Below, piece by piece: positions 1-64,000 of a stretch of DNA of 64,000 bases. The first letter of the stretch is position 1. Each line of letters opens with the position of its first letter. The stretch is from positions 1 to 64,000 of the forward strand of contig NZ_FODC01000007.1 in assembly GCF_900110275.1 (NCBI RefSeq), given 5' to 3'. Position numbers and translations under genes: made by a program. The stretch is from Duganella sp. CF517 (lineage in GTDB: Bacteria > Pseudomonadota > Gammaproteobacteria > Burkholderiales > Burkholderiaceae_D). Under the pieces are notes generated by a model, which had not been told where the DNA came from, did no database searches, and worked only from the letters and a program-made list of their open reading frames with translations.

Positions 1-43
1 TGATAGTGCTGCAACCAGTGTGAAAGTAGGTTATCGTCAGGCT
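1..43 (+). rRNA. rrf: 5S rRNA, 3' end only (first copy)
   Basis: The first 50 bases are identical to positions 270-319, which form the last part of the complete 5S gene downstream. The window therefore begins inside a 5S rRNA gene and shows only its last 43 bases. It is the upstream member of a tandem 5S pair and presumably closes an rRNA operon lying to the left. Confidence 0.9.
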
Positions 44-52
44 AGTTATATT

Positions 53-90
53 AAAAAGCCCCTTCCAATGATTTGGTCGGGGCTTTTTTT
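53..90 (+). terminator. Rho-independent terminator of the first 5S copy
   Basis: AAAAAGCCCC and GGGGCTTTTT form a 10-bp stem around a loop of about 16 bases, followed by a run of T. It sits 10 bases after the 5S end. It separates the two 5S copies, so the second must be reached by read-through or served by its own promoter. Confidence 0.8.
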
Positions 91-110
91 CGTCCGTATC
101 AGCAAATAAT

Positions 111-141
111 TTACCGAATAAACGGCATAAAAGGTTATAAT
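111..141 (+). promoter_or_regulatory. possible promoter for the second 5S copy
   Basis: A perfect TATAAT lies at 136-141, about 55 bases before the mature 5S end. The best upstream match for a -35 is TTACCG at 111-116, but the spacer is 19 bases and the match weak. It is offered because a terminator lies between the two 5S genes. The rest of 91-196 shows nothing else I recognise. Confidence 0.3.
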
Positions 142-196
142 TCGGCCTCAAGATTCCAGGCGGCGCGGAAAAAGACGCGACGCCAGTACCAGTCAA

Positions 197-312
197 TGCC
201 TGATGACCATAGCAAGTTGGTCCCACCCCTTCCCATCCCGAACAGGACCGTGAAACAACTCTGCGCCGATGATAGTGCTGCAACCAGTGTGAAAGTAGGT
301 TATCGTCAGGCT
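197..312 (+). rRNA. rrf: 5S rRNA (second, complete copy)
   Basis: About 116 bases beginning TGCCTGATGACC and ending ATCGTCAGGCT; the two ends pair to form helix I. The internal blocks CCCATCCCGAACAGG and GTGAAAGTAGG are the conserved loop regions of bacterial 5S rRNA. It is a component of the large ribosomal subunit. The 3' half is identical to the partial copy at the window start, so this is a recent or gene-converted duplication. Confidence 0.95.
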
Positions 313-326
313 AGTTATAAGAAGAA

Positions 327-356
327 GCCCACCAGGTGATCCTGGTGGGCTTTTTT
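327..356 (+). terminator. Rho-independent terminator of the second 5S copy
   Basis: GCCCACCAGG (327-336) and CCTGGTGGGC (341-350) form a perfect 10-bp stem with a TGAT loop, followed by six T. Its sequence differs from the terminator after the first 5S copy, so the duplicated unit ends near position 319. Confidence 0.9.
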
Positions 357-379
357 GCGTTTAAGTCCGGACTGAACGT

Positions 380-410
380 AAAAAAAGCGCTTCCGAAGAA
401 GCGCCTTTCT
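380..410 (-). terminator. terminator of the pagL-like gene
   Basis: Read on the minus strand, GCGCTTC-TTCG-GAAGCGC is a 7-bp stem with a UUCG tetraloop followed by a run of T (A at 380-386 on the plus strand). It begins 15 bases after the stop codon at 425 and terminates the minus-strand gene. Confidence 0.8.
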
Positions 411-424
411 GGCCGGCTGCTAGC

Positions 425-967
425 TTAGAAGTGGTACGCCGCTTTCAGTTCAAGGAAGTTGGCACCGCCATTCGGGCTCTTGATGCTGCCATTGGAGAAG
501 TGCTGCAACTTGAGGGCGACTTCCCAGTTATTCTGCATCACGTAGCCGACGCCAATGTGGTCGCCGAACTGGAAGGCGGTCGACAATTCCTTGCCATCGT
601 TCCGATACAGGCTGGACAACAGGTGAACGCCGACGCCGGCTTCATAGTAAATGCCCTTCTTGTTGTCATTCTGGAAGCGGAACACCGGGGTGAAACCCAC
701 GTCCCACAGGCTTTTTTCCGAGCCCGGCACATCGCGGTATTGGTTCTGGCGCCAGTAACCGACGCTGCCTTCCCAGTAGCCGCTCAGGTGCGTGCCGTTC
801 GACTGGAACCACTTCACATCCCAATCCTTCGCCGCGCCCAGTCGAACCATACGCTGCTTCGACGCCGTGCCGTAGTCCACCGACACCGAGTCGATCATTT
901 GTTGGGCCACCGCGGCCTGGCTCATCAACAGCGCAACCGCTGCTGCCATCATTGTTTTCGCGAACAT
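425..967 (-). CDS. pagL: PagL-like lipid A deacylase / acyloxyacyl hydrolase family outer-membrane protein
   Basis: The 180-residue product starts with a clear signal peptide (cleavage after about AVA, residue 21) and ends in aromatic Tyr-His-Phe, typical of an outer-membrane beta-barrel. Near the C-terminus, HFSNGSIKSPN places His156 and Ser158 in the H-x-S-N arrangement of PagL, which removes the 3-linked acyl chain of lipid A. The third catalytic residue, a Glu about 13-14 residues after the His in known PagL, is not there: Ala169/Asn170 occupy the place and the nearest Glu is residue 173. The ATG at 967 is preferred over the longer frame because it begins the signal peptide and is preceded by AAGGAT. 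It is transcribed away from the dehydrogenase at 1086 and has its own terminator. Confidence 0.8.
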   Translation of the reverse strand: MFAKTMMAAAVALLMSQAAVAQQMIDSVSVDYGTASKQRMVRLGAAKDWDVKWFQSNGTHLSGYWEGSVGYWRQNQYRDVPGSEKSLWDVGFTPVFRFQNDNKKGIYYEAGVGVHLLSSLYRNDGKELSTAFQFGDHIGVGYVMQNNWEVALKLQHFSNGSIKSPNGGANFLELKAAYHF

Positions 968-1085
968 AGTATCCTTGTATTGTGTGCTGTATTCATTTGC
1001 GTATACGGCTGCCAAGATTGTACCGGTGTTCCGAAAATTCTTCCGGCGCACCGTTGTTTTGATTGGTTCAGGAGCAGAATTGTCT

Positions 1086-1973
1086 ATGCGAATCACATTT
1101 CTCGGTATTGGCTTGATGGGAGACCCGATGGTACGCCGCCTGCTTGCCGCCGGCCATTCCGTTACGGTCTGGAATCGTACCTTCGCCAAGGCGGATGCGC
1201 TGGCGTCGGCCGGCGCGCTGCCGGTCGCGCGGCTTGACGAGGCGGTGCGCGGCGCCGGCCTCGTCATCTCGATGCTGGAGGCGGGCCCGATCGTCGCGCA
1301 AGTGATGGGTGACGCCTTGCCGGCGCTGGCGCCCGACGCCTTGTGGGTGGACATGAGCTCGACGCAGCAGGCGGAGGCGCAGGCGTTTGCTGCGCAGTTG
1401 CGGGCCCAGGGCCGGCGCTTTATCGATGCGCCGGTGTCGGGTGGCGTGGGCGGCGCGGCGGCGGGCACGCTGGCGATCATGGCCGGAGGCGATCCCGCCG
1501 ACTTCGCCGAGGTGGAGCCGGTGTTGGCGGCGCTGGGCCGGCCGACGTTGGTTGGGCCGGCCGGTAGCGGCCAGGTAGCCAAGCTGTGCAATCAGTTGAT
1601 CGTCGGCGCGACCATCAATGTCGTCGCCGAGGCGATGTTGCTGGCGCAAGCCGCCGGCGCCGACCCGGCGGCGATGCGCGCGGCGATCCGTGGCGGCTTC
1701 GCCGAGAGCAAGATATTGGATGTGCATGGACAGCGCATGCTGGAGCGGAACTTCGTCGCCGGCGGCAAGGTGGCGACGCAGCTGAAGGATCAGCGCAATA
1801 TCCTGGCGGCGGCCCAAGCGGCGGGGGTGACGTTGCCGGTCACGGAGCTGGTGACGGAGCGCTACCGGGTGCTGGCGGAGACGTTGCCGCAGGCCGATCA
1901 TTCCGCCGCGCTGGTGGGGTTGGAGCGGCTCAATCCGGGGCGGCGGGTGGGTAAGGCCCCGGACCGTGTCTAA
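1086..1973 (+). CDS. NAD(P)-dependent beta-hydroxyacid dehydrogenase (3-hydroxyisobutyrate / tartronate semialdehyde reductase family)
   Basis: The 295-residue protein opens with the Rossmann motif GIGLMGDPM and WNRT, followed by DAPVSGG (substrate binding) and GQVAKLCNQ, in which the Lys is the catalytic residue of the family. These are diagnostic of the 3-hydroxyisobutyrate dehydrogenase superfamily (MmsB, GarR/GlxR, GlyR1-like). The exact substrate cannot be read from sequence; the neighbourhood gives no valine or glyoxylate genes. ATG 1086 is preceded by AGGAG at 1070-1074; a TTG at 1080 in frame is a weaker alternative. It converges with the M20 gene, whose stop lies 19 bases away, and diverges from the pagL-like gene. 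Confidence 0.85.
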   Translation: MRITFLGIGLMGDPMVRRLLAAGHSVTVWNRTFAKADALASAGALPVARLDEAVRGAGLVISMLEAGPIVAQVMGDALPALAPDALWVDMSSTQQAEAQAFAAQLRAQGRRFIDAPVSGGVGGAAAGTLAIMAGGDPADFAEVEPVLAALGRPTLVGPAGSGQVAKLCNQLIVGATINVVAEAMLLAQAAGADPAAMRAAIRGGFAESKILDVHGQRMLERNFVAGGKVATQLKDQRNILAAAQAAGVTLPVTELVTERYRVLAETLPQADHSAALVGLERLNPGRRVGKAPDRV

Positions 1974-1991
1974 CGCTGACTGGCGGCCGCG

Positions 1992-3185
1992 TTAGTTAAG
2001 CGGCAGACTCTTCTCCGCCAGCCGCACCCAGAAGCTGGCGCCGACCGGCAGCAAATTGTCGTTGAAATCATAACTGCCATTGTGCAGCACGCACGGCCCC
2101 AGTCCATGGCCGCCATCGCGGTGATCCCCCTCGCCATTGCCGATGAAGATATAGCACCCCGGTTTCGCCTGCAGGAAGAACGCGAAATCCTCCGCGCCCA
2201 TGGTCGGCTCGACATTGTCGTCGACCTTGTCGGCGCCAACCACCTCCTTCATCACCTCGACCGCGAAGCGCGTCTCGGCGGCATGATTCACCAGCGGCGG
2301 ATAATTTCGTCGGAATTTGTATTCCACCTCCGCGCCGAACGCCGCCGCCGTATGCTGCGCGATCTCGCCCATGCGCGTTTCGATCATGTCCAGCACCGGC
2401 GTGGTGAAGGTGCGCACGGTGCCCACCATCTTCGCCTCGTCCGGAATCACATTGGTGGCGCTGCCCGCGTGGATCTGCGTGATCGACAGCACCGCCGTGT
2501 CGAGCGGACTTTTCTGCCGCGAGATGATGGTCTGCCAGCTCTGCGCAATCTGCACCGCCACCATCACCGGATCGATGCCCTTGTGCGGCTGGGCCGCGTG
2601 CGCGCCCTTGCCCTTGATGGTCAGGTAGAACTCGTTACTGGAAGCCATCATCGGCCCCTCGACCACGCTCATGTGGCCGGAGGGGATGCCGGGCCAGTTG
2701 TGCATGCCGTAAATGGCATCCATCGGGCATTGCTCGAACAGGCCGTCCTCGATCATGCGCCTGGCGCCGGCGCCGCCTTCCTCGGCCGGCTGGAACACCA
2801 CGTAGACGGTGCCATCGAAGTTGCGGTGCTCCGCCAGGTGCTTGGCCGCGCCCAGCAGCATGGCGGTGTGGCCGTCGTGGCCGCAGGCGTGCATCTTGCC
2901 GGCATGCCGCGACGCGTGCGGGAACGTGTTCACCTCCTGCATCGGCAGCGCGTCCATGTCGGCGCGCAGGCCGATCGCGCGGTTGGAGCTGCCGTTCTTG
3001 ATGATCCCGACCACGCCGGTGAGGCCGAGGCCGCGAATCACGGGGATGCCCCATTCCGTCAGCTTGGCCGCCACCACGTCGGACGTGCGCCGCTCTTCGT
3101 AGCAGAGTTCCGGATGGGCATGCAGGTCGCGCCGGATGTGCTGCAATTCGGACTGAAAGGCAATGATGGGATCGACTAGTTTCAT
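1992..3185 (-). CDS. M20 family amidohydrolase (hippurate hydrolase / N-acyl amino acid amidohydrolase type)
   Basis: The 397-residue cytosolic protein carries the M20D metal-site motifs in order: HACGHDGHTAM at about residue 98, PAEEGGAGA at about 134 with the catalytic Glu, and GMHNWPG followed by the dimerisation domain. A second His comes near the end in MGAEDFAFF. Members hydrolyse N-acyl amino acids such as hippurate or indoleacetyl amino acids; the true substrate is unknown. The chosen ATG at 3185 gives the normal family start (MKLVDPIIAFQ...), while the longer frame to 3275 has no family match I recognise. It stands alone, convergent with the dehydrogenase. Confidence 0.88.
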   Translation of the reverse strand: MKLVDPIIAFQSELQHIRRDLHAHPELCYEERRTSDVVAAKLTEWGIPVIRGLGLTGVVGIIKNGSSNRAIGLRADMDALPMQEVNTFPHASRHAGKMHACGHDGHTAMLLGAAKHLAEHRNFDGTVYVVFQPAEEGGAGARRMIEDGLFEQCPMDAIYGMHNWPGIPSGHMSVVEGPMMASSNEFYLTIKGKGAHAAQPHKGIDPVMVAVQIAQSWQTIISRQKSPLDTAVLSITQIHAGSATNVIPDEAKMVGTVRTFTTPVLDMIETRMGEIAQHTAAAFGAEVEYKFRRNYPPLVNHAAETRFAVEVMKEVVGADKVDDNVEPTMGAEDFAFFLQAKPGCYIFIGNGEGDHRDGGHGLGPCVLHNGSYDFNDNLLPVGASFWVRLAEKSLPLN

Positions 3186-3343
3186 GTGCTTCTCCAAAAT
3201 GGGTCGCCTGCCTTGTGGGCGGTGAGAACAGCCATTGTAGCCCTTGTCGTACGAGTTTATCCAGACCGGCCCCAAGCTTGGTATCCACCGCCCCGTAATG
3301 GTTTACGATACTGCTTTCAGCCTACGCTTTTTGGACTTCAGAC

Positions 3344-5422
3344 ATGACAACCACACAAGTTCGCGCGGTCTGCCCGCACGACTGTCCCGATACCTGCGCC
3401 CTGCTGGTGACCGTGGAGGACGGCGTCGCCACCGCCGTCAAGGGCGATCCCGACCACCCGACCACCGCCGGCGTGCTGTGCACCAAGGTGGCGCGCTACA
3501 CCGAGCGCACCTACCACGCCGAACGCCTGCTGCACCCGCTGCGCCGGATCGGCAAGAAGGGCGAGGGCAAGTTCGAGCGCATCAGCTGGGACGAGGCGCT
3601 GTCCACCATCGCCGCCAGGCTCAAGCCGATCGCCGCGCGCGCGCCGCAGGCGATCCTGCCGTACAGCTACTGCGGCACCATGGGCCTGCTGCAGGGCGAA
3701 TCGATGTCCTCGCGCTTCTTCAACAAGATCGGCGCCTCGCTGCTGGACCGCACCGTCTGCGCCACCGCCGGCGCGACCGGCTACAAGTACACCATCGGCG
3801 GATCGGTCGGCACCGACATGGAACAGTTCCAGAACGCCAAGCTGATCATCATCTGGGGCGGCAATCCGATCGCCTCCAACCTGCACTTCTGGACGCGCGC
3901 GCAGGAAGCCAAGCGCAACGGCGCCAAGCTGATCGCCATCGACCCGTACCGCTCGCTGACGGCCGAGAAGTGCCACCAGCACGTCGCACCGCTGCCGGGC
4001 ACCGACGCCGCGCTGGCGCTGGGGTTGATGCACGTGCTGATCGCCGAGGACTTGCTCGATCATGACTACATCGCGCGGCATACGCTCGGCTTCGAGCAGT
4101 TAAAAGCGCGCGTCGCCGAATGGACGCCGGAGCGCGTCGCCGACACCTGCGGCATCACCGTGGCCGAGGTGGTCGAGCTGGCGCGCCTGTACGGCGCCAC
4201 GGCCAAGGCCGGCGAGCCGGTGGCGATCCGCGTCAACTACGGCGTGCAGCGCGTGCGCGGCGGCGGCACCGCCGTGCGCAACATCGCCTGCCTGCCGGCG
4301 CTGGTGGGCGCCTGGCGCCACGCGGCCGGCGGCATCCAGCTGTCGTCGAGCGGCTCCTTCCCGTCCAACAAGGTGGCGCTGCAGCGGCCCGACCTGCTCA
4401 AGGCCATGCCGCGCACCATCAACATGACCACCATCGGCGACGACCTGCTGCGCCCGGCCTCGCCCGCGTTCGGCCCGGCGGTGGAGGCGGTGATCGTCTA
4501 CAACTCCAACCCGGTGGCGATCGCGCCGGATTCGTCGAAGGTGGCGGCCGGCTTCGCGCGCGAGGATTTGTTCACCGTCGTGCTGGAACACTTCCAGACC
4601 GACACCGTCGACTACGCCGACATCGTGCTGCCGGCCACCACGCAACTGGAACACGTCGACGCCCACACGTCGTTCGGCCACCTGTACATGATGGCCAACA
4701 ACGCCGCCATCGCGCCGCTGGGCGAGTCCAAGCCCAACACCGAGATCTTCCGCCTGCTGGCGGCGGCGATGGGCTTCGACGATCCCTGCTTCCGCGACAC
4801 CGACGACGAACTGGCATCGATCGCCTTCAACACCAAGGACGTGCGCGCCGTGCATTTCGATTGGGAGTCGTTGAAACTGAAAGGCTGGCAAAAGCTCAAC
4901 ATGCCGGAGGCCCCGTTCGCGCAGGGCGGCTTCACGACGCCATCGGGCAAATGCGAGTTCTATTCGGCCGCGATGGAGGCCGACGGACTCGATCCGTTGC
5001 CGACTTATCTAGCTCCATACGAATCTGTTGCTAGCAACCCTCAACTTGCGAAAAAATATCCGCTGGCGATGATCTCCCCGCCGGCGCGAAACTTTTTAAA
5101 TTCGACATTTGTAAACGTCAAGAGTTTGCGCTCGGCGGAGGGCGAACCGCACCTCGACATCCATCCCGAGGACGCCGCGAAACGCGGTATTTCGGACGCC
5201 GATATGGTGCGCATCCACAATGACAGAGGCAGTTTTATCGCCAAGGCGCGCGTCACCGACAAGGCCCGTCCGGGCATGGTTGTCGGTTTGTCAGTGTGGT
5301 GGAAGAAGCTAGCGAAGGATGGCAAGAACGCCAACGAGGTCACCAGCCAGCGCCTCACCGACATGGGCCGCGCGCCGACTTTTTACGATACACTCGTAGA
5401 AATTGAAAGAGTCGTTGCTTGA
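3344..5422 (+). CDS. molybdopterin-dependent oxidoreductase, single-subunit type
   Basis: The 692-residue protein begins with a [4Fe-4S] motif, Cys10-x3-Cys14-x3-Cys18-x27-Cys46, followed by the molybdopterin oxidoreductase domain and a C-terminal molydopterin dinucleotide-binding domain (from about residue 570, with SLRSAEGEPHLDIHP). This is the domain order of the DMSO reductase/formate dehydrogenase superfamily (COG0243). No Tat or Sec signal precedes the iron-sulfur motif, so a cytosolic enzyme is expected. No gene for an iron-sulfur or membrane subunit, nor a chaperone, is adjacent, and I cannot name the substrate. The stop is only 9 bases from the following lipoprotein gene, so the two are probably co-transcribed. 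Confidence 0.85.
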   Translation: MTTTQVRAVCPHDCPDTCALLVTVEDGVATAVKGDPDHPTTAGVLCTKVARYTERTYHAERLLHPLRRIGKKGEGKFERISWDEALSTIAARLKPIAARAPQAILPYSYCGTMGLLQGESMSSRFFNKIGASLLDRTVCATAGATGYKYTIGGSVGTDMEQFQNAKLIIIWGGNPIASNLHFWTRAQEAKRNGAKLIAIDPYRSLTAEKCHQHVAPLPGTDAALALGLMHVLIAEDLLDHDYIARHTLGFEQLKARVAEWTPERVADTCGITVAEVVELARLYGATAKAGEPVAIRVNYGVQRVRGGGTAVRNIACLPALVGAWRHAAGGIQLSSSGSFPSNKVALQRPDLLKAMPRTINMTTIGDDLLRPASPAFGPAVEAVIVYNSNPVAIAPDSSKVAAGFAREDLFTVVLEHFQTDTVDYADIVLPATTQLEHVDAHTSFGHLYMMANNAAIAPLGESKPNTEIFRLLAAAMGFDDPCFRDTDDELASIAFNTKDVRAVHFDWESLKLKGWQKLNMPEAPFAQGGFTTPSGKCEFYSAAMEADGLDPLPTYLAPYESVASNPQLAKKYPLAMISPPARNFLNSTFVNVKSLRSAEGEPHLDIHPEDAAKRGISDADMVRIHNDRGSFIAKARVTDKARPGMVVGLSVWWKKLAKDGKNANEVTSQRLTDMGRAPTFYDTLVEIERVVA

Positions 5423-5431
5423 AGGTAGCAT

Positions 5432-6568
5432 ATGCGCAATTTCCTCCGCCGTGCCATGCGCGCCAAGTACTGGCTCGCGACGGCATGCTCCGTACTTCTG
5501 CTGGCCGGTTGCGCCCAGTTGCGGTACTACGTACAGGCCGCGCAGGGCCAGTACGCGCTGTGGTCGGACGCCCGTCCGATCGACGATTGGCTGGGTGATC
5601 CCAACACCGATCCCCGTCTCAAGGCCCGCCTTGAAAAAGCCCTGCTGATCCGCCGCTTCGCGGTGCAGGAACTGGGCCTTCCCAATAACGCCAGCTACAA
5701 GAACTACGCCGCGCTGTCGCGTCCGTTCGTGCTGTGGAACGTGGTGGCCACGCCGGAGTTGTCGCTGCGGCCGATCCAGTGGTGCTTCCCGATCGCCGGC
5801 TGCGTCAGCTACCGCGGGTATTACAGCAAGGCCGACGCCTCCGCCTACGCCGACGAGCTGCGCGAAGAGGGCAACGACGTCCAGGTCGGCGGCGTGCCCG
5901 CTTACTCCACCCTGGGCTGGTTCAGCGATCCGCTGCTGTCGACCTTCATCAATTATTCCGACGCCGAGCTGGCGCGCATGGTGTTCCATGAGCTGTCGCA
6001 CCAGGTCGTGTATGTGCAGGGCGATACCCAGTTCAACGAGAGCTTCGCCACCGCCGTGGAAGAGGCCGGCGTGCAGCGCTGGCTGGAACTGTACGGCACG
6101 CCCGAGATGCGCGAGAGCTACGTGCGCAACAACGCGCGCCGCCAGGACTTCCTGGCGCTGCTGGTCAGGCACCGCCAGATGCTGGCCGATAATTACGCCA
6201 GCAAAACCAGCACCCGCCACCGCCGCGCCGAGAAGGCCCGCATCTTCGCCCACCTGAAATCGGACTACCAGAAGCTCAAGGAAAGCTGGGGCGGCTACGC
6301 CGGCTACGACCGCTGGTTCGCCGAGCCGCTGACCAACGCGCACCTGAGCGCGGTGGGAACTTACCACGATTACCTGCCCGCCTTCCGCGAGCTGATGAAA
6401 CAAGAAAGAACGTTCGTGCGATTTTATGGTGCGGCGCAAAAATTGGCTTTGCTTGATTTCGCTCAACGTCAGCAGCAGCTCGACCATCTCACCCGCCTCG
6501 CAACGCTGGACGCCGAGCGGGTTACCAGCCTGCCGCAACAAGCCGCCATCGCCGAAGGGACGCGCTGA
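5432..6568 (+). CDS. predicted lipoprotein aminopeptidase (COG4324)
   Basis: The 378-residue product has a short basic N-terminus, a hydrophobic segment and the lipobox LLAGC with Cys27, so it should be lipidated. A zinc-peptidase motif HELSH is at about residues 186-190, with NESFATAVEEAG following about 20 residues later, where the second Glu would be the third metal ligand. The overall sequence (QYALWSDARPIDDWL, SYRGYYSKADA, GGYAGYDRWF) is the COG4324 predicted aminopeptidase family, whose biological role is poorly known. AAGG precedes the ATG, and the gap to the upstream molybdoenzyme is 9 bases. Confidence 0.85.
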   Translation: MRNFLRRAMRAKYWLATACSVLLLAGCAQLRYYVQAAQGQYALWSDARPIDDWLGDPNTDPRLKARLEKALLIRRFAVQELGLPNNASYKNYAALSRPFVLWNVVATPELSLRPIQWCFPIAGCVSYRGYYSKADASAYADELREEGNDVQVGGVPAYSTLGWFSDPLLSTFINYSDAELARMVFHELSHQVVYVQGDTQFNESFATAVEEAGVQRWLELYGTPEMRESYVRNNARRQDFLALLVRHRQMLADNYASKTSTRHRRAEKARIFAHLKSDYQKLKESWGGYAGYDRWFAEPLTNAHLSAVGTYHDYLPAFRELMKQERTFVRFYGAAQKLALLDFAQRQQQLDHLTRLATLDAERVTSLPQQAAIAEGTR

Positions 6569-6758
6569 TGCTGCTGTGCAGCATAAAAAGCCGTTAGAAG
6601 CGATGTTCTAATTATGCTTAAATGCGCTTGCGTCCGGGCTGAGTGCCCGATAGCATCGCATCTTAGGCAGGCTCATACCGATCGCGTAGACGATCTCCAC
6701 CTGCTCGGAGCGGCACTGTGCGCCGCGATCATAATGATAACGAGACGAGAGGCACAGG

Positions 6759-8450
6759 ATGGAGAAAATCTGGTTGAAGTCCTATCCGCCCGGCATGCCG
6801 ACGGAGATCGACACGACGCAGTACCGATCGCTGGTGCAATTGCTGGAGGAGTCTTTCCACAAGTTCGCGGACCGCAACGCCTACGTCTGCATGGACAAGT
6901 TCCTCACCTACGCCGAGGTCGACGCCCACTCCAAGCGCATCGGCGCCTGGCTGCAAAGCCGTGCCATGAAGAAGGGCGCGCGGGTCGGCATCATGATGCC
7001 CAACGTGCTGCAATATCCGATCGCCATCGCCGCCATCCTGCGCGCCGGCTACACCGTGGTCAACATCAATCCGCTGTACACGCCGCGCGAACTCGAACAC
7101 CAGCTCAACGACGCCGGCTGCGAAGCCATCATCATCCTGGAGAACTTCGCCAACACGCTCGAGCAGGTGCTGGGCCGGACCCAGGTGCGGCACATCCTGG
7201 TCGGCAGCATCGGCGAGATGCTGGGCGCACCGAAGGGCATGCTGGTCAACTTCGTCGTGCGCAACGTCAAGCGGCTGGTGCCGCCGTTCTCGCTGCCCAA
7301 CGCGGTGCGCTTCAAGGACGCGCTGTCGCAGGGCGGCGGCATGAAGCTGACGCCGGTCGAAGTGAACCAGGACGACCCGGCTTTCCTGCAATACACCGGA
7401 GGCACCACCGGCGTGGCCAAGGGCGCCGTGCTGACGCACAAGAACGTGATCGCCAACCTGCTGCAAACGGAAGCGTGGGGCCATCCGGCGATGGGCGGCC
7501 TGGCCGAACAGAACGTCATCGTGGCGGCGCTGCCGCTGTATCACATCTTCGCCCTGACGGCGTGCGCGATGTGGGGCATGCGCGTGGGCGCGCTCAACAT
7601 CCTGATCCCGAATCCGCGCGACATCGGCGGCTTCATCAAGGAGCTTGCCAAGTACCGCTTCCACATGCTGCCGGCGGTCAACACGCTGTACAACGCGCTG
7701 CTGAACCATCCCGATTTCGTGCACCTGGATTTCTCCGCGCTGAAGGTGTGCAACGGCGGCGGCATGGCGGTGCAGCAATCGGTCAACGACCGCTGGCGCA
7801 AGGTGACCGGCGTTCCCATCGTCGAGGGCTACGGCCTGTCCGAGACCTCGCCGGTGGCCACCTGCAACCGCACCGACATCGCCGACTTCACCGGCACCAT
7901 CGGCTTGCCGATGCCGTCCACCGACATCGCCATCCTCGACGACGACGGCAACGCGCTGCCGCCGGGACAGCCCGGCGAGATCGCCATCCGCGGCCCGCAG
8001 GTGATGGCCGGCTACTGGCACCGTCCGGACGAGACCGCCAAGGTGATGACCGCCGACGGCTTCTTCAAATCCGGCGACATCGGCGTGATGGACGCGAACG
8101 GCTACACCAAGATCGTCGACCGCAAGAAGGATATGATCCTGGTCTCCGGCTTCAACGTCTACCCGAACGAGCTGGAGGGCGTGATCGCCGCCCATCCGGG
8201 CGTGCTGGAGTGCGCCTGCATCGGCGTGCCGGACGAGCACTCGGGCGAGGCGGTCAAGGTGTTCGTGGTGCGCAGGGACGCGAGCCTGACGGCCGACCAG
8301 CTGATGGCCTACTGCAAAGAGCAATTGACCGGCTACAAAAAACCGAAATACATAGAGTTCCGCGAGGAACTGCCAAAAACCAATGTCGGTAAAATCCTGC
8401 GGCGCGTGCTGCGGGACGAACACACCAACGAAAAGAAAAAGGCTGCATAA
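6759..8450 (+). CDS. fadD: long-chain fatty acid-CoA ligase (first tandem copy)
   Basis: The 563-residue AMP-forming acyl-CoA synthetase activates fatty acids to acyl-CoA for beta-oxidation. The ATP/AMP motif YTGGTTGVAKG is at about residue 211, EGYGLSETSP and the GDIG / DRKKDMI C-terminal-domain motifs follow, and the start MEKIWLKSYPPGMPTEID matches FadD of beta- and gammaproteobacteria. GAGAGGCACAGG precedes the ATG. The 190 bases before it contain no gene and no promoter I can define. The next gene is a close paralogue one base downstream. Confidence 0.92.
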   Translation: MEKIWLKSYPPGMPTEIDTTQYRSLVQLLEESFHKFADRNAYVCMDKFLTYAEVDAHSKRIGAWLQSRAMKKGARVGIMMPNVLQYPIAIAAILRAGYTVVNINPLYTPRELEHQLNDAGCEAIIILENFANTLEQVLGRTQVRHILVGSIGEMLGAPKGMLVNFVVRNVKRLVPPFSLPNAVRFKDALSQGGGMKLTPVEVNQDDPAFLQYTGGTTGVAKGAVLTHKNVIANLLQTEAWGHPAMGGLAEQNVIVAALPLYHIFALTACAMWGMRVGALNILIPNPRDIGGFIKELAKYRFHMLPAVNTLYNALLNHPDFVHLDFSALKVCNGGGMAVQQSVNDRWRKVTGVPIVEGYGLSETSPVATCNRTDIADFTGTIGLPMPSTDIAILDDDGNALPPGQPGEIAIRGPQVMAGYWHRPDETAKVMTADGFFKSGDIGVMDANGYTKIVDRKKDMILVSGFNVYPNELEGVIAAHPGVLECACIGVPDEHSGEAVKVFVVRRDASLTADQLMAYCKEQLTGYKKPKYIEFREELPKTNVGKILRRVLRDEHTNEKKKAA

Positions 8451-8451
8451 G

Positions 8452-10128
8452 ATGGAAAAAATCTGGCTCAAGTCCTACCCCGCGAACATGCCGGCGGAAA
8501 TCGATCCGACGCAATACCGTTCGGTCACGCATCTGCTGGAGGAATCGTTCCGCAAGTACGCCGACCGCAACGCCTATGTGTGCATGGATAAATTCCTCAC
8601 CTACGGCGAGCTGGACAAGCTGTCGCTGCGCATGGGCGCCTGGCTGCAAAGCAAGGGCCTGCAGCCGGGCGCGCGCGTGGCGATCATGATGCCGAACGTG
8701 CTGCAATATCCGGTGGCGATGGCGGCCGTCCTGCGCGCCGGTTACGTGGTGGTCAACGTCAACCCGCTGTACACGCCGCGCGAGTTGCAGCACCAGCTGA
8801 TCGATTCGGGCTCGGAAGCGATCATCGTGCTGGAGAACTTCGCCACCACGCTGGAGCAGGTGATCTCGCACACCAAGGTCAAGCATGTGATCGTCGCCAC
8901 CATGGGCGACATGCTCGGCACCCTCAAGGGCGCGATCGTCAACCTGGTGGTGCGCAAGGTCAAGAAGCTGGTGCCGGCGTTCTCGCTGCCCGGTTCGGTT
9001 TCGTACAAGAAGATGCTGTCCGAGGCGGCCAACATGACGTTGCAGCCGTCCAAGCAGGGACATGACGATATCGCCTTCCTGCAATACACGGGCGGCACCA
9101 CCGGCGTCTCCAAGGGCGCGATGCTGCTGCACCGCAATATCATCGCCAACGTGCTGCAGAACGAGGCCTGGCTGCAGTTCAAGCAGCACAACGAGCAGAT
9201 CGTGTTCGTCGCCGCGCTGCCGCTGTACCACATCTACTCGCTGACCATCAGCGCCCTGATGGGCATGCGCATGGGCGGGCTGACCTTGCTGGTGCCGAAT
9301 CCGCGCGACATCCCCGGCTTCATCAAGGAACTGTCCAAGTACCGCGTGGCGGTGTTCCCCGCCGTGAACACCCTGTACAACGCGCTGCTGAACAATCCGG
9401 AGTTCTCCAAGCTCGACTTCTCCAGCTACTCGGTGTGCAACGGCGGCGGCATGGCCGTGCAGAAGGCCGTCGCCGACAAGTGGCTGAAAGTGACCGGCAC
9501 GCCGATCATCGAAGGTTACGGTTTGTCGGAGACGTCGCCGGTGGCCACCGCCAACCGCGTCGACATCAAGGAATTCACCGGCACCATCGGCCTGCCGATT
9601 CCGTCGACCGAAGTGCAGATCCTGGACGACGACGGCAATCCGGTGCCGCTGGGCCAGACCGGCGAGATCGCCATTCGCGGTCCGCAGGTGATGGCCGGCT
9701 ACTGGAACCGCGCGGACGAGACCGCCAAGACGATGACGGCCGACGGCTTCTTCAAGACCGGCGACATCGGCATCATGGACGAGCGCGGCTATACGCGCAT
9801 CGTCGACCGCAAGAAGGACATGATCATCGTATCCGGTTTCAACGTTTATCCGAACGAGGTCGAGGGCGTGGTGGCGGCGCACCCGGGCGTGCTGGAAGTG
9901 GCGTGCATCGGCGTGCCGGATCAGAACTCGGGCGAGGCGGTCAAGCTGTTCGTGGTGCGCAAGGACGCGAACCTGACGGCCGAGCAGCTGCTGGATTACT
10001 GCAAGCACGAGCTGACGGCGTACAAGAAGCCGAAGTTCATCGAGTTCCGCGACGAGCTGCCGAAGACCAACGTCGGCAAGATCCTGCGGCGCCAGCTGCG
10101 CGACGAGAAGCCGAAGACGGCCGCGTAA
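8452..10128 (+). CDS. fadD: long-chain fatty acid-CoA ligase (second tandem copy)
   Basis: The 558-residue product is collinear with the upstream FadD along its whole length, starting MEKIWLKSYPANMPAEID and sharing YTGGTTGVSKG at about residue 212. The ATG follows the upstream stop TAA after a single base, so the pair is translationally close. The main differences are in the first 60 residues and in the 120-210 segment. Such tandem fadD1-fadD2 pairs are known in Pseudomonas, where the two differ in chain-length preference; that function is not readable here. A terminator follows at 10137. Confidence 0.92.
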   Translation: MEKIWLKSYPANMPAEIDPTQYRSVTHLLEESFRKYADRNAYVCMDKFLTYGELDKLSLRMGAWLQSKGLQPGARVAIMMPNVLQYPVAMAAVLRAGYVVVNVNPLYTPRELQHQLIDSGSEAIIVLENFATTLEQVISHTKVKHVIVATMGDMLGTLKGAIVNLVVRKVKKLVPAFSLPGSVSYKKMLSEAANMTLQPSKQGHDDIAFLQYTGGTTGVSKGAMLLHRNIIANVLQNEAWLQFKQHNEQIVFVAALPLYHIYSLTISALMGMRMGGLTLLVPNPRDIPGFIKELSKYRVAVFPAVNTLYNALLNNPEFSKLDFSSYSVCNGGGMAVQKAVADKWLKVTGTPIIEGYGLSETSPVATANRVDIKEFTGTIGLPIPSTEVQILDDDGNPVPLGQTGEIAIRGPQVMAGYWNRADETAKTMTADGFFKTGDIGIMDERGYTRIVDRKKDMIIVSGFNVYPNEVEGVVAAHPGVLEVACIGVPDQNSGEAVKLFVVRKDANLTAEQLLDYCKHELTAYKKPKFIEFRDELPKTNVGKILRRQLRDEKPKTAA

Positions 10129-10136
10129 TTGTCACG

Positions 10137-10165
10137 AAATCGCCCTTTCGCGGGCGATTTTTTTT
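10137..10165 (+). terminator. terminator of the fadD pair
   Basis: AAATCGCCC (10137-10145) and GGGCGATTT (10152-10160) pair over a six-base loop and are followed by T to 10165. The T run overlaps the stop codon (10164-10166) of the convergent phoD gene, so the intergenic space is used to the last base. Confidence 0.85.
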
Positions 10166-11729
10166 ACCTGTTCAATTGTGGCCGGCCGTTTTGCACCACG
10201 AAGCTGGCGGCGGTCGCGATGCCGCCGGCCGTATCGTGCACATCGTTCAAGCCGACGAAATGCGCGGTGGTCGCCGCCGGCGTGAGGTTGAGCAGCATGA
10301 AGCCGCGCTTGTCGCTGCGGCCGTACTTGATGCTCGGGTTCATCGCCACATACTGGTCGGTGCGCGACTGCGGCCGCGACGGCGACGTGATCGACGTGCC
10401 GCAGAACTCAGTCGCCAGCACCGCGTTCGCGTTGGAGCGCGGCCGCGCCGGATCGCGGCTGATTTCGGCGGCGAAAAAGCTGTGCACGTCGCCGGACAGG
10501 ATCAATGGATTGCTTGCCTTGCTGATGGCCAGCCCGTCGAGCAGGCGCCGGCGCGCCATCGGATAACCATCCCAGCCGTCGGTCCAGACGCGCGCGTCGC
10601 CTTCGCTCTTGAACGGCACCTGGCTGTTGTGCGCCATCAGCGTCTGCTGCGCCAGGATGTTCCAGCGCGCCCGCGACGATTTGAGGCCGTCGTCCAGCCA
10701 GCGCTGCTGCACCTCGCCCAGCATCGCGCGCCGCGGGTCGTCCAGAGGCGCGCACTGGCGCCGCACCACCGACGACGAGCCGCCGCGTCCCGCCGGCGGG
10801 CAGGCTTGCCAGGCGCGGTACTGACGGTCGTCCAGCACATGGAAGCGCGCCAGCCTTCCCCAGTCGTAGCGCTGGTAGATGCGCATATTGGCGAAGTCGC
10901 CCGCCCTGGGCAGCACCAGCCGCACCGGCATATGTTCGTAGAAGGCCTGGTACGCCGCCGCCCGCCGGTCCAGGAATTTGGGATTCAACCGTTCGTCGCG
11001 GTCGTTGGCGTAATCGTTGGCCACTTCGTGGTCGTCCCAGGTGACGATCCACGGCGCGGCGTGGTGCGCGGCCTGCAGATCGCGGTCGCTCTTGTACTGG
11101 GCGTAGCGGTTGCGGTAATCGGCCAGCGTGAAGCTCTCATGGGACCGCACGGCGCTTTTCGGATGGCGCAGCTGGAATGGACCCCACTCGTAGATGTAAT
11201 CGCCCAGGAAGGCCACCAGATCGGGCGCGGCGGCGGCGATGTGGCGGTGCGCGGCGTAGGTGCCGAACTCCCAGTGCTGGCACGAAGCCACGGCCAGCTT
11301 GAGTTGATCGGGCATCGCGTCGGCGGCGGGCGCGGTGCGGGTGCGGCCGATCGGGCTGACGGCGTCGCCCAGCATGAAGCGATACCAGTACCAGCGCGCC
11401 GGCGACAGGCCGCCGACGTCGACGTGGACGCTGTGCGCCAGCTGCGGCGCGGCGCTGGCCGTGCCGCTGGCGACGATGCGGCTGAAGCGCTCGTCCTCGG
11501 CCACCTCCCAGCGCACGGCGAAGGCCAGCGGCGGCATCGCGGCCGCGTTGAGCGGATCGTGCAGGATGCGGGTCCAGATGACGACCGCGTTGGGCAGGGG
11601 GGAACCGGAGGCGACGCCGAGGCTGAAGGGATAGCCGGTGCTGCCGGCGCCGGCCGGCAAGGCGGGGAGGGCGTCGGCGCAGGCCGATGCCGCCAGCGCG
11701 GCGAGGAAGATGCGGCGTTGCGCGTCCAC
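10164..11729 (-). CDS. phoD: alkaline phosphatase D family protein (PhoD)
   Basis: The 521-residue protein begins with a twin-arginine type signal, QRRIFLAALAAS, as expected for Tat-exported PhoD. PhoD-family features follow: GVASGSPLPNAVVIWTRI in the N-terminal beta domain, VASCQHWEFGTY, FLGDYIYEWG at about residue 175, TWDDHEVANDY and LSGDVHSF, which carry Fe/Ca metal ligands. It is a phosphodiesterase/phosphomonoesterase of the periplasm. The start is GTG at 11729; no good ATG or Shine-Dalgarno is seen, and it lies 15 bases behind the thioesterase gene, so coupling to it is likely. Confidence 0.88.
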   Translation of the reverse strand: MDAQRRIFLAALAASACADALPALPAGAGSTGYPFSLGVASGSPLPNAVVIWTRILHDPLNAAAMPPLAFAVRWEVAEDERFSRIVASGTASAAPQLAHSVHVDVGGLSPARWYWYRFMLGDAVSPIGRTRTAPAADAMPDQLKLAVASCQHWEFGTYAAHRHIAAAAPDLVAFLGDYIYEWGPFQLRHPKSAVRSHESFTLADYRNRYAQYKSDRDLQAAHHAAPWIVTWDDHEVANDYANDRDERLNPKFLDRRAAAYQAFYEHMPVRLVLPRAGDFANMRIYQRYDWGRLARFHVLDDRQYRAWQACPPAGRGGSSSVVRRQCAPLDDPRRAMLGEVQQRWLDDGLKSSRARWNILAQQTLMAHNSQVPFKSEGDARVWTDGWDGYPMARRRLLDGLAISKASNPLILSGDVHSFFAAEISRDPARPRSNANAVLATEFCGTSITSPSRPQSRTDQYVAMNPSIKYGRSDKRGFMLLNLTPAATTAHFVGLNDVHDTAGGIATAASFVVQNGRPQLNR

Positions 11730-11744
11730 CCGGTTGGGCGCCGC

Positions 11745-12194
11745 TTACGGATGCATCAGCGTTTCGATCGGCGGCACCTTGCGCGGCTTGCGGTCCGAAT
11801 CGGTCGCCACATAGGTCAGCACCGCCTCGGTCACCTTGACGGTATCGGCCTGCAGGCGGTTGCGCTCCGCGTAGACCTCGACGTTGACGGTAATGGACGT
11901 ATTGCCAACCTTGACAATATCAGCATAGAACGACAGCAGGTCGCCGACGAACACGGGATTCTTGAACAGGAACGAGTTCACGGCGATGGTCGCCACGCGG
12001 CCGTTGGCGCGGCGGGTGGCCGGCAGCGAACCGGCGATATCGACCTGGGACATGATCCAGCCGCCGAAGACATCGCCGTAGACATTGGCGTCGGACGGCG
12101 ACGGCATCATGCGCAGCTCCGGCATTTTGCCGGCTGGCAGGCCGCGGTTGACCGTGGTGACGGCGATGGGTGTTGGATTTTCGGGCGTGGTCAT
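11745..12194 (-). CDS. yciA: acyl-CoA thioesterase, YciA type
   Basis: The 149-residue hot-dog-fold protein contains [23 protein letters not shown], with the catalytic Asp in the [12 protein letters not shown] segment, and [20 protein letters not shown]. YciA hydrolyses a broad range of acyl-CoAs. It is the first gene of a two-gene minus-strand unit with phoD and diverges from the ABC exporter. Its upstream region (12195-12255) is shared with that gene. Confidence 0.9.
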
Positions 12195-12255
12195 CGTGAA
12201 TTCTCTTCAGGGGCTACAATTACCGGGATTGAACCATAAAAAGCCGACATCCGCC

Positions 12256-14085
12256 ATGCGCCGTTACCCGAACTCCCCGCCAGACCCCGCCAGCCCATCG
12301 GCTCCCACCCGCAGCGACGCCGCCACCCTGAAGACACTGATTCCGTATTTGTGGGTCTACAAATGGCGCGTGCTGCTGGCGCTGTGCTGCCTGGTCGGGG
12401 CCAAGCTGGCCAACGTCGGCGTGCCGGTGGTGATGAAAAAGCTGATCGACGCGCTGACCATCACGCCATCGCATCCGCAGGCGCTGCTGGTGCTGCCGGT
12501 CGCCGCGCTGGTGGCCTACGGAGTGCTGCGCGTCTCGACCACCTTGTTCACCGAGCTGCGCGAATTCCTGTTCGCCCGCGTCACGCAGCGCGCCGTGCGC
12601 ACCATCGCGCTGCAAGTGTTCCGCCACCTGCACGCGCTGTCGCTGCGCTTCCACCTGAACCGCCAGACCGGCGGCATGACGCGCGATATCGAACGCGGCA
12701 CGCGCGCGGTCGGCTCGCTGATCTCGTACACGCTGTTCAACATCCTGCCTACGTTGGTGGAGATCACGCTGGTGCTGGGTTACCTGGTGCTTCACTACGA
12801 CATCTGGTTCTCGGTCATCACCTTCGTCGCGCTGGTGTTGTACATCACGTTCACCGTCGTCGTCACCAACTGGCGCACGCACTTCCGCCGCACGATGAAC
12901 GACCTGGATTCGAAGGCCAACACCAAGGCCATCGACTCGCTGATCAACTACGAGACCGTCAAATACTTCGGCAACGAGGACTACGAGGCCAAACGCTACG
13001 ACGAAGGCCTGCAGCGCTACGAATCGGCGGCCGTCAAATCGCAGACATCGCTGTCGCTGCTGAACACCGGGCAGTCGATGATCATCGCCATCGCCGTCAC
13101 ATTGATCCTGTGGCGCGCCACGGTCGGCGTCATCGATGGCACGATGACCCTGGGCGATCTGGTGCTGGTCAACTCGTTCATGATCCAACTTTATATTCCG
13201 CTCAACTTCCTCGGCGTGATCTACCGGGAGATCAAGCAAAGCCTGGCCGACATGGAAAAGCTGTTCTCGCTGCTGGACCAGAACCGCGAAATCGCCGACG
13301 CCAAGGACGCGCAGCCGCTGGTCACGCACGGCGCGCAGGTACGCTTCAACCACGTCGACTTCAGTTACGAATCGAAGCGCCAGATCCTGTTCGACGTCGA
13401 CTTCACGATCGCCCCGGGCACCACGACGGCGGTGGTGGGGCACAGCGGCTCGGGCAAGTCGACCTTGTCGCGATTGCTGTTCCGCTTCTACGAAGTCAAC
13501 GCGGGCGGCATCACCATCGACGGCCAGGACCTGCGTTCGCTGACGCAGGACTCGGTGCGCCACGCGATCGGCATCGTGCCGCAGGATACGGTGCTGTTCA
13601 ACGACACCATCGAATACAACATCGCCTACGGCCAGCCGGGCGCCACGAAGGAGCAGATCGTCGCGGCGGCGCGCGCGGCGTCGATCCACGACTTCATCGA
13701 AAGCCTGCCGGACGGCTACGGCACGATGGTCGGCGAACGCGGTTTAAAGCTGTCGGGCGGCGAGAAGCAGCGCGTGGCGATCGCGCGCACGCTGTTGAAA
13801 AATCCCGCCATCCTGATCTTCGACGAAGCCACGTCCGCGCTGGACTCGAAGGCCGAGCAAGCGATCCAGGCGCAGCTCAAGGAAATCGCCAAGAGCCGCA
13901 CCACGATGGTCATCGCGCACCGGCTATCGACGGTGGCCGACGCGCAGCAGATCCTGGTGCTCGACCACGGCCGCATCGTCGAACGCGGCACGCACCAATC
14001 GCTGCTCGCGGCCGACGGCCTGTACGCGCAGATGTGGCAGCGCCAACAAGCCAAAGCCGACGAGGAACTGAGCGCCTCGCCATAG
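12256..14085 (+). CDS. ABC exporter of the Atm1/HMT1 type (fused permease and ATPase)
   Basis: The 609-residue half-transporter has six predicted membrane segments in residues about 30-330, then an ATPase with Walker [10 protein letters not shown], signature LSGGEKQR, Walker [10 protein letters not shown] and H-loop AHRLST. The segment [13 protein letters not shown] is characteristic of the Atm1/ABCB7 class, which exports glutathione-linked sulfur compounds or metal adducts from the cytosol. ATG 12256 was chosen because it begins the family-like N-terminus; the frame is open further upstream but that part overlaps the divergent thioesterase. A dispersed inverted repeat follows the stop. Confidence 0.88.
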
Positions 14086-14096
14086 TACACAACCCC

Positions 14097-14173
14097 GGGG
14101 TCAAGTCTGTCATTCGGACACGAGCTGTACCATCTTGCCGATGAGGCCGTGTCCGAATGACAGACTTGACCCC
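14097..14173. repeat. dispersed palindromic repeat, copy A (perfect arms)
   Basis: Left arm 14097-14122 starts GGGGTCAAGTCTGTCATTCG; right arm 14148-14173 is its exact reverse complement over 26 bases, with a 25-base loop. Related pairs occur at 22006 and 25145 and single arms at 29659 and 47640. It lies between the ABC exporter and the M20 peptidase. The design is that of REP/REPIN elements, mobilised in trans by Y1-type RAYT transposases; none is in the window. Confidence 0.9.
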
Positions 14174-14223
14174 GCCGGTGATTCAAACCCCAATGTTTTT
14201 TAATTGTTGATAAGGAATCGACC

Positions 14224-15639
14224 ATGAAGTCTCGCTTTGTCCTGGGTGCTGTCACCGCGCTGGTGGCGTGCATGCACAATGCCTACGCCGACCCCACGGA
14301 ACAGCAGTTCCGCGCCCTCTACAAGGAGCTGGTCGAAACCAACACCACGTTGTCGGCGGGCAGTTGCACGCTGGCGGCCGAACGCATCGCCACGCGGCTG
14401 AAAGCGGCCGGCTTCCCGGACTCGGACCTGCATCCGTTCGCCGATCCGCAGTTTCCGAAGGAGGGCGGCCTGGTCGCCATCCTGCCCGGCAGCGACCCGA
14501 AGGCGAAGGCCATCCTGCTGCTGGCGCACATCGACGTGGTCGAGGCCAAGCGCGAGGACTGGGTGCGCGACCCGTTCACGCTGGTCGAGGAGGACGGCAA
14601 GTTCTACGCCCGCGGCGCGCTGGACGACAAGGCGCAGGCGGCCATCTGGGCCGACTCGCTGATCCGCTTCAAGCAGGAAGGCTTCAAGCCGCGCCACACC
14701 TTGAAGATGGCGCTGACCTGCGGCGAGGAGACCGCCGGCGCCTTCAACGGCGCGGAGTGGCTGACCAAGAACAAGCGCGCTCTGATCGACGCCGGCTACG
14801 CGCTCAACGAAGGCGCGGGCGGCGAGCTCAATGCCGCCGGCAAGCGCGTCTCGATGACGGTGCAGGCGGGCGAGAAGGTCGCGCAGAACTATCGGCTGGA
14901 AGTGACCAATCGCGGCGGCCACAGTTCGCGTCCGCAAAAAGACAACGCCATCTATCGCCTGGCGGCCGCGTTGAAAAAGGTCGAAGGCTACGAGTTCCCG
15001 ATCCAGCTGGCCGACGGCAGCCGTGGCTACCTGAACGGCATGTCGAAGATCCAGGCGGCGGCCGGCCGCAAGGACGTCGCCGACGCCATGCTGGCCGTGG
15101 TCAAGAACCCGGGCGACGCCAAGGCGGTCGCGCTGGTGTCGTCCACCGACTCCAGCTGGGGCGCGATGCTGCACACCACCTGCGTGGCGACCCTGCTCGA
15201 CGCCGGCCACGCCACCAACGCGCTGCCGCAGCGCGCCCGCGCCAACATCAACTGCCGCATCTTCCCTGGCGTGACGCAGGAAGACGTGCGTCAAACCCTG
15301 GTCAAGGCGATCGACGACCCGGCGGTAAAGGTGGAAACGCTGGAGATCCGTGGCGAGAACTCCGCCCCGCCGGCGTTGACGAAGGCGATCCTGGAGCCGG
15401 TCGAGCGCGTGACGGCCAAGATGTGGCCGGGCGTACCGGTGATGCCGATCCTGCAGTCCGGCGCCACGGACGGCCAGTTCCTCAACGCCGCCGGCATTCC
15501 GACCTACGGCATCAGCGGCATCTTCCTCACGCCGGACCTGGGTAACATCCACGGCCTGAACGAATACATCGGCGTGCAATCGTTGATGGAAGGGCGCACC
15601 TTCCTGCACGAGCTGGTAAAAATCTACGCCAACCAGTAA
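14224..15639 (+). CDS. secreted M20/M25/M40 family metallopeptidase
   Basis: The 471-residue protein begins with a signal peptide ending near NAYA (residue 22). M20 metal-site motifs are LLAHIDVVEA (His at about 101), RGALDDKAQ (bridging Asp at about 137) and TCGEETAG (catalytic Glu-Glu at about 168), followed by the dimerisation domain with NRGGHSSRP and a late GNIHGLNEY His. This is the class of periplasmic aminoacylase/carboxypeptidase-like enzymes; substrate unknown. It is flanked on both sides by palindromic repeats and appears monocistronic. The start is the ATG following AAGGAATCGACC. Confidence 0.88.
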   Translation: MKSRFVLGAVTALVACMHNAYADPTEQQFRALYKELVETNTTLSAGSCTLAAERIATRLKAAGFPDSDLHPFADPQFPKEGGLVAILPGSDPKAKAILLLAHIDVVEAKREDWVRDPFTLVEEDGKFYARGALDDKAQAAIWADSLIRFKQEGFKPRHTLKMALTCGEETAGAFNGAEWLTKNKRALIDAGYALNEGAGGELNAAGKRVSMTVQAGEKVAQNYRLEVTNRGGHSSRPQKDNAIYRLAAALKKVEGYEFPIQLADGSRGYLNGMSKIQAAAGRKDVADAMLAVVKNPGDAKAVALVSSTDSSWGAMLHTTCVATLLDAGHATNALPQRARANINCRIFPGVTQEDVRQTLVKAIDDPAVKVETLEIRGENSAPPALTKAILEPVERVTAKMWPGVPVMPILQSGATDGQFLNAAGIPTYGISGIFLTPDLGNIHGLNEYIGVQSLMEGRTFLHELVKIYANQ

Positions 15640-15644
15640 CAGCT

Positions 15645-15737
15645 CCGGGGTCGGGTCTAACACATCGCTACACGGGCCGGACCTTGGACCGTGGTCGCTC
15701 CAGGGTTCAGCCCGTGTAGCAATGGCGGACCTGCCCC
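15645..15737. repeat. divergent palindromic repeat, different arm type
   Basis: Left arm around CCGGGGTCGGGTC...GCTACACGGGC (15645-15677) and right arm GCCCGTGTAGCAATGG...CCCCGG (about 15710-15737) are imperfect reverse complements with a loop of about 35 bases. The outer GGGGTC resembles the GGGGTCAAG family but the inner core GCTACACGGGC is different, so this looks like a sister family. Confidence 0.65.
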
Positions 15738-15742
15738 GGATG

Positions 15743-15769
15743 AAAAAAGGCCACCTCACGGTGGCCTTT
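15743..15769 (-). terminator. terminator of the dicarboxylate/amino-acid symporter
   Basis: Read on the minus strand, GGCCACC-GTGA-GGTGGCC is a 7-bp stem followed by six T (A at 15743-15748 on the plus strand). It lies 20 bases after the stop at 15789. A-T pairs extend the stem so it could also act on the plus strand. Confidence 0.8.
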
Positions 15770-15788
15770 GCGTTCGCGCGCTGGCGTT

Positions 15789-17051
15789 TTAAGCGGCGTC
15801 TTTTACCATCTCGTCTTCCTGACCCGGTTCGAGCAGCTCGCCTTCCCATTTGGCAACCACCGCCGTGGCCACGCCGTTGCCGATGACGTTGGTCGCGGAA
15901 CGCGCCATGTCGAGGAAGTGGTCGATGCCCAGCAGCAGCAGCATGCCCGCTTCAGGGATGTTGAACTGGCTCAGCGTGGCGGCGATCACCACCAGCGAGG
16001 CGCGCGGCACGCCGGCCATGCCCTTGGAGGTGAGCATCAGCACCATCATCATCGTCATCTGCTGGCCCAGCGACATTTCGATGCCGTACGCCTGGGCGAT
16101 GAAGACGGTGGCGAAGGTGCAGTACATCATCGAGCCGTCCAGGTTGAACGAGTAGCCGATCGGCAGCACGAACGCGGCGATCCGGTTCTTGACGCCGAAG
16201 CGCTCCAGGCCTTCCAGGGTTTTCGGATAGGCCGCTTCGCTCGACGCGGTCGAGAACGCCAGCAGGGCCGGGCCGCGCAGCTCCTTCATCAGGCCGAACA
16301 CGCGGCCCTTGAGGAACAGGAAGCCGGCGAAGATCAGCAGGCACCACAGCAGCACGATGCCCAGGTAGAACTCGGCCATGAACACGCCGTAGGTCGACAG
16401 CACGCCCAGGCCGCTCTTGGCGATGACGCCGGCGACGGCGGCGAACACGGCGATCGGCGCGAACTTCATCACGTAGCCGGTGACCTTGAGCATCACGTGG
16501 GCCACGCCGTCGAGCGCGTCGACCATGATCTCGGCCTTCTTGCCGACGGCGGCCGCGGCCGAACCGAAGAACAGCGAGAAGATAACGATTTGCAAGATCT
16601 CGTTCTTGGCCATGCCGTCGACGATCGAGGCCGGCACCAGGTGGGTGACGAAGTCCTTCAACGTCAGGCTGGACGTGGCCAGCTCGACCTTGGCCGACGC
16701 GGTGGCGGCCATGTGGCCCAGCAGCGCGTCGCCCGGACGGAACAGGTTGACCAGCACCAGGCCCAGGCTCAGCGACATGACCGAGGCGATGAAGAACCAG
16801 CCCATGGTCTTGATGCCGATGCGGCCCACTTCGCTGGCGTCGCCCATGCGCGCGATGCCGACGACCAAGGTCGAGAACACCAGCGGGGCGATGATCATCT
16901 TAATCAGGCGCAGGAACAAGGTCGTGAGCAGCGACATCGAATCGGCGAAACCGACGGGGTTTTCCATCTTGGCATGAACGATGTAGCCCGTAAGGATACC
17001 TAGCGCCAGCGCGATCAGGATGTAAGTGGTCAAACGACTCTGTTTATGCAT
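15789..17051 (-). CDS. dicarboxylate/amino acid:cation symporter (DAACS family)
   Basis: The 420-residue membrane protein has the DAACS fold: N-terminal LTTYILIALALGILTG, then KMIIAPLVFSTLVVGIA, the re-entrant-loop serine region with AFSTASSEAAYPKTLE, GYSFNLDGSMMYC at about residue 305 and DMARSATNVIGN near the end, which coordinate substrate and ion. Members carry C4-dicarboxylates (DctA) or glutamate/aspartate (GltP). The Ser-rich AFSTASSEAA and SFNLDGSMMY are closer to the glutamate-type branch, and the neighbour is a glutamate importer, but I do not assign a substrate. ATG 17051 is inside ATGCAT; the longer frame to 17264 has no membrane-protein start. A candidate promoter is at 17214-17241. 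Confidence 0.88.
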   Translation of the reverse strand: MHKQSRLTTYILIALALGILTGYIVHAKMENPVGFADSMSLLTTLFLRLIKMIIAPLVFSTLVVGIARMGDASEVGRIGIKTMGWFFIASVMSLSLGLVLVNLFRPGDALLGHMAATASAKVELATSSLTLKDFVTHLVPASIVDGMAKNEILQIVIFSLFFGSAAAAVGKKAEIMVDALDGVAHVMLKVTGYVMKFAPIAVFAAVAGVIAKSGLGVLSTYGVFMAEFYLGIVLLWCLLIFAGFLFLKGRVFGLMKELRGPALLAFSTASSEAAYPKTLEGLERFGVKNRIAAFVLPIGYSFNLDGSMMYCTFATVFIAQAYGIEMSLGQQMTMMMVLMLTSKGMAGVPRASLVVIAATLSQFNIPEAGMLLLLGIDHFLDMARSATNVIGNGVATAVVAKWEGELLEPGQEDEMVKDAA

Positions 17052-17212
17052 GTTCTCTGTTTTCCATGGTAGTGTCTCTATGGACGCCGGCCGGGGCGGG
17101 ATTGGTCCGCCAAAGCGCAGTCTCGTACAAAATAATGTCATTTCCTCGCAATGTGGAGGTATGATCCAGCCAATGCAGCTTTGTAAGCTGATGAAACATT
17201 GAGCAAGTTCCG

Positions 17213-17241
17213 CAGTATCCTTGTGGTCAAGGGTACTGTCA
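17213..17241 (-). promoter_or_regulatory. candidate promoter and operator of the symporter gene
   Basis: On the minus strand a perfect -35 TTGACA (17241-17236) is followed after exactly 17 bases by GATACT (17219-17214). Almost the whole spacer is an inverted repeat, CAGTATCCTTG (17213-17223) / CAAGGGTACTG (17228-17238), 11 bp with one mismatch. A dimeric repressor bound here would block the polymerase. The 5' leader to the start at 17051 would be about 155 bases; I see nothing else definable in it. Confidence 0.5.
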
Positions 17242-17299
17242 AGTTCGCGTGGACGCAGGCCCACACGCCTGTCGCGGGCACTCTCACTTCGCCAAAAAT

Positions 17300-18025
<726 letters not shown>

Positions 18026-18115
18026 CTTCAGATCCACCCGCATTACAGATAGCATGCGCCGGCGGCCGCCGGCAGGTCGTTTTTGACGTTCATTGAATTT
18101 TTCTTAGGAGGAATC

Positions 18116-19081
18116 ATGTCGTTACCGCGAGTGCTCTGTCGTTTTGCCGCCGCCACTGCCGCCGTTGCAGTCCTCGTCACCGGCCACGCCGCCGCCCAGG
18201 AAGCCGGCGGCACGCTGGCCAAGATCAAGCGCACCGGCACCATCACGCTCGGTGTGCGCGACGGCTCCATCCCCTTCTCCTACCTCGACGACAAGCAGCA
18301 GTACCAGGGCTACTCGGTCGACCTGTGCCTGAAGGCGGTGGCGGCGATCGAGAAGCACCTGGGCATGTCCGGCGTGAAGGTGGTGATGAATCCCGTCACC
18401 GCCGCCAACCGCATCCCGCTGATGGCCAACGGCACCATCGATCTTGAATGCGGCTCGACCACCAACAACGCCGAACGGCAGAAGCAGGTGGCGTTCGCGC
18501 CGACCATGTTCGTCATCTCCAACCGGCTGCTGGTCAAGAAGGCGTCGAACATCCGCAGCCTGGCCGACATGAAGGGCAAGACGCTGGTGGCCACCGCCGG
18601 CACCACGACGCTCAAGCAGATGACGATGCTGAACAACGAGCGCAAACTGGGCATGACCATCGCCGTCGGCAAGGACCACCCGGAATCGTTCCTGATGCTG
18701 GAAACCGGCCGCGCCGCCGCCGAGGCCAACGACGACATCCTGCTGGCCAGTCAGGTCGCCACCGCGCGCAATCCGGGCGAATACGCGATCCTGCCGGAGG
18801 CGCTGTCGGTGGAACCGTACGCGATCATGATGCGGCGCGGCGACACGGCCTTCAAGGCGGTGGTCGACGCGGCGCTGACGCAGTTCTACAAGTCGCCCGA
18901 ATTCTCCAAGACCTACGACAAGTGGTTCATGAGCGCCATCCCGCCGCGCGGCATCAACCTCAATTTCCCGATGCCGGCCACGCTCAAGGCGGTCGTCGCC
19001 AAGCCCACCGATTCGGCCGATCCAGCGGCTTACGCGGCGCCGGCGCCGGCGCCCGCACCGAAGACCGACGCCAAGAAATAA
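18116..19081 (+). CDS. gltI: glutamate/aspartate ABC importer, periplasmic binding protein
   Basis: The 321-residue protein starts with a signal peptide cleaved near AAAQ (residue 26), then LAKIKRTGTITLGVRDGSIPFSYLD, the beginning of the amino-acid-binding fold. NGTIDLECGSTTNNAERQKQVAF is characteristic of the GltI/DEBP branch that binds glutamate and aspartate. An Ala-Pro-rich tail ends the protein (APAPAPAPKTDAKK), longer than usual. The start is set by a near-perfect AGGAGGA at 18106-18112, the strongest ribosome site of the operon, consistent with higher expression of the binding protein. Confidence 0.9.
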   Translation: MSLPRVLCRFAAATAAVAVLVTGHAAAQEAGGTLAKIKRTGTITLGVRDGSIPFSYLDDKQQYQGYSVDLCLKAVAAIEKHLGMSGVKVVMNPVTAANRIPLMANGTIDLECGSTTNNAERQKQVAFAPTMFVISNRLLVKKASNIRSLADMKGKTLVATAGTTTLKQMTMLNNERKLGMTIAVGKDHPESFLMLETGRAAAEANDDILLASQVATARNPGEYAILPEALSVEPYAIMMRRGDTAFKAVVDAALTQFYKSPEFSKTYDKWFMSAIPPRGINLNFPMPATLKAVVAKPTDSADPAAYAAPAPAPAPKTDAKK

Positions 19082-19096
19082 GCGGCGGCCGTCGCG

Positions 19097-19828
19097 ATGA
19101 ACTACCAATGGAACTGGAACATCTTCCGGGAGATGTCGCCGGATGGCGTGCAAACGTATTGGGAAACGCTGCTCGCCGGCCTGGCCTGGACGATGGCGAC
19201 GTCGCTGGCAGGCTGGGTGATCGCGCTGGCGCTGGGGTTCGCCGTCGGCGCCATGCGCACCTTGCCCAACCGCTGGCTGCGGAGGGCGGGTACCTGCTAC
19301 GTCGAGCTATTCCGCAACGTGCCTTTGCTGGTGCAGATGTTCCTGTGGTTCTTCGTGATGCCCGAGCTGCTGCCCAAGGCCGGCGGCGACTGGCTCAAGT
19401 CCCTGCCCAACGCGCCATTCGTGACGGCGGTGCTGTGCCTTGGCTTCTTCACGTCGGCGCGGGTGGCGGTGCAGGTCACGGCCGGCATCGAGGCGCTGGC
19501 CGGCGGACAGCGGCTGGCCGCGCTGGCGCTGGGCCTCGACCTGCCGCAGACCTACCGCTTCGTGCTGCTGCCGCTGGCGGTGCGCATGATCCTGCCGCCG
19601 CTGACCAGCGAATTCCTCAACATCATCAAGAACAGCTCCGTGGCGCTGACCATCGGCTTGATGGAGTTGACCGCCAGCGCGCGCGCGATCCAGGAGTTTT
19701 CCTTCCAGGTGTTTGAAGCCTTCACCGCCGCCACGCTGATCTATGTGGTGGTCAACCTGGTGGTGATCGCCGCCATGCGCTGGCTGGAGCACCGCCTGGC
19801 GCTGCCCGGCACCCTGGGAGGCCGCTGA
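19097..19828 (+). CDS. gltJ: glutamate/aspartate ABC importer, permease subunit
   Basis: The 243-residue inner-membrane protein has the amino-acid permease signature: ETLLAGLAWTMATSLAGWV, VELFRNVPLLVQMFLWFF and the EAA loop around QRLAALALGLDLPQTYRFVLLPLAVRMILPPL. The N-terminal MNYQWNWNIF matches GltJ. It pairs with GltK to form the channel, fed by GltI and powered by GltL. Its stop overlaps the gltK start by one base. Confidence 0.9.
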   Translation: MNYQWNWNIFREMSPDGVQTYWETLLAGLAWTMATSLAGWVIALALGFAVGAMRTLPNRWLRRAGTCYVELFRNVPLLVQMFLWFFVMPELLPKAGGDWLKSLPNAPFVTAVLCLGFFTSARVAVQVTAGIEALAGGQRLAALALGLDLPQTYRFVLLPLAVRMILPPLTSEFLNIIKNSSVALTIGLMELTASARAIQEFSFQVFEAFTAATLIYVVVNLVVIAAMRWLEHRLALPGTLGGR

Positions 19829-20520
19829 TGTTCGCCCAATTCGACTTCGGCGTCATCGCCAACTCGTGGGTCTACCTGTTCCAGGTCGGCATGGCGTTCA
19901 CGGTGGAGCTGACGGTGCTGTCGATGATCGGCGGCGTGGCGCTGGGCACCTTGCTGGCGCTGGCGCGCATGTCCAGCTTCAAGCCGCTGGCGCTGGTGGC
20001 CGCCGCCTACGTCAACCTGATACGCGCGGTGCCGCTGGTGCTGGTGATCTTCTGGTTCTACTTCCTGGTGCCGTACATGGCCGCGTGGGTGATCGGCGCG
20101 CAGGAGCCGGTCAAGGTCGGCACGTTCTGGTCGGCGCTGATCACGTTCACCTTGTTCCAGGCCGCGTACTACTGCGAGATCATGCGCGGCGGCATACAGG
20201 CGATCCCGCGCGGACAGGTGCTGGCGGCGCAGGCTTTAGGATTGAGCTACTGGCAGACGATGGGCCGCATCGTGCTGCCGCAGGCCTTCCGCAACATGCT
20301 GCCGGTGCTGCTGACGCAGACCATCGTGCTGTTCCAGGATGTGTCGCTGGTATACGTGCTGTCGGTGCCGGATTTCGTCGGCGCGGCCAGCAAGGTGGCG
20401 CAGCGCGACGGCCGGCTGGTGGAGATGTACACCTTTGTGGCGCTGGTCTACTTCGTGTTGTGCTGCCTGCTGTCATGGCTTGCGCGGCAGCTGCACAAGA
20501 GGGTGGCGATCGTGCGCTAG
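19828..20520 (+). CDS. gltK: glutamate/aspartate ABC importer, second permease subunit
   Basis: The 230-residue membrane protein has NLIRAVPLVLVIFWFYFLVPY and an EAA loop with GQVLAAQALGLSYWQTMGRIVLPQAFRNMLPVLLTQ, typical of GltK. Its ATG overlaps the TGA of gltJ (ATGA), indicating translational coupling. It closes the importer operon; the amidohydrolase gene follows after about 50 bases and could be read through. Confidence 0.9.
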   Translation: MFAQFDFGVIANSWVYLFQVGMAFTVELTVLSMIGGVALGTLLALARMSSFKPLALVAAAYVNLIRAVPLVLVIFWFYFLVPYMAAWVIGAQEPVKVGTFWSALITFTLFQAAYYCEIMRGGIQAIPRGQVLAAQALGLSYWQTMGRIVLPQAFRNMLPVLLTQTIVLFQDVSLVYVLSVPDFVGAASKVAQRDGRLVEMYTFVALVYFVLCCLLSWLARQLHKRVAIVR

Positions 20521-20573
20521 CCTCTGTTAGTATGGCCCGATTCGAACCAACCAAATGCCATCGCATGCCATCC

Positions 20574-22001
20574 ATGAAGACAATCGCCGGCGCCTTGCTG
20601 GCGCTCGGACTGCTCGCCAGCGCGCACGCCGCCGATAAAATCGCCGCCGATCTGGTGCTCACGCAGGCCACGCTGATCGACGTCGCCAACGGCGCCACCA
20701 TCAAAGGCAAATCGGTGGTGGTCAAGGACGGCAGTATCCTGGCGGTGGTCGACGACCGGCAACTGTCCGGTTACACCGCCAACAAGACCATGCGCTTGCC
20801 CGGCAAATATCTGATGCCCGGGTTGTGGGACACCCATGTGCATTTCGGCGGCGGCCCGGCGCTCGTCGACGAGAACAAGCATCTGCTGCCGCTGTATCTG
20901 GCCAACGGCATCACCACCGTGCGCGATTGTTCCGGCGACCTGCCGGACACCGTGCTGGGTTGGCGCGCGCAGATCAACGCCGGCCAGCTGGAAGGGCCGA
21001 CCATCTTCACATCGGGCGCCAAGCTGGAAGGCTACAAGCCGCTGTGGAAGGGCACCATCGAAGTCGGCACGCCGGCGGAAGTGAGCAAGGCGCTGGATGG
21101 TTTGCAGGCGCAAAAAGTCGACTTCGTCAAAATCACCGAGAACACGCTCAAGCCTGAGATATATCTGGAAGCGCTGCGCCAGGCCAAAGCGCGCGGCATG
21201 CGCACGTCCGGCCACGTGCCGGTGCAGATGACGCTATCGCAGATGTTCGACGCCGGCCTGGGAACGGTGGAGCACCAATCGTATCTGCTGCGCGCCGCCA
21301 CGCCGCGCGAGCGCGAGCTGACCGACCAGGTGGCGGCGGGCACGCTGACCGGCAAGGAGGCGATGAAACTGAGCCTGCAAAGCTACGACGAGCGCACCGC
21401 GCGCGGCGCCTTCCGCCACATGGCGTCGATGGGCACGGCGGTGGTGCCGACGTTGTCGGTGTCGCGCGTGATCGCGTACCTGGACCGGGACGACCACTCG
21501 CACGATCCGGCTTTGCAGTACATCGGCAAAGGGCTGCGCGCGACGTACGAATGGCGTGTGCAGCGCGCCGCGCAGGACGACGCCGGCGCGATCGCGCTGC
21601 GCAAGGCGACGTTTGAGAAATCCGCCGCGCTACTGCCGCTGCTGGAGCGCGAGGGCGTCAGCATCATCGCCGGCACCGACGCCGGCTTCTTGAACTCGTA
21701 CGACTATCCCGGCCAGGCGCTGCACGATGAAATCGGCCTGTATGTGCGGTACGGCCTGACGCCCGCGCAGGCGTTGCGCACGGCGGTGGTCAACGGCCCG
21801 CGCTTTCTCGGCAAGCTGGATCGCTACGGCGCCATCGACGCCGGCAAGACCGCCGACCTGCTGGTGCTGGATGCGAACCCGCTGCTCGACATCGCCGCCA
21901 CCCGGCAGATCCGCGTCGTCGTCAGCCGGGGCAAAGTCTACGACCGCGCCCAGCTCGACAAGATGCTGGCCGATACCAAGGAATGGGTCTCGTCGCAATA
22001 A
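20574..22001 (+). CDS. secreted metal-dependent amidohydrolase family protein
   Basis: The 475-residue protein begins with a signal peptide (MKTIAGALLALGLLASAHA). The amidohydrolase-superfamily metal ligands are visible: DTHVHFG (HxH at about residues 86-88), the VKITEN Lys region, SGHVPVQ, VEHQS and GTDAGF (Asp at about 369). The C-terminal ADLLVLDANPL is typical of imidazolonepropionase-like amidohydrolases (COG1228). Substrate is unknown. ATGs at 20532, 20565 and 20574 are all in frame; 20574 is chosen because it starts the signal peptide, though no clear ribosome site supports any of them. Confidence 0.82.
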   Translation: MKTIAGALLALGLLASAHAADKIAADLVLTQATLIDVANGATIKGKSVVVKDGSILAVVDDRQLSGYTANKTMRLPGKYLMPGLWDTHVHFGGGPALVDENKHLLPLYLANGITTVRDCSGDLPDTVLGWRAQINAGQLEGPTIFTSGAKLEGYKPLWKGTIEVGTPAEVSKALDGLQAQKVDFVKITENTLKPEIYLEALRQAKARGMRTSGHVPVQMTLSQMFDAGLGTVEHQSYLLRAATPRERELTDQVAAGTLTGKEAMKLSLQSYDERTARGAFRHMASMGTAVVPTLSVSRVIAYLDRDDHSHDPALQYIGKGLRATYEWRVQRAAQDDAGAIALRKATFEKSAALLPLLEREGVSIIAGTDAGFLNSYDYPGQALHDEIGLYVRYGLTPAQALRTAVVNGPRFLGKLDRYGAIDAGKTADLLVLDANPLLDIAATRQIRVVVSRGKVYDRAQLDKMLADTKEWVSSQ

Positions 22002-22005
22002 CTTC

Positions 22006-22124
22006 GGGGTCAAGTCTGTCATTCGGACACGGGCTGGTCTTTAGCGTGTCTGGCTACCTGTCATTACGGCGCGGGCGGGTGAGGGATGCGGATGGGGCCG
22101 TGTCCGAATGTCAGACTTGACCCC
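22006..22124. repeat. dispersed palindromic repeat, copy B
   Basis: Left arm 22006-22031 is identical to the left arm of copy A; right arm 22099-22124 is its reverse complement with one mismatch (T for A). The 67-base loop is longer than in copy A and contains a further GTGTCTGGCTACCTGTCATTACGGCG stretch that looks like an additional degenerate core. It fills the gap between the amidohydrolase and the convergent LysR gene. Confidence 0.85.
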
Positions 22125-22138
22125 GTTCCCCGCGCTGT

Positions 22139-23047
22139 TTACCGGTGCGCGGCGTAATCCTTCAGGGTTGTCTGCATGAAGTCGATGAACAGCCGCACGC
22201 GCGACGGAATCAGGCGCGATTCGATGATCGCGTGGACCGGCGCCGGCGAGACGTCCCAGTCCGGGAGCACGCGCCGCAGCGTGCCGCGTAGGGCGTCGTC
22301 GCGCATCTCCGGACCCGCCGAGATGGCGATGCCCACGCCCAGCGTCGCCAGGGTGCGGCACATGCTGACGTTGTTGGCGCAATAGCGCCCGGAGACGTCG
22401 ACCGTGGTGGTTTGTTTTCCCGACGTGAGCGTCCACCGTGATTGTTTTCCCGACGCCGCCTGGATCACGCATTGGTGGTGCGCGAGGTCTTGCGGGTGTT
22501 CGAGCGGCGGCGCGTCGCGAAGGTACTGGGGCGCCGCGAACAGGTAGCGCGGCAGCAGTCCTATCTGGCGGGCGATCAACGTGGACGGCGTCGGCGGCGG
22601 CGCGCCGATGCGGATCGCGCAGTCGAAACCGTCCGCCACCAAGTCGATGCGGCGCGGCGTCAGATCCATTTCGAAATCGATTTGCGGATACAGCTCGCCG
22701 AAACGCTGGATTGCCGGCGCCAGGTAGCTGATCGCCAGGTCGACCGGCATCGACACGCGTAGCAGCCCGCTGGGACGCTCTGCCAATTCCATCAGCGATT
22801 CGTGCGCGATGCGCGCCTCGGCGACGATGCCCTGGCAGCGGCGGAAGTACGCCTGGCCCGCTTCCGTCAATTCCACCTTGCGGGTGGAGCGGTGGAAAAG
22901 GCGCACGCCGATTTCCTTTTCCAGGTCGGAGATGCGGCGCGAGAGCGTGGAATTGGGCATGTCCAGCTGCTCGGCCGCGCGGCGGAAGCCCTTGGCGTTC
23001 GCCACCGCCACAAACAACTCCATACTCGCCAGCAGTGTCATTGCCAT
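22139..23047 (-). CDS. LysR-type transcriptional regulator next to the OYE-MDR fusion
   Basis: The 302-residue protein has the LysR winged helix at residues 1-65 (AKGFRRAAEQLDMPNSTLSRRISDLEKEIGVRLFHRSTR in shortened form) and a substrate-binding domain with PVDLAISYLAPAI and GFDCAIRIG. It belongs to the large branch that commonly controls neighbouring oxidoreductases. It diverges from the fusion gene across 101 bases containing a T-N11-A palindrome, so it probably regulates that gene. ATG 23047 is used; a second in-frame ATG two codons later is possible. Confidence 0.9.
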   Translation of the reverse strand: MAMTLLASMELFVAVANAKGFRRAAEQLDMPNSTLSRRISDLEKEIGVRLFHRSTRKVELTEAGQAYFRRCQGIVAEARIAHESLMELAERPSGLLRVSMPVDLAISYLAPAIQRFGELYPQIDFEMDLTPRRIDLVADGFDCAIRIGAPPPTPSTLIARQIGLLPRYLFAAPQYLRDAPPLEHPQDLAHHQCVIQAASGKQSRWTLTSGKQTTTVDVSGRYCANNVSMCRTLATLGVGIAISAGPEMRDDALRGTLRRVLPDWDVSPAPVHAIIESRLIPSRVRLFIDFMQTTLKDYAAHR

Positions 23048-23105
23048 TGCTCCATCGGTGGATCAGTGATTTCATTTTAAGCTATTTATCCACTGGCAGG
23101 AACAA

Positions 23106-23130
23106 TGGATGATGACCTCACTGTCATCCA
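23106..23130. promoter_or_regulatory. candidate LysR operator in the divergent intergenic region
   Basis: TGGATGA (23106-23112) and TCATCCA (23124-23130) are perfect inverted 7-mers separated by 11 bases, the T-N11-A geometry of LysR-type sites. Another wider pair, GTGGAT (23058-23063) and ATCCAC (23088-23093), shares the GGAT core. Both sit between the LysR gene and the fusion gene it is expected to control. Confidence 0.55.
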
Positions 23131-23148
23131 CTCCCCGAGGAACTTGAA

Positions 23149-25134
23149 ATGAACCAGCTCTCCACCGCAGTCAAGATCGGCCCTTACGACCTCCGCAACC
23201 GTATTTTCATGGCACCGATGACTCGCTCGCGGGCCAACGACGCCGACGGCGTCCAGTCCGAGCTCGCCGTCACCTACTACCGCCAGCGCGCCAGCGCGGG
23301 CCTGATCATCACCGAAGGCACCTTCCCTAGCGCGATGGGCAAGGGCTATGTCGCCACCCCCGGCGTTTACAGCGACGCCCAGGTCCAGGCCTGGAAGCGC
23401 GTCACCGACGCGGTCCACGCCGAGGGTGGACGCATCTTCCTGCAGTTGATGCACACCGGCCGCATCTCGCATCCGTCGATGCTGCCGCAAGGCGCGCTGC
23501 CGGTGGCGCCGTCGGCCATCAAGGCGGCCGGCCAGGCTTACACGATGTCCGGCATGGCCGATTTTGTCACCCCGCGCGCGCTGGAGACGGCGGAAGTGGC
23601 GGGCGTGGTGGACGAATACCGCATGGCCACGCGCCGTGCGTTGGAGGCGGGCTTCGATGGCGTCGAGCTGCACGCGGCGTCGGGCTATCTGCCGGAGCAG
23701 TTCCTGTCCTCCGGCACCAATGTGCGCACCGACCAATACGGCGGCTCGGTTCCTAACCGCGCGCGCTTTATCCTGGAGGTGCTGCAAGCGATGATCGCGG
23801 AGGCGGGTGCGGACCGCGTCGGCATAAAAATCTCGCCGGAGATGGGCTTCAACGACATCGTCGACGCGAACCCGGTCGAGACCTACACCTATCTGGTGGG
23901 CCAGTTGGCTCCTTTGAAGCTGGCCTATCTGCACGTGGCGCTGTTCAAGGCGAGCTACGACTATCACGGCGCGCTGAAGCCGTTGTTCGGTGGCGTCTAC
24001 CTGCTGGGTGGGGGCCAAACCCGCGAATCCGGCGAGCAGCGCATCGCCGCCGGCGAGGCCGATGCCGTGGTCTATGGCAGCACCTTCCTGGCCAATCCCG
24101 ATCTGCCACGCCGCTTTGAACTGAACGCCCCGCTCAACGCGCCCAAACCAGCATTGTTCTACGTTCCGGGGCCGCAGGGGTATATCGACTATCCGGCGCT
24201 TGATGAAGAAGGTGGCAATCGCGCGCTGCGCGTGCACGCGTATGGCGGCCCGGAGGTTTTAGGGTGGGACGAAGTGCCGGTGCCGCAGCCAGGGGACGGC
24301 GAGGTGCTGGTGCGCGTGACGGCCGCCGGTGTCAACGGCCTCGATTGGAAGATTCGCGACGGCTTGGTGCGGGACGCATTCCCATTGCCGCTGCCGGCCA
24401 CGCTTGGCATTGAGCTGGCCGGCGAGGTCGCCGCTATCGGCGCGGGTGTCGAAGGCTACGCGATCGGCGACCGGGTGCACGGCGCGCTCGGCGCGTTGGG
24501 CGCGTATGCCGGCCACGTGGTGATCGGCGCCGCCAGGCTGGCGCGGATTCCGTCGGCCACCGACGATGCCACCGCCGCCGCCATCCCGGTCGCATCGCTG
24601 ACGGCCTGGCAGTTGCTGTTCGAAGCGGGACAACTCCAGCGCGGCGAGACGGTGCTGATCCACGGCGGCGCGGGTGCCATCGGCAGCTTCGCCGTGCAGT
24701 TCGCGAAGCAGGCCGGCGCCCGGGTGGTGGTCACCGCGCGCGGCCGCAACGCCGATCTGCTGCGCCGCCTTGGTGCCGACGACGTGATCGACTATCAGCT
24801 CGTCCGATTCGAGGAAGCCGTCAACGACATCGACCTGGTGCTCGATTTGGTGGGAGGGGAGACCTTGGCCCGTTCCTGGCAGGTGCTGTCGCCGAAGGGC
24901 CGCATCTTCACCACGGCGGCGCCGGAGATCGCGGCGCAATTGTCGGCGGGACGGCGCGGTGGCTGGTTCAGGATGCGCTCGGACGGCGCCCAACTGGCAG
25001 CGATCGCGGGCAAAGTGGCCGCTGGCGACCTGACCGTGGTGATCGATGAAGTGGTGACGGCCAAGCAGGCAGGCGATGCCATCGAGCGCAACAAGCAAGG
25101 CCACGGCGCGGGCAAGACGGTGATCCGCTTCTGA
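23149..25134 (+). CDS. fusion protein: Old Yellow Enzyme (ene-reductase) domain + MDR quinone oxidoreductase domain
   Basis: One uninterrupted 661-residue frame. Residues 1 to about 350 are a complete FMN-dependent OYE barrel: APMTRSRA with Thr25, HTGRISH, and HAASGYLPEQFL with His175 and Tyr180. The second proton/substrate-binding position, usually Asn or His, is Ser178, and the place of the substrate-gating Trp holds Met101. After a short linker (LDEEGGNRAL) residues 360-661 are a complete medium-chain reductase of the quinone oxidoreductase class without zinc Cys ligands: RVHAYGGPEVLGWDEVPVP, NGLDWKIRDG, HGGAGAIGSFAVQFAK (NADPH site, 505-520) and LGADDVIDY. Both usually occur as separate enzymes. 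The likely role is NADPH-dependent reduction of activated alkenes or quinones in the cytosol. GAGGAACTTGAA precedes the ATG. Confidence 0.9.
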   Translation: MNQLSTAVKIGPYDLRNRIFMAPMTRSRANDADGVQSELAVTYYRQRASAGLIITEGTFPSAMGKGYVATPGVYSDAQVQAWKRVTDAVHAEGGRIFLQLMHTGRISHPSMLPQGALPVAPSAIKAAGQAYTMSGMADFVTPRALETAEVAGVVDEYRMATRRALEAGFDGVELHAASGYLPEQFLSSGTNVRTDQYGGSVPNRARFILEVLQAMIAEAGADRVGIKISPEMGFNDIVDANPVETYTYLVGQLAPLKLAYLHVALFKASYDYHGALKPLFGGVYLLGGGQTRESGEQRIAAGEADAVVYGSTFLANPDLPRRFELNAPLNAPKPALFYVPGPQGYIDYPALDEEGGNRALRVHAYGGPEVLGWDEVPVPQPGDGEVLVRVTAAGVNGLDWKIRDGLVRDAFPLPLPATLGIELAGEVAAIGAGVEGYAIGDRVHGALGALGAYAGHVVIGAARLARIPSATDDATAAAIPVASLTAWQLLFEAGQLQRGETVLIHGGAGAIGSFAVQFAKQAGARVVVTARGRNADLLRRLGADDVIDYQLVRFEEAVNDIDLVLDLVGGETLARSWQVLSPKGRIFTTAAPEIAAQLSAGRRGGWFRMRSDGAQLAAIAGKVAAGDLTVVIDEVVTAKQAGDAIERNKQGHGAGKTVIRF

Positions 25135-25144
25135 CGAGAACTTC

Positions 25145-25263
25145 GGGGTCAAGTCTGACATTCGGACACAGGCTGATCAATAATGTGATATCAAAATGTT
25201 ATTTCCGACTCGGGCTGCCGCCGGCTGCGGATGGGGTCGTGTCCGAATGCCAGACTTGACCCC
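25145..25263. repeat. dispersed palindromic repeat, copy C
   Basis: Left arm 25145-25170 (GGGGTCAAGTCTGACATTCG...) and right arm 25238-25263 (CGTGTCCGAATGCCAGACTT...) are reverse complements with a few mismatches, loop 67 bases, the same loop length as copy B. It separates the fusion gene from pyrC. The right arm ends in TTGACC, which could serve as a -35 for a TAAAAT at 25277-25282 in front of pyrC, though the 15-base spacer is short. Confidence 0.85.
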
Positions 25264-25321
25264 GGCTTTTCTTAGGTAAAATGGCGGTATCCGCATTTTG
25301 ATAGCCTGAAAGCCCGCAGCC

Positions 25322-26374
25322 ATGTCCGACTTCGAAAACACCCCCGACAGCATCACCATCGCCCGCCCGGACGACTGGCATTTGCACCTGCGCGATGGCG
25401 CCACCTTGGCCAGCGTGCTGCCGCACAGCGCCCGCCAGTTCGCCCGCGCCATCGTGATGCCCAACCTGAAGCCGCCGGTGACGACCACCGCCGCCGCCGA
25501 GGCCTATCGCAGCCGCATCATGGCCGCGCTGCCGACTGGCATGAAGTTCGAGCCGCTGATGACGCTTTACCTGACCAACAACACGCCGCCCGACGAAATC
25601 CTGCGCGCGCAGGAAAGCGGTATCGTGCACGCCGTCAAACTGTATCCGGCCGGCGCCACCACCAATTCCGACGCCGGCGTGACCGACCTGTCGAACTGCT
25701 ACAAGACGCTGGAGATGATGCAGGAAGTCGGCATGCCGTTCCTGGTCCATGGCGAAGTCACCGACCAGGATATCGACCTGTTCGACCGCGAGGCCGTCTT
25801 CATCGAGCGCGTCATGCGCCCGCTGCGCCGCGATTTCCCGGCGCTGAACATCGTCTTCGAACATATCACCACCAAACACGCCGCCCAGTATGTGGCCGAA
25901 GCCGAAGGCCCGATCGCCGCGACCATCACCGCGCATCACCTGCTGTACAACCGCAACGACATCTTCAAGGGCGGCATCCGTCCGCACTACTACTGCCTGC
26001 CGGTGCTCAAGCGCGAGGAACACCGCCTGGCGCTGGTCACCGCCGCCACCAGCGGCGACGAGCGCTTCTTCCTCGGCACCGACTCGGCGCCGCACGCGCA
26101 GGGCGCCAAGGAAGCCGCTTGCGGCTGCGCCGGTTGCTACACCGCGCTGCACGCGATGGAGCTGTACGCCGAGGCGTTCGAACGCGCTGGCGCGCTCGAC
26201 AAGCTGGAAGCCTTCGCCAGCTTCAACGGCCCGGCCTTCTACAACCTGCCGCGCAATACCGATACCATCACGCTCAAGCGCGAACAGTGGACGCTTCCCG
26301 AGACGCTGCCGATGGCCGACCAGCAGGTGGTGCCGCTCAACGCCGGCGAGACCATCAACTGGAAAATGGTATAA
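25322..26374 (+). CDS. pyrC: dihydroorotase, class II
   Basis: The 350-residue enzyme converts carbamoyl-aspartate to dihydroorotate in pyrimidine synthesis. The metal motif HLHLRDG is at about residue 19, the carbamylated Lys is in [14 protein letters not shown] (about 105), LVHGEVTD and FEHITT give further His ligands, and GTDSAPH near residue 250 the catalytic Asp. This is the short Escherichia coli type. It forms a run with the DUF3025 gene, which starts 3 bases after its stop. Confidence 0.95.
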
Positions 26375-26377
26375 GCA

Positions 26378-27175
26378 GTGCCGCAATCGATCGACTGGTC
26401 GCGCCCCTGGTATGAATCGGTACGGGACGCGGCCGGCAAGCTGACAGCGGACGTCCATTTCAGGGACGCCTTCAGCGCGCAGGCCGCCGCACTGGGCCTG
26501 CGCAATCATCTCGGCTTGCCGCTGTCCTTCGTGCCGCAGGAGGCGCTGCCCGACGGCACCGCGTACGAAGCGTTCATCGGCGCCACCGGCGGCGTGCCCA
26601 CCCGCGACAATCTCCATGACTTCTTCAACGCCCTGGTATGGCTTAGCTTCCCGCTGATCAAAGTGCGGCTGAACGCCCTGCAGGCGGCGCAGATCGCGCA
26701 GGACGGCGTGGGCAAATCGCGCGGCCCGGCGCGCGACGCCGCCACCATCTTCGACGAGAACGCGGCGCTGCTGGTGGTGCGCGATTGCGACAGCGGCCAT
26801 CGTCTGACCGAGGCGTTGCGCGACCATCGCTGGCACGACGCCTTCGTCGATCGGCGCGCCAGCTTCGGTCCGGACGCGCAGGTCTGGCTGTTCGGCCACG
26901 CGCTGATGGAGAAGTTGGTTGCACCTCGCAAGGCGATCACCGCGCACACCCGCGTGGTGGTCGCCGGCGACGATTTCTTCGCGATGGGGCACCATGCCCG
27001 GCGCGCGTGGCTGGACCGGAAAGTGGCGGAGGACCTGGCCGACAATGGCCTCAGCACCGCCGATTTCACGCCGATGCAGGCGCTGGGCGTACCCGGATGG
27101 TGGCCGGACCAGGACGACGCGTTCTACGCCGACGCAACGGTGTTCCGCCCCAAACGGCCAGTCGCAGTAAAATAG
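26378..27175 (+). CDS. DUF3025 domain-containing protein
   Basis: The 265-residue protein of unknown function is recognisable as DUF3025 by IDWSRPWYESVRD at the start, TRDNLHDFFNALVWLSFPLIK and RDAATIFDENAALL in the middle and LFGHALMEKLVAPRKAITAHT in the second half. It has no signal peptide or membrane segment. The start is GTG, 3 bases after the pyrC stop, so it is co-translated with pyrC. The conserved DNLHDFFN and FDENA segments suggest a nuclease-like or catalytic core, but no function is established to my knowledge. Confidence 0.82.
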   Translation: MPQSIDWSRPWYESVRDAAGKLTADVHFRDAFSAQAAALGLRNHLGLPLSFVPQEALPDGTAYEAFIGATGGVPTRDNLHDFFNALVWLSFPLIKVRLNALQAAQIAQDGVGKSRGPARDAATIFDENAALLVVRDCDSGHRLTEALRDHRWHDAFVDRRASFGPDAQVWLFGHALMEKLVAPRKAITAHTRVVVAGDDFFAMGHHARRAWLDRKVAEDLADNGLSTADFTPMQALGVPGWWPDQDDAFYADATVFRPKRPVAVK

Positions 27176-27236
27176 CATCTCGCTATCACCGCACCACAAC
27201 CAACATTCGCCGCCGACGCGGCAGAAAGATCACGCC

Positions 27237-28232
27237 ATGACGCAGGTAATTCGCTGGGGCATACTCGGAACGGGCAAAATCGCCAAGGCCTTCGCCACCG
27301 CTTTGCAGGACACGCCCGGCGCAAAACTGGCGGCCGTTGGTTCACGCTCCGTAGATAGCGCTACCAAGTTCGGCGCGGACTTCGGCGCCGAGCGTTTCCA
27401 CGGCAGCTACCAGGCGCTGGCCGACGATCCCGAGGTCGATGTCATCTACATCGGCACGCCGCACCCGATGCACCATGAGAACGCGCTGATGTGCCTCAAC
27501 GGCGGCAAGGCGGTGCTGGTGGAGAAGTCGTTCACGATGAACCGCCGCCAGGCCGAGGACATCATCGCGCTCGCGCGCGAGAAAAAGCTGTTCGTCATGG
27601 AGGCGATGTGGACCCGCTTCATGCCGGCCGTGGTCGAGGCCAAGCGCATCGTCGACAGCGGCGAGATCGGCAAGCCGGCGCAGGTCACCGCCGATTTCGG
27701 CTTCACCTCCGACGCCGGGCCGGAGCACCGCCTGTTCAATCCCGAACTGGGCGGCGGCGCGCTGCTGGACCTGGGCATCTATCCGCTGTCGATGTCGTCG
27801 TTCTTCCTCGGCACGGTCACCGGCGTGAAGGCGCAGGCCGAGATGGCGCCGACCGGCGTCGATATGCAGACCGCGTTCACGCTCACGCACGAAGGCGGCG
27901 GCGTGTCGGCCTGCGCGTGCAGCCTGCGTTCGCGCACGCCGACCGAGCTGACGATCTCCGGCACCAAGGGCTTCGTGCGCCTGAGCGACCGATTCCACAA
28001 CACCGAGACCATCACGGTCACCCTGGTCGACGGCGCCGCGCGCAGCGAGCGCACGATGACCATCGCCCGCAGCGGCAACGGCTACACCCATGAAGCACAG
28101 GAAGTGGGCCGCTGCATTCGCGAAGGCCTGATCGAAAGCCCGGTCATGCCGCACGCGGAGACGCTCAACATCATGGGCACGCTGGACTCGATCCGCCAGC
28201 AGATCGGCCTGCGCTACAGCGCCGACGACTAA
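27237..28232 (+). CDS. Gfo/Idh/MocA family NAD(P)-dependent oxidoreductase
   Basis: The 331-residue protein has the N-terminal Rossmann fold GILGTGKIAKAF, IGTPHPMHHENAL and the EKSFTMN variant of the family's EKP motif (Lys catalytic), followed by MEAMWTRFMP and the C-terminal beta-sheet domain with GGGALLDLGIYPLSM. It is closest in pattern to trans-1,2-dihydrobenzene-1,2-diol dehydrogenase / xylose dehydrogenase-like members. Substrate unknown. The gene is preceded by AAAGATCACGCC, and is followed by an MFS transporter 72 bases on. Confidence 0.88.
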   Translation: MTQVIRWGILGTGKIAKAFATALQDTPGAKLAAVGSRSVDSATKFGADFGAERFHGSYQALADDPEVDVIYIGTPHPMHHENALMCLNGGKAVLVEKSFTMNRRQAEDIIALAREKKLFVMEAMWTRFMPAVVEAKRIVDSGEIGKPAQVTADFGFTSDAGPEHRLFNPELGGGALLDLGIYPLSMSSFFLGTVTGVKAQAEMAPTGVDMQTAFTLTHEGGGVSACACSLRSRTPTELTISGTKGFVRLSDRFHNTETITVTLVDGAARSERTMTIARSGNGYTHEAQEVGRCIREGLIESPVMPHAETLNIMGTLDSIRQQIGLRYSADD

Positions 28233-28304
28233 AATAAGTTCAAGCACGGTCGGCGCGAACTGGTTAAAATCGGCAGATGCCGTTTCGATAACCAGGAAAA
28301 AATC

Positions 28305-29522
28305 ATGTTCGTCGCCAGCCGCGCACCGTCGCTCAAAACCGTGTTGATCGCCACCGGCGTCGTCCTGACGCTGGCGATGGGCGTGCGCCACGGCTTCGGC
28401 TTCTGGATGCAGCCGATTTCCCAGGCCAACGGCTGGACGCGCGAGACCTACTCGCTGGCGCAGGCCTTGCAGAACCTGATGTGGGGCGCCTTCGGCCCGT
28501 TCGCCGGCATGGCGGCCGACCGCTTCGGCACCATGCGCGTGGTGCTGGTGGGCGCGCTCAGTTACGCGGCCGGCTTGGTATGGATGGCGGTGGTGACCGA
28601 TCCGACGATGTTCGTCATCGGCACCGGGGTGCTGATCGGCCTTGGGCTGTCCTGCACCGCGTTCGGCGCCGTCAGCGGCATCATCGGGCGCGTGGCGCCG
28701 GCCGAGAAGCGCTCGTGGGCATTCGGTATCTCCGGCGCCGCCAGTTCGTTCGGCCAGTTTTTGATGATGCCGGTCGAGCAGCAGTTGATCTCCGCGATCG
28801 GCTGGCAGAACGCCTTCTATGTGCTGGCCGCGCTGGTGCTGCTGTTGATGATCCCGATGACCTTCTATCTGCGCGAGCCGGCGCTCGACCATGGCGACGG
28901 TCCGCAGCAAAGCATCCGCGAGGCGATGAGCGAGGCGATTCGCAACCGCTCGTTCCTGTTCCTGGTGGCGGGCTATTTCGTGTGCGGCTTCCAGGTGGTG
29001 TTCATCGGCGTGCACTTGCCGGCCTATTTGAAGGACAAGGGCATCGGCGATCCGAGCGTGGCGGTGATGGCGCTGGCGCTGATTGGCTTGTTCAATATTA
29101 TCGGCTCCTACTATGCCGGTAAATTGGGCGGACGGCTGCCGAAACGGTATTTGCTGTCGTCGATCTACTTCACGCGGTCGGTGGTGATTTCGCTGTTCCT
29201 GCTGGCGCCATTGACGCCGTTTTCGGTGTACGTGTTCGCGGCGGCGATGGGCTTGATCTGGCTGTCGACGGTGCCGCTGACGAACGGGATCATCGCCGGG
29301 ATCTTCGGCGTCAAGCATATGTCGATGCTGGCCGGCGTGGTGTTCTTCTCGCACCAGGTGGGCAGCTTCCTGGGCGTGTGGATGGGGGGATTCCTGTTCG
29401 CCAAGCAGGGGAGCTACGACATCGTCTGGGGCATCTCGATCGCGCTGGGCGTGATGGCGGGGCTGATCAATTTGCCGATCAACGAGCGCCCGGTGGTGCG
29501 CAGCGTGCTGAAGGCGGCTTAG
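28305..29522 (+). CDS. MFS transporter
   Basis: The 405-residue protein has about 12 membrane segments and the MFS loop motif GMAADRFGTMRVVLVGAL between the second and third. GVRHGFGFWMQPISQANGW near the start is typical of the oxalate/formate antiporter-like and CynX-like branch often found beside catabolic genes. The substrate cannot be told. The next small open frame begins 3 bases after its stop. Confidence 0.85.
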   Translation: MFVASRAPSLKTVLIATGVVLTLAMGVRHGFGFWMQPISQANGWTRETYSLAQALQNLMWGAFGPFAGMAADRFGTMRVVLVGALSYAAGLVWMAVVTDPTMFVIGTGVLIGLGLSCTAFGAVSGIIGRVAPAEKRSWAFGISGAASSFGQFLMMPVEQQLISAIGWQNAFYVLAALVLLLMIPMTFYLREPALDHGDGPQQSIREAMSEAIRNRSFLFLVAGYFVCGFQVVFIGVHLPAYLKDKGIGDPSVAVMALALIGLFNIIGSYYAGKLGGRLPKRYLLSSIYFTRSVVISLFLLAPLTPFSVYVFAAAMGLIWLSTVPLTNGIIAGIFGVKHMSMLAGVVFFSHQVGSFLGVWMGGFLFAKQGSYDIVWGISIALGVMAGLINLPINERPVVRSVLKAA

Positions 29523-29524
29523 CG

Positions 29525-29641
29525 ATGAAAACGTGGGCGCTGCGGGCGGCGGGTGTGGCGGTGGTGGCGCTGGTGTTCATGGCCTACCTGCAGCCGGAGT
29601 TCGTGGTCGACCTGGCGAACCGGTTCTATATGTGCTTCTGA
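29525..29641 (+). CDS. 38-residue single-span membrane peptide
   Basis: ATG 29525 opens three bases after the MFS stop and encodes a basic start (MKTWALR), one hydrophobic segment (AAGVAVVALVFMAYL) and a short tail ending in Phe-Tyr-Met-Cys-Phe. The arrangement, N-in with one span, suits a small inner-membrane protein coupled to the upstream transporter gene. No family is assigned. The case rests on position, coupling and composition; a chance frame of this size is not excluded. Confidence 0.5.
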   Translation: MKTWALRAAGVAVVALVFMAYLQPEFVVDLANRFYMCF

Positions 29642-29658
29642 CCTGTGCCGGCAGAGCC

Positions 29659-29684
29659 CGTGTCGTAATGACAGACCTGACCCC
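29659..29684. repeat. single arm of the dispersed repeat, copy D
   Basis: CGTGTCGTAATGACAGACCT... over 26 bases corresponds to the right arm of copies A-C with GTAATG in place of CGAATG and ACCTG in place of ACTTG. No matching left arm lies nearby. It lies 4 bases before the stop codon of the convergent recG. Confidence 0.75.
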
Positions 29685-29687
29685 GGG

Positions 29688-31766
29688 TTAGACTTTCAGG
29701 AACTCCTCGCGGCCGCCGAGCCAGCGGGCCAGGTGCGCTTCCACCGTGGCGGCTTTTTCGGCGCTGTCGGCGTGCAGCAGGTCGTGCGCGACGTCGCGCG
29801 CCTGGTCCACCAGCCAGCCGTCCGTCTCCAGATCGGCGAAGCGCAGCATCGCTTGCCCCGATTGCCGCGCGCCGAGGAATTCGCCCGGGCCGCGGATCTC
29901 CAGGTCGCGCCGGGCGATCTCGAAGCCGTCCGTGGTTTCGCGCATCGTCATCAGCCGCTGCTTGGCGACGCCGCCCAGCGGGCTTTGATACAGCAGCAAA
30001 CAGACGCTGGCCGCCGAACCGCGCCCCACGCGCCCGCGCAACTGGTGCAGCTGCGACAGGCCGAAACGCTCCGCGTGCTCGATCACCATCAGCGACGCAT
30101 TCGGCACGTCGACGCCCACTTCGATCACCGTCGTCGCCACCAGCACCTGCATCTCGTTGGCGATGAAGGCGTCCATCACCGCCTGCTTTTCCGCCGGCTT
30201 CAGGCGTCCGTGCACCAGGCCCACGCTCAGATCCGGCAGCGCTTCGGCCAGCAGCGCGTGGGTGTCGGTCGCCGTTTGCAGTTGCAGCGCTTCCGATTCC
30301 TCGATCAGCGGGCAGACCCAGTACACCTGCCGGCCCTCCAGCGCCGCCGCGTGCACCCGTTCGATCACTTCGTCGCGCCGGTTCTGGTCGATCGCGCGCG
30401 TGACGATCGGGCTGCGTCCCGGCGGCAGTTCGTCGATGACCGACACTTCCAGATCGGCGTAGTAGGTCATCGCCAGGGTGCGCGGGATCGGCGTGGCCGA
30501 CATCATCAGCTGGTGCGGGATCGCGCCTTCGTTGCCCTTGTTGCGCAACGTCAGCCGCTGGCCGACGCCGAAGCGGTGCTGCTCGTCGACGATCACCAGC
30601 CCCAGGTTGGCGAAGATCACCGCTTCCTGGATCAGCGCGTGGGTGCCAATCACCAGCTGCGCTTGGCCTGACTCGATCAGCTCATAGGCGGCCAGTTTGT
30701 CCTTTTTTTTCAGGCTGCCGGTCAGCCACGCGACCTTGACGCCCAACGGTTCCATCCACGCGGCGATCTTGCGGAAGTGCTGGTCGGCGAGGATTTCGGT
30801 CGGCGCCATCAGCGCGGCCTGGAAGCCGCTGTCGATCGCCTGCGTGGCGGCCAGCGCCGACACCACCGTCTTGCCGCTGCCGACGTCGCCCTGCAACAGC
30901 CGCTGCATCGGATACGGGTGGCGCAAATCGGCGCGGATTTCATCGAGCACGCGCTGCTGCGCGCCGGTCAGCTTGAACGGCAGCGCGCGCTGGAAGCGCT
31001 CCGACAGCGCGCCGACCACCTTCAGCGCGGCGGCGCCCTTGGAGCGGCGCGCGCGCTGTGCGCGTTTCAACGACAGCTGCTGCGCCAGCAGTTCGTCGAA
31101 CTTGACCCGCGTCCACGCCGGATGCGAGCGGTCCGCCAGCGCGTGTTCGTCCACCTGCTGCGGCGGGTGGTGCAGCAGCCGCACCGCCGGTTCGAAGTCC
31201 GACAGCCGCATCTCGGCGCGCAAGTCGGCCGGCAAGGTGTCGGTCCAGTCGACCCGCTTCATGGCGTCGCCGATGGCGCGCCGCAGGATCGGCTGCGACA
31301 GGCCTTCGCCGGACGGGTACACCGGCGTCAGGGAGGTCGGCAGCGGGGCGCCTTCGTTGATGACCTTATAGGCCGGGTGCACCATCTCGGCGCCGAAGAA
31401 GCCGTGTTTCAGTTCGCCGCGCGCGCGCACCCGCGTGCCTTCGGCCAGCTGCTTGACCTGGCTGCCGTAGAAGTTCATGAAGCGCAGTTGCAGGTCGCCC
31501 GTTTCGTCGGCGATGTGCACCAGCAGCTGGCGCCGCGGCTTGTAGGTGATTTCGTTCTTGACCACCACGCCCTCGACCTGCGAGGTGTCGCCGCCGTGCA
31601 GGCGCGCCTCTTCGATGGTGATGACCTGGGTTTCGTCCTCGTAGCGCATCGGCAGGTGCAGCACCAGGTCCATGTCCGTGTGCAGTCCCAGCTTGGCGAG
31701 CTTGGCTTCCGGACTGACGGTCTTCCTGGCAGGTTTTGCAGCGGGTTTTGACGGAATCACAGGCAT
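29688..31766 (-). CDS. recG: ATP-dependent DNA helicase RecG
   Basis: The 692-residue helicase rescues stalled replication forks and branch-migrates Holliday junctions. An OB-fold wedge domain comes first (YEDETQVITI, VRARGELKHG), then the helicase domain with Walker A GDVGSGKT at about residue 295, MAPTEILADQH, DEQHRFGVGQR, MSATPIPRTL, and motifs V/VI ending HQLRGRVGRG. All are characteristic. ATG 31766 (MPVIPSKP) is preferred over a TTG at 31817. It diverges from queA. Confidence 0.95.
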   Translation of the reverse strand: MPVIPSKPAAKPARKTVSPEAKLAKLGLHTDMDLVLHLPMRYEDETQVITIEEARLHGGDTSQVEGVVVKNEITYKPRRQLLVHIADETGDLQLRFMNFYGSQVKQLAEGTRVRARGELKHGFFGAEMVHPAYKVINEGAPLPTSLTPVYPSGEGLSQPILRRAIGDAMKRVDWTDTLPADLRAEMRLSDFEPAVRLLHHPPQQVDEHALADRSHPAWTRVKFDELLAQQLSLKRAQRARRSKGAAALKVVGALSERFQRALPFKLTGAQQRVLDEIRADLRHPYPMQRLLQGDVGSGKTVVSALAATQAIDSGFQAALMAPTEILADQHFRKIAAWMEPLGVKVAWLTGSLKKKDKLAAYELIESGQAQLVIGTHALIQEAVIFANLGLVIVDEQHRFGVGQRLTLRNKGNEGAIPHQLMMSATPIPRTLAMTYYADLEVSVIDELPPGRSPIVTRAIDQNRRDEVIERVHAAALEGRQVYWVCPLIEESEALQLQTATDTHALLAEALPDLSVGLVHGRLKPAEKQAVMDAFIANEMQVLVATTVIEVGVDVPNASLMVIEHAERFGLSQLHQLRGRVGRGSAASVCLLLYQSPLGGVAKQRLMTMRETTDGFEIARRDLEIRGPGEFLGARQSGQAMLRFADLETDGWLVDQARDVAHDLLHADSAEKAATVEAHLARWLGGREEFLKV

Positions 31767-31913
31767 ATTCGAGCGTTTTTCGGGCACTAGCGTAAAATAG
31801 AGGGTTGCCCGTGACAAATCAATGGCAATAACGCCGGTATTGTAAGGCTACCCACGCTCATTCGTGTGCCGGGCGTGGCCGATTTTCTTCAACAGTTTCC
31901 AGAAGTCCGCAAA

Positions 31914-34092
<2,179 letters not shown>

Positions 34093-34172
34093 TCGCTTCA
34101 ACAACTGTTGCAAGTCTTGTAAAAAGAACTCAACCACCCATATGACCGGAAGTCCTTTCGGCTTCCGGCCAG

Positions 34173-34181
34173 TGCTAGAAT
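34173..34181 (+). promoter_or_regulatory. extended -10 promoter candidate of yajC-secD-secF
   Basis: TGCTAGAAT (34173-34181) fits an extended -10 (TGn-TAnAAT). It is 38 bases before the yajC start. A hairpin without a T run, CCGGAAG/CTTCCGG (34146-34168), lies just upstream, so queA-tgt and the sec genes may be separately transcribed. Confidence 0.4.
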
Positions 34182-34218
34182 ACAGCGCTGTTTTTTCAAA
34201 CTATTATCGGAGTCACCT

Positions 34219-34551
34219 GTGTTTATATCCAACGCGTATGCCCAAAATCCACTCGACGCCCTCGGCGCGACCGGCGGCTTCCTGGGCCAGTATGGTTTTC
34301 TGATTCTGATGTTCGTGGCGATGTACTTCCTGATGATTCGTCCTCAGCAAAAGCGCGCCAAGGAACAAAAGGCCATGATGGAAGCGCTGGCCAAGGGTGA
34401 CGAAGTCGTCACCGCCGGCGGCGTCCTCGGTCGCATCTCGAAGATTTCCGACCTGTACATCACGCTGGAGATCTCCAGCGGCGCCGAACTGGTGGTGCAG
34501 AAGAATTCCGTGACCATGGTCCTGCCGAAAGGCACGCTCAAGGCGCTGTAA
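34219..34551 (+). CDS. yajC: Sec translocon accessory subunit YajC
   Basis: The 110-residue protein has one membrane segment (YGFLILMFVAMYFLMI) followed at once by RPQQKRAKEQKAMMEAL and GDEVVTAGGVLGRI, the standard YajC signature. It associates with SecDF at the inner membrane. The start is GTG, supported by CGGAGT 10 bases upstream. It leads the yajC-secD-secF set. Confidence 0.95.
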   Translation: MFISNAYAQNPLDALGATGGFLGQYGFLILMFVAMYFLMIRPQQKRAKEQKAMMEALAKGDEVVTAGGVLGRISKISDLYITLEISSGAELVVQKNSVTMVLPKGTLKAL

Positions 34552-34631
34552 CCGGCCCAGGCCCCGGCCCGCTTGTCCCAGGATAAGCGGGCCGTATTGC
34601 ATCCGACGCCTAACCCTGAACGTTGAACAAT

Positions 34632-36548
34632 ATGAATCGCTATCCCGTCTGGAAATACATCCTCATCGCCGTCGCCATCCTGCTCGGTGCGCTGTACGCC
34701 TCGCCCAACTACTTCGGTGAAGCGCCGGCGGTGCAGGTGACGAGCGGCAAGTCGACGCTCAAGATGACGTCGGACATGGTCGCCAAGGTCGATGAAGTGC
34801 TGACCCGGGACAAGATCCCGCACAGCGAACTGACCTTCGACGGCACCGGCACCTACGCCTCGGTGCGCGTGCGCTTCCCCGACCCCGACACCCAGTTCCG
34901 CGCCAAGGCCGCGCTGGAAAAGGGCCTGAACGCCGATCCCGCCGATCCGGCCTACCTGGTCGCCCTCAACCTGCAGCCGGACACGCCGAAATGGATGCAG
35001 GCGCTGCACGCGACGCCGATGTACCTCGGCCTCGACTTGCGCGGCGGCGTGCACTTCCTGATGCAGGTCGACACCAAGGCGGTGCTGGCCAAGCGCGTGC
35101 AAGGGATGCAGGCGTCCGCGCGCAGCCTGCTGCGCGACAAGAACGTGCGCCACGCCGGCATCGAGCGCGTGGGCGACACCATCGTCATCAACTTCCGCGA
35201 CGACGCCACCCGCCAGAAGGCCAAGGACGTGCTGAGCGGCCAGCTGGCCGACGTGACGTTCGCCGATGCGGGCGCCGACAGCGACCTGAAAACCGTGATG
35301 ACGCTCAAACCGGCGGCGCTCAAGCAGACCACCGACGAAGGCGTCAAGCAAAACATCGCCACCTTGTCCAAGCGCGTCAACGAGCTGGGCGTGGCGGAAC
35401 CGATCATCCAGCAGCAAGGCCCGGACCGCATCATCGTCCAATTGCCGGGCGTGCAGGACGTGGCGCGCGCGCGCGCCGTCATCGGCCGCACCGCCACCCT
35501 GGAAATCCGCCTGGTCGACGAATCGGTCACGCCGGGCACCGAACTGAGCTCGTCGATTCCGCTGAACTCGGAGCTGTTTACCGTCGGCAAGGGCGTGCCG
35601 GTCGTGCTGAGCAAGGACGTGATCCTGACCGGCGACTACATCTCCAGCGCCACCGCGCGCCAGGACCAGAACGGCCAGCCGGCCGTCAGCATCGACCTCA
35701 ACGGCGATGGCGGGCGCCGCATGCGCGACGCCACGCGCGACCGCATCGGCAAGAAGATGTCGATCGTGCTGTTTGAAAAGGGCAAGCCGGAAGTGTTGTC
35801 GGTCGCCACCATCCAGGCCGAACTGGGCAGCAGCTTCCAGATCACCGGCATGGGCACGCTGGAGAACTCGGCCGAGCTGGCGCTGCTGTTGCGCTCGGGC
35901 GCGCTGGCCGCGCCGATGGACGTGATCGAGGAACGCACCATCGGCCCGCAGCTGGGTGCCGAGAACGTGGCCAAGGGCCGCCACTCGACGATGTACGGCT
36001 TCGCCGCCGTGGCCGTGTTCATGGTCGCCTACTACATGATGTTCGGCCTGTTCAGCGTGTTCGCGCTGGCGTGCAACCTGTTGCTGCTGGTGGGCCTGCT
36101 GTCGCTGATGGGCGTGACCCTGACCCTGCCGGGCATGGCCGCGATCGCGCTGGCGCTGGGCATGGCGATCGACTCGAACGTGCTGATCAACGAGCGGGTG
36201 CGTGAGGAATTGCGCGCCGGCGCCTCGCCGCAGGCGGCCATCTCGGCCGGCTTCGACCACGCGTGGGCGACGATTATCGACTCCAACGTCACCACCTTGA
36301 TCGTCGGCATCGCGCTGTGGGTGTTCGGTTCCGGTCCGATCCGCGGCTTCGCCGTGGTGCACACGCTCGGTATCCTGACCTCGATGTTCTCCGCCGTGTT
36401 CATCATGCGTGGCGTGGTCAACCTCTGGTACGGCCGCAAGAAGAAGCTGCAATCGATCGCCATCGGTACCGTCTGGCGGCCGGATAACGCGGCTGGCGCG
36501 GCTGGCGCGACCGGCGGCAAGGTCGCGACGCGTCCTGATACCAAATAA
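34632..36548 (+). CDS. secD: protein translocase subunit SecD
   Basis: The 638-residue membrane protein uses the proton-motive force to pull exported proteins across the inner membrane. It starts MNRYPVWKYILIAVAILLGALYASPN; the P1 periplasmic head contains GLDLRGGVHFLMQVD, and the C-terminal half has GMAIDSNVLINERVREEL with the Asp of the proton path. The tail ends in an Ala-Gly-rich stretch (GAAGATGGK). A TTG at 34623 is also in frame but ATG 34632 matches the family start. Confidence 0.95.
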   Translation: MNRYPVWKYILIAVAILLGALYASPNYFGEAPAVQVTSGKSTLKMTSDMVAKVDEVLTRDKIPHSELTFDGTGTYASVRVRFPDPDTQFRAKAALEKGLNADPADPAYLVALNLQPDTPKWMQALHATPMYLGLDLRGGVHFLMQVDTKAVLAKRVQGMQASARSLLRDKNVRHAGIERVGDTIVINFRDDATRQKAKDVLSGQLADVTFADAGADSDLKTVMTLKPAALKQTTDEGVKQNIATLSKRVNELGVAEPIIQQQGPDRIIVQLPGVQDVARARAVIGRTATLEIRLVDESVTPGTELSSSIPLNSELFTVGKGVPVVLSKDVILTGDYISSATARQDQNGQPAVSIDLNGDGGRRMRDATRDRIGKKMSIVLFEKGKPEVLSVATIQAELGSSFQITGMGTLENSAELALLLRSGALAAPMDVIEERTIGPQLGAENVAKGRHSTMYGFAAVAVFMVAYYMMFGLFSVFALACNLLLLVGLLSLMGVTLTLPGMAAIALALGMAIDSNVLINERVREELRAGASPQAAISAGFDHAWATIIDSNVTTLIVGIALWVFGSGPIRGFAVVHTLGILTSMFSAVFIMRGVVNLWYGRKKKLQSIAIGTVWRPDNAAGAAGATGGKVATRPDTK

Positions 36549-36562
36549 TTCGAGGCTATCAC

Positions 36563-37585
36563 ATGGAATTTTTCCGCATTAAAAAAGACATACCGTTCAT
36601 GCGGCATGCAATCATTTTCAACGCCATCTCGGCGTTGACCTTTGTCGCGGCCGTGTTCTTCCTGTTCTATCGCCCGCTGAACCTGTCGGTGGAGTTCACC
36701 GGCGGCACCGTGATGGAGCTGCGCTACGCGCAACCGGCCAACCTCGAGGCGATCCGCGCCACGCTGCGCGGCATCGGTTACGAGCACCCGGAAGCGGCCG
36801 GCTTCGGCACCGCGCACGACGTGCTGCTGCGTCTGCCCGTGGTCAAGAACATCACCGCCAAGGATGCGTCGCAAAAGGTCTACGAGGCCTTGTGCGCGGC
36901 GGAAAAGGGCGGCCTGACCCAGATCGACAACATCAACGCCAAGGGCGAGCACGTGTTCAAGCAGGCGTGCGCCGGACCCTCCGGCGTCGAGCTGGTAGAG
37001 CTGCGCAAAGTGGAGTTCGTCGGCCCGCAGGTCGGCGACGAGCTGACCCAGAACGGCCTGAAGGCGCTGGTGATGGTGATCATCGGCGTGATGATCTACC
37101 TGGCCATCCGCTTCGAGTGGAAGTACGCCGTGTCGGCGATCATCGCCAACTTGCACGACGTGGTGATCATCCTCGGCTTCTTCGCCTTCTTCCAGTGGGA
37201 ATTCTCGCTGACGGTGCTGGCCGGCGTGCTGGCGGTGCTCGGTTACTCGGTCAACGAATCGGTGGTGATTTTCGACCGGATCCGCGAGAACTTCCGCAAG
37301 CAGCGCAAGGCCAGCGTGCATGAAGTGATCGACAGCGCGATCACCTCGACCATCTCGCGCACCATCATCACCCACGGCTGCACGCAGATGATGGTGCTGG
37401 CGATGCTGTTCTTCGGCGGTCCGACCTTGCACTACTTCGCCATGGCGCTGACCATCGGTATCTGCTTCGGCATCTACTCGTCGGTGTTCGTCGCCGCCGC
37501 CATCGCCATGTGGCTGGGCGTCAAGCGCGAAGACCTGATCAAGCCGGTCAAGGAAAAAGACGAAACGGATGGCGCGGTCGTGTAA
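36563..37585 (+). CDS. secF: protein translocase subunit SecF
   Basis: The 340-residue partner of SecD has SVEFTGGTVMELRY after the first membrane span, and GYSVNESVVIFDRIRENF with the conserved Asp-Arg in the proton path, followed by TISRTIITHG. The order and 14-base gap after secD are standard. A 40-residue insertion between VVKNITAKDASQKVY and VEFVGPQVGDEL makes it slightly longer than usual for SecF (about 315). A strong terminator follows. Confidence 0.95.
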   Translation: MEFFRIKKDIPFMRHAIIFNAISALTFVAAVFFLFYRPLNLSVEFTGGTVMELRYAQPANLEAIRATLRGIGYEHPEAAGFGTAHDVLLRLPVVKNITAKDASQKVYEALCAAEKGGLTQIDNINAKGEHVFKQACAGPSGVELVELRKVEFVGPQVGDELTQNGLKALVMVIIGVMIYLAIRFEWKYAVSAIIANLHDVVIILGFFAFFQWEFSLTVLAGVLAVLGYSVNESVVIFDRIRENFRKQRKASVHEVIDSAITSTISRTIITHGCTQMMVLAMLFFGGPTLHYFAMALTIGICFGIYSSVFVAAAIAMWLGVKREDLIKPVKEKDETDGAVV

Positions 37586-37602
37586 TCGACGCCGCTTCGC
37601 CG

Positions 37603-37638
37603 AATCCCTCCCCGCGTTCGCGCCGGGAGGGATTTTTT
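37603..37638 (+). terminator. terminator of secF
   Basis: AATCCCTCCC (37603-37612) and GGGAGGGATT (37625-37634) pair in a 10-bp stem with a 12-base loop, followed by TTTT. It closes the yajC-secD-secF transcript. Confidence 0.9.
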
Positions 37639-37647
37639 ATTGGCGGC

Positions 37648-37701
37648 CATCGGAATCATCGGAATCATCGGAATCATCGGAACCCTGGGAACAATGGGAA
37701 C
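37648..37701. repeat. degenerate 9-base tandem repeat
   Basis: CATCGGAAT occurs three times exactly from 37648, then CATCGGAAC, CCTGGGAAC and AATGGGAAC, after which the unit breaks down. It is non-coding: the minus-strand frame across it (MIPMIPM...) has no start context and no family. Such slippage-prone arrays vary in copy number between strains. Confidence 0.75.
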
Positions 37702-37702
37702 C

Positions 37703-37735
37703 GTAGGGCGGATTAGCGCAGCGTCATCCGCCAAG
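37703..37735. repeat. short palindromic repeat of the GGCGGATTAGCG type
   Basis: GGCGGAT (37707-37713) and ATCCGCC (37726-37732) flank TAGCGCAGCGTC. The GTAGGGCGGATTAGCGCAGC sequence resembles a palindrome widely scattered in proteobacterial genomes between genes. It is not related to the GGGGTCAAG family in this window. The following 37733-37796 shows nothing I recognise. Confidence 0.55.
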
Positions 37736-37796
37736 CGCTGTCGGCGGCTCATGGCGCATCAGGGCAGTGTGGGGGACGTGCGCCCTCCCGATACGC

Positions 37797-37923
37797 TGTG
37801 GTAAACCTTCACTTGCAACCCTCTTTTCCTCTCTTTTCTCCACATTCGAACTCTTTTTTGAATTCGCGATCTAAATAAGAGAAAAGAGAAGAAAAGAGAG
37901 GAGGAAAACGAATGTTTACCACA
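37797..37923. repeat. long imperfect inverted repeat covering the start of the next gene
   Basis: Outer arms TGTGGTAAAC (37797-37806) and GTTTACCACA (37914-37923) are perfect complements. Inside them, pyrimidine-rich 37821-37840 (CTCTTTTCCTCTCTTTTCTC) pairs with purine-rich 37879-37898 with one mismatch. The linkers between the outer and inner arms are 14 and 15 bases and partly match, so the whole is an arm pair of about 45 bases with a 38-base loop. The right arm contains the ribosome site GGAGGA and the ATG at 37912; the in-frame ATG at 37924 follows the right arm directly. Confidence 0.85.
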
Positions 37924-38325
37924 ATGCCCGCGCAGCTCTCCATTCATGATGGCGAGTCCGTCTCGCCCAACCAGTTCGCGCGTTCGTTCGCGCGCACCGC
38001 CCGCAACGCGTGGTTTGATTTGTCGGTTCGGCGCCCTGGCGACCGGCAGTTCAAGATGGCGTGCGTGCTGCGTGAAGAAATCGCCGCGTTAGAGCGCAAG
38101 CCGGATCAAGAACGCGGGGCGGGTGTCGCCGCGCGCGTCGTTCCGGTCGCCTCGTCCGACGCAGCCATGCGCACCCCGAACGAAGTCAAAGCGCCGCCGG
38201 CCGCGCCGCCTGGGGCCACATCACCCCCGCCAAGGGAGCAGGTCCAGAAGTCGGATTTCGATCCGGGCTGGGATTTACCCGAACGACGCAAGTTCCGGTA
38301 CCGCATGGAAGACATCGCGTATTGA
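37912..38325 (+). CDS. small hypothetical protein behind a long hairpin
   Basis: The 137-residue product matches no family I know. It has no signal peptide or membrane span. The first 65 residues look folded (NQFARSFARTARNAWFDLSVRRPGDRQ... MACVLREEIAALE), then a Pro-Ala-rich linker (residues about 90-110) and a charged end, DPGWDLPERRKFRYRMEDIAY. ATG 37912 has GGAGGA 8 bases upstream, but lies in the right arm of the long inverted repeat; ATG 37924, just outside it, is an alternative start giving 133 residues. It is isolated, converging on the LysR gene 6 bases downstream. Codon use looks like the neighbours. Confidence 0.6.
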   Translation: MFTTMPAQLSIHDGESVSPNQFARSFARTARNAWFDLSVRRPGDRQFKMACVLREEIAALERKPDQERGAGVAARVVPVASSDAAMRTPNEVKAPPAAPPGATSPPPREQVQKSDFDPGWDLPERRKFRYRMEDIAY

Positions 38326-38331
38326 AGTCGA

Positions 38332-39219
38332 TCATGCCGCCTCGATCATGTCGTACAACGCCCGCGCGGCCGGCGACAGGTGGCCGGCCTTGCGGGTGAT
38401 CAGCGCCAGTTGGCGCGAGATGGCCGGCTCCTTCAGCTTGATCACGCGCAGACGCGGATACGTGCCCTTCTGGATCGCCAGATTGGGCACGATGGCCGCC
38501 GCCACGCCGGCCGCCACCAGCCCGATGGCGGTGGAGCTGCGCTGCACCTCGTACTGGAACTGCAGGCTCAGATTCATGCTCTTGTCGCCAAGGTAGCTGT
38601 CGAGCAGCGCGCGGTTGCCGTTGACGTCGCCGGAGAAGATCAGCGGGTAGGGCTGGATCTGCACCCACGTCAGCGAGCGCCGTTTCGCCAGCGCGTGGTC
38701 GTCGCGGCACAGCAGCACGAATTCATCCTGCACCACCGGCACCGAGACCAGATCCGGATGCGTGCTGCCGGACAGGTTGATGCCGAATTCGGCCTCGCGG
38801 CTCAGCACCGCCTCGGCCACGCGCGCGGATGCTTGGTCGAGTATCTTGACGCGGTTGTCCGGAAAGCGCGCCGAGTATTCGCGGACGATCTCGGGCAGGA
38901 ACTGAATGCCGGCGGTCGGCACGCTGGCGATCGTGATGTCGCCGCGCTGCGCCTTGCCGGTCTCGCGGATTTCGGTCAGCGTCGACGACAGCTCCTGCAG
39001 CAGCCTGCGCGCCTGCGGCAGGAAGTCCTTGCCGATGCCGGTCAGCGCGATGGTGCGCGTGGTGCGCTCGACCAGCATCACGCCGAGGAAGTCCTCCAGA
39101 TTGCGCAGCCGTTGCGTCACCGCCGTTTGCGTGACGTGCAGCGTATCGGCCGCCTTCTGAAAGCCGCCAAAGTCCGCGATCGCGACGAACGCCTGCACGC
39201 CGAGAATATCGATTTTCAT
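38332..39219 (-). CDS. LysR-type transcriptional regulator divergent from the chromate transporter
   Basis: The 295-residue protein has the LysR helix-turn-helix in residues 1-60 (FGGFQKAADTLHVTQTAVTQRL) and a binding domain with ASVPTAGIQFLPEIV and REAEFGINL. It diverges from the split chrA pair across 91 bases with a T-N11-A palindrome, so control of that pair is the obvious guess; the signal (chromate, sulfate or other) is not readable. It converges with the small unknown gene. Confidence 0.9.
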   Translation of the reverse strand: MKIDILGVQAFVAIADFGGFQKAADTLHVTQTAVTQRLRNLEDFLGVMLVERTTRTIALTGIGKDFLPQARRLLQELSSTLTEIRETGKAQRGDITIASVPTAGIQFLPEIVREYSARFPDNRVKILDQASARVAEAVLSREAEFGINLSGSTHPDLVSVPVVQDEFVLLCRDDHALAKRRSLTWVQIQPYPLIFSGDVNGNRALLDSYLGDKSMNLSLQFQYEVQRSSTAIGLVAAGVAAAIVPNLAIQKGTYPRLRVIKLKEPAISRQLALITRKAGHLSPAARALYDMIEAA

Positions 39220-39229
39220 TAGGTAAATG

Positions 39230-39254
39230 AATGAATGGTCTAAATAAATTCATT
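39230..39254. promoter_or_regulatory. candidate LysR operator upstream of chrA
   Basis: AATGAAT (39230-39236) and ATTCATT (39248-39254) are perfect inverted 7-mers 11 bases apart, the LysR T-N11-A geometry, in an A/T-rich stretch that also must hold the promoters for both divergent genes. AATGAAT is repeated four bases earlier (39226-39232), giving a second register. Confidence 0.5.
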
Positions 39255-39310
39255 GTACTTATATTTGACCGAGGAGGAAAATCCCGCCATCGAGTCCAGG
39301 AGTACACACC

Positions 39311-39922
39311 ATGCACACCCAGGCGGGCGCGCTTACCGAGCGCACAGACCAACTATCGCCGCAACTATCGCCATCAACGATTTTCTTCGTCTTCTCCAGG
39401 CTGGCGCTGATGGGCTTTGGCGGCGTGATGCCGGTCGCCTACCGCGCCCTGGTCGAGCAGCACAAGTGGCTGACGGCCGGGGAGTTCGCAAAATGCATGG
39501 CGATGAGCCAGATGCTGCCCGGGCCGACGGTCTGCAACGTCGGCCTGATGGTCGGCAACCGCTACGCCGGCATTCGCGGCGCGCTGGCGGCGGTGGGCGG
39601 CTTGATCCTCGGGCCGTTCTTCATCGTCATCGGGCTGGGCGTGGTGTACCAGCAGTTCGGCGACCTGGAGATCATCCGGCGCGCGATCGGCGGCATGGCC
39701 GCCGTCGCGGCGGGGCTGATCCTGGCGACGGCGGCCAAGATGGCGCTGGCGATGTTCGCCAAGGCCCACTGGCGGCGCAAGCACGATCAACTGAAGCTGG
39801 CGATGATGGTGCTGGCCTTTGTCGCGCTGGGACTGTTGAAGTGGCAGCTGGCGCTGGTGTTCTGCGTGCTGGCGCCGTTGGGCACCGCCGCCGCGTACCT
39901 GCTGGGAGACAAACATGAATGA
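39311..39922 (+). CDS. chrA: chromate transporter, N-terminal half protein
   Basis: The 203-residue membrane protein corresponds to one CHR domain (PF02417 type): SRLALMGFGGVMPVAYRALVEQHKWLTAGEFAK and SQMLPGPTVCNVGLMVGNRYAG. Bidomain ChrA is about 400 residues; here the halves are separate genes, the short-chain CHR arrangement, in which the two proteins together form the transporter. It overlaps the second half gene by 8 bases. The family exports chromate in some members; others respond to sulfate or have unknown substrates. Confidence 0.85.
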   Translation: MHTQAGALTERTDQLSPQLSPSTIFFVFSRLALMGFGGVMPVAYRALVEQHKWLTAGEFAKCMAMSQMLPGPTVCNVGLMVGNRYAGIRGALAAVGGLILGPFFIVIGLGVVYQQFGDLEIIRRAIGGMAAVAAGLILATAAKMALAMFAKAHWRRKHDQLKLAMMVLAFVALGLLKWQLALVFCVLAPLGTAAAYLLGDKHE

Positions 39923-40448
39923 GCAATCGCCGATCGGCCAGTTGTCGCTGCATATCGCGCTGATGTCGCTGATGGCGGTCGGCGGCGGCGTGGTGCTGCT
40001 GGCGCCACAGGTGGGGCAGTATGTGGTCGAAGGCCAGCACTGGCTGACCAACGAGCAGTTCTCCGCCGCCTACGCCATTGCCCAGGCGGCGCCCGGTCCC
40101 AACCTGCTGTTCATCTCCCTGGTGGGATGGCTGATCGGCGGCTGGTCCGGCGCCGTCATGACCACCATCGCCGTGATCGTGCCGTCCACCTTGTTGACCT
40201 TGACCGCCGTCCGCTGGCACGCGGGCCGCGCCGGCAGCCGCTTGTCGCGCGCGCTGGGCCAGGCGTTCGGCCCGATGTCGATCGGCTTGATGGCCGCCAC
40301 CGCGTGGCTGTTCACCGGCATCTCCAACACCGACTGGCGCGCCGATGTCGTGACCCTGCTGTCGGCGCTGATCCTGCTGCGCACCAAACTCAATCCGGTG
40401 GTGCTGATCGCGCTTGGCGCCGCCGCCGGCGCGCTGCGAATCATCTGA
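39915..40448 (+). CDS. chrA: chromate transporter, C-terminal half protein
   Basis: The 177-residue partner carries the second CHR domain, oriented opposite to the first: LMSLMAVGGGVVLLAPQVGQYVVEGQHWLTNEQFSAAYAIAQAAPGPNLLF. Its ATG overlaps the end of the first half, indicating coupled translation and likely 1:1 assembly. It converges on the EutR-like gene 6 bases later. Confidence 0.85.
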   Translation: MNEQSPIGQLSLHIALMSLMAVGGGVVLLAPQVGQYVVEGQHWLTNEQFSAAYAIAQAAPGPNLLFISLVGWLIGGWSGAVMTTIAVIVPSTLLTLTAVRWHAGRAGSRLSRALGQAFGPMSIGLMAATAWLFTGISNTDWRADVVTLLSALILLRTKLNPVVLIALGAAAGALRII

Positions 40449-40454
40449 CCATCG

Positions 40455-41426
40455 CTACTGCGAGCGCGCCTTCAACGTCGCCGACGGGCAGTGCCCGAAC
40501 AGCTTGCGGTAGTCGCTGGAGAACTGGCTGAAATTACTCAGCCCCCACGCGTCGGCGACATCGCCGATCGCCACCCCGCCCGGCGCGCCGTCGTTCAGCT
40601 GGCGCCGCACGCCGTTCAGCCGCGTCATGCGCAGGTACAGCATGGGGCTCATCCCCAGCACATCCTCGAAGCAGTACTGCAAGGTGCGGCGGCTCACGTG
40701 CACCTGCTCGCACAGCTCCGGCACGGTGATCGCTTCGCTGCGGTGCGCCTGGATATACTCGCGCGCCAGCGCCACCACGCGCCGCCGCCGTTGCAGGCTG
40801 GCGGCCAGCTCCGGTTCCACGCAACGGTGGTCCAGCATGTCGAGCAACGCCAACAAAACACCCTGTTGCCATTGTGGCTCCGCCTCGCCGTCCACAGCTT
40901 GCGTTGCATCGGGCAGCAGCCGCGCCAAGGTGCGCAGGAAGGCCGCGCGCCCGGCCGCGTCGACCTGCAGCAGATCGGCCGACTGCACGCGCTGCCAATC
41001 GATCTGGCAGCCATGCGCGCGTGCGGTATCGGCCAGCAGCTGCCGGCTGGCGACGATGCCGTAGATACTGTAGTCGCTCGGCGTCACCAACTCGAACTCA
41101 ACATTGCCCGGCTGCACCATGATCGAATCGGCCCCGGTCTGGCGGCCGTTGATGCGCGTGGCCGCCGCATGGTCGGGCAGGCCGAACCAGATCGCGTCCG
41201 GCCACACGCGGCACGACTGCCGCACCGACTGGCTCAGGCGTTCGCGGAACACTTGTAGCTGGGGTAACTGACGTTCCGTCAGGGCACCGCGAAACAGGCC
41301 GGAGCTGATCTGGTCGTAACGCTGCTCCCAGTTGGTCAGCTCGCTGGCCAATGCATCGGCGTCGTGCGCCAGCACCGTGCGTACGTCGCGCGCATGGTGC
41401 AACAACTGTGTTGCAGTCTGGTGCAT
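40455..41426 (-). CDS. eutR: EutR-like AraC-family regulator
   Basis: The 323-residue protein has an N-terminal sensor part and a C-terminal AraC domain (residues about 230-320): EAITVPELCEQVHVSRRTLQYCFEDVLGMSPMLYLR and LSNFSQFSSDYRKLFGHCPSATL. The pattern YCFEDVLGMSPMLYLR is the EutR-type, whose members sense ethanolamine with cobalamin. It diverges from the ethanolamine permease gene over 190 bases. ATG 41426 is chosen because the upstream in-frame extension is a chance Arg/Gln run. Confidence 0.8.
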   Translation of the reverse strand: MHQTATQLLHHARDVRTVLAHDADALASELTNWEQRYDQISSGLFRGALTERQLPQLQVFRERLSQSVRQSCRVWPDAIWFGLPDHAAATRINGRQTGADSIMVQPGNVEFELVTPSDYSIYGIVASRQLLADTARAHGCQIDWQRVQSADLLQVDAAGRAAFLRTLARLLPDATQAVDGEAEPQWQQGVLLALLDMLDHRCVEPELAASLQRRRRVVALAREYIQAHRSEAITVPELCEQVHVSRRTLQYCFEDVLGMSPMLYLRMTRLNGVRRQLNDGAPGGVAIGDVADAWGLSNFSQFSSDYRKLFGHCPSATLKARSQ

Positions 41427-41530
41427 ATCAATTCCCCTGCTGTGTCGCTGTTGTTGTATTTGCCGTCGTCGCCGCACCGTACTGCCTCAAGTTTGCCGAT
41501 TTTCGATAACGGCGGGCCGGGCCCCGCTTC

Positions 41531-41536
41531 TATACT
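41531..41536 (+). promoter_or_regulatory. possible -10 of the ethanolamine operon
   Basis: TATACT lies 81 bases before the permease start. No matching -35 is present at the correct distance, which is usual for promoters needing an AraC-type activator. The remaining divergent gap (41427-41616) shows no other clear signal. Confidence 0.3.
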
Positions 41537-41616
41537 GAAATTCGCAGCAACTTCCATACCCGCCCGGACCAGGCGTCCATCCGGGCCTCAGACGCGGCTA
41601 AATTAGGGGAAAAAAT

Positions 41617-42996
41617 ATGAACGCAAAACAAGCGGCCGGCAAGCCCGCGCTGCAGCAGACGCTGAGCACCTTCCAGCTATGGGGCATCGCCGTCGGGCTG
41701 GTCATCTCCGGCGAATACTTCGGCTGGAGCTATGGCTGGGCCTCGGCCGGCACCCTCGGCTTCACCATCACCGCGCTGTTCGTCGCGGCCATGTACACCA
41801 CCTTCATCTTCAGCTTCACCGAGCTGACCACCTCGATCCCGCACGCCGGCGGCCCGTTCGCCTACAGCAAGCGCGCCTTCGGCCCCACCGGCGGTTACCT
41901 GGCCGGCGCCGCCACCTTGATCGAGTTCGTGTTCGCCCCGCCCGCCATCGCGCTGGCGATCGGCGCCTACCTCAACGTGCAGTTCCCGCAGATCGACCCC
42001 AAGCTGGCGGCCGTGGGCGCCTACCTGGTGTTCATGACGCTCAACATCGTCGGCGTGCAGGTGGCCGCCACCTTCGAACTGCTGATGGCCTTGCTGGCGA
42101 TCTTCGAACTGCTGGTGTTCATGGGCGTGGTCGCGCCGGGCTTCTCGATGGCCAATTTCACCAAGGGCGGCTGGTCGGGCTCCGACAGCTTCAGCCTGGC
42201 CTCGGTGCCGGGCATGTTCGCGGCGATCCCGTTCGCCATCTGGTTCTTCCTGGCGATCGAAGGCGTGGCGATGGCGGCCGAGGAGGCCAAGGACCCCAAG
42301 CGCTCGATTCCGATCGCCTATATCACCGGCATCATCACCCTGGTGCTGCTGGCGATCGGCGTGATGGTGTTCGCCGGCGGCGCCGGCGACTGGACCAAGC
42401 TGGCCAACATCAACGACCCGCTGCCGCAGGCGATGAAGCTGATCGTCGGCGAAAACAGCGGCTGGCTGCACATGCTGGTGTGGCTCGGGCTGTTCGGCCT
42501 GATCGCCTCGTTCCACGGCATCATCCTCGGCTACTCGCGCCAGATCTACGCGCTGGCGCGCGAAGCCTATCTGCCGCATTACTTCGCCAAGATCCACCCG
42601 CGCTTCAAGACGCCGCACCGCGCCGTGCTGGCCGGCGGCGTGGTCGGCATCGCCGCCATCTACAGCGACGAGCTGATCAAGATCGGCGGCCTGACCCTGA
42701 CCGCCAACATCGTCACCATGTCGGTGTTCGGCGCCATCACGATGTACATCGTCAGCATGCTGAGCCTGTTCAAGCTGCGCCGCGCCGAGCCGCACATGGC
42801 GCGTCCGTTCCGGGCGCCGTTCTACCCGCTGTTCCCGGCCATCGCGCTGGCCGGCGCGCTGGTCTGCATGGGGACGATGATCTATTACAACCCGCTGATC
42901 TTCGCGCTGTTCGTCGGCTTCCTGGCCGCCGGCTATGTGTTCTTCCTGTTCACCAAGGACAGCCGCCGGCAGCACGCCGCGTTGGACCCGATCTAA
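41617..42996 (+). CDS. eat: ethanolamine permease (APC superfamily)
   Basis: The 459-residue protein has about 12 membrane segments and the APC motifs: LWGIAVGLVISGEYFGWSYGW, FTELTTSIPHAGGPFAYSKRAFGP and AIEGVAMAAEEAKDPKRSIP. This is the class found beside eutBC in bacteria without microcompartments. It brings ethanolamine across the inner membrane. GGGGAAAAAAT precedes the ATG. The next gene, the porin, starts 17 bases after its stop. Confidence 0.9.
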   Translation: MNAKQAAGKPALQQTLSTFQLWGIAVGLVISGEYFGWSYGWASAGTLGFTITALFVAAMYTTFIFSFTELTTSIPHAGGPFAYSKRAFGPTGGYLAGAATLIEFVFAPPAIALAIGAYLNVQFPQIDPKLAAVGAYLVFMTLNIVGVQVAATFELLMALLAIFELLVFMGVVAPGFSMANFTKGGWSGSDSFSLASVPGMFAAIPFAIWFFLAIEGVAMAAEEAKDPKRSIPIAYITGIITLVLLAIGVMVFAGGAGDWTKLANINDPLPQAMKLIVGENSGWLHMLVWLGLFGLIASFHGIILGYSRQIYALAREAYLPHYFAKIHPRFKTPHRAVLAGGVVGIAAIYSDELIKIGGLTLTANIVTMSVFGAITMYIVSMLSLFKLRRAEPHMARPFRAPFYPLFPAIALAGALVCMGTMIYYNPLIFALFVGFLAAGYVFFLFTKDSRRQHAALDPI

Positions 42997-43013
42997 CCAC
43001 TGGAGCATACTCA

Positions 43014-43814
43014 ATGTCTAAAACTATCCTCACGCTGGCTTGCGCCGCCTTGTTTTCCGGCTCCGCAATGGCTGCCGATCCCGCACCGCCCCCTGATTGG
43101 ACCGAGAGCGGCAACGTCACCGTCGTCTCCGACTACCTGTTCCGCGGCATTTCGCAAACGCAGGCCAAGCCGACCATCCAGGCCACCTTGGACTTCACGC
43201 ATGCGAGCGGCTTGTATGTCGGCCTGTTCGGCTCGGGCGTCTCGCACGCGGCGTACAACAATGGTTCCGGCGCCGAGATCGACGTCTACGGCGGCTACCG
43301 CCACAGCCTGAACGCCGACACGGTCATCGACGCCGGCCTGGTCACGTACTGGTTCCCCGGCGCGCATTACGCGACGGGCGGCCAGGACATCAAGTACCAT
43401 ACGCAGGAGGCCAAGCTGGGCGTGAACATCGGCGCCTTCAACGCCTACGGCTGGGTGTCGCTGAACAAGCGCTGGTTCGGCTTCACGATCCAGCCCACCA
43501 CGGGCGAGCTGGTCGACACGCGCGGCACCCTGTACGGCGAAGTGAACTGGAATCCGGAACTGGCGCCGGGCCTGGTGTTGAACCTGCACGCGGGCAAGCA
43601 GAACGTGCGCCACATGAGCGAGTTCAATTTTTACGATGTGAAGGCGGGCGTGACGAAGACGATGGACAAATGGGCGTTCTCGGCGGCGGCGGTGTACAAC
43701 AGCGGCGACGCCAGCAAGAACGGCACGCCGTTGTGGACCTTCTTCAACGCCGACGGCAGCGGCAAGAACGTGGTGCAGAAGCGGTTGCTGGTGACGGCGA
43801 CGCGCACGTTCTAG
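43014..43814 (+). CDS. TorF-family putative porin inside the eut operon
   Basis: The 266-residue protein has a signal peptide cleaved near SAMA (residue 20) and TESGNVTVVSDYLFRGISQTQAKPT, the hallmark of the TorF/gcw_chp family of predicted outer-membrane channels, and ends in Thr-Phe as a barrel does. Glycine- and aromatic-rich strands alternate throughout. It is placed between the ethanolamine permease and eutB, which suggests an outer-membrane route for ethanolamine or a related amine. The start ATG 43014 begins the signal peptide. Confidence 0.88.
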   Translation: MSKTILTLACAALFSGSAMAADPAPPPDWTESGNVTVVSDYLFRGISQTQAKPTIQATLDFTHASGLYVGLFGSGVSHAAYNNGSGAEIDVYGGYRHSLNADTVIDAGLVTYWFPGAHYATGGQDIKYHTQEAKLGVNIGAFNAYGWVSLNKRWFGFTIQPTTGELVDTRGTLYGEVNWNPELAPGLVLNLHAGKQNVRHMSEFNFYDVKAGVTKTMDKWAFSAAAVYNSGDASKNGTPLWTFFNADGSGKNVVQKRLLVTATRTF

Positions 43815-43850
43815 TATTGGTATCGGCATTGGCTTAGCATCGGAGACAAC

Positions 43851-45242
43851 ATGGGCAGCTTCTCGCACACGGTGGGCAGCAAAACCTATCAGTTCCGCGA
43901 CCTCAAGGACTTGATGGCGAAAGCCACGCCGGCCCGCTCCGGCGACCACCTCGCCGGGCTGGCCGCCGCCAGCGCCGAAGAGCGCGTCGCCGCGCAAATG
44001 GCGCTGGCCGACCTGCCGCTGACGTTGTTCCTCAACGAACTGGTCATCCCCTACGAGCAGGATGAAGTCACGCGCCTGATCATCGACGACCACGACAAAA
44101 CCGCCTTCGCCCGCATCGCCCACCTGACCGTCGGCGACTTCCGCAACTGGCTGCTCGGCGACGCCGCCGACGAAGCGGCGCTGGCCGCCGTCTGCGCCGG
44201 CATCACCCCCGAGATGGCGGCCGCCGTCTGCAAGATCATGCGCATCCAGGACTTGATCCTGGTGGCGAAAAAATGCCGCGTCGTCACCCGCTTCCGCAAC
44301 ACCATCGGCCTGCAGGGCCGCATGGCCACCCGCCTGCAACCGAACCACCCGACCGACGACGCCACCGGCATCGCCGCCAGCGTGCTCGACGGCCTGCTGT
44401 ACGGCAGCGGCGACGCCGTCATCGGCATCAACCCGGCCACCGACAACGTGCCGCAGGTGATCAGGATCGTCACCATGCTCGACGAGATCATCGCCCGCTA
44501 CGGCATCCCGACGCAATCGTGCGTGCTCACGCACGTCACCAACACCATCGCCGCCATCGAGCGCGGCGCGCCGGTCGACCTGGTGTTCCAGTCGATCGCC
44601 GGCACCGAGGCGGCCAACGCCAGCTTCGGCATCAACATCGCGCTGCTGGACGAAGCGCGCCAGGCGGCGCTGTCGCTGCGGCGCGGCACCGTCGGCGACA
44701 ACGTCATGTATTTCGAAACGGGGCAGGGCAGCGCGCTGTCGGCCAACGCCCACCACGGCGTCGACCAGCAAACCTGCGAAACGCGCGCCTACGCGGTCGC
44801 GCGCAAGTTCCAGCCGTTGCTGGTGAACTCGGTGGTCGGCTTCATCGGCCCCGAGTACCTGTACGACGGCAAGCAGATCATCCGCGCCGGGCTGGAGGAC
44901 CACTTCTGCGCCAAGCTGCTGGGCCTGCCGATGGGTTGCGACGTCTGCTACACCAACCACGCCGAGGCCGACCAGGACGATATGGACATGCTGCTGACGC
45001 TGCTGGGCGCGGCCGGCTGCACCTTCGTCATGGGCATCCCGGGTTCGGACGATATCATGCTCAACTACCAGACCACGTCGTTCCACGACGCGCTGTACGC
45101 GCGCCGCGTGCTGGGCCTGAGGACGACGCCGGAATTCGAAGCCTGGCTGAAGGCGATGCATATTTTCACCGACGATGAACGCGCCACCCTGGGCAGCGGC
45201 ATGCCGGTGGCGTTCCAGCGCGCGCTGGCCAGTTTGACGTAA
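43851..45242 (+). CDS. eutB: ethanolamine ammonia-lyase large subunit
   Basis: The 463-residue TIM-barrel subunit holds the ethanolamine site of the adenosylcobalamin-dependent lyase that yields acetaldehyde and ammonia. Recognisable parts are [17 protein letters not shown]-type start ([17 protein letters not shown]), [59 protein letters not shown] and [22 protein letters not shown]. Length is normal. eutC follows 14 bases later. No eutA reactivase is nearby. Confidence 0.96.
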
Positions 45243-45256
45243 AGCACAGGAATTCT

Positions 45257-46117
45257 ATGGACGATGCCGAGAGCAATATCATGGTCGGCCGGCCGCTGCC
45301 CGAAGCGGGCGCCGACGGCGTGGTGACCGCCAACCCCTGGCAGTCGCTGCGGCGCTTCACGGCCGCGCGCATCGCGCTGGGCCGCAGCGGCGTCAGCCAG
45401 CCGACCGCGCCGCAGCTGGCGTTCCAGCTGGCGCACGCGCGCGCGCGCGACGCCGTGCACCTGGCGCTGGACCAGGCCGCGCTGGGCGAGGCGCTGCTGG
45501 CCGCCTGCGGGCTGCGCTGCCTGCCGCTGCACAGCGCGGCGGCCAGCCGCGACATCTACCTGCAACGGCCCGACCTGGGCCGCCGGCTCGACGACGCCTC
45601 GCGCCAGGCCTTGCTGCGCCGGCGGACGGTCGAGCCGCGCGGCCACGACCTGGCGATCGTCATCGCCGACGGCCTGTCGGCGCTGGCCATCGAACAAAAC
45701 GCCGTCCCGTTCATCACAACCCTGATGGCGCGCCTGGCGGACGACGGCTGGTCGCTGGCGCCGCCGGCCATCGTCGGCCAGGGCCGGGTGGCGGTCGGCG
45801 ACGAGGTGGGCGAGCTGCTCGGCGCGCGCGCCGTGGTGGTGCTGATCGGCGAGCGGCCCGGCCTCAGTTCCCCGGACAGCATGGGCCTGTACCTGACGTG
45901 GGCGCCGAAGGCCGGCTTGACGGACGCCAGCCGCAATTGCATCTCGAATGTGCGTCCGGCGGGCTTGACCTACGCCGACGCAGCGTTCAAGCTTCACTAT
46001 CTGTTATCCGAAGCGCGCAAACGGCAATTGTCGGGCGTCGCGCTCAAGGATGAAACGGCCACCGACAACCACGCACTGGACGCGCCACAGCGCAACTTCC
46101 TGCTCGACCACGACTAA
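45257..46117 (+). CDS. eutC: ethanolamine ammonia-lyase small subunit
   Basis: The 286-residue subunit supplies the cobalamin-binding face of the lyase. Signatures include [28 protein letters not shown]-type ([13 protein letters not shown]), [33 protein letters not shown] and [25 protein letters not shown] covers the start. It ends the eut operon; the WYL regulator follows after 5 bases and may be read from the same transcript. Confidence 0.95.
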
Positions 46118-46122
46118 CGACC

Positions 46123-46818
46123 ATGAGCCGATCCGGCCGACTTTTCCTGCTGATGGACGCGATGCGCGGCTACCGCCGTCCCGTCACCGCCGCCCGCCTG
46201 GCCGAACAGCTGGGCGTGTCCGAACGCACGATCTACCGCGACATCCAGACCCTGTCGAGCCTGGGCGCGCCGCTGCAGGGCGAGGCCGGCGTCGGTTACA
46301 TGCTGAAAGCGGGCAGCTTCCTGCCGCCGCTGATGTTCGGCGCCGACGAACTGGAAGCGCTGGTGCTGGGCGCGCGCTGGGTGCGCCGCCAGGGCGACGA
46401 AGGGCTGGCGGCGGCCGCCACCAGCGCGCTGGCCAAGATCGCCACCGCCACGCCCAAGGACCTGCGTGACGACATGGCCGAAACCAGCCTGTGGGTGCCG
46501 ATGGGGAAAACCGCGCCGGAGGCCAGCGACGTCCACGTGCGGCCGGTGCGCGAAGCGATCCGCTACCAGCACCGGCTGCGGCTGGGCTACCGCGACGAAA
46601 AGGGCGCGGCGTCCGAGCGCATGGTGTGGCCGTTCGCGCTGGCGTTCTTCGAGGGCAGCCGCATGCTGGCCGCTTGGTGCGAGCTGCGCATGGGGTTCCG
46701 CCACTTCCGCATCGACCGCATCGCCGAAGTGCGCACCACCGGCGAGCGCTACCCGGCGCGCCGCCACGACCTGCTGCGCACGTGGCGCAAGGAACACGCG
46801 ATCCCCGAAGACTCCTGA
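46123..46818 (+). CDS. HTH and WYL-domain transcriptional regulator (YafY type)
   Basis: The 231-residue protein has a DeoR/HTH_11 helix-turn-helix in residues 1-55 (TAARLAEQLGVSERTIYRDIQTL) and a C-terminal WYL-like sensor domain (VREAIRYQHRLRLGYRDEKG, MVWPFALAFFEGSRMLAAWCELR). The Trp-Tyr-Leu motif is degenerate. It follows eutC by 5 bases and precedes a GST by 61; the regulated gene is unknown, with the GST the nearest guess. Confidence 0.85.
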   Translation: MSRSGRLFLLMDAMRGYRRPVTAARLAEQLGVSERTIYRDIQTLSSLGAPLQGEAGVGYMLKAGSFLPPLMFGADELEALVLGARWVRRQGDEGLAAAATSALAKIATATPKDLRDDMAETSLWVPMGKTAPEASDVHVRPVREAIRYQHRLRLGYRDEKGAASERMVWPFALAFFEGSRMLAAWCELRMGFRHFRIDRIAEVRTTGERYPARRHDLLRTWRKEHAIPEDS

Positions 46819-46879
46819 CAAAAACTGTCGCATGGCGGCCGTACGATGGCGTCCTCACCCACCCTCATCGGAGCAAGCC

Positions 46880-47497
46880 ATGCGACTCTACCACCACTCG
46901 ATCTCCTCCAATTCCCGCCGCGTGATGCTGGCCGCCGAATACATGGGCACGCCGCTGGACCTGACGGAAGTAAGCTTGATGAACCCGGACGACCGGCGCC
47001 GGCTGAGCGAGCTCAATCCCAATTGCAAGCTACCGGTCTTGCAGGACGGCGACTTCACCTTGTGGGAATCGTGCGCCATCATGCAATACCTGGCCGACCG
47101 CACCCTGGGCCAGACGCTGTATCCCGACCACATCGTGGCGCGCGCCGACATCAACCGCTGGATGCTGTGGGCGTGTCAGCACTGGTCGCCGGCGATCGGC
47201 TACCTGACGTTCGAACGGATCTGGAAGGGCCTGATCGGCCAGGGCGGCCCGGACGCGGACGTCGTCGCCCGCGCCGAGAGCGAGCTGGCCAGGTTCGCGG
47301 CGGTGCTGGACGGCCATCTGGCGGGCCGCGAATGGCTGGTCGGCGATAAGCTGAGCCTGGCTGATTTCGCGCTGGCGCCGCCGCTGATGTACACCGAACA
47401 AGCCAGGCTGCCGGTCCAGCAATATCCCCATCTCATGGCGTGGTACGCGCGCGTGCGGCAGCTCGACGTCTGGAAAAACACCGAACCGGTCTGGTGA
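46880..47497 (+). CDS. glutathione S-transferase family protein
   Basis: The 205-residue protein has an N-terminal thioredoxin-like domain (RLYHHSISSNSRRVMLAAEY, with the Ser-rich active-site segment at residues 7-12; NPNCKLPVLQDGDFTLWESCAIMQYLAD with cis-Pro and the Glu-Ser glutathione site) and an all-helical C-terminal domain ending GDKLSLADFALAPPLMYTEQ. Subfamily is not certain. GGAGCAAGCC precedes ATG 46880. Confidence 0.88.
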   Translation: MRLYHHSISSNSRRVMLAAEYMGTPLDLTEVSLMNPDDRRRLSELNPNCKLPVLQDGDFTLWESCAIMQYLADRTLGQTLYPDHIVARADINRWMLWACQHWSPAIGYLTFERIWKGLIGQGGPDADVVARAESELARFAAVLDGHLAGREWLVGDKLSLADFALAPPLMYTEQARLPVQQYPHLMAWYARVRQLDVWKNTEPVW

Positions 47498-47600
47498 TCA
47501 TGAAATGTCGCTGCTATGTGAATTGGCGCACAGAGCAGGGAGGCGGTGGCAGGTATTCTTGAACTGTCTCCTCTGGAGGAGATCCCTAGTTTTGGACTTT
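47498..47600 (+). ncRNA. candidate small RNA or transcribed leader between GST and HDOD genes
   Basis: The stretch after the GST stop holds a perfect short hairpin TCTCCTC-TG-GAGGAGA (47567-47582), then a single-stranded ATCCCTAGTTTTGGACTTT and directly a Rho-independent terminator. Hairpin, linker and terminator together look like the 3' part of a small RNA. No convincing promoter was found, so it may instead be only the 3' UTR of the GST mRNA. Confidence 0.25.
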
Positions 47601-47626
47601 GCCCGCTACCAAGCGGGCTTTTTTTT
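47601..47626 (+). terminator. terminator downstream of the GST gene
   Basis: GCCCGCT (47601-47607) and AGCGGGC (47612-47618) pair around ACCA, followed by eight T. It is about 100 bases after the GST stop, farther than usual. Confidence 0.85.
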
Positions 47627-47639
47627 GCCCGCGCACTCC

Positions 47640-47665
47640 GGGGTCAAGTCTGTCATTACGACACG
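47640..47665. repeat. single arm of the dispersed repeat, copy E
   Basis: GGGGTCAAGTCTGTCATTAC... over 26 bases matches the left arm of copies A-C except for TACG in place of TCGG, the same core variant as copy D. No right arm is present. It lies between the GST terminator and the end of the HDOD gene. Confidence 0.8.
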
Positions 47666-47685
47666 AGCCCAACACTAGACGGGGG

Positions 47686-48522
47686 TTAAAGCATCAGCAC
47701 CGCATACAGGGAGCGCACCTCGTGCGCCGACTCGACCATGATCGCGTGCAAGGTGCCTTCGCCGACGACGAAGTCGATGGTGCGCGCGCACGGCAAGCTG
47801 GTGGCGCCCGGCCGCTGATACAGCGGCGAGTGCACCGGCGACAAATCATTGGCCAGCAGCAGCGTGTCGCCCAGCGTTTCCGGCGGCAAGGCGCGCAAGC
47901 CCAGCCACATCGACTCGATCGATTTATAGACGCCGTCCGGCACCGCGAGCTTGGTCAGCACGCCACGGCCGATCTCGACCTCGCCATGCTCGACCCAATC
48001 TTCCGGCTCGCCTTCCATCACTTCCGGATGGTCGCCCGCGCACGACAGCATGTAAAAGCCGGCCACCTCGTGCACGATGCCGGCGAACAGCGCCGTATCC
48101 GGATCGACATGCGTGACGCGCCGCGCGATCACCTGCGACAGCGCGGCCACATGCGCGGTGTGTTCCCACAATTGATTGATTTTGGCCTGCAGCACCGGGT
48201 CGGTGACCTGGCTGCCGATCTGGCGCACGATCAACGCCGCCACCAGCGATTGCAAGGTGCGCACGCCGAGCCGCTGGACGGCCGCGCGCACGCTGGAGAT
48301 TTCAGTACCGGAACGGTTGTAGGCGACCGAGTTGGCGATGGCGACGCTGCGCGCGGCCAGCAACGGGTCTGCCTGGATCAGTTTGGCCGCCGCTTCGACG
48401 TGGCAGTCCGGGTCGCTCAACGCCTGCTGCAGCCGCAGCGAGGCGTTGACGTTGGCCGGGAACGTCAGTTCCCCGCGGCTCGCTTGAGCGGCGATAGCTT
48501 TGAAGGCGTCGAGTCTGTCCAT
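47686..48522 (-). CDS. HDOD domain protein
   Basis: The 278-residue protein is a single HDOD domain (HD-related output domain): LKLQQALSDPDCHV-like start (LRLQQALSDPDCHVEAAAKLIQADPLLAARSVAIANS), IRQIGSQVTDPVLQAKINQLWEHTAHVAALSQVIARR and DPDTALFAGIVHEVAGFYML. HDOD proteins usually work in signalling and lack hydrolase activity. Start ATG 48522 follows GTG; no ribosome site is present and a TATAAT lies 8 bases upstream, suggesting a leaderless mRNA. Confidence 0.82.
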   Translation of the reverse strand: MDRLDAFKAIAAQASRGELTFPANVNASLRLQQALSDPDCHVEAAAKLIQADPLLAARSVAIANSVAYNRSGTEISSVRAAVQRLGVRTLQSLVAALIVRQIGSQVTDPVLQAKINQLWEHTAHVAALSQVIARRVTHVDPDTALFAGIVHEVAGFYMLSCAGDHPEVMEGEPEDWVEHGEVEIGRGVLTKLAVPDGVYKSIESMWLGLRALPPETLGDTLLLANDLSPVHSPLYQRPGATSLPCARTIDFVVGEGTLHAIMVESAHEVRSLYAVLML

Positions 48523-48529
48523 CACAAAA

Positions 48530-48535
48530 ATTATA
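48530..48535 (-). promoter_or_regulatory. -10 box immediately in front of the HDOD gene
   Basis: On the minus strand TATAAT lies at 48535-48530 and transcription would begin about 7 bases later, at or next to the start codon (48522). No clear -35 was found. The absence of a Shine-Dalgarno agrees with leaderless translation. Confidence 0.45.
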
Positions 48536-48630
48536 CTCTCGAATATTGCCTTGGAGCATTTATTCGGAAAATACTTTCATGCCGCGCCACACCGGCCTGC
48601 GCCGTCGCCGCCGCGCCGAGGCGCGCGGGA

Positions 48631-48915
48631 TTACTGCGGTTCGCTGAAGATGGCGTCGCAGCCGTCGACGATGTCGTCGGAATCCTGCAGTTCGTCGGTC
48701 AGGCCGAGGTCGAACAGCTCCTCGACCGCGTTCATGAAGCTATTGTGCTTGGTCGCGCCGATCAGGCGGTAGATCTCGCCGTCCTCGTTGCGCACGCCGA
48801 TCAGCAGCTTTTCCTTGCGCACCTCGTCCGGGGTGTCGACGTTGAGCAGCAGGTTGCCGATGATGTGTTTGTCGAATTTGGCTGGCTTTTTGCCTTCGAG
48901 CAGAGTCGTTTTCAA
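48631..48915 (-). CDS. small protein coupled to the MarR gene (TTG start)
   Basis: The 94-residue product begins TTGAAAACGACT (read as MKTTLLEGKKPAKF) and is acidic, rich in Asp/Glu towards the end (DELQDSDDIVDG). It matches no family I recognise; no signal peptide, membrane span or Cys pair is visible. TTG is preferred over the ATG at 48951 because AAGGA lies 7 bases upstream and TTG overlaps the MarR stop as TTGA, a coupling arrangement. LLIGVRNEDGEIYRLIGATKHNSFMNAV looks like a folded core. Its role may be linked to the MarR regulator. Confidence 0.65.
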   Translation of the reverse strand: MKTTLLEGKKPAKFDKHIIGNLLLNVDTPDEVRKEKLLIGVRNEDGEIYRLIGATKHNSFMNAVEELFDLGLTDELQDSDDIVDGCDAIFSEPQ

Positions 48916-49385
48916 ATGTTTTCCTTGGTTGGGTCGGGGGTGGACGGGCATCCGGGATGGCCGGCCATGATCACAGTTTTGAGCTTGGACAGGTTTTTTT
49001 CAAGGGCCGCGAGATCTTCCTCGCGGTAGTCCGTGAACAGATTCCTGCCCATCTCCATCATCTTGGGGAAGGCGGCGTTGAACGTCGCCTCGCCGTCGGC
49101 CGTCAGGCGGACAAAGAAAGAACGCTTGTCGCAGTCGTTGCGCTGACGCTCCACCAGCCCTTTCTGTTCCAGCCGTTCGATCACGCCGGTCAGCGTGCCC
49201 TTGGTGATCAGCGTTTTCTCGCCCAGTTCCTTGTACGACATGCCGGGCGTGTTGCCCAGCGTGGCGATGATGTCGAACTGCGGATGCGTCAGGCCGCTCT
49301 GGCGTGCCCGTTCGCTCGAGAGCCGTTCAAAGCCCTGCATGCACTCGGCCAGCAACCGGATACTCTTCAGATATCGTTCACCCAT
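48912..49385 (-). CDS. MarR-family transcriptional regulator
   Basis: The 157-residue protein shows the MarR winged helix: SGLTHPQFDIIATLGNTPGMSYKELGEKTLITKGTLTGVIERLEQKGLVERQRN with the DxRS-like wing DCDKRSFFVRLT. It diverges from an EamA transporter gene over 90 bases, so self-repression together with control of that transporter is a reasonable guess. Its last codons contain the ribosome site of the next gene, with which it overlaps. Confidence 0.9.
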   Translation of the reverse strand: MGERYLKSIRLLAECMQGFERLSSERARQSGLTHPQFDIIATLGNTPGMSYKELGEKTLITKGTLTGVIERLEQKGLVERQRNDCDKRSFFVRLTADGEATFNAAFPKMMEMGRNLFTDYREEDLAALEKNLSKLKTVIMAGHPGCPSTPDPTKENI

Positions 49386-49475
49386 AGACCGTGATTATAG
49401 CTGGTTCGCAATTTGCGGCACGGGCGGGTACACTATGCGCCACAATAATTCATAACATAGTTGATAATAAAAACC

Positions 49476-50390
49476 ATGCCACACCACTTGCGCGGCGTCG
49501 CCGCGTTGCTCATCGTAACCCTGGTCTGGGGCACCACCTTTCCGGCGATGAAGGACATGACCGGCACGCTGTCCGCCAGCTGGATCGTGCTGAGCCGCTT
49601 CGCCATCGCCAGCCTGTTGCTGCTGCCGTTCCTGTGGCGCGCCAGCTGGAGCGATGTGCGCTGGGGCGTGCTGGCCGGCGGCGTGTTGTTCCTGTGCTAC
49701 GTGTTCCAGATCGAGGGCCTGGCGTTGACCACTTCCAACCGCAACGCCTTCGTCACCGGCCTGAACGTTCTGGTGCCGCCGCTGATCGGCGTGCTGACGG
49801 GGAAGATGTTGGAGCGCCGCATCGTCGTCGCGCTGTTGCTGGCGCTGGCGGGCTTGTTCGCGCTGTGCTGGGAGGGCGGTTTCGTCTGGGGGCGCGGCGA
49901 CACGCTGGCGCTGCTGTGCGCGGTGTTTTTCGGCATTTATGTGGTGTTGATGGCGTCGACCACCCGCAAGGTCGACAAGCTGATGGTGCTGACGGCGTCG
50001 CAGATCGTCACGGTGGCGCTGTGCTCGGCGGCCTGGCTGCTGCTGCGCGAAGTGCCGCTGGGCGCGGCCGAACGGGCCGAGGACCTGCCCAACTATGTCA
50101 ACTACATCCGCACCGGCCTGGAGACATACGCCGTCAACATCATCTACCTGGGCGTGGTCGCCACGGCCGCCATCATCTCGCTGCAAACCTGGGGCCAGCG
50201 CCACAGCAGCGCCAACGAGGCGGCCGTGATCTACGCCTTCGAGCCGGGCTGCGCGGCGATCTTCGCCTATTTCTGGCTGGGCGAGACCTTGGCCTGGAAC
50301 GGCCTGCTGGGCGCGGCGCTGTTGATCTCCGGTATGATAGTCAGCCAGTGGAGCACCGAACGTCCGGCCGCCGCGCTGGCGCCCGAATAG
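49476..50390 (+). CDS. DMT superfamily transporter (EamA)
   Basis: The 304-residue membrane protein has about 10 spans in two EamA repeats; the first begins LLIVTLVWGTTFPAMKDM and SRFAIASLLLLPF, the second TLALLCAVFFGIYVVLM and ends YAFEPGCAAIFAYFWLGETL, all family hallmarks. Substrate is unknown, often amino acids or metabolites. ATG 49476 is used; a TTG at 49461 is in frame. It is divergent from the MarR gene. Confidence 0.88.
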   Translation: MPHHLRGVAALLIVTLVWGTTFPAMKDMTGTLSASWIVLSRFAIASLLLLPFLWRASWSDVRWGVLAGGVLFLCYVFQIEGLALTTSNRNAFVTGLNVLVPPLIGVLTGKMLERRIVVALLLALAGLFALCWEGGFVWGRGDTLALLCAVFFGIYVVLMASTTRKVDKLMVLTASQIVTVALCSAAWLLLREVPLGAAERAEDLPNYVNYIRTGLETYAVNIIYLGVVATAAIISLQTWGQRHSSANEAAVIYAFEPGCAAIFAYFWLGETLAWNGLLGAALLISGMIVSQWSTERPAAALAPE

Positions 50391-50413
50391 CCACCCTACC
50401 ATGACGATTCCCG

Positions 50414-51364
50414 ATGTCCTTCGCTAACCTTACCCCGCTCGCCCGGCAACGGCCGCTGCGCATGCTGCTGGTGAACGCGGGCGAGGCCGACGCCATCACC
50501 TGGGCCGGGCTGGTGCAGCCGCTGCGGCTGGCCGCGACCATCCTCGGCAAGGATGCCTTGCAGCTGGAAACCCTAACCCCGGCGCAACTGATGCTGGCCC
50601 CGCCCGGGCAACGCCACCTGGCGCTGCTGGTGGCCGACGAGAACCAGGCGCCGATGGCGTCCGAACTGAGCCGCGCCGTGATCGAGCGCTGCCGCGCGGC
50701 CGACTACTGGGGCGGCGTCGGCGCCGGCGTGCTGTGGCTGGCCGAGGCCGGCGTGATGGCGGGCGTGCGCGTGGCGCTGCCGTGGGCGCTGTACGCCGAT
50801 ACCGAGCACATCAACGAGCGCGCGATCCTGACGCCGCACCTGTTCGAGCTCGACGGGCGCCACCTGAGCTGCTGCGGCGGCGCCGCCAGCATCGACTTCT
50901 CGCTGACCCTGATCGAAGCCCTGTTCGGTGCGACGGTGCAGGCCGCCATCAAGGAGGCGCTGTGCATCGAACGCGTGCGCGGCCACGAGGAGCGCCAGCG
51001 GGTGGCGCTGCAGGCCCGTTTCGGCGCGTTGCAGCCGCGCCTGTCCGAGGCGGTGACCCTGATGGAAACCAATATCGAGGAACCGCTGTCGACCGACGAC
51101 ATCGCCAACCTGGTGGGGCTGTCGCGCCGCCAGCTCGAGCGCCTGTTCAAGCAATACCTGAACAGCCTGCCGTCGCGCTATTACCTGGAACTGAGGCTGC
51201 AGCGGGCGCGGCAACTGCTGCTCGACACCAACCACTCGATCGTCCAGGTCGGGCTGATGTGCGGCTTCTCGTCCGGCTCGCATTTTTCTACGGCCTTCGG
51301 CGCGCTGTTCGGCAACACCCCGCGCGAGGAGCGCCAGCGCAAACTGGCCAACCGGCCGGCCTGA
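50414..51364 (+). CDS. AraC-family regulator with DJ-1/GlxA domain (ArgR-like?)
   Basis: The 316-residue protein has an N-terminal DJ-1/PfpI-type amidotransferase-like domain (residues 15-175; GVGAGVLWLAEAGVMAGVRVALPW) and a C-terminal AraC domain (EEPLSTDDIANLVGLSRRQLERLFKQYLNSLPSRYYLELRLQRARQLL, split here for reading, and GLMCGFSSGSHFSTAFGALFGNTP). This is the GlxA architecture, shared by ArgR and CdhR of Pseudomonas. Its place just before the arginine succinyltransferase genes makes ArgR-like control of arginine use plausible. The nucleophile Cys usual in DJ-1 is not evident. Confidence 0.85.
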   Translation: MSFANLTPLARQRPLRMLLVNAGEADAITWAGLVQPLRLAATILGKDALQLETLTPAQLMLAPPGQRHLALLVADENQAPMASELSRAVIERCRAADYWGGVGAGVLWLAEAGVMAGVRVALPWALYADTEHINERAILTPHLFELDGRHLSCCGGAASIDFSLTLIEALFGATVQAAIKEALCIERVRGHEERQRVALQARFGALQPRLSEAVTLMETNIEEPLSTDDIANLVGLSRRQLERLFKQYLNSLPSRYYLELRLQRARQLLLDTNHSIVQVGLMCGFSSGSHFSTAFGALFGNTPREERQRKLANRPA

Positions 51365-51401
51365 GCCGCGCCGGGTTCGGCCTTCCGCGCATATTCCGCG
51401 T

Positions 51402-52094
51402 TTATTCCCCCTGCCAGAAATCCTTGAACGTGGCGTTCCGGAACTTGACGTCGGAGAACTGCGCGCTGAAGCCGTCGCCGGCCGGCGATTGCGACGAGAA
51501 GCCGACTTTCGCGGTGGCCGCGCCCGGCAGGCTGAAGCTGCGCACCATGCTCCAGTCGCGCCCGTCCGGCGAGGTGTAGAACACGAACATGTCCTTGCGC
51601 CGCAATACCTTCAGGTAGACCGCGCCGCCCGGCCGCACGCCGTGGTGGGCGTCGTCGCCGACGCCCTTGGCCACCGTGGACGAGATGCCGGCCGCGCCGG
51701 TCTTGGCGAATTCGAACAGCAGCTTGGCCCAGTTGGCCTTGTCGTTGTAGACGATCAGCGCGCCGCCGTTGAACGCGTGGTTGACGCCGGCCGTGACCTT
51801 GGCCGAGAAGATGAAGTCGCCGACCGGCTGGAACAGCACGCGCGGCGTGTTGTCGGCGATCTCGGTGCCGTCGGTGTTGGCGTACAAGTCGGTGCCTTTT
51901 TTGGCTTGCAACACCAGCGCCTTGTCCTTGACGCTGGCCGCGCCGAGGTCGAGCTGCGATTCGAGCGCGAACGGCAGCGTGTCGATCGCCAGCTTGCCGT
52001 CCTTGAGCGTGGCCTCGCTGGCGTGCGCCGGCGCCGCCATCAGCGCCGCCGCCATGGCGAGCGCGCCTAGCGCGAATTTCTTCTGTTGCAACAT
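51402..52094 (-). CDS. DUF1349 domain-containing secreted protein
   Basis: The 230-residue protein has a signal peptide ending near AHAS (residue 24) and a concanavalin-like DUF1349 domain: DLYANTDGTEIADNTPRVLF, GDFIFSAKVTAGVNHAFNGGALIVYND and FYTSPDGRDWSMVRSF. Such proteins often bind carbohydrate. ATG 52094 (MLQQKKFA) with GGAAG 9 bases upstream was preferred over ATG 52109. A candidate operator lies upstream at 52165. Confidence 0.85.
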   Translation of the reverse strand: MLQQKKFALGALAMAAALMAAPAHASEATLKDGKLAIDTLPFALESQLDLGAASVKDKALVLQAKKGTDLYANTDGTEIADNTPRVLFQPVGDFIFSAKVTAGVNHAFNGGALIVYNDKANWAKLLFEFAKTGAAGISSTVAKGVGDDAHHGVRPGGAVYLKVLRRKDMFVFYTSPDGRDWSMVRSFSLPGAATAKVGFSSQSPAGDGFSAQFSDVKFRNATFKDFWQGE

Positions 52095-52164
52095 GATGAG
52101 GTCTTCCATGGTGGTTGGCGTCTGCACGCCCGGGGCCGCCCGCCGGAATGGAAGCGCTCCCATA

Positions 52165-52185
52165 GTGTTAAAAGAAAAATAACAC
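52165..52185. promoter_or_regulatory. candidate operator upstream of the DUF1349 gene
   Basis: GTGTTA (52165-52170) and TAACAC (52180-52185) form a perfect inverted 6-mer pair with a 9-base A-rich spacer, 70 bases from the DUF1349 start and 180 bases before astC. It resembles a dimeric repressor site; no protein is assigned. Confidence 0.4.
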
Positions 52186-52302
52186 GTGTGGTGTCGCGAT
52201 GTCAACAAAATACGGCCGCCTGCCCTATGGCGCGGCCTCGGCGGCGTGACGAATTTGAAAATGCCTGTCGCGTATCCGAAAGAAGGGTTTTGCGGTCCTG
52301 CC

Positions 52303-52308
52303 TATAAT
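52303..52308 (+). promoter_or_regulatory. -10 box of the arginine succinyltransferase operon
   Basis: A perfect TATAAT is 58 bases before the astC ATG. The sequence at the -35 distance (AAGAAG) does not match consensus, as expected of a promoter needing an activator such as the AraC-type regulator encoded upstream. Confidence 0.45.
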
Positions 52309-52365
52309 GGTGCAACGTCAGCGGATTTCTGCTGGTCGCCCCACTAAACATTGATAGGGAATGCC

Positions 52366-53610
52366 ATGAACGCCAAGCTAGATACGACCGTAACGACCCG
52401 TCCTGTGACTCGTCAGACTTTTGATGAAGTCCTGGTGCCTACCTACGCACCCGCAGCGATGGTTCCGGTCCGAGGCGCTGGCCTGGATCTGTGGGACCAG
52501 AATGGCAAACACTATCTGGACTTCACGTCCGGCATCGCCGTGGCCTCGCTGGGCCACTGCAACCCGGTCGTGGTCGAGGCGCTGACCCGCCAGGCCAACA
52601 CCCTGTGGCACCTCGGTAACGGCTACACCAACGAGCCGGTGCTGCGCCTGGGTACCGCGCTGACCGAAGCGACCTTCGCCGACCGCGCGTTCTTCTGCAA
52701 CTCCGGCGCCGAAGCCAACGAGGCGGCGCTGAAGCTGGCGCGCAAATACGCGCACAGCAAATTCGGCGCGCACAAATCGCGCATCATCTCGTGCTACCAG
52801 TCGTTCCACGGCCGCACCTTGTTCACCGTGTCGGTCGGCGGGCAGTCGAAGTACACCGAAGGCTTCGAGCCGCTGCCGCCGTCGATCGACCACATCGTCT
52901 ATAACGATATCGAAGCGGCGCGCGCCGCCATCGGTGACGACGTCTGCGCCGTGATCGTCGAACCGCTGCAAGGCGAGGGCGGCGTGGTCCCGGCCGACAA
53001 GGCCTACCTGCAGGAGCTGCGCGACCTGTGCACCAAGACCGGCGCGCTGCTGATCTTCGACGAAGTCCAATGCGGCATGGGCCGTACCGGTGACCTGTTC
53101 CACTACATGACCTACGGGATCACGCCGGACGTGCTGACGTCGGCCAAGGCGCTGGGCAACGGCTATCCGATCGGCGCCATGCTGACCACCCACGAACTGG
53201 CCAAGACGCTGGGCGTCGGCTCGCACGGCACCACCTACGGCGGCAACCCGCTGGCGGCGACCGTGGCGCTGACGGTGCTCGAGACGATCAACCAGCCGGC
53301 CTTCCTGGCGCGGGTGAAGGAAGCCGGCGCCAAGCTGCGCGGCACGATGGAAAAGCTGATCGCCGACTACCCGCAAGTGTTCGCGCAAGTGCGCGGCGCC
53401 GGCCTGTTGCTGGGCATGGTCGTCACCGACGCCTGGAAAGGCCGCTCGAAGGATATCCAGAAGGCCGCCGAAGGCAATGGCCTGATGGTGCTGATCGCGG
53501 GCATGGACGTGGTGCGCCTGGCGCCGGCGCTGATCGTCTCGGACGCGCAGATCGCCGAAGTCGATCGCATCCTGCGCCTGTCGCTGGACGGCATGATCGC
53601 CGCAGCCTAA
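52366..53610 (+). CDS. astC: succinylornithine / acetylornithine aminotransferase
   Basis: The 414-residue class III aminotransferase has FFCNSGAEANEAALKLAR at about residue 111, FDEVQCGMGRTG with the PLP-ring Asp, and TSAKALGNGYPIGAM with the PLP Lys at about 260. It acts on N2-succinylornithine in arginine breakdown (AruC), and such enzymes also serve acetylornithine. The ATG follows GATAGGGAATGCC. It leads the AST genes; two hairpins separate it from aruF. Confidence 0.93.
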   Translation: MNAKLDTTVTTRPVTRQTFDEVLVPTYAPAAMVPVRGAGLDLWDQNGKHYLDFTSGIAVASLGHCNPVVVEALTRQANTLWHLGNGYTNEPVLRLGTALTEATFADRAFFCNSGAEANEAALKLARKYAHSKFGAHKSRIISCYQSFHGRTLFTVSVGGQSKYTEGFEPLPPSIDHIVYNDIEAARAAIGDDVCAVIVEPLQGEGGVVPADKAYLQELRDLCTKTGALLIFDEVQCGMGRTGDLFHYMTYGITPDVLTSAKALGNGYPIGAMLTTHELAKTLGVGSHGTTYGGNPLAATVALTVLETINQPAFLARVKEAGAKLRGTMEKLIADYPQVFAQVRGAGLLLGMVVTDAWKGRSKDIQKAAEGNGLMVLIAGMDVVRLAPALIVSDAQIAEVDRILRLSLDGMIAAA

Positions 53611-53620
53611 GAAGCACCTG

Positions 53621-53646
53621 CGGCGGACCTGGTTCCGCCGCTTTTC
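53621..53646 (+). terminator. intercistronic hairpin after astC (partial terminator)
   Basis: CGGCGGA (53621-53627) and TCCGCCG (53634-53640) pair around a six-base loop and are followed by CTTTT. The stem is strong but the T run short, so it may end only part of the transcripts inside the AST operon. Confidence 0.55.
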
Positions 53647-53652
53647 ATTTGG

Positions 53653-53680
53653 GACCCGGCGCATTCCGATGCGCCGGGTC
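53653..53680 (+). other. second intercistronic hairpin between astC and aruF
   Basis: GACCCGGCGCA (53653-53663) and TGCGCCGGGTC (53670-53680) are perfect 11-bp complements around TTCCGA. No T run follows. It may protect the astC 3' end or act as a processing signal. Confidence 0.6.
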
Positions 53681-53709
53681 GCTTGCGTTGAATTACCGAA
53701 GGAGTTCCC

Positions 53710-54762
53710 ATGTATGTAGTCCGTCCGGTCGAACTTGCGGATATCGCTGCCCTCGAAGCACTGGCGGCGGTGCCCATGCCGGGAGTGCATACCCTGCCGA
53801 AGACGCGCGAGAAGATCCTCGCCATGATCGAGCGTTCGATCGCGTCGTTCGCCGCCCACGTGGATATCCCCAGCGAAGAGGCGTATCTGCTGGTGCTGGA
53901 GTCGTTGGGCGACGAGTCGTTGGCCGATAAAACCATCGTCGGCACCGCCGCGATCTTCGCCGCCGCCGGTTCCAACGGCACCTATTTCTCGTTCCGCAAC
54001 GACGTGATCCAGCAGGTGTCGCGCGATCTGAACATCAGCCACAGCGTGCACGCGCTGACGCTGTGTTCCGAATTGACCGGCTACTCGCAGCTGTCCAGTT
54101 TTTATGTCGGCGAGCGCGAATACGGTACGCCGGAAGCGGCGCTGCTGTCGCGCGCGCGGCTGATGTTCGCCGTGCTGGCGCCGCACCGCTTCTCCGACCG
54201 CTTCTTCGTGCCGCTGGCCGGCGTGACCGACGACGACGGCGGCTCGCCGTTCTGGGATGCGCTGGGACGCAAATTTTTCCAGATGGATTTCCTCGACGCC
54301 GAACGCGTGATCGGCGGCGCCCGCAACCGCACCCTGATCGTCGAGCTGATGCCGCACTATCCGGTCTACGTGCCGCTGCTGCCCGGCGACGCGCAGGCGG
54401 CCATGGGCCAGATCCATCCGTCGGGCGAGCTGGCGTTCAACCTGCTGACGGCCGAAGGCTTCGAAGCCGACGACTACATCGACATCTTCGACGGCGGCCC
54501 GATCCTGCAGGCGCACAAGAATTCGCTGCGCACCTTCAGCGGCGCGCTGCAGCGCCGCGTCAGCACCGCGCCGGAATCGCGCGACCGCGGCCGCGAACCG
54601 CAGCTGCGCTACGCGGTGTCGTCCGGCGCCGAGCATAACTTCCGCGCCGTGATCACCCATTGCGCCGCGCTGGAATCGCAAGTCACCGCCGCGCTGCCGG
54701 CCGATGTGCTGGAAGCGCTGCAAGTCGCCGACGGCGACACCGTCATCTGCGTCAGAATCTAA
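53710..54762 (+). CDS. aruF: arginine/ornithine N-succinyltransferase, alpha subunit
   Basis: The 350-residue acyltransferase begins MYVVRPVELADIAALEALA and shares the AstA family pattern with the next gene: TLCSELTGYSQLSSFYV, RLMFAVLAPHRFSDRF, FWDALGRKFFQMDF and LMPHYPVYVPLLP. It succinylates arginine in the first step of the AST pathway. Two different subunits (AruF and AruG) are used in pseudomonads, as here. GAAGGAGTTCCC precedes the ATG. Confidence 0.92.
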   Translation: MYVVRPVELADIAALEALAAVPMPGVHTLPKTREKILAMIERSIASFAAHVDIPSEEAYLLVLESLGDESLADKTIVGTAAIFAAAGSNGTYFSFRNDVIQQVSRDLNISHSVHALTLCSELTGYSQLSSFYVGEREYGTPEAALLSRARLMFAVLAPHRFSDRFFVPLAGVTDDDGGSPFWDALGRKFFQMDFLDAERVIGGARNRTLIVELMPHYPVYVPLLPGDAQAAMGQIHPSGELAFNLLTAEGFEADDYIDIFDGGPILQAHKNSLRTFSGALQRRVSTAPESRDRGREPQLRYAVSSGAEHNFRAVITHCAALESQVTAALPADVLEALQVADGDTVICVRI

Positions 54763-54775
54763 GAGTGGACAACCT

Positions 54776-55846
54776 ATGCTAGTAGTACGCGCAATCAAAG
54801 CCGACGACCTCGACGCCCTGTACGTGATGGCCACGCAGGTCGGCAGCGGCATGACCACCCTCAAGCCGGACATGAAGATGATGGGCGACCGCCTGGCGAT
54901 CGCCGTCGCCTCGTTCGCCGAGACCATCCCGCCCGAAAAGCGCGACTACATGTTCGTCATGGAGGATACCGACACGGGCCGCCTGGCCGGCGTGTGCGCG
55001 ATCAAGGGCGCGGTCGGCCTGAACGAACCGTTTTACAACTACCGCATCGGCACCCTGGTCCATTCGAGCCGCGAACTCGATGTGTTCACCCGCATGGAAA
55101 CGCTGTACCTGTCGAACGACCTGACCGGCAGCACCGAACTGTGTTCGCTGTTCCTGCACCCTGACTACCGCACCGGCAACAACGGCAAACTGCTGTCGAA
55201 GAGCCGCTTCCTGTTCATCGCCCAGTTCCCGCACCTGTTCACCGAAAAGCTGATCGCCGAAATGCGCGGCTACCAGGAGGCGGGCGGACGTTCGCCGTTC
55301 TACGAAGGGCTGGGACGCCACTTCTTCAAGATGGACTTCGACCATGTCGACGATTTGACCGCCGTGGGCAAGAAGTCCTTCATCGCCGAATTGATGCCGC
55401 GCCAGCCGCTGTACGTGGCCTATCTGCCGGAGGACGCGCAACAGGTGATCGGCAAGGTGCACACGTCGACCGTGCCGGCGCGCCGCCTGCTGGAGCAGGA
55501 AGGACTGTACTTCGAAGGCTACGTCGACATCTTCGACGCCGGCCCGGTGCTGCAGGCGCGCGTGTCCGAGCTGCGCGCCATGCGCGACAGCACCCTGGCC
55601 GAAATCGGCGCCGTCTCCGACCTGGCGTCGGCGTGCGCGCCCGAGTTGTCGTCAACTTCGCCGGCCGACGAGCCGATGTTGGTGTCGAACACCACGCTGA
55701 GCGATTTCCGCATGATCCTGTCGCAGTCGGTGCCCGTCAACGGCGCCCTGGAGCTGCCCGTCGCGGAGCAGGAAGCGCTGTGCTGCAAGGCCGGCGACAC
55801 TGTCCGCACCCTGACTCTCAATTTGAGGAAGAATCCCCATGTTTAA
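54776..55846 (+). CDS. aruG: arginine/ornithine N-succinyltransferase, beta subunit
   Basis: The 356-residue paralogue of the preceding protein starts MLVVRAIKADDLDALYVMA and has SNDLTGSTELCSLFLHPDYRTG, SKSRFLFIAQFPHLF and YEGLGRHFFKMDF. It pairs with AruF. ATG 54776 was chosen over the longer frame because it starts the acyltransferase fold exactly like the partner. Its end overlaps the astD start by 8 bases. Confidence 0.92.
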   Translation: MLVVRAIKADDLDALYVMATQVGSGMTTLKPDMKMMGDRLAIAVASFAETIPPEKRDYMFVMEDTDTGRLAGVCAIKGAVGLNEPFYNYRIGTLVHSSRELDVFTRMETLYLSNDLTGSTELCSLFLHPDYRTGNNGKLLSKSRFLFIAQFPHLFTEKLIAEMRGYQEAGGRSPFYEGLGRHFFKMDFDHVDDLTAVGKKSFIAELMPRQPLYVAYLPEDAQQVIGKVHTSTVPARRLLEQEGLYFEGYVDIFDAGPVLQARVSELRAMRDSTLAEIGAVSDLASACAPELSSTSPADEPMLVSNTTLSDFRMILSQSVPVNGALELPVAEQEALCCKAGDTVRTLTLNLRKNPHV

Positions 55847-57335
55847 CGCATCGCCCAACGCATCGAACACCGCACTCAGTAACTTCATCAACGGCGAATG
55901 GCTGCCGGGCAGCGGCGCCGAACTGTCGACCTTCGATCCATCGAACGGCCAGCAGACCTGGGCCAGCAATGAATCGATGCCGCAAGACGTGGCGCAAGCC
56001 TGCGCCGCCGCGCGCGAAGCCTTCGAAACCTGGGCCCTGACGCCGCTCGAGGAGCGCATCGCCGTCTGCACCCGCTTCCGCGATCTGCTCAAGCAGGACG
56101 CGGAGGCGCTGGCGCTGCTGATCTCCGAGGAAGTCGGCAAGCCGTTGTGGGAAGCGCGCACCGAAGTGGCGACGATGGCCAACAAGATCGATATCTCGGT
56201 GCAGTCGTACGGCGCGCGCACCGGCGAGTCGCACAACAAGGTCGCCGACGGCGAGGCGGTGCTGCGCCATCGTCCGCACGGCGTGTTCGGCGTGTTCGGT
56301 CCGTATAACTTCCCCGGCCACCTGCCGAACGGCCATATCGTGCCGGCGCTGATCGCCGGGAACACGGTGGTGTTCAAGCCGAGCGAATACGCGCCGCGCA
56401 CCGCCATCAAGACCGTGCAGCTGTGGGAGCAGGCAGGCGTGCCGAAAGGCGTGATCAACCTGGTCAACGGCGGCCGTGATACCGGCGTGGCGCTGGGCCA
56501 GAACCCGCTGCTCGACGGCGTGCTGTTCACCGGCAGCTGCCAGACCGGCTCCGCGCTGCACAAGCAGTTCGGCGGCCAGCCGGGCAAAATGCTGGCGCTC
56601 GAAATGGGCGGTAACAATCCGCTGGTGATCTGGGACGTGAAGGACATCGACGCCGCCGTCTTCATGGCGATTTCGTCGGCCTTCATCTCCGCCGGCCAGC
56701 GCTGCACCTGCGCGCGCCGCCTGATCCTGCCGGCCGGCGCGGCGGGCGACGCGATCGTCGCGCGCCTGGTCGACGTGGCCAGCCGCCTGACCATCGGCGC
56801 CTCCAATGCCGAACCGGCGCCGTTCATGGGGCCCGTGGTTTCGTCGGTGGTGGCCAAACGCCTGGTGCAGGCGCAGGAGGACATGGTGTCCAAGGGCGGC
56901 AAGCTGTTGCTGGAGATGCGCCATCTGGACGCCGCCAGCGGCTTTGTCTCGGCCGGCATCGTCGATGTCACCGCCGCCCAGGACATTCCGGATGAAGAGT
57001 GGTTCGGTCCTTTGCTGCAGGTGATCCGCGTGGCCGATTTCGACAGCGCCATCACGGCCGCCAACGCCACCGCCTTCGGCCTGGCGTCGGCGCTGATCTC
57101 GAACGACGAGAACCTGTGGAAGATTTTCCAGGTGCGCGCGCGCGCCGGCATCGTCAACTGGAACCGTCCGACCACCGGCGCCGCCAGCACCGCGCCGTTC
57201 GGCGGCGTCGGCCAGTCCGGCAACCACCGTCCGAGCGCCTACTACGCGGCCGACTACTGCGCCTACCCGGTGGCGTCGATCGAAAACAATGTACTTGAAA
57301 TGCCTGCGAAGCTTTCGCCCGGCATGCACTTCTAA
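55839..57335 (+). CDS. astD: succinylglutamate-semialdehyde dehydrogenase
   Basis: The 498-residue aldehyde dehydrogenase has LEMGGNNPLV with the general-base Glu (about residue 257), SAGQRCTCARRL with the catalytic Cys (about 288) and EEWFGPLLQVIRV. It oxidises N-succinylglutamate semialdehyde with NAD. The first 18 residues are an Asn/Ser/Ala-rich extension before FINGEWLPG, slightly longer than usual. It overlaps aruG and is 9 bases before astB. Confidence 0.94.
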   Translation: MFNASPNASNTALSNFINGEWLPGSGAELSTFDPSNGQQTWASNESMPQDVAQACAAAREAFETWALTPLEERIAVCTRFRDLLKQDAEALALLISEEVGKPLWEARTEVATMANKIDISVQSYGARTGESHNKVADGEAVLRHRPHGVFGVFGPYNFPGHLPNGHIVPALIAGNTVVFKPSEYAPRTAIKTVQLWEQAGVPKGVINLVNGGRDTGVALGQNPLLDGVLFTGSCQTGSALHKQFGGQPGKMLALEMGGNNPLVIWDVKDIDAAVFMAISSAFISAGQRCTCARRLILPAGAAGDAIVARLVDVASRLTIGASNAEPAPFMGPVVSSVVAKRLVQAQEDMVSKGGKLLLEMRHLDAASGFVSAGIVDVTAAQDIPDEEWFGPLLQVIRVADFDSAITAANATAFGLASALISNDENLWKIFQVRARAGIVNWNRPTTGAASTAPFGGVGQSGNHRPSAYYAADYCAYPVASIENNVLEMPAKLSPGMHF

Positions 57336-57344
57336 GGATCTGAA

Positions 57345-58682
57345 ATGCGCGCACGCGAATTCAACTTCGACGGCCTGGTAGGTCCATCGCATAACTACGC
57401 CGGTTTGTCGTTCGGTAATGTGGCGTCGTTCAGCAACGTCAAGAGCGCGTCCAATCCCAAGCTGGCGGCGTTGCAGGGATTGGCCAAGATGCGGGCGCTG
57501 GCCGCGCGCGGTTTCGGCCAGGCCTTGCTGCCGCCGCAGGACCGGCCCAACTTCCGGCTGCTGCGCAGCATCGGCTTCACCGGCAGCGACGCCGACGTGC
57601 TGGCGAAAGCTGCCAGGGAAGCGCCGGTGATCCTGGCGTGCGCGTATTCGGCCTCGCCGATGTGGACCGCCAACGCGGCGACGGTCAGCCCGTCCGCCGA
57701 TAGTGCCGACGGCCGCACGCATTTCACCGCCGCCAATTTGAACAACAAGCTGCACCGCGCCTTCGAGCACGAGCAGTCGGCGCGCAGCCTGCGCGCCATC
57801 TTCCACGATATCGACCACTTCGCGGTGCACGAAGCGCTGCCCGGCACGCCGGCTTTCGGCGACGAGGGCGCGGCCAACCACACCCGCCTGTGCAAGGACC
57901 ACGGCAGCGCGGCGGTCGAGATGTTCGTCTACGGACGCACCGAGTTCGACGCGTCGGCGTCGGCGCCGAGGAAGTATCCGGCGCGTCAAACGCTGGAGGC
58001 TTCGCAGGCCGTCGCGCGCCTGCACGGCCTGTCGGCGGAGCGCACCGTCTACATCCAGCAGAACCCGGACGTGATCGACCAGGGCGTGTTCCACAACGAC
58101 GTCATTGCGGTCGGCAACGGCAATGTGCTGTTCTATCACGACCAGGCGTTCGCCGACGAAGCGGGCAGCCTCGATACGCTGCGCCGCGCGATGGCGGGCG
58201 TGGGCGCGGAGTTGAACGCGATTCGCGTCGATACCGGCGCGGTGTCGGTGGCCGACGCGGTGGCCAGCTATCTGTTTAACAGCCAGCTGCTGTCCAAGGA
58301 CAACGGCAAGATGGCGCTGGTGATCCCGCAGGAGTGCGAGGAGAACGCCGCCGTCGCCGCGTATCTGCAAGGGCTGGTCGCCAGCGGGAATGCGATCGAC
58401 GAGCTGATTCACTTCGATCTGCGCCAGTCGATGCGCAATGGCGGCGGGCCGGCGTGCCTGCGCCTGCGCGTGGCGCTGACCGATGCCGAGGCGGCAGCCA
58501 TGCATCAAGGCGTGGTGATGACCGAGGCGCTGTACCACACGCTGGTGGCGTGGGTGGAGAAGCACTACCGCGACCGCCTCGATCCGTCCGACCTGGCCGA
58601 TCCGGCGCTGGCGATCGAAGTGCACACCGCGCTGGAGGATTTGAGCCGGATTCTTGGACTGCCGAACCTCTACGATTTTTGA
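57345..58682 (+). CDS. astB: N-succinylarginine dihydrolase
   Basis: The 445-residue enzyme hydrolyses N2-succinylarginine to succinylornithine, CO2 and ammonia. The start [24 protein letters not shown] is characteristic; the catalytic Cys lies in [13 protein letters not shown] (about residue 371) and the His in [17 protein letters not shown] (about 250). Length is normal. It ends the first AST block; 167 bases later comes the glutamate dehydrogenase gene. Confidence 0.95.
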
Positions 58683-58728
58683 AATCGAGACGCCCGGGTA
58701 ACCGTGCTCCATTGATTCGATTTGTAAT

Positions 58729-58761
58729 GCACTATTTCGCCCCAATCTGGTTTAATAGTGC
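58729..58761. promoter_or_regulatory. inverted repeat upstream of the glutamate dehydrogenase gene
   Basis: GCACTATT (58729-58736) and AATAGTGC (58754-58761) are a perfect 8-bp inverted pair with a 17-base spacer, about 90 bases before the gdhB start. GCACTATTT resembles a half-site of the nitrogen regulator NtrC, but the spacing is wider than the usual site. A TAAAAT (58818-58823) is a possible -10. Confidence 0.4.
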
Positions 58762-58849
58762 CCGTATCGCCCGACCCTTCGCCGCCTAGCCATAAGCCGG
58801 CGCGGCGTCCTGCAACATAAAATACTCATAACGTATTGGAGAAGCAAAG

Positions 58850-61800
58850 ATGAAACAAATGCCACAAGACCTGCGCGCTCAGACGCTGGATTTGATCAAC
58901 GCCAGCAAGCCCGCCAGCGAAACCAGCCAGGTCCCGGCGCTGATCAGCGCCTGGCTCGGTTCACTGGACGACGAAGACCTGAGCGGCACCGTGCCCGGTA
59001 GCCTGGCGCCGGTTTTGTGGGACGGTTTCACGCAAGCCTCCAAGCGCTCCGGCAGCGGCGCGCAGATCGCCAAGCTGCGCTACGAAGATGGCCGCGGCGG
59101 CATGGCCACCGCGCTGCTGATCCTCAACGACGACATGCCCTACCTGGTCGATTCCATCGTCATGGCCATGCGCAAGCTGCGCATCGTCGCCAACGGCGTA
59201 TTGAACTCGGTGCTGCCGGTCGCCCGCAACGGCGAAGGCGTGGTCACCGCGGTTGGCCAATCCGGCGACAAACTCGAGTCCTACGTCCTGTGCCTGCTGG
59301 CCGACGACCTGTCGGACGCGGAACTGGGCATGCTGGTCGACCGCGTCGAGATGGTTTCGCGCGACGCCGCCGTGGTCCGCCGCGACAAAGCCGCGATGCA
59401 GGAACACTTCAGCCGCATCGGCGCCGAAGCCGCCGCCAACGGCGAAGAGGGCAAGGAAGTCGCCGCCTTCCTGGAATGGGCGCGCACCGAAGGCTTCGAG
59501 CCGTTCGGCTACGCCTACTATCAAGTCAAGCCGGGCGTGCGCGAGCTGGAACGCGACATCCCAAGCCGCATCGGCGTATTGCAGGACACCGCGCACCCGG
59601 TCTACGGCACCTGCCTGGCCAACATCCCGGGCGACTTCGACACGCTGTCGAAACGCGCGCACACGCTGTCGATCGTCAAGGCCGACGTCGAAGGCACCTT
59701 GCACCGCGACCAGGCGCTGGACTTCATCGGCATCCGCCACACCGACCCGCAAGGCGCGATCCTCGGCGAATACTGCTTCGTCGGCCTGTTCACCCGCGCC
59801 GCCACGGCCACGCCGCTGAACCGCCTGCCGTTCGCGCGCGGCCGCATCGCCAAGGTGCTGAGCATCGCCGGCGTGCGCCAGGAAGGCTTCCGCGCCGAGA
59901 AATTCATCGAGATCCTCGAATCGCTGCCACGCACCGAGGCGCTGGAAGCGGAGCCGGAATGGCTGGCCGAAGTGTGCGGCGCGGTCGTCTCGCTGTACAA
60001 GCAGCCGCGCACCAAGGTGTTCGCCCGCCGCGACGTTTACGCGCGCCACCTGAACGTGCTGGTGTACCTGCCGCGCGAGCGTTACAGCGCGAGCGTCGCC
60101 TCCGCGTTGGCCAAGGCGCTGCAAGCGAGCTCCGGCGCCCACCACGTCAGCTCGCAAACCCTGGTGGCCGACGGCCCGCTGGCCCGCGTCTACCTGATCG
60201 CGCACGGCGCGCGCTATCCGCTGGATCTGGAAACCGACATCCAGCAGCCGCTGACGGCGGTGCTGGACGGCTGGCACGACAGCTTCTCGAAACTGGCCGA
60301 CGCCGTGTCGAACGTGCCGATGCGCGCCCACCTGCGCAAGATGTGCGCCACGCTGCCGACCGATTATGTCGCCTCGACGCCGCCGGTCGCCGCCTTCTAC
60401 GACCTGCAAACCATTTTGCAGAACACCGATCCGTCGCGCGTCGACGTGCGCGTGGACGCGGCGGCCGACGCCACCACCATCCGCCTGTATTCGGTGGACC
60501 GCGTGCCGTCGCTGTCGACCATCCTGCCGGCGTTGCACAACGCCGGCGTGGCCATCGACCGCGAACAGGCGCACTCGATCCGCATGGACGGCAAGCGCCA
60601 CTTCGTCACCAGCCTGTCGGTCGATGAAGCCAGCGCCGCCAGCCTGGCCAAGCCGGAAGTGATTCCGGTCGCGCAGGAGCTGTTCGCGTCGCTGTTCAAC
60701 AACGAAGCCGAAGACGGCCGCCTGAATGGGCTGGTCATCGAAGGCGGCTTGAGCCTGCGCCAGGTGCAACTGGTGCGCGCCTATATGAGCTACTGGCGCC
60801 AGACCGGCACCCAGTTCTCGGTGCGCTACATCGCCGAGACCTTGCGCAAGCAGCCGGCCATCGTCAAGCAGCTGGTGGACGCCTTCCTGCAGCGCTTCAA
60901 TCCCGCGCTGGACCAGGCCACCCGCGACGCCGCGCTGGAGTCGCTGGCCGCCATCAAGGGCCGCCTGCCGTCGATCAACCACGCCGACAGCGAGGAAGTG
61001 CTGGGCGCCCTGACCGATTTGATGACCGCGACCCTGCGCACCAACTACTTCCAGAACAATCAAAAGGGCGACAAGATCATCTTCAAGTTCGATACCAGCA
61101 ATCTGTCGCTGGTGCCGGAACCGCGTCCGTTCCGCGAGATCTTCGTGTTCTCGCGCCGCTTCGAAGGCGTGCACCTGCGCGGCGGCCCGGTCGCCCGTGG
61201 CGGCTTGCGCTGGTCGGACCGCATGGAAGACTACCGCACCGAAGTCCTCGGCCTGGTGAAGGCGCAGATGGTGAAGAACGCCGTCATCGTGCCGGCCGGC
61301 GCCAAGGGCGGCTTCGTCTGCAAGCAGATGCCGAAGGACGCCGTGCGCGAGACCATCGCCGCCGAAGGCGAAGCGGTCTACCGCCTGTTCATCGCCAGCC
61401 TGCTGGAAATGACCGACAACCGCGTGCTGGGCAAAATCGTGCCGCCGGCGGACACCGTCTGCTACGACAGCGACGACCCGTATCTGGTGGTGGCGGCCGA
61501 CAAAGGCACCGCGACCTTCTCCGACATCGCCAACGGCATCGCCGTGCAGCGCGGCTTCTGGCTGGGCGACGCCTTCGCGTCGGGCGGCTCGAACGGCTAC
61601 GATCACAAGAAGATGGGCATCACCGCCAAGGGCGCGTTCGAAGCCGTCAAGCGCCACTTCTACGAAATGGACCACGACATCCACGCCACGCCGGTAACGA
61701 TGGTCGGCGTGGGCGACATGTCGGGCGACGTGTTCGGCAACGGCGCGCTGCTGTCGCGCAAACTGCAGATCATCGCCGCGTTCGACCACCGCCACATCTT

Positions 61801-63562
61801 CCTCGATCCGACGCCGGACATGGAAAAATCCTTCGTCGAGCGTGAGCGCATGTTCGCGTTGCCGCGCTCCTCGTGGGACGACTACAACAAGGAGCTGATC
61901 TCGGCCGGCGGTGGCGTTTATCCACGCACCTCGCGCACGATCGAGCTGTCGCCGCAGATCCGCGCCGCGCTGGACATCGAGGAAACCTCGCTGCCGCCGG
62001 AAGAACTGATGCACCGCATCCTGAAGGCGCCGGTCGACCTGTTCTACAACGGCGGTATCGGCACCTACATCAAGGCGTCGACCGAATCGCACGCGCAGGT
62101 CAAGGACCGCGCCAACGACAACATCCGCGTCGACGGCAACCAGCTGCGCTGCAAGGTCGTCGCCGAGGGCGGCAACCTGGGCGCGACGCAAGCGGGGCGT
62201 ATCGAATTCGCGCTGGCCGGCGGCCGCATCTTCACCGATGCGATCGACAACTCGGCCGGCGTGGATTGCTCCGACCACGAAGTGAACGCGAAAATGTGGC
62301 TGGACGTGGAAATGAACGCCGGCCTGCTGACCGAGGCCGACCGCAACCGCACCCTGAACGACATGACCGCCGACATCGAGCGCCTGGTCCTGCGCGACAA
62401 TACGCTGCAAACGCAGTTGTTGGTGCGCGAAGCGCAGGCGCAGACCGACGCCGCCGTGCAAGACGGTTACGCCTCGCTGATCGCCTTCCTGGAAGAAGAG
62501 GGCGCGCTGTCGCGCGATCTGGAACAGCTGCCATCGGTGGCCGAACTGGCGCGCCGCAAGTCCGACGGCCGCGGTTTGACGACGCCGGAACTGGCGGTCG
62601 TCATCGCCAACGTCAAGAACCGCTACAAGCGCATCCTGTCGGCGCTGCCGCTGACGGAAAACAGCTGGGCCGAGTCGGTGCTCAAGCCGTACTTCCCTGA
62701 TTTGCTGGTGGCGACCCGTCCGGCGCTGGCGCACCCGCTGGCCAACGCCATCCTGGCCACCGTGCTGGCCAACGAATCGGTCAACCGTTGCGGTCCGCTG
62801 ATGCTGCGCCAGCTGGCCGGCGAACATGGCGTCGACGAAGCGGACGTGATCCTGGCGTGGGGCCAGGCTTGGTCGGCGCTGAACCTGGCGCCGGTCTTCT
62901 CGACCCTGGACGCCGACGCGCTGAAAGTGCCGCGCGCCGTCTCGATCAAGGTCGATGGCCGCACCCGCGTGCTGCAGAAGGCCGTCATCGAAGGCGCGCT
63001 GACCGTGCCAGCCGACCAGCTGAAGGACGGCGTGGCCGAGTTGACCCGCCTGTTCGCCAAGCCGGAGACCTTGGCCCACCTGAGTTCCGACGACGGCCAG
63101 TCCGACGCCGAACTGACCGCCGGCCTGCGTCCGGAATTCGTCGCCGCCTGGAAGGCTGTCGACGCGATCGAATCGGTGGCGGCGTTTGTGTTCGCGGCGC
63201 TGTCGGTCACGCGTCCGGCCGGCATGGATTTGCCGGCCTTCCTGCAAGTCGGCCTGGCGCTGCGCGCGCAAGTCGGCATCGACACGCTGGAACGCGGCCT
63301 GAAGCTGCCGGCCACCAGCCGTTCGCAGGAACAGCTGCGCAGCTATGCGCAGAACGCGCTGCGCCGCACGCAGCAACGCCTGCTGTCGCAGGTGCTGCTG
63401 CATGCCACCGGCAGCCACTCCGGCGTGGAGGCGGTCGAGCTGGTCGCCAACACGCTGGGCCTGACCGGTTACGCGGTGCCGACCGACCTGGAACAGGCGA
63501 TGCTGGACGTGTGGGCGCTGTCCGAGGCGACCAACTCCGGCAACACGACGCTGGTGGTGTAA
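58850..63562 (+). CDS. gdhB: NAD-specific glutamate dehydrogenase, 180-kDa class
   Basis: The 1570-residue single-chain enzyme oxidises glutamate to 2-oxoglutarate and ammonia, feeding arginine carbon into the TCA cycle. The large N-terminal part (1 to about 720) has ACT-like regulatory folds; the catalytic core contains GGLRWSDRMEDYRTEVLGLVKAQMVKNAVIVPAGAKGGFVCK in pieces, with the catalytic Lys near residue 817, and GVGDMSGDVFGNGALLS at about 953 in the NAD domain. This is the LS_180/GdhB type of Pseudomonas and Streptomyces. GGAG precedes the ATG. astE follows after four bases. Confidence 0.95.
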   Translation: MKQMPQDLRAQTLDLINASKPASETSQVPALISAWLGSLDDEDLSGTVPGSLAPVLWDGFTQASKRSGSGAQIAKLRYEDGRGGMATALLILNDDMPYLVDSIVMAMRKLRIVANGVLNSVLPVARNGEGVVTAVGQSGDKLESYVLCLLADDLSDAELGMLVDRVEMVSRDAAVVRRDKAAMQEHFSRIGAEAAANGEEGKEVAAFLEWARTEGFEPFGYAYYQVKPGVRELERDIPSRIGVLQDTAHPVYGTCLANIPGDFDTLSKRAHTLSIVKADVEGTLHRDQALDFIGIRHTDPQGAILGEYCFVGLFTRAATATPLNRLPFARGRIAKVLSIAGVRQEGFRAEKFIEILESLPRTEALEAEPEWLAEVCGAVVSLYKQPRTKVFARRDVYARHLNVLVYLPRERYSASVASALAKALQASSGAHHVSSQTLVADGPLARVYLIAHGARYPLDLETDIQQPLTAVLDGWHDSFSKLADAVSNVPMRAHLRKMCATLPTDYVASTPPVAAFYDLQTILQNTDPSRVDVRVDAAADATTIRLYSVDRVPSLSTILPALHNAGVAIDREQAHSIRMDGKRHFVTSLSVDEASAASLAKPEVIPVAQELFASLFNNEAEDGRLNGLVIEGGLSLRQVQLVRAYMSYWRQTGTQFSVRYIAETLRKQPAIVKQLVDAFLQRFNPALDQATRDAALESLAAIKGRLPSINHADSEEVLGALTDLMTATLRTNYFQNNQKGDKIIFKFDTSNLSLVPEPRPFREIFVFSRRFEGVHLRGGPVARGGLRWSDRMEDYRTEVLGLVKAQMVKNAVIVPAGAKGGFVCKQMPKDAVRETIAAEGEAVYRLFIASLLEMTDNRVLGKIVPPADTVCYDSDDPYLVVAADKGTATFSDIANGIAVQRGFWLGDAFASGGSNGYDHKKMGITAKGAFEAVKRHFYEMDHDIHATPVTMVGVGDMSGDVFGNGALLSRKLQIIAAFDHRHIFLDPTPDMEKSFVERERMFALPRSSWDDYNKELISAGGGVYPRTSRTIELSPQIRAALDIEETSLPPEELMHRILKAPVDLFYNGGIGTYIKASTESHAQVKDRANDNIRVDGNQLRCKVVAEGGNLGATQAGRIEFALAGGRIFTDAIDNSAGVDCSDHEVNAKMWLDVEMNAGLLTEADRNRTLNDMTADIERLVLRDNTLQTQLLVREAQAQTDAAVQDGYASLIAFLEEEGALSRDLEQLPSVAELARRKSDGRGLTTPELAVVIANVKNRYKRILSALPLTENSWAESVLKPYFPDLLVATRPALAHPLANAILATVLANESVNRCGPLMLRQLAGEHGVDEADVILAWGQAWSALNLAPVFSTLDADALKVPRAVSIKVDGRTRVLQKAVIEGALTVPADQLKDGVAELTRLFAKPETLAHLSSDDGQSDAELTAGLRPEFVAAWKAVDAIESVAAFVFAALSVTRPAGMDLPAFLQVGLALRAQVGIDTLERGLKLPATSRSQEQLRSYAQNALRRTQQRLLSQVLLHATGSHSGVEAVELVANTLGLTGYAVPTDLEQAMLDVWALSEATNSGNTTLVV

Positions 63563-63566
63563 GCGT

Positions 63567-64000
63567 ATGAGCGAGCGTATCGACACTTTGCCGACAGCCT
63601 TGCCGGAGGCGGTGCGTGCGCTCGCCGAAGCGGATTTCAGCGCCGTCGCGCAGCGCTTTTCGGCGGCCGGTTTCGCGGTCACGCAGCCGGCCGACGGCAT
63701 CCTGACCATCAAGGGGGCGGGTGATCGTCCGGCGATGCTGATCTCCGTCGGCGTGCATGGCGACGAGACCGGACCGATCGAGATGGTCGCCTACCTGCTG
63801 GACGCCTTGTCGCGGCAACCGCGGGCGCTGGCCGTCAACCTGATGCTTTGCGTTGGTAACATCAGCGCCATCCGCGCCGGCAGGCGCTTCATCGACGCCG
63901 ACTTGAACCGCATGTTCCGCGCCGAACGCGGCACCCTGGCCGGCACCGCCGAAGCCGCGCGTGCCGACGTGATGATCGCCGCCACCACGGCCTTCTTCAG
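63567..64000 (+). CDS. astE: succinylglutamate desuccinylase (incomplete at window end)
   Basis: The first 144 codons are present; the gene runs past the window edge. ISVGVHGDETGPIEMV holds the first zinc His and Glu of the AstE/aspartoacylase family, and RFIDADLNRMFRAERG the substrate-binding Arg region. It is the last AST step, releasing glutamate and succinate from N-succinylglutamate. It is separated from astB by the 4.7-kb glutamate dehydrogenase gene, starting 4 bases after that gene's stop. Confidence 0.9.
   Translation, partial: MSERIDTLPTALPEAVRALAEADFSAVAQRFSAAGFAVTQPADGILTIKGAGDRPAMLISVGVHGDETGPIEMVAYLLDALSRQPRALAVNLMLCVGNISAIRAGRRFIDADLNRMFRAERGTLAGTAEAARADVMIAATTAFF

Follow-up and report, generated by a model that had tools for sequence, protein, structure and literature searches.

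Known fusions involving Old Yellow Enzyme domains

Old Yellow Enzymes (OYEs) are FMN enzymes that use NAD(P)H as the hydride source for the reduction of electrophilic alkenes, maleimides, and quinones. In zinc-free MDR reductases, hydride passes directly from NADPH to a quinone or to the C=C bond of an enal or enone. Fusions of an OYE-type domain with other enzymes are already known, and one of them contains a gut-bacterial 5β-reductase of the OYE family. This is the nearest known fusion in spirit to the gene reported here. The 5β-reductase fused to a 3β-HSDH/isomerase is reported to have given the products of consecutive steps in E. coli, where the steroid products were assayed; the two enzymes are fused in 61 of 257 homologues and are separate neighbours in others, and the 3β-HSDH/isomerase partner has remote homology to PF01073 (PMC12238238). 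The present gene resembles that system in joining an OYE-family reductase to a C-terminal Rossmann-fold enzyme and in occurring either fused or separate, but differs in that the partner is an MDR reductase, the host belongs to the Burkholderiales, and the substrates are predicted ones (PMC12238238).

The bifunctional salicylyl-CoA 5-hydroxylase/OYE (NF006101) is likewise a fusion with an OYE domain, but its partner domain is a different one and lies on the N-terminal side; its model matched the present protein only partially (134.8 of 1078 bits), far from the equivalog cut-off. The genome studied here also encodes a 788-aa paralogue (L007, contig C17), the OYE-like part of which comprises residues 413–626 and which is perhaps of this type. 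No description of an OYE–MDR fusion was found among the titles and abstract openings listed by searches of an open-access paper library, and the architecture may be present in protein databases without a paper.

Architecture of the fusion gene

The window, a 64,000-nucleotide stretch of a contig from Duganella sp. CF517, contains an OYE–MDR fusion gene and a divergent regulator gene (Table 1). Translation recovered the same frame of 661 codons that an earlier note, made from the sequence alone, had described as running without a stop; it starts with ATG and contains one stop codon, which is terminal. Residues 8–329 matched the Pfam family Oxidored_FMN (PF00724; E = 1.5e-71) with 241.9 bits against a gathering cut-off of 27, covering profile positions 6–341 of 342, which identifies a complete OYE domain. 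In the C-terminal half, ADH_N (residues 382–468; 59.6 bits, cut-off 23.5) and ADH_zinc_N (residues 510–599; 58.9 bits, cut-off 31.8) both exceeded their gathering cut-offs, and ADH_zinc_N_2 was found at residues 541–659. When the sequence was searched against solved structures, the OYE homology spanned residues 5–351 (phmmer matches to NostocER1, CtOYE, and XenB), and the MDR homology, with quinone oxidoreductases as matches, extended from approximately residue 358 onward. The two complete domains proposed in the earlier note therefore stand, with the OYE at residues 1–349 and the MDR at residues 357–661, but the linker consists of seven residues (350–356), not about ten, and is bounded by the D-Y-P at the OYE terminus and the N-R-A-L of the MDR.

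Table 1. Positions of the features of the OYE–MDR locus in the window
Feature	Coordinates	Strand	Basis
Divergent LysR-type regulator, constant neighbour of the locus	22139..23047	-	Pfam HTH_1 + LysR_substrate
Imperfect inverted repeat resembling an operator, TGCTCCAT-N3-TGGATCA, in the intergenic region of the two divergent genes	23048..23065	.	Upstream-region alignment
OYE–MDR fusion gene, 661 aa	23149..25134	+	Single frame; Pfam; same architecture in relatives
OYE (Old Yellow Enzyme, NemA/XenB-like) domain, residues 1–349	23149..24195	+	Pfam, PDB sequence matches, AF2 + Foldseek
Met101; Trp at this position in 52/61 more distant OYE rows	23449..23451	+	OYE row tally
His175-Ala-Ala-Ser178; H-x-x-S instead of H-x-x-N	23671..23682	+	OYE row tally
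Linker Ala350–Gly356, 21 nt	24196..24216	+	Located where split relatives have the ATGA gene overlap
MDR domain (zinc-free quinone/enone oxidoreductase type), residues 357–661	24217..25131	+	Pfam, PDB sequence matches, AF2 + Foldseek

The MDR half retains the glycine-rich dinucleotide motif GAGAIG in conserved glycine columns. The whole 661-aa protein contains no cysteine, so the MDR half is without cysteine zinc ligands. The chance of finding no cysteine was approximately 0.002, as estimated from 11 neighbouring genes. An adaptation to electrophiles was considered for this absence and rejected, because other OYEs are also poor in cysteine, with means of 1.16 in 61 other OYE rows versus 0.71 in the 55 rows of the clade to which the fusion's OYE belongs.

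In comparison with the known enzymes of each type, the OYE half shares the complete barrel and the Thr/His/Tyr residues of the NemA, xenobiotic reductase B, and CtOYE type, and differs in having Met101 for Trp, H-x-x-S for H-x-x-N, and a C-terminal MDR; it scored 350.5 bits with the NemA model (NF007899), its best in NCBIfam, which is below the curated cut-off of 403. Similarly, the MDR half has the whole MDR fold, GAGAIG, and a cysteine-free sequence in common with the zinc-free MDRs (QOR, PIG3, γ-ketol reductase, and FaEO), but has only 29–32% identity to the structures, comprises 305 residues, and lies behind an OYE; its best NCBIfam model, PIG3 (TIGR02824), gave 192.2 bits against a curated cut-off of 296.8.

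Active-site residues of the OYE half

Thr25, His175, and Tyr180, which we take to be the OYE active-site residues, were invariant in all 116 distinct OYE rows. The classical substrate-binding pair of OYEs is H-x-x-H/N. The fusion has Ser178 at the second position, and as this position is variable, the OYE family label holds but "classical" does not. Met101, His175, and Ser178 were all found as the earlier note had given them. However, the unusual active site is no peculiarity of the fusion: the Met/Ser pair was present in 54 of the 55 distinct OYE rows with at least 58% identity (the 55th was Met/Thr), and 29 of the 54 were solo OYEs with no MDR gene found behind them. It is a trait of the clade, many unfused OYEs included, which also takes in genes from Zoogloea and Ectothiorhodospira. 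The 61 more distant OYE rows comprised 50 with Trp/Asn, eight with Met/Asn, two with Trp/Phe, and one with Phe/Ser. The five PDB alignments listed represented one enzyme and its variants, all with Trp and Asn, and the nearest solved OYE found was only 50% identical, so no structure from inside the Met/Ser clade turned up. Met101 and Ser178 could alter the chemistry of the enzyme.

Distribution of fused and split forms

Six short peptide patterns, by which only close relatives are detectable, gave 73 loci when scanned against 84,980 species genomes. The classification covered 146 loci; OYE matches starting after residue 29 or ending before residue 331 did not enter it. The fused architecture was found at 23 of the 146 loci, a count that includes the locus in the window and some genomes entered twice from two sources, and these corresponded to 15 distinct OYE sequences, again with that of the window included. 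At 14 further close loci (10 distinct), the OYE and MDR are separate genes that overlap by the four bases ATGA. Three distant loci (L112–L114; OYE 46–48%) had an MDR relative behind the OYE or farther down; they were classed as pairs but, being distant, are not among the 14 close split loci. No MDR was found behind the OYE at the remaining loci of the 146.

The 14 other distinct fused sequences were 63–93% identical to that of the window over the full length, and the nearest named locus was that of Duganella sp. 1411 (91%). A fused full-length frame with no internal stops was present in nine of 74 genomes of the genus and, in a family sample of 392 genomes, in 10; both counts include the window's own genome. 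In the order sample (399 genomes), a full-length match occurred in the own genome only, among the matches listed, best first, and the same held for the class sample (369 genomes) among matches with E of 1e-125 or better. Named fused loci beyond the genus were those of Paraburkholderia acidicola, Aquabacterium, Pelomonas, and Herbaspirillum. DNA searches gave no match for the fusion gene in E. coli genomes and none for the downstream spacer in plasmids.

The linker codons varied among the fused sequences with the frame intact. This bears on whether an assembly or base-calling error joined two genes, which is conceivable insofar as relatives with two overlapping genes do exist. A joining error is nevertheless extremely improbable, because 14 other distinct fused sequences come from separate assemblies, with 63–93% full-length identity, and the frame stays open even though the linker codons differ. 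The earlier note had claimed a genuine one-piece fusion, to be contradicted if every relative proved to be two separate genes; homologues with both domains exist in several genera and families, although 14 close loci are split, and both domains are under selection (see below). The fusion thus appears to be natural and conserved.

Junction, selection, and evolutionary history

The OYE stop codon overlapped the MDR start codon as ATGA at all 14 close split loci, and the split gene pair is probably translationally coupled. From the D-Y-P codons (D-Y-A in L019) to the codon aligned with Asn357, the distance was a constant 20 nt at these 14 loci, versus 18, 21, or 24 nt at the 23 fused loci (linkers of 6–8 residues). 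Therefore, a small net frameshift at the overlap divides the two states.

In the best tree from the concatenated domains (39 rows of distinct sequences, with 11 solo OYEs as the outgroup), fused and split forms were intermingled. When all fused rows were forced into one clade, the log-likelihood decreased by 29 (AU test, p = 0.025), and none of 200 bootstrap trees (0%) needed only one change of state. A single origin of the fusion is thus disfavoured, yet the well-supported branches, taken by themselves, require no more than a single switch of the fused label. In contrast to the fused rows, the split rows together with three partner-lost rows could be forced into one clade without rejection (AU test, p = 0.26), so that an early fusion followed by fission is also possible. 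The single-domain trees conflicted in detail: the OYE tree grouped the Massilia pairs with those of Dyella and Caballeronia, and the MDR tree placed them, at support <95, together with the fusions of Aquabacterium and Pelomonas. These trees suggest that the fused forms probably do not constitute one clade and that the state probably changed more than once, in either direction, with the pair or the fusion as the ancestral form.

Codon-aligned comparisons of the window's sequence with each of the 14 other distinct fused sequences, from which it was separated by dS of up to 1.8, gave dN/dS values of 0.06–0.34 for the OYE part and 0.16–0.35 for the MDR part (14 of 14 comparisons each), and of 0.20–1.45 for the seven linker codons in the 10 of 14 comparisons that gave a value. 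The low values of both halves indicate that purifying selection maintains both as working proteins and acts far less strictly on the linker. As a rival reading, two coupled genes might have become joined through an indel at the ATGA overlap without any benefit to function, leaving the domains independent, as the small net frameshift between the 20-nt split and 18/21/24-nt fused junctions and the probable repeated switching of state would allow. We consider such a neutral fusion unlikely, given that all 15 distinct fused sequences keep the frame open, with dS values of up to 1.8 from that of the window, and that this frame was found across several genera and families.

Predicted structure and domain arrangement

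The whole fusion was predicted with AlphaFold2 from 82 rows with a mean pLDDT of 93.1 and a pTM of 0.68, and the MDR part alone from 25 rows with values of 93.2 and 0.92, respectively. The pTM of the whole chain fits two well-folded domains with no defined mutual orientation, and the predicted model lends no support to a fixed domain arrangement. In Foldseek searches, the top fold for the OYE half was CtOYE (6s32; 50% identity, TMt 0.98), and the folds near the MDR half were Coxiella quinone oxidoreductase (3tqh; 32% identity), Arabidopsis γ-ketol reductase (5a3j; 29%), and strawberry enone oxidoreductase (4ida; 31%), which, judging by their titles, are reducers of quinones or unsaturated carbonyls. 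This fold similarity suggests that the MDR half may act as an alkenal/enone oxidoreductase.

The predicted arrangement also bears on a cascade, for example two reductions in succession on a dienone, a quinone, or an oxylipin, in which one domain would produce the substrate of the other and the fusion would have been selected for its hand-over. Such channelling would accord with the 15 distinct fused sequences and the tight coupling in the split forms, with a plant homologue of the MDR half that was solved, by its title, with an oxylipin, and with the precedent of the steroid 5β-reductase fusion (PMC12238238). We nevertheless regard it as improbable, because the linker of merely 6–8 residues is little constrained, the pTM of 0.68 gives no sign of fixed docking, and, by general chemistry, each domain should saturate C=C bonds, which would usually leave a product that the other cannot use as a substrate. 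Hand-over of a product between the domains is possible, with nothing that favours it.

Locus context and apparent partner loss

A divergent gene related to the window's LysR was located 95–137 bp upstream at all 23 fused and all 14 close split loci, and such a relative was also upstream at 21 of the 31 solo OYE loci with at least 60% identity. At four of these 21, from two genomes, it was 877–888 bp away, with an SDR-like gene between in the one viewed by eye. The inverted repeat between the divergent genes occurred within two mismatches in all distinct upstream regions of the fused (15 of 15) and split (10 of 10) loci, and within three mismatches in 10 of 17 solo regions, the pattern having been derived from the very alignment that was scored, in which the rows are related to one another. 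In 4,200 single-base shuffles, it appeared at two or fewer mismatches in none and at three in 0.2%.

The block of LysR and fusion genes is flanked by GGGGTCAAGTCTG-N-CATTCGGACAC repeats in inverted pairs (22006–22124 and 25145–25263). These presumably are REP-like; 181 copies within three mismatches were counted in the genome, and a reversed control pattern gave 0.

Some relatives appear to have lost the MDR. In Massilia aquatica L026 (and L135, identical in this stretch), a short frame lies behind the OYE in which apparent MDR residues 2–11 run directly into the last eleven. These pieces are short and each is weak alone (E = 0.7 and 0.4), but because of their order and position, the frame looks like the scar of an internal deletion in the MDR gene. 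In Caballeronia mineralivorans (L039) and Dyella lipolytica (L018), approximately six codons resembling the MDR start are suggestive of such a loss. Four loci (L124, L170, L022, and L029) have an OYE of the same clade next to LysR and, downstream, pirin and/or isochorismatase-type genes as alternative partners. The apparent loss of the MDR in certain relatives, together with these other partners elsewhere, indicates that the MDR is dispensable to the OYE. Freestanding MDR relatives (52–55% identity) had a different LysR neighbour at all five loci viewed, so each half can work alone; one genome (L170) contains both modules, approximately 12 kb apart.

A protein search of plasmids gave 89 records with one place covering at least 80% of the query, of which 15 were listed and five fetched. 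On two plasmids (L112 and L113), more remote OYE and MDR genes share a cassette next to TetR: the order is SDR, OYE, and MDR in Sphingomonas insulae and SDR, OYE, hydrolase, and MDR in Agrobacterium fabrum. On a Streptomyces plasmid (L115), OYE and MDR relatives adjoin in reversed order, with the MDR first.

Proposed function and significance

We favour, with some confidence, the reading that this natural fusion of reductases provides two complementary NADPH-dependent sites per chain for the detoxification of unsaturated carbonyls or quinones. We infer its substrates, cofactors, induction, and benefit as follows. In the OYE half, FMN would be reduced by NAD(P)H and pass hydride to an electrophilic C=C bond in enones, maleimides, nitro compounds, or quinones. 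The MDR half, which would need neither zinc nor flavin, would use NADPH as the direct hydride donor for quinones or for acyclic alkenals and enones. One polypeptide would thereby supply two reductase sites at a fixed 1:1 ratio. A reactive electrophile would probably induce the gene via the divergent LysR protein, and the benefit of the fusion would lie in stoichiometry and in keeping the two sites together, not in a sealed channel.

This reading of two complementary reductase sites is supported by the complete domains, the folds predicted with high confidence, the invariant Thr25, His175, and Tyr180, the 15 distinct fused sequences, the 14 split loci with their exact 4-nt overlap, the fold neighbours of the MDR half, the dN/dS values, and the constancy of LysR and the repeat in both fused and split loci, as well as by the distant OYE and MDR genes that share plasmid cassettes in Sphingomonas and Agrobacterium and by the precedent of the 5β-reductase fusion. 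Counted against it are the scores of both halves below their best NCBIfam cut-offs, the apparent loss of the MDR, the alternative partners, the freestanding MDRs, and the chance that Met101 and Ser178 signify a different chemistry. More speculatively, and in our estimate doubtfully, the protein may represent a new type of enzyme: a tandem ene-reductase whose flavin and flavin-free sites would share one substrate class or act on consecutive bonds of one molecule, and which would have arisen more than once by frameshift at the four-base overlap.

The locus draws attention to an OYE clade in which two substrate-site positions are Met and Ser, and it gives biocatalysis two mechanistically different reductases ready-made on a single chain. 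If the fusion did arise repeatedly at one overlap, one and the same locus could be compared directly with its parts fused, split, or with the partner lost. The locus is a natural test of the benefit of gene fusion, in which the same enzymes occur fused, overlapping by 4 nt, or with the partner apparently deleted, seemingly under one regulator.
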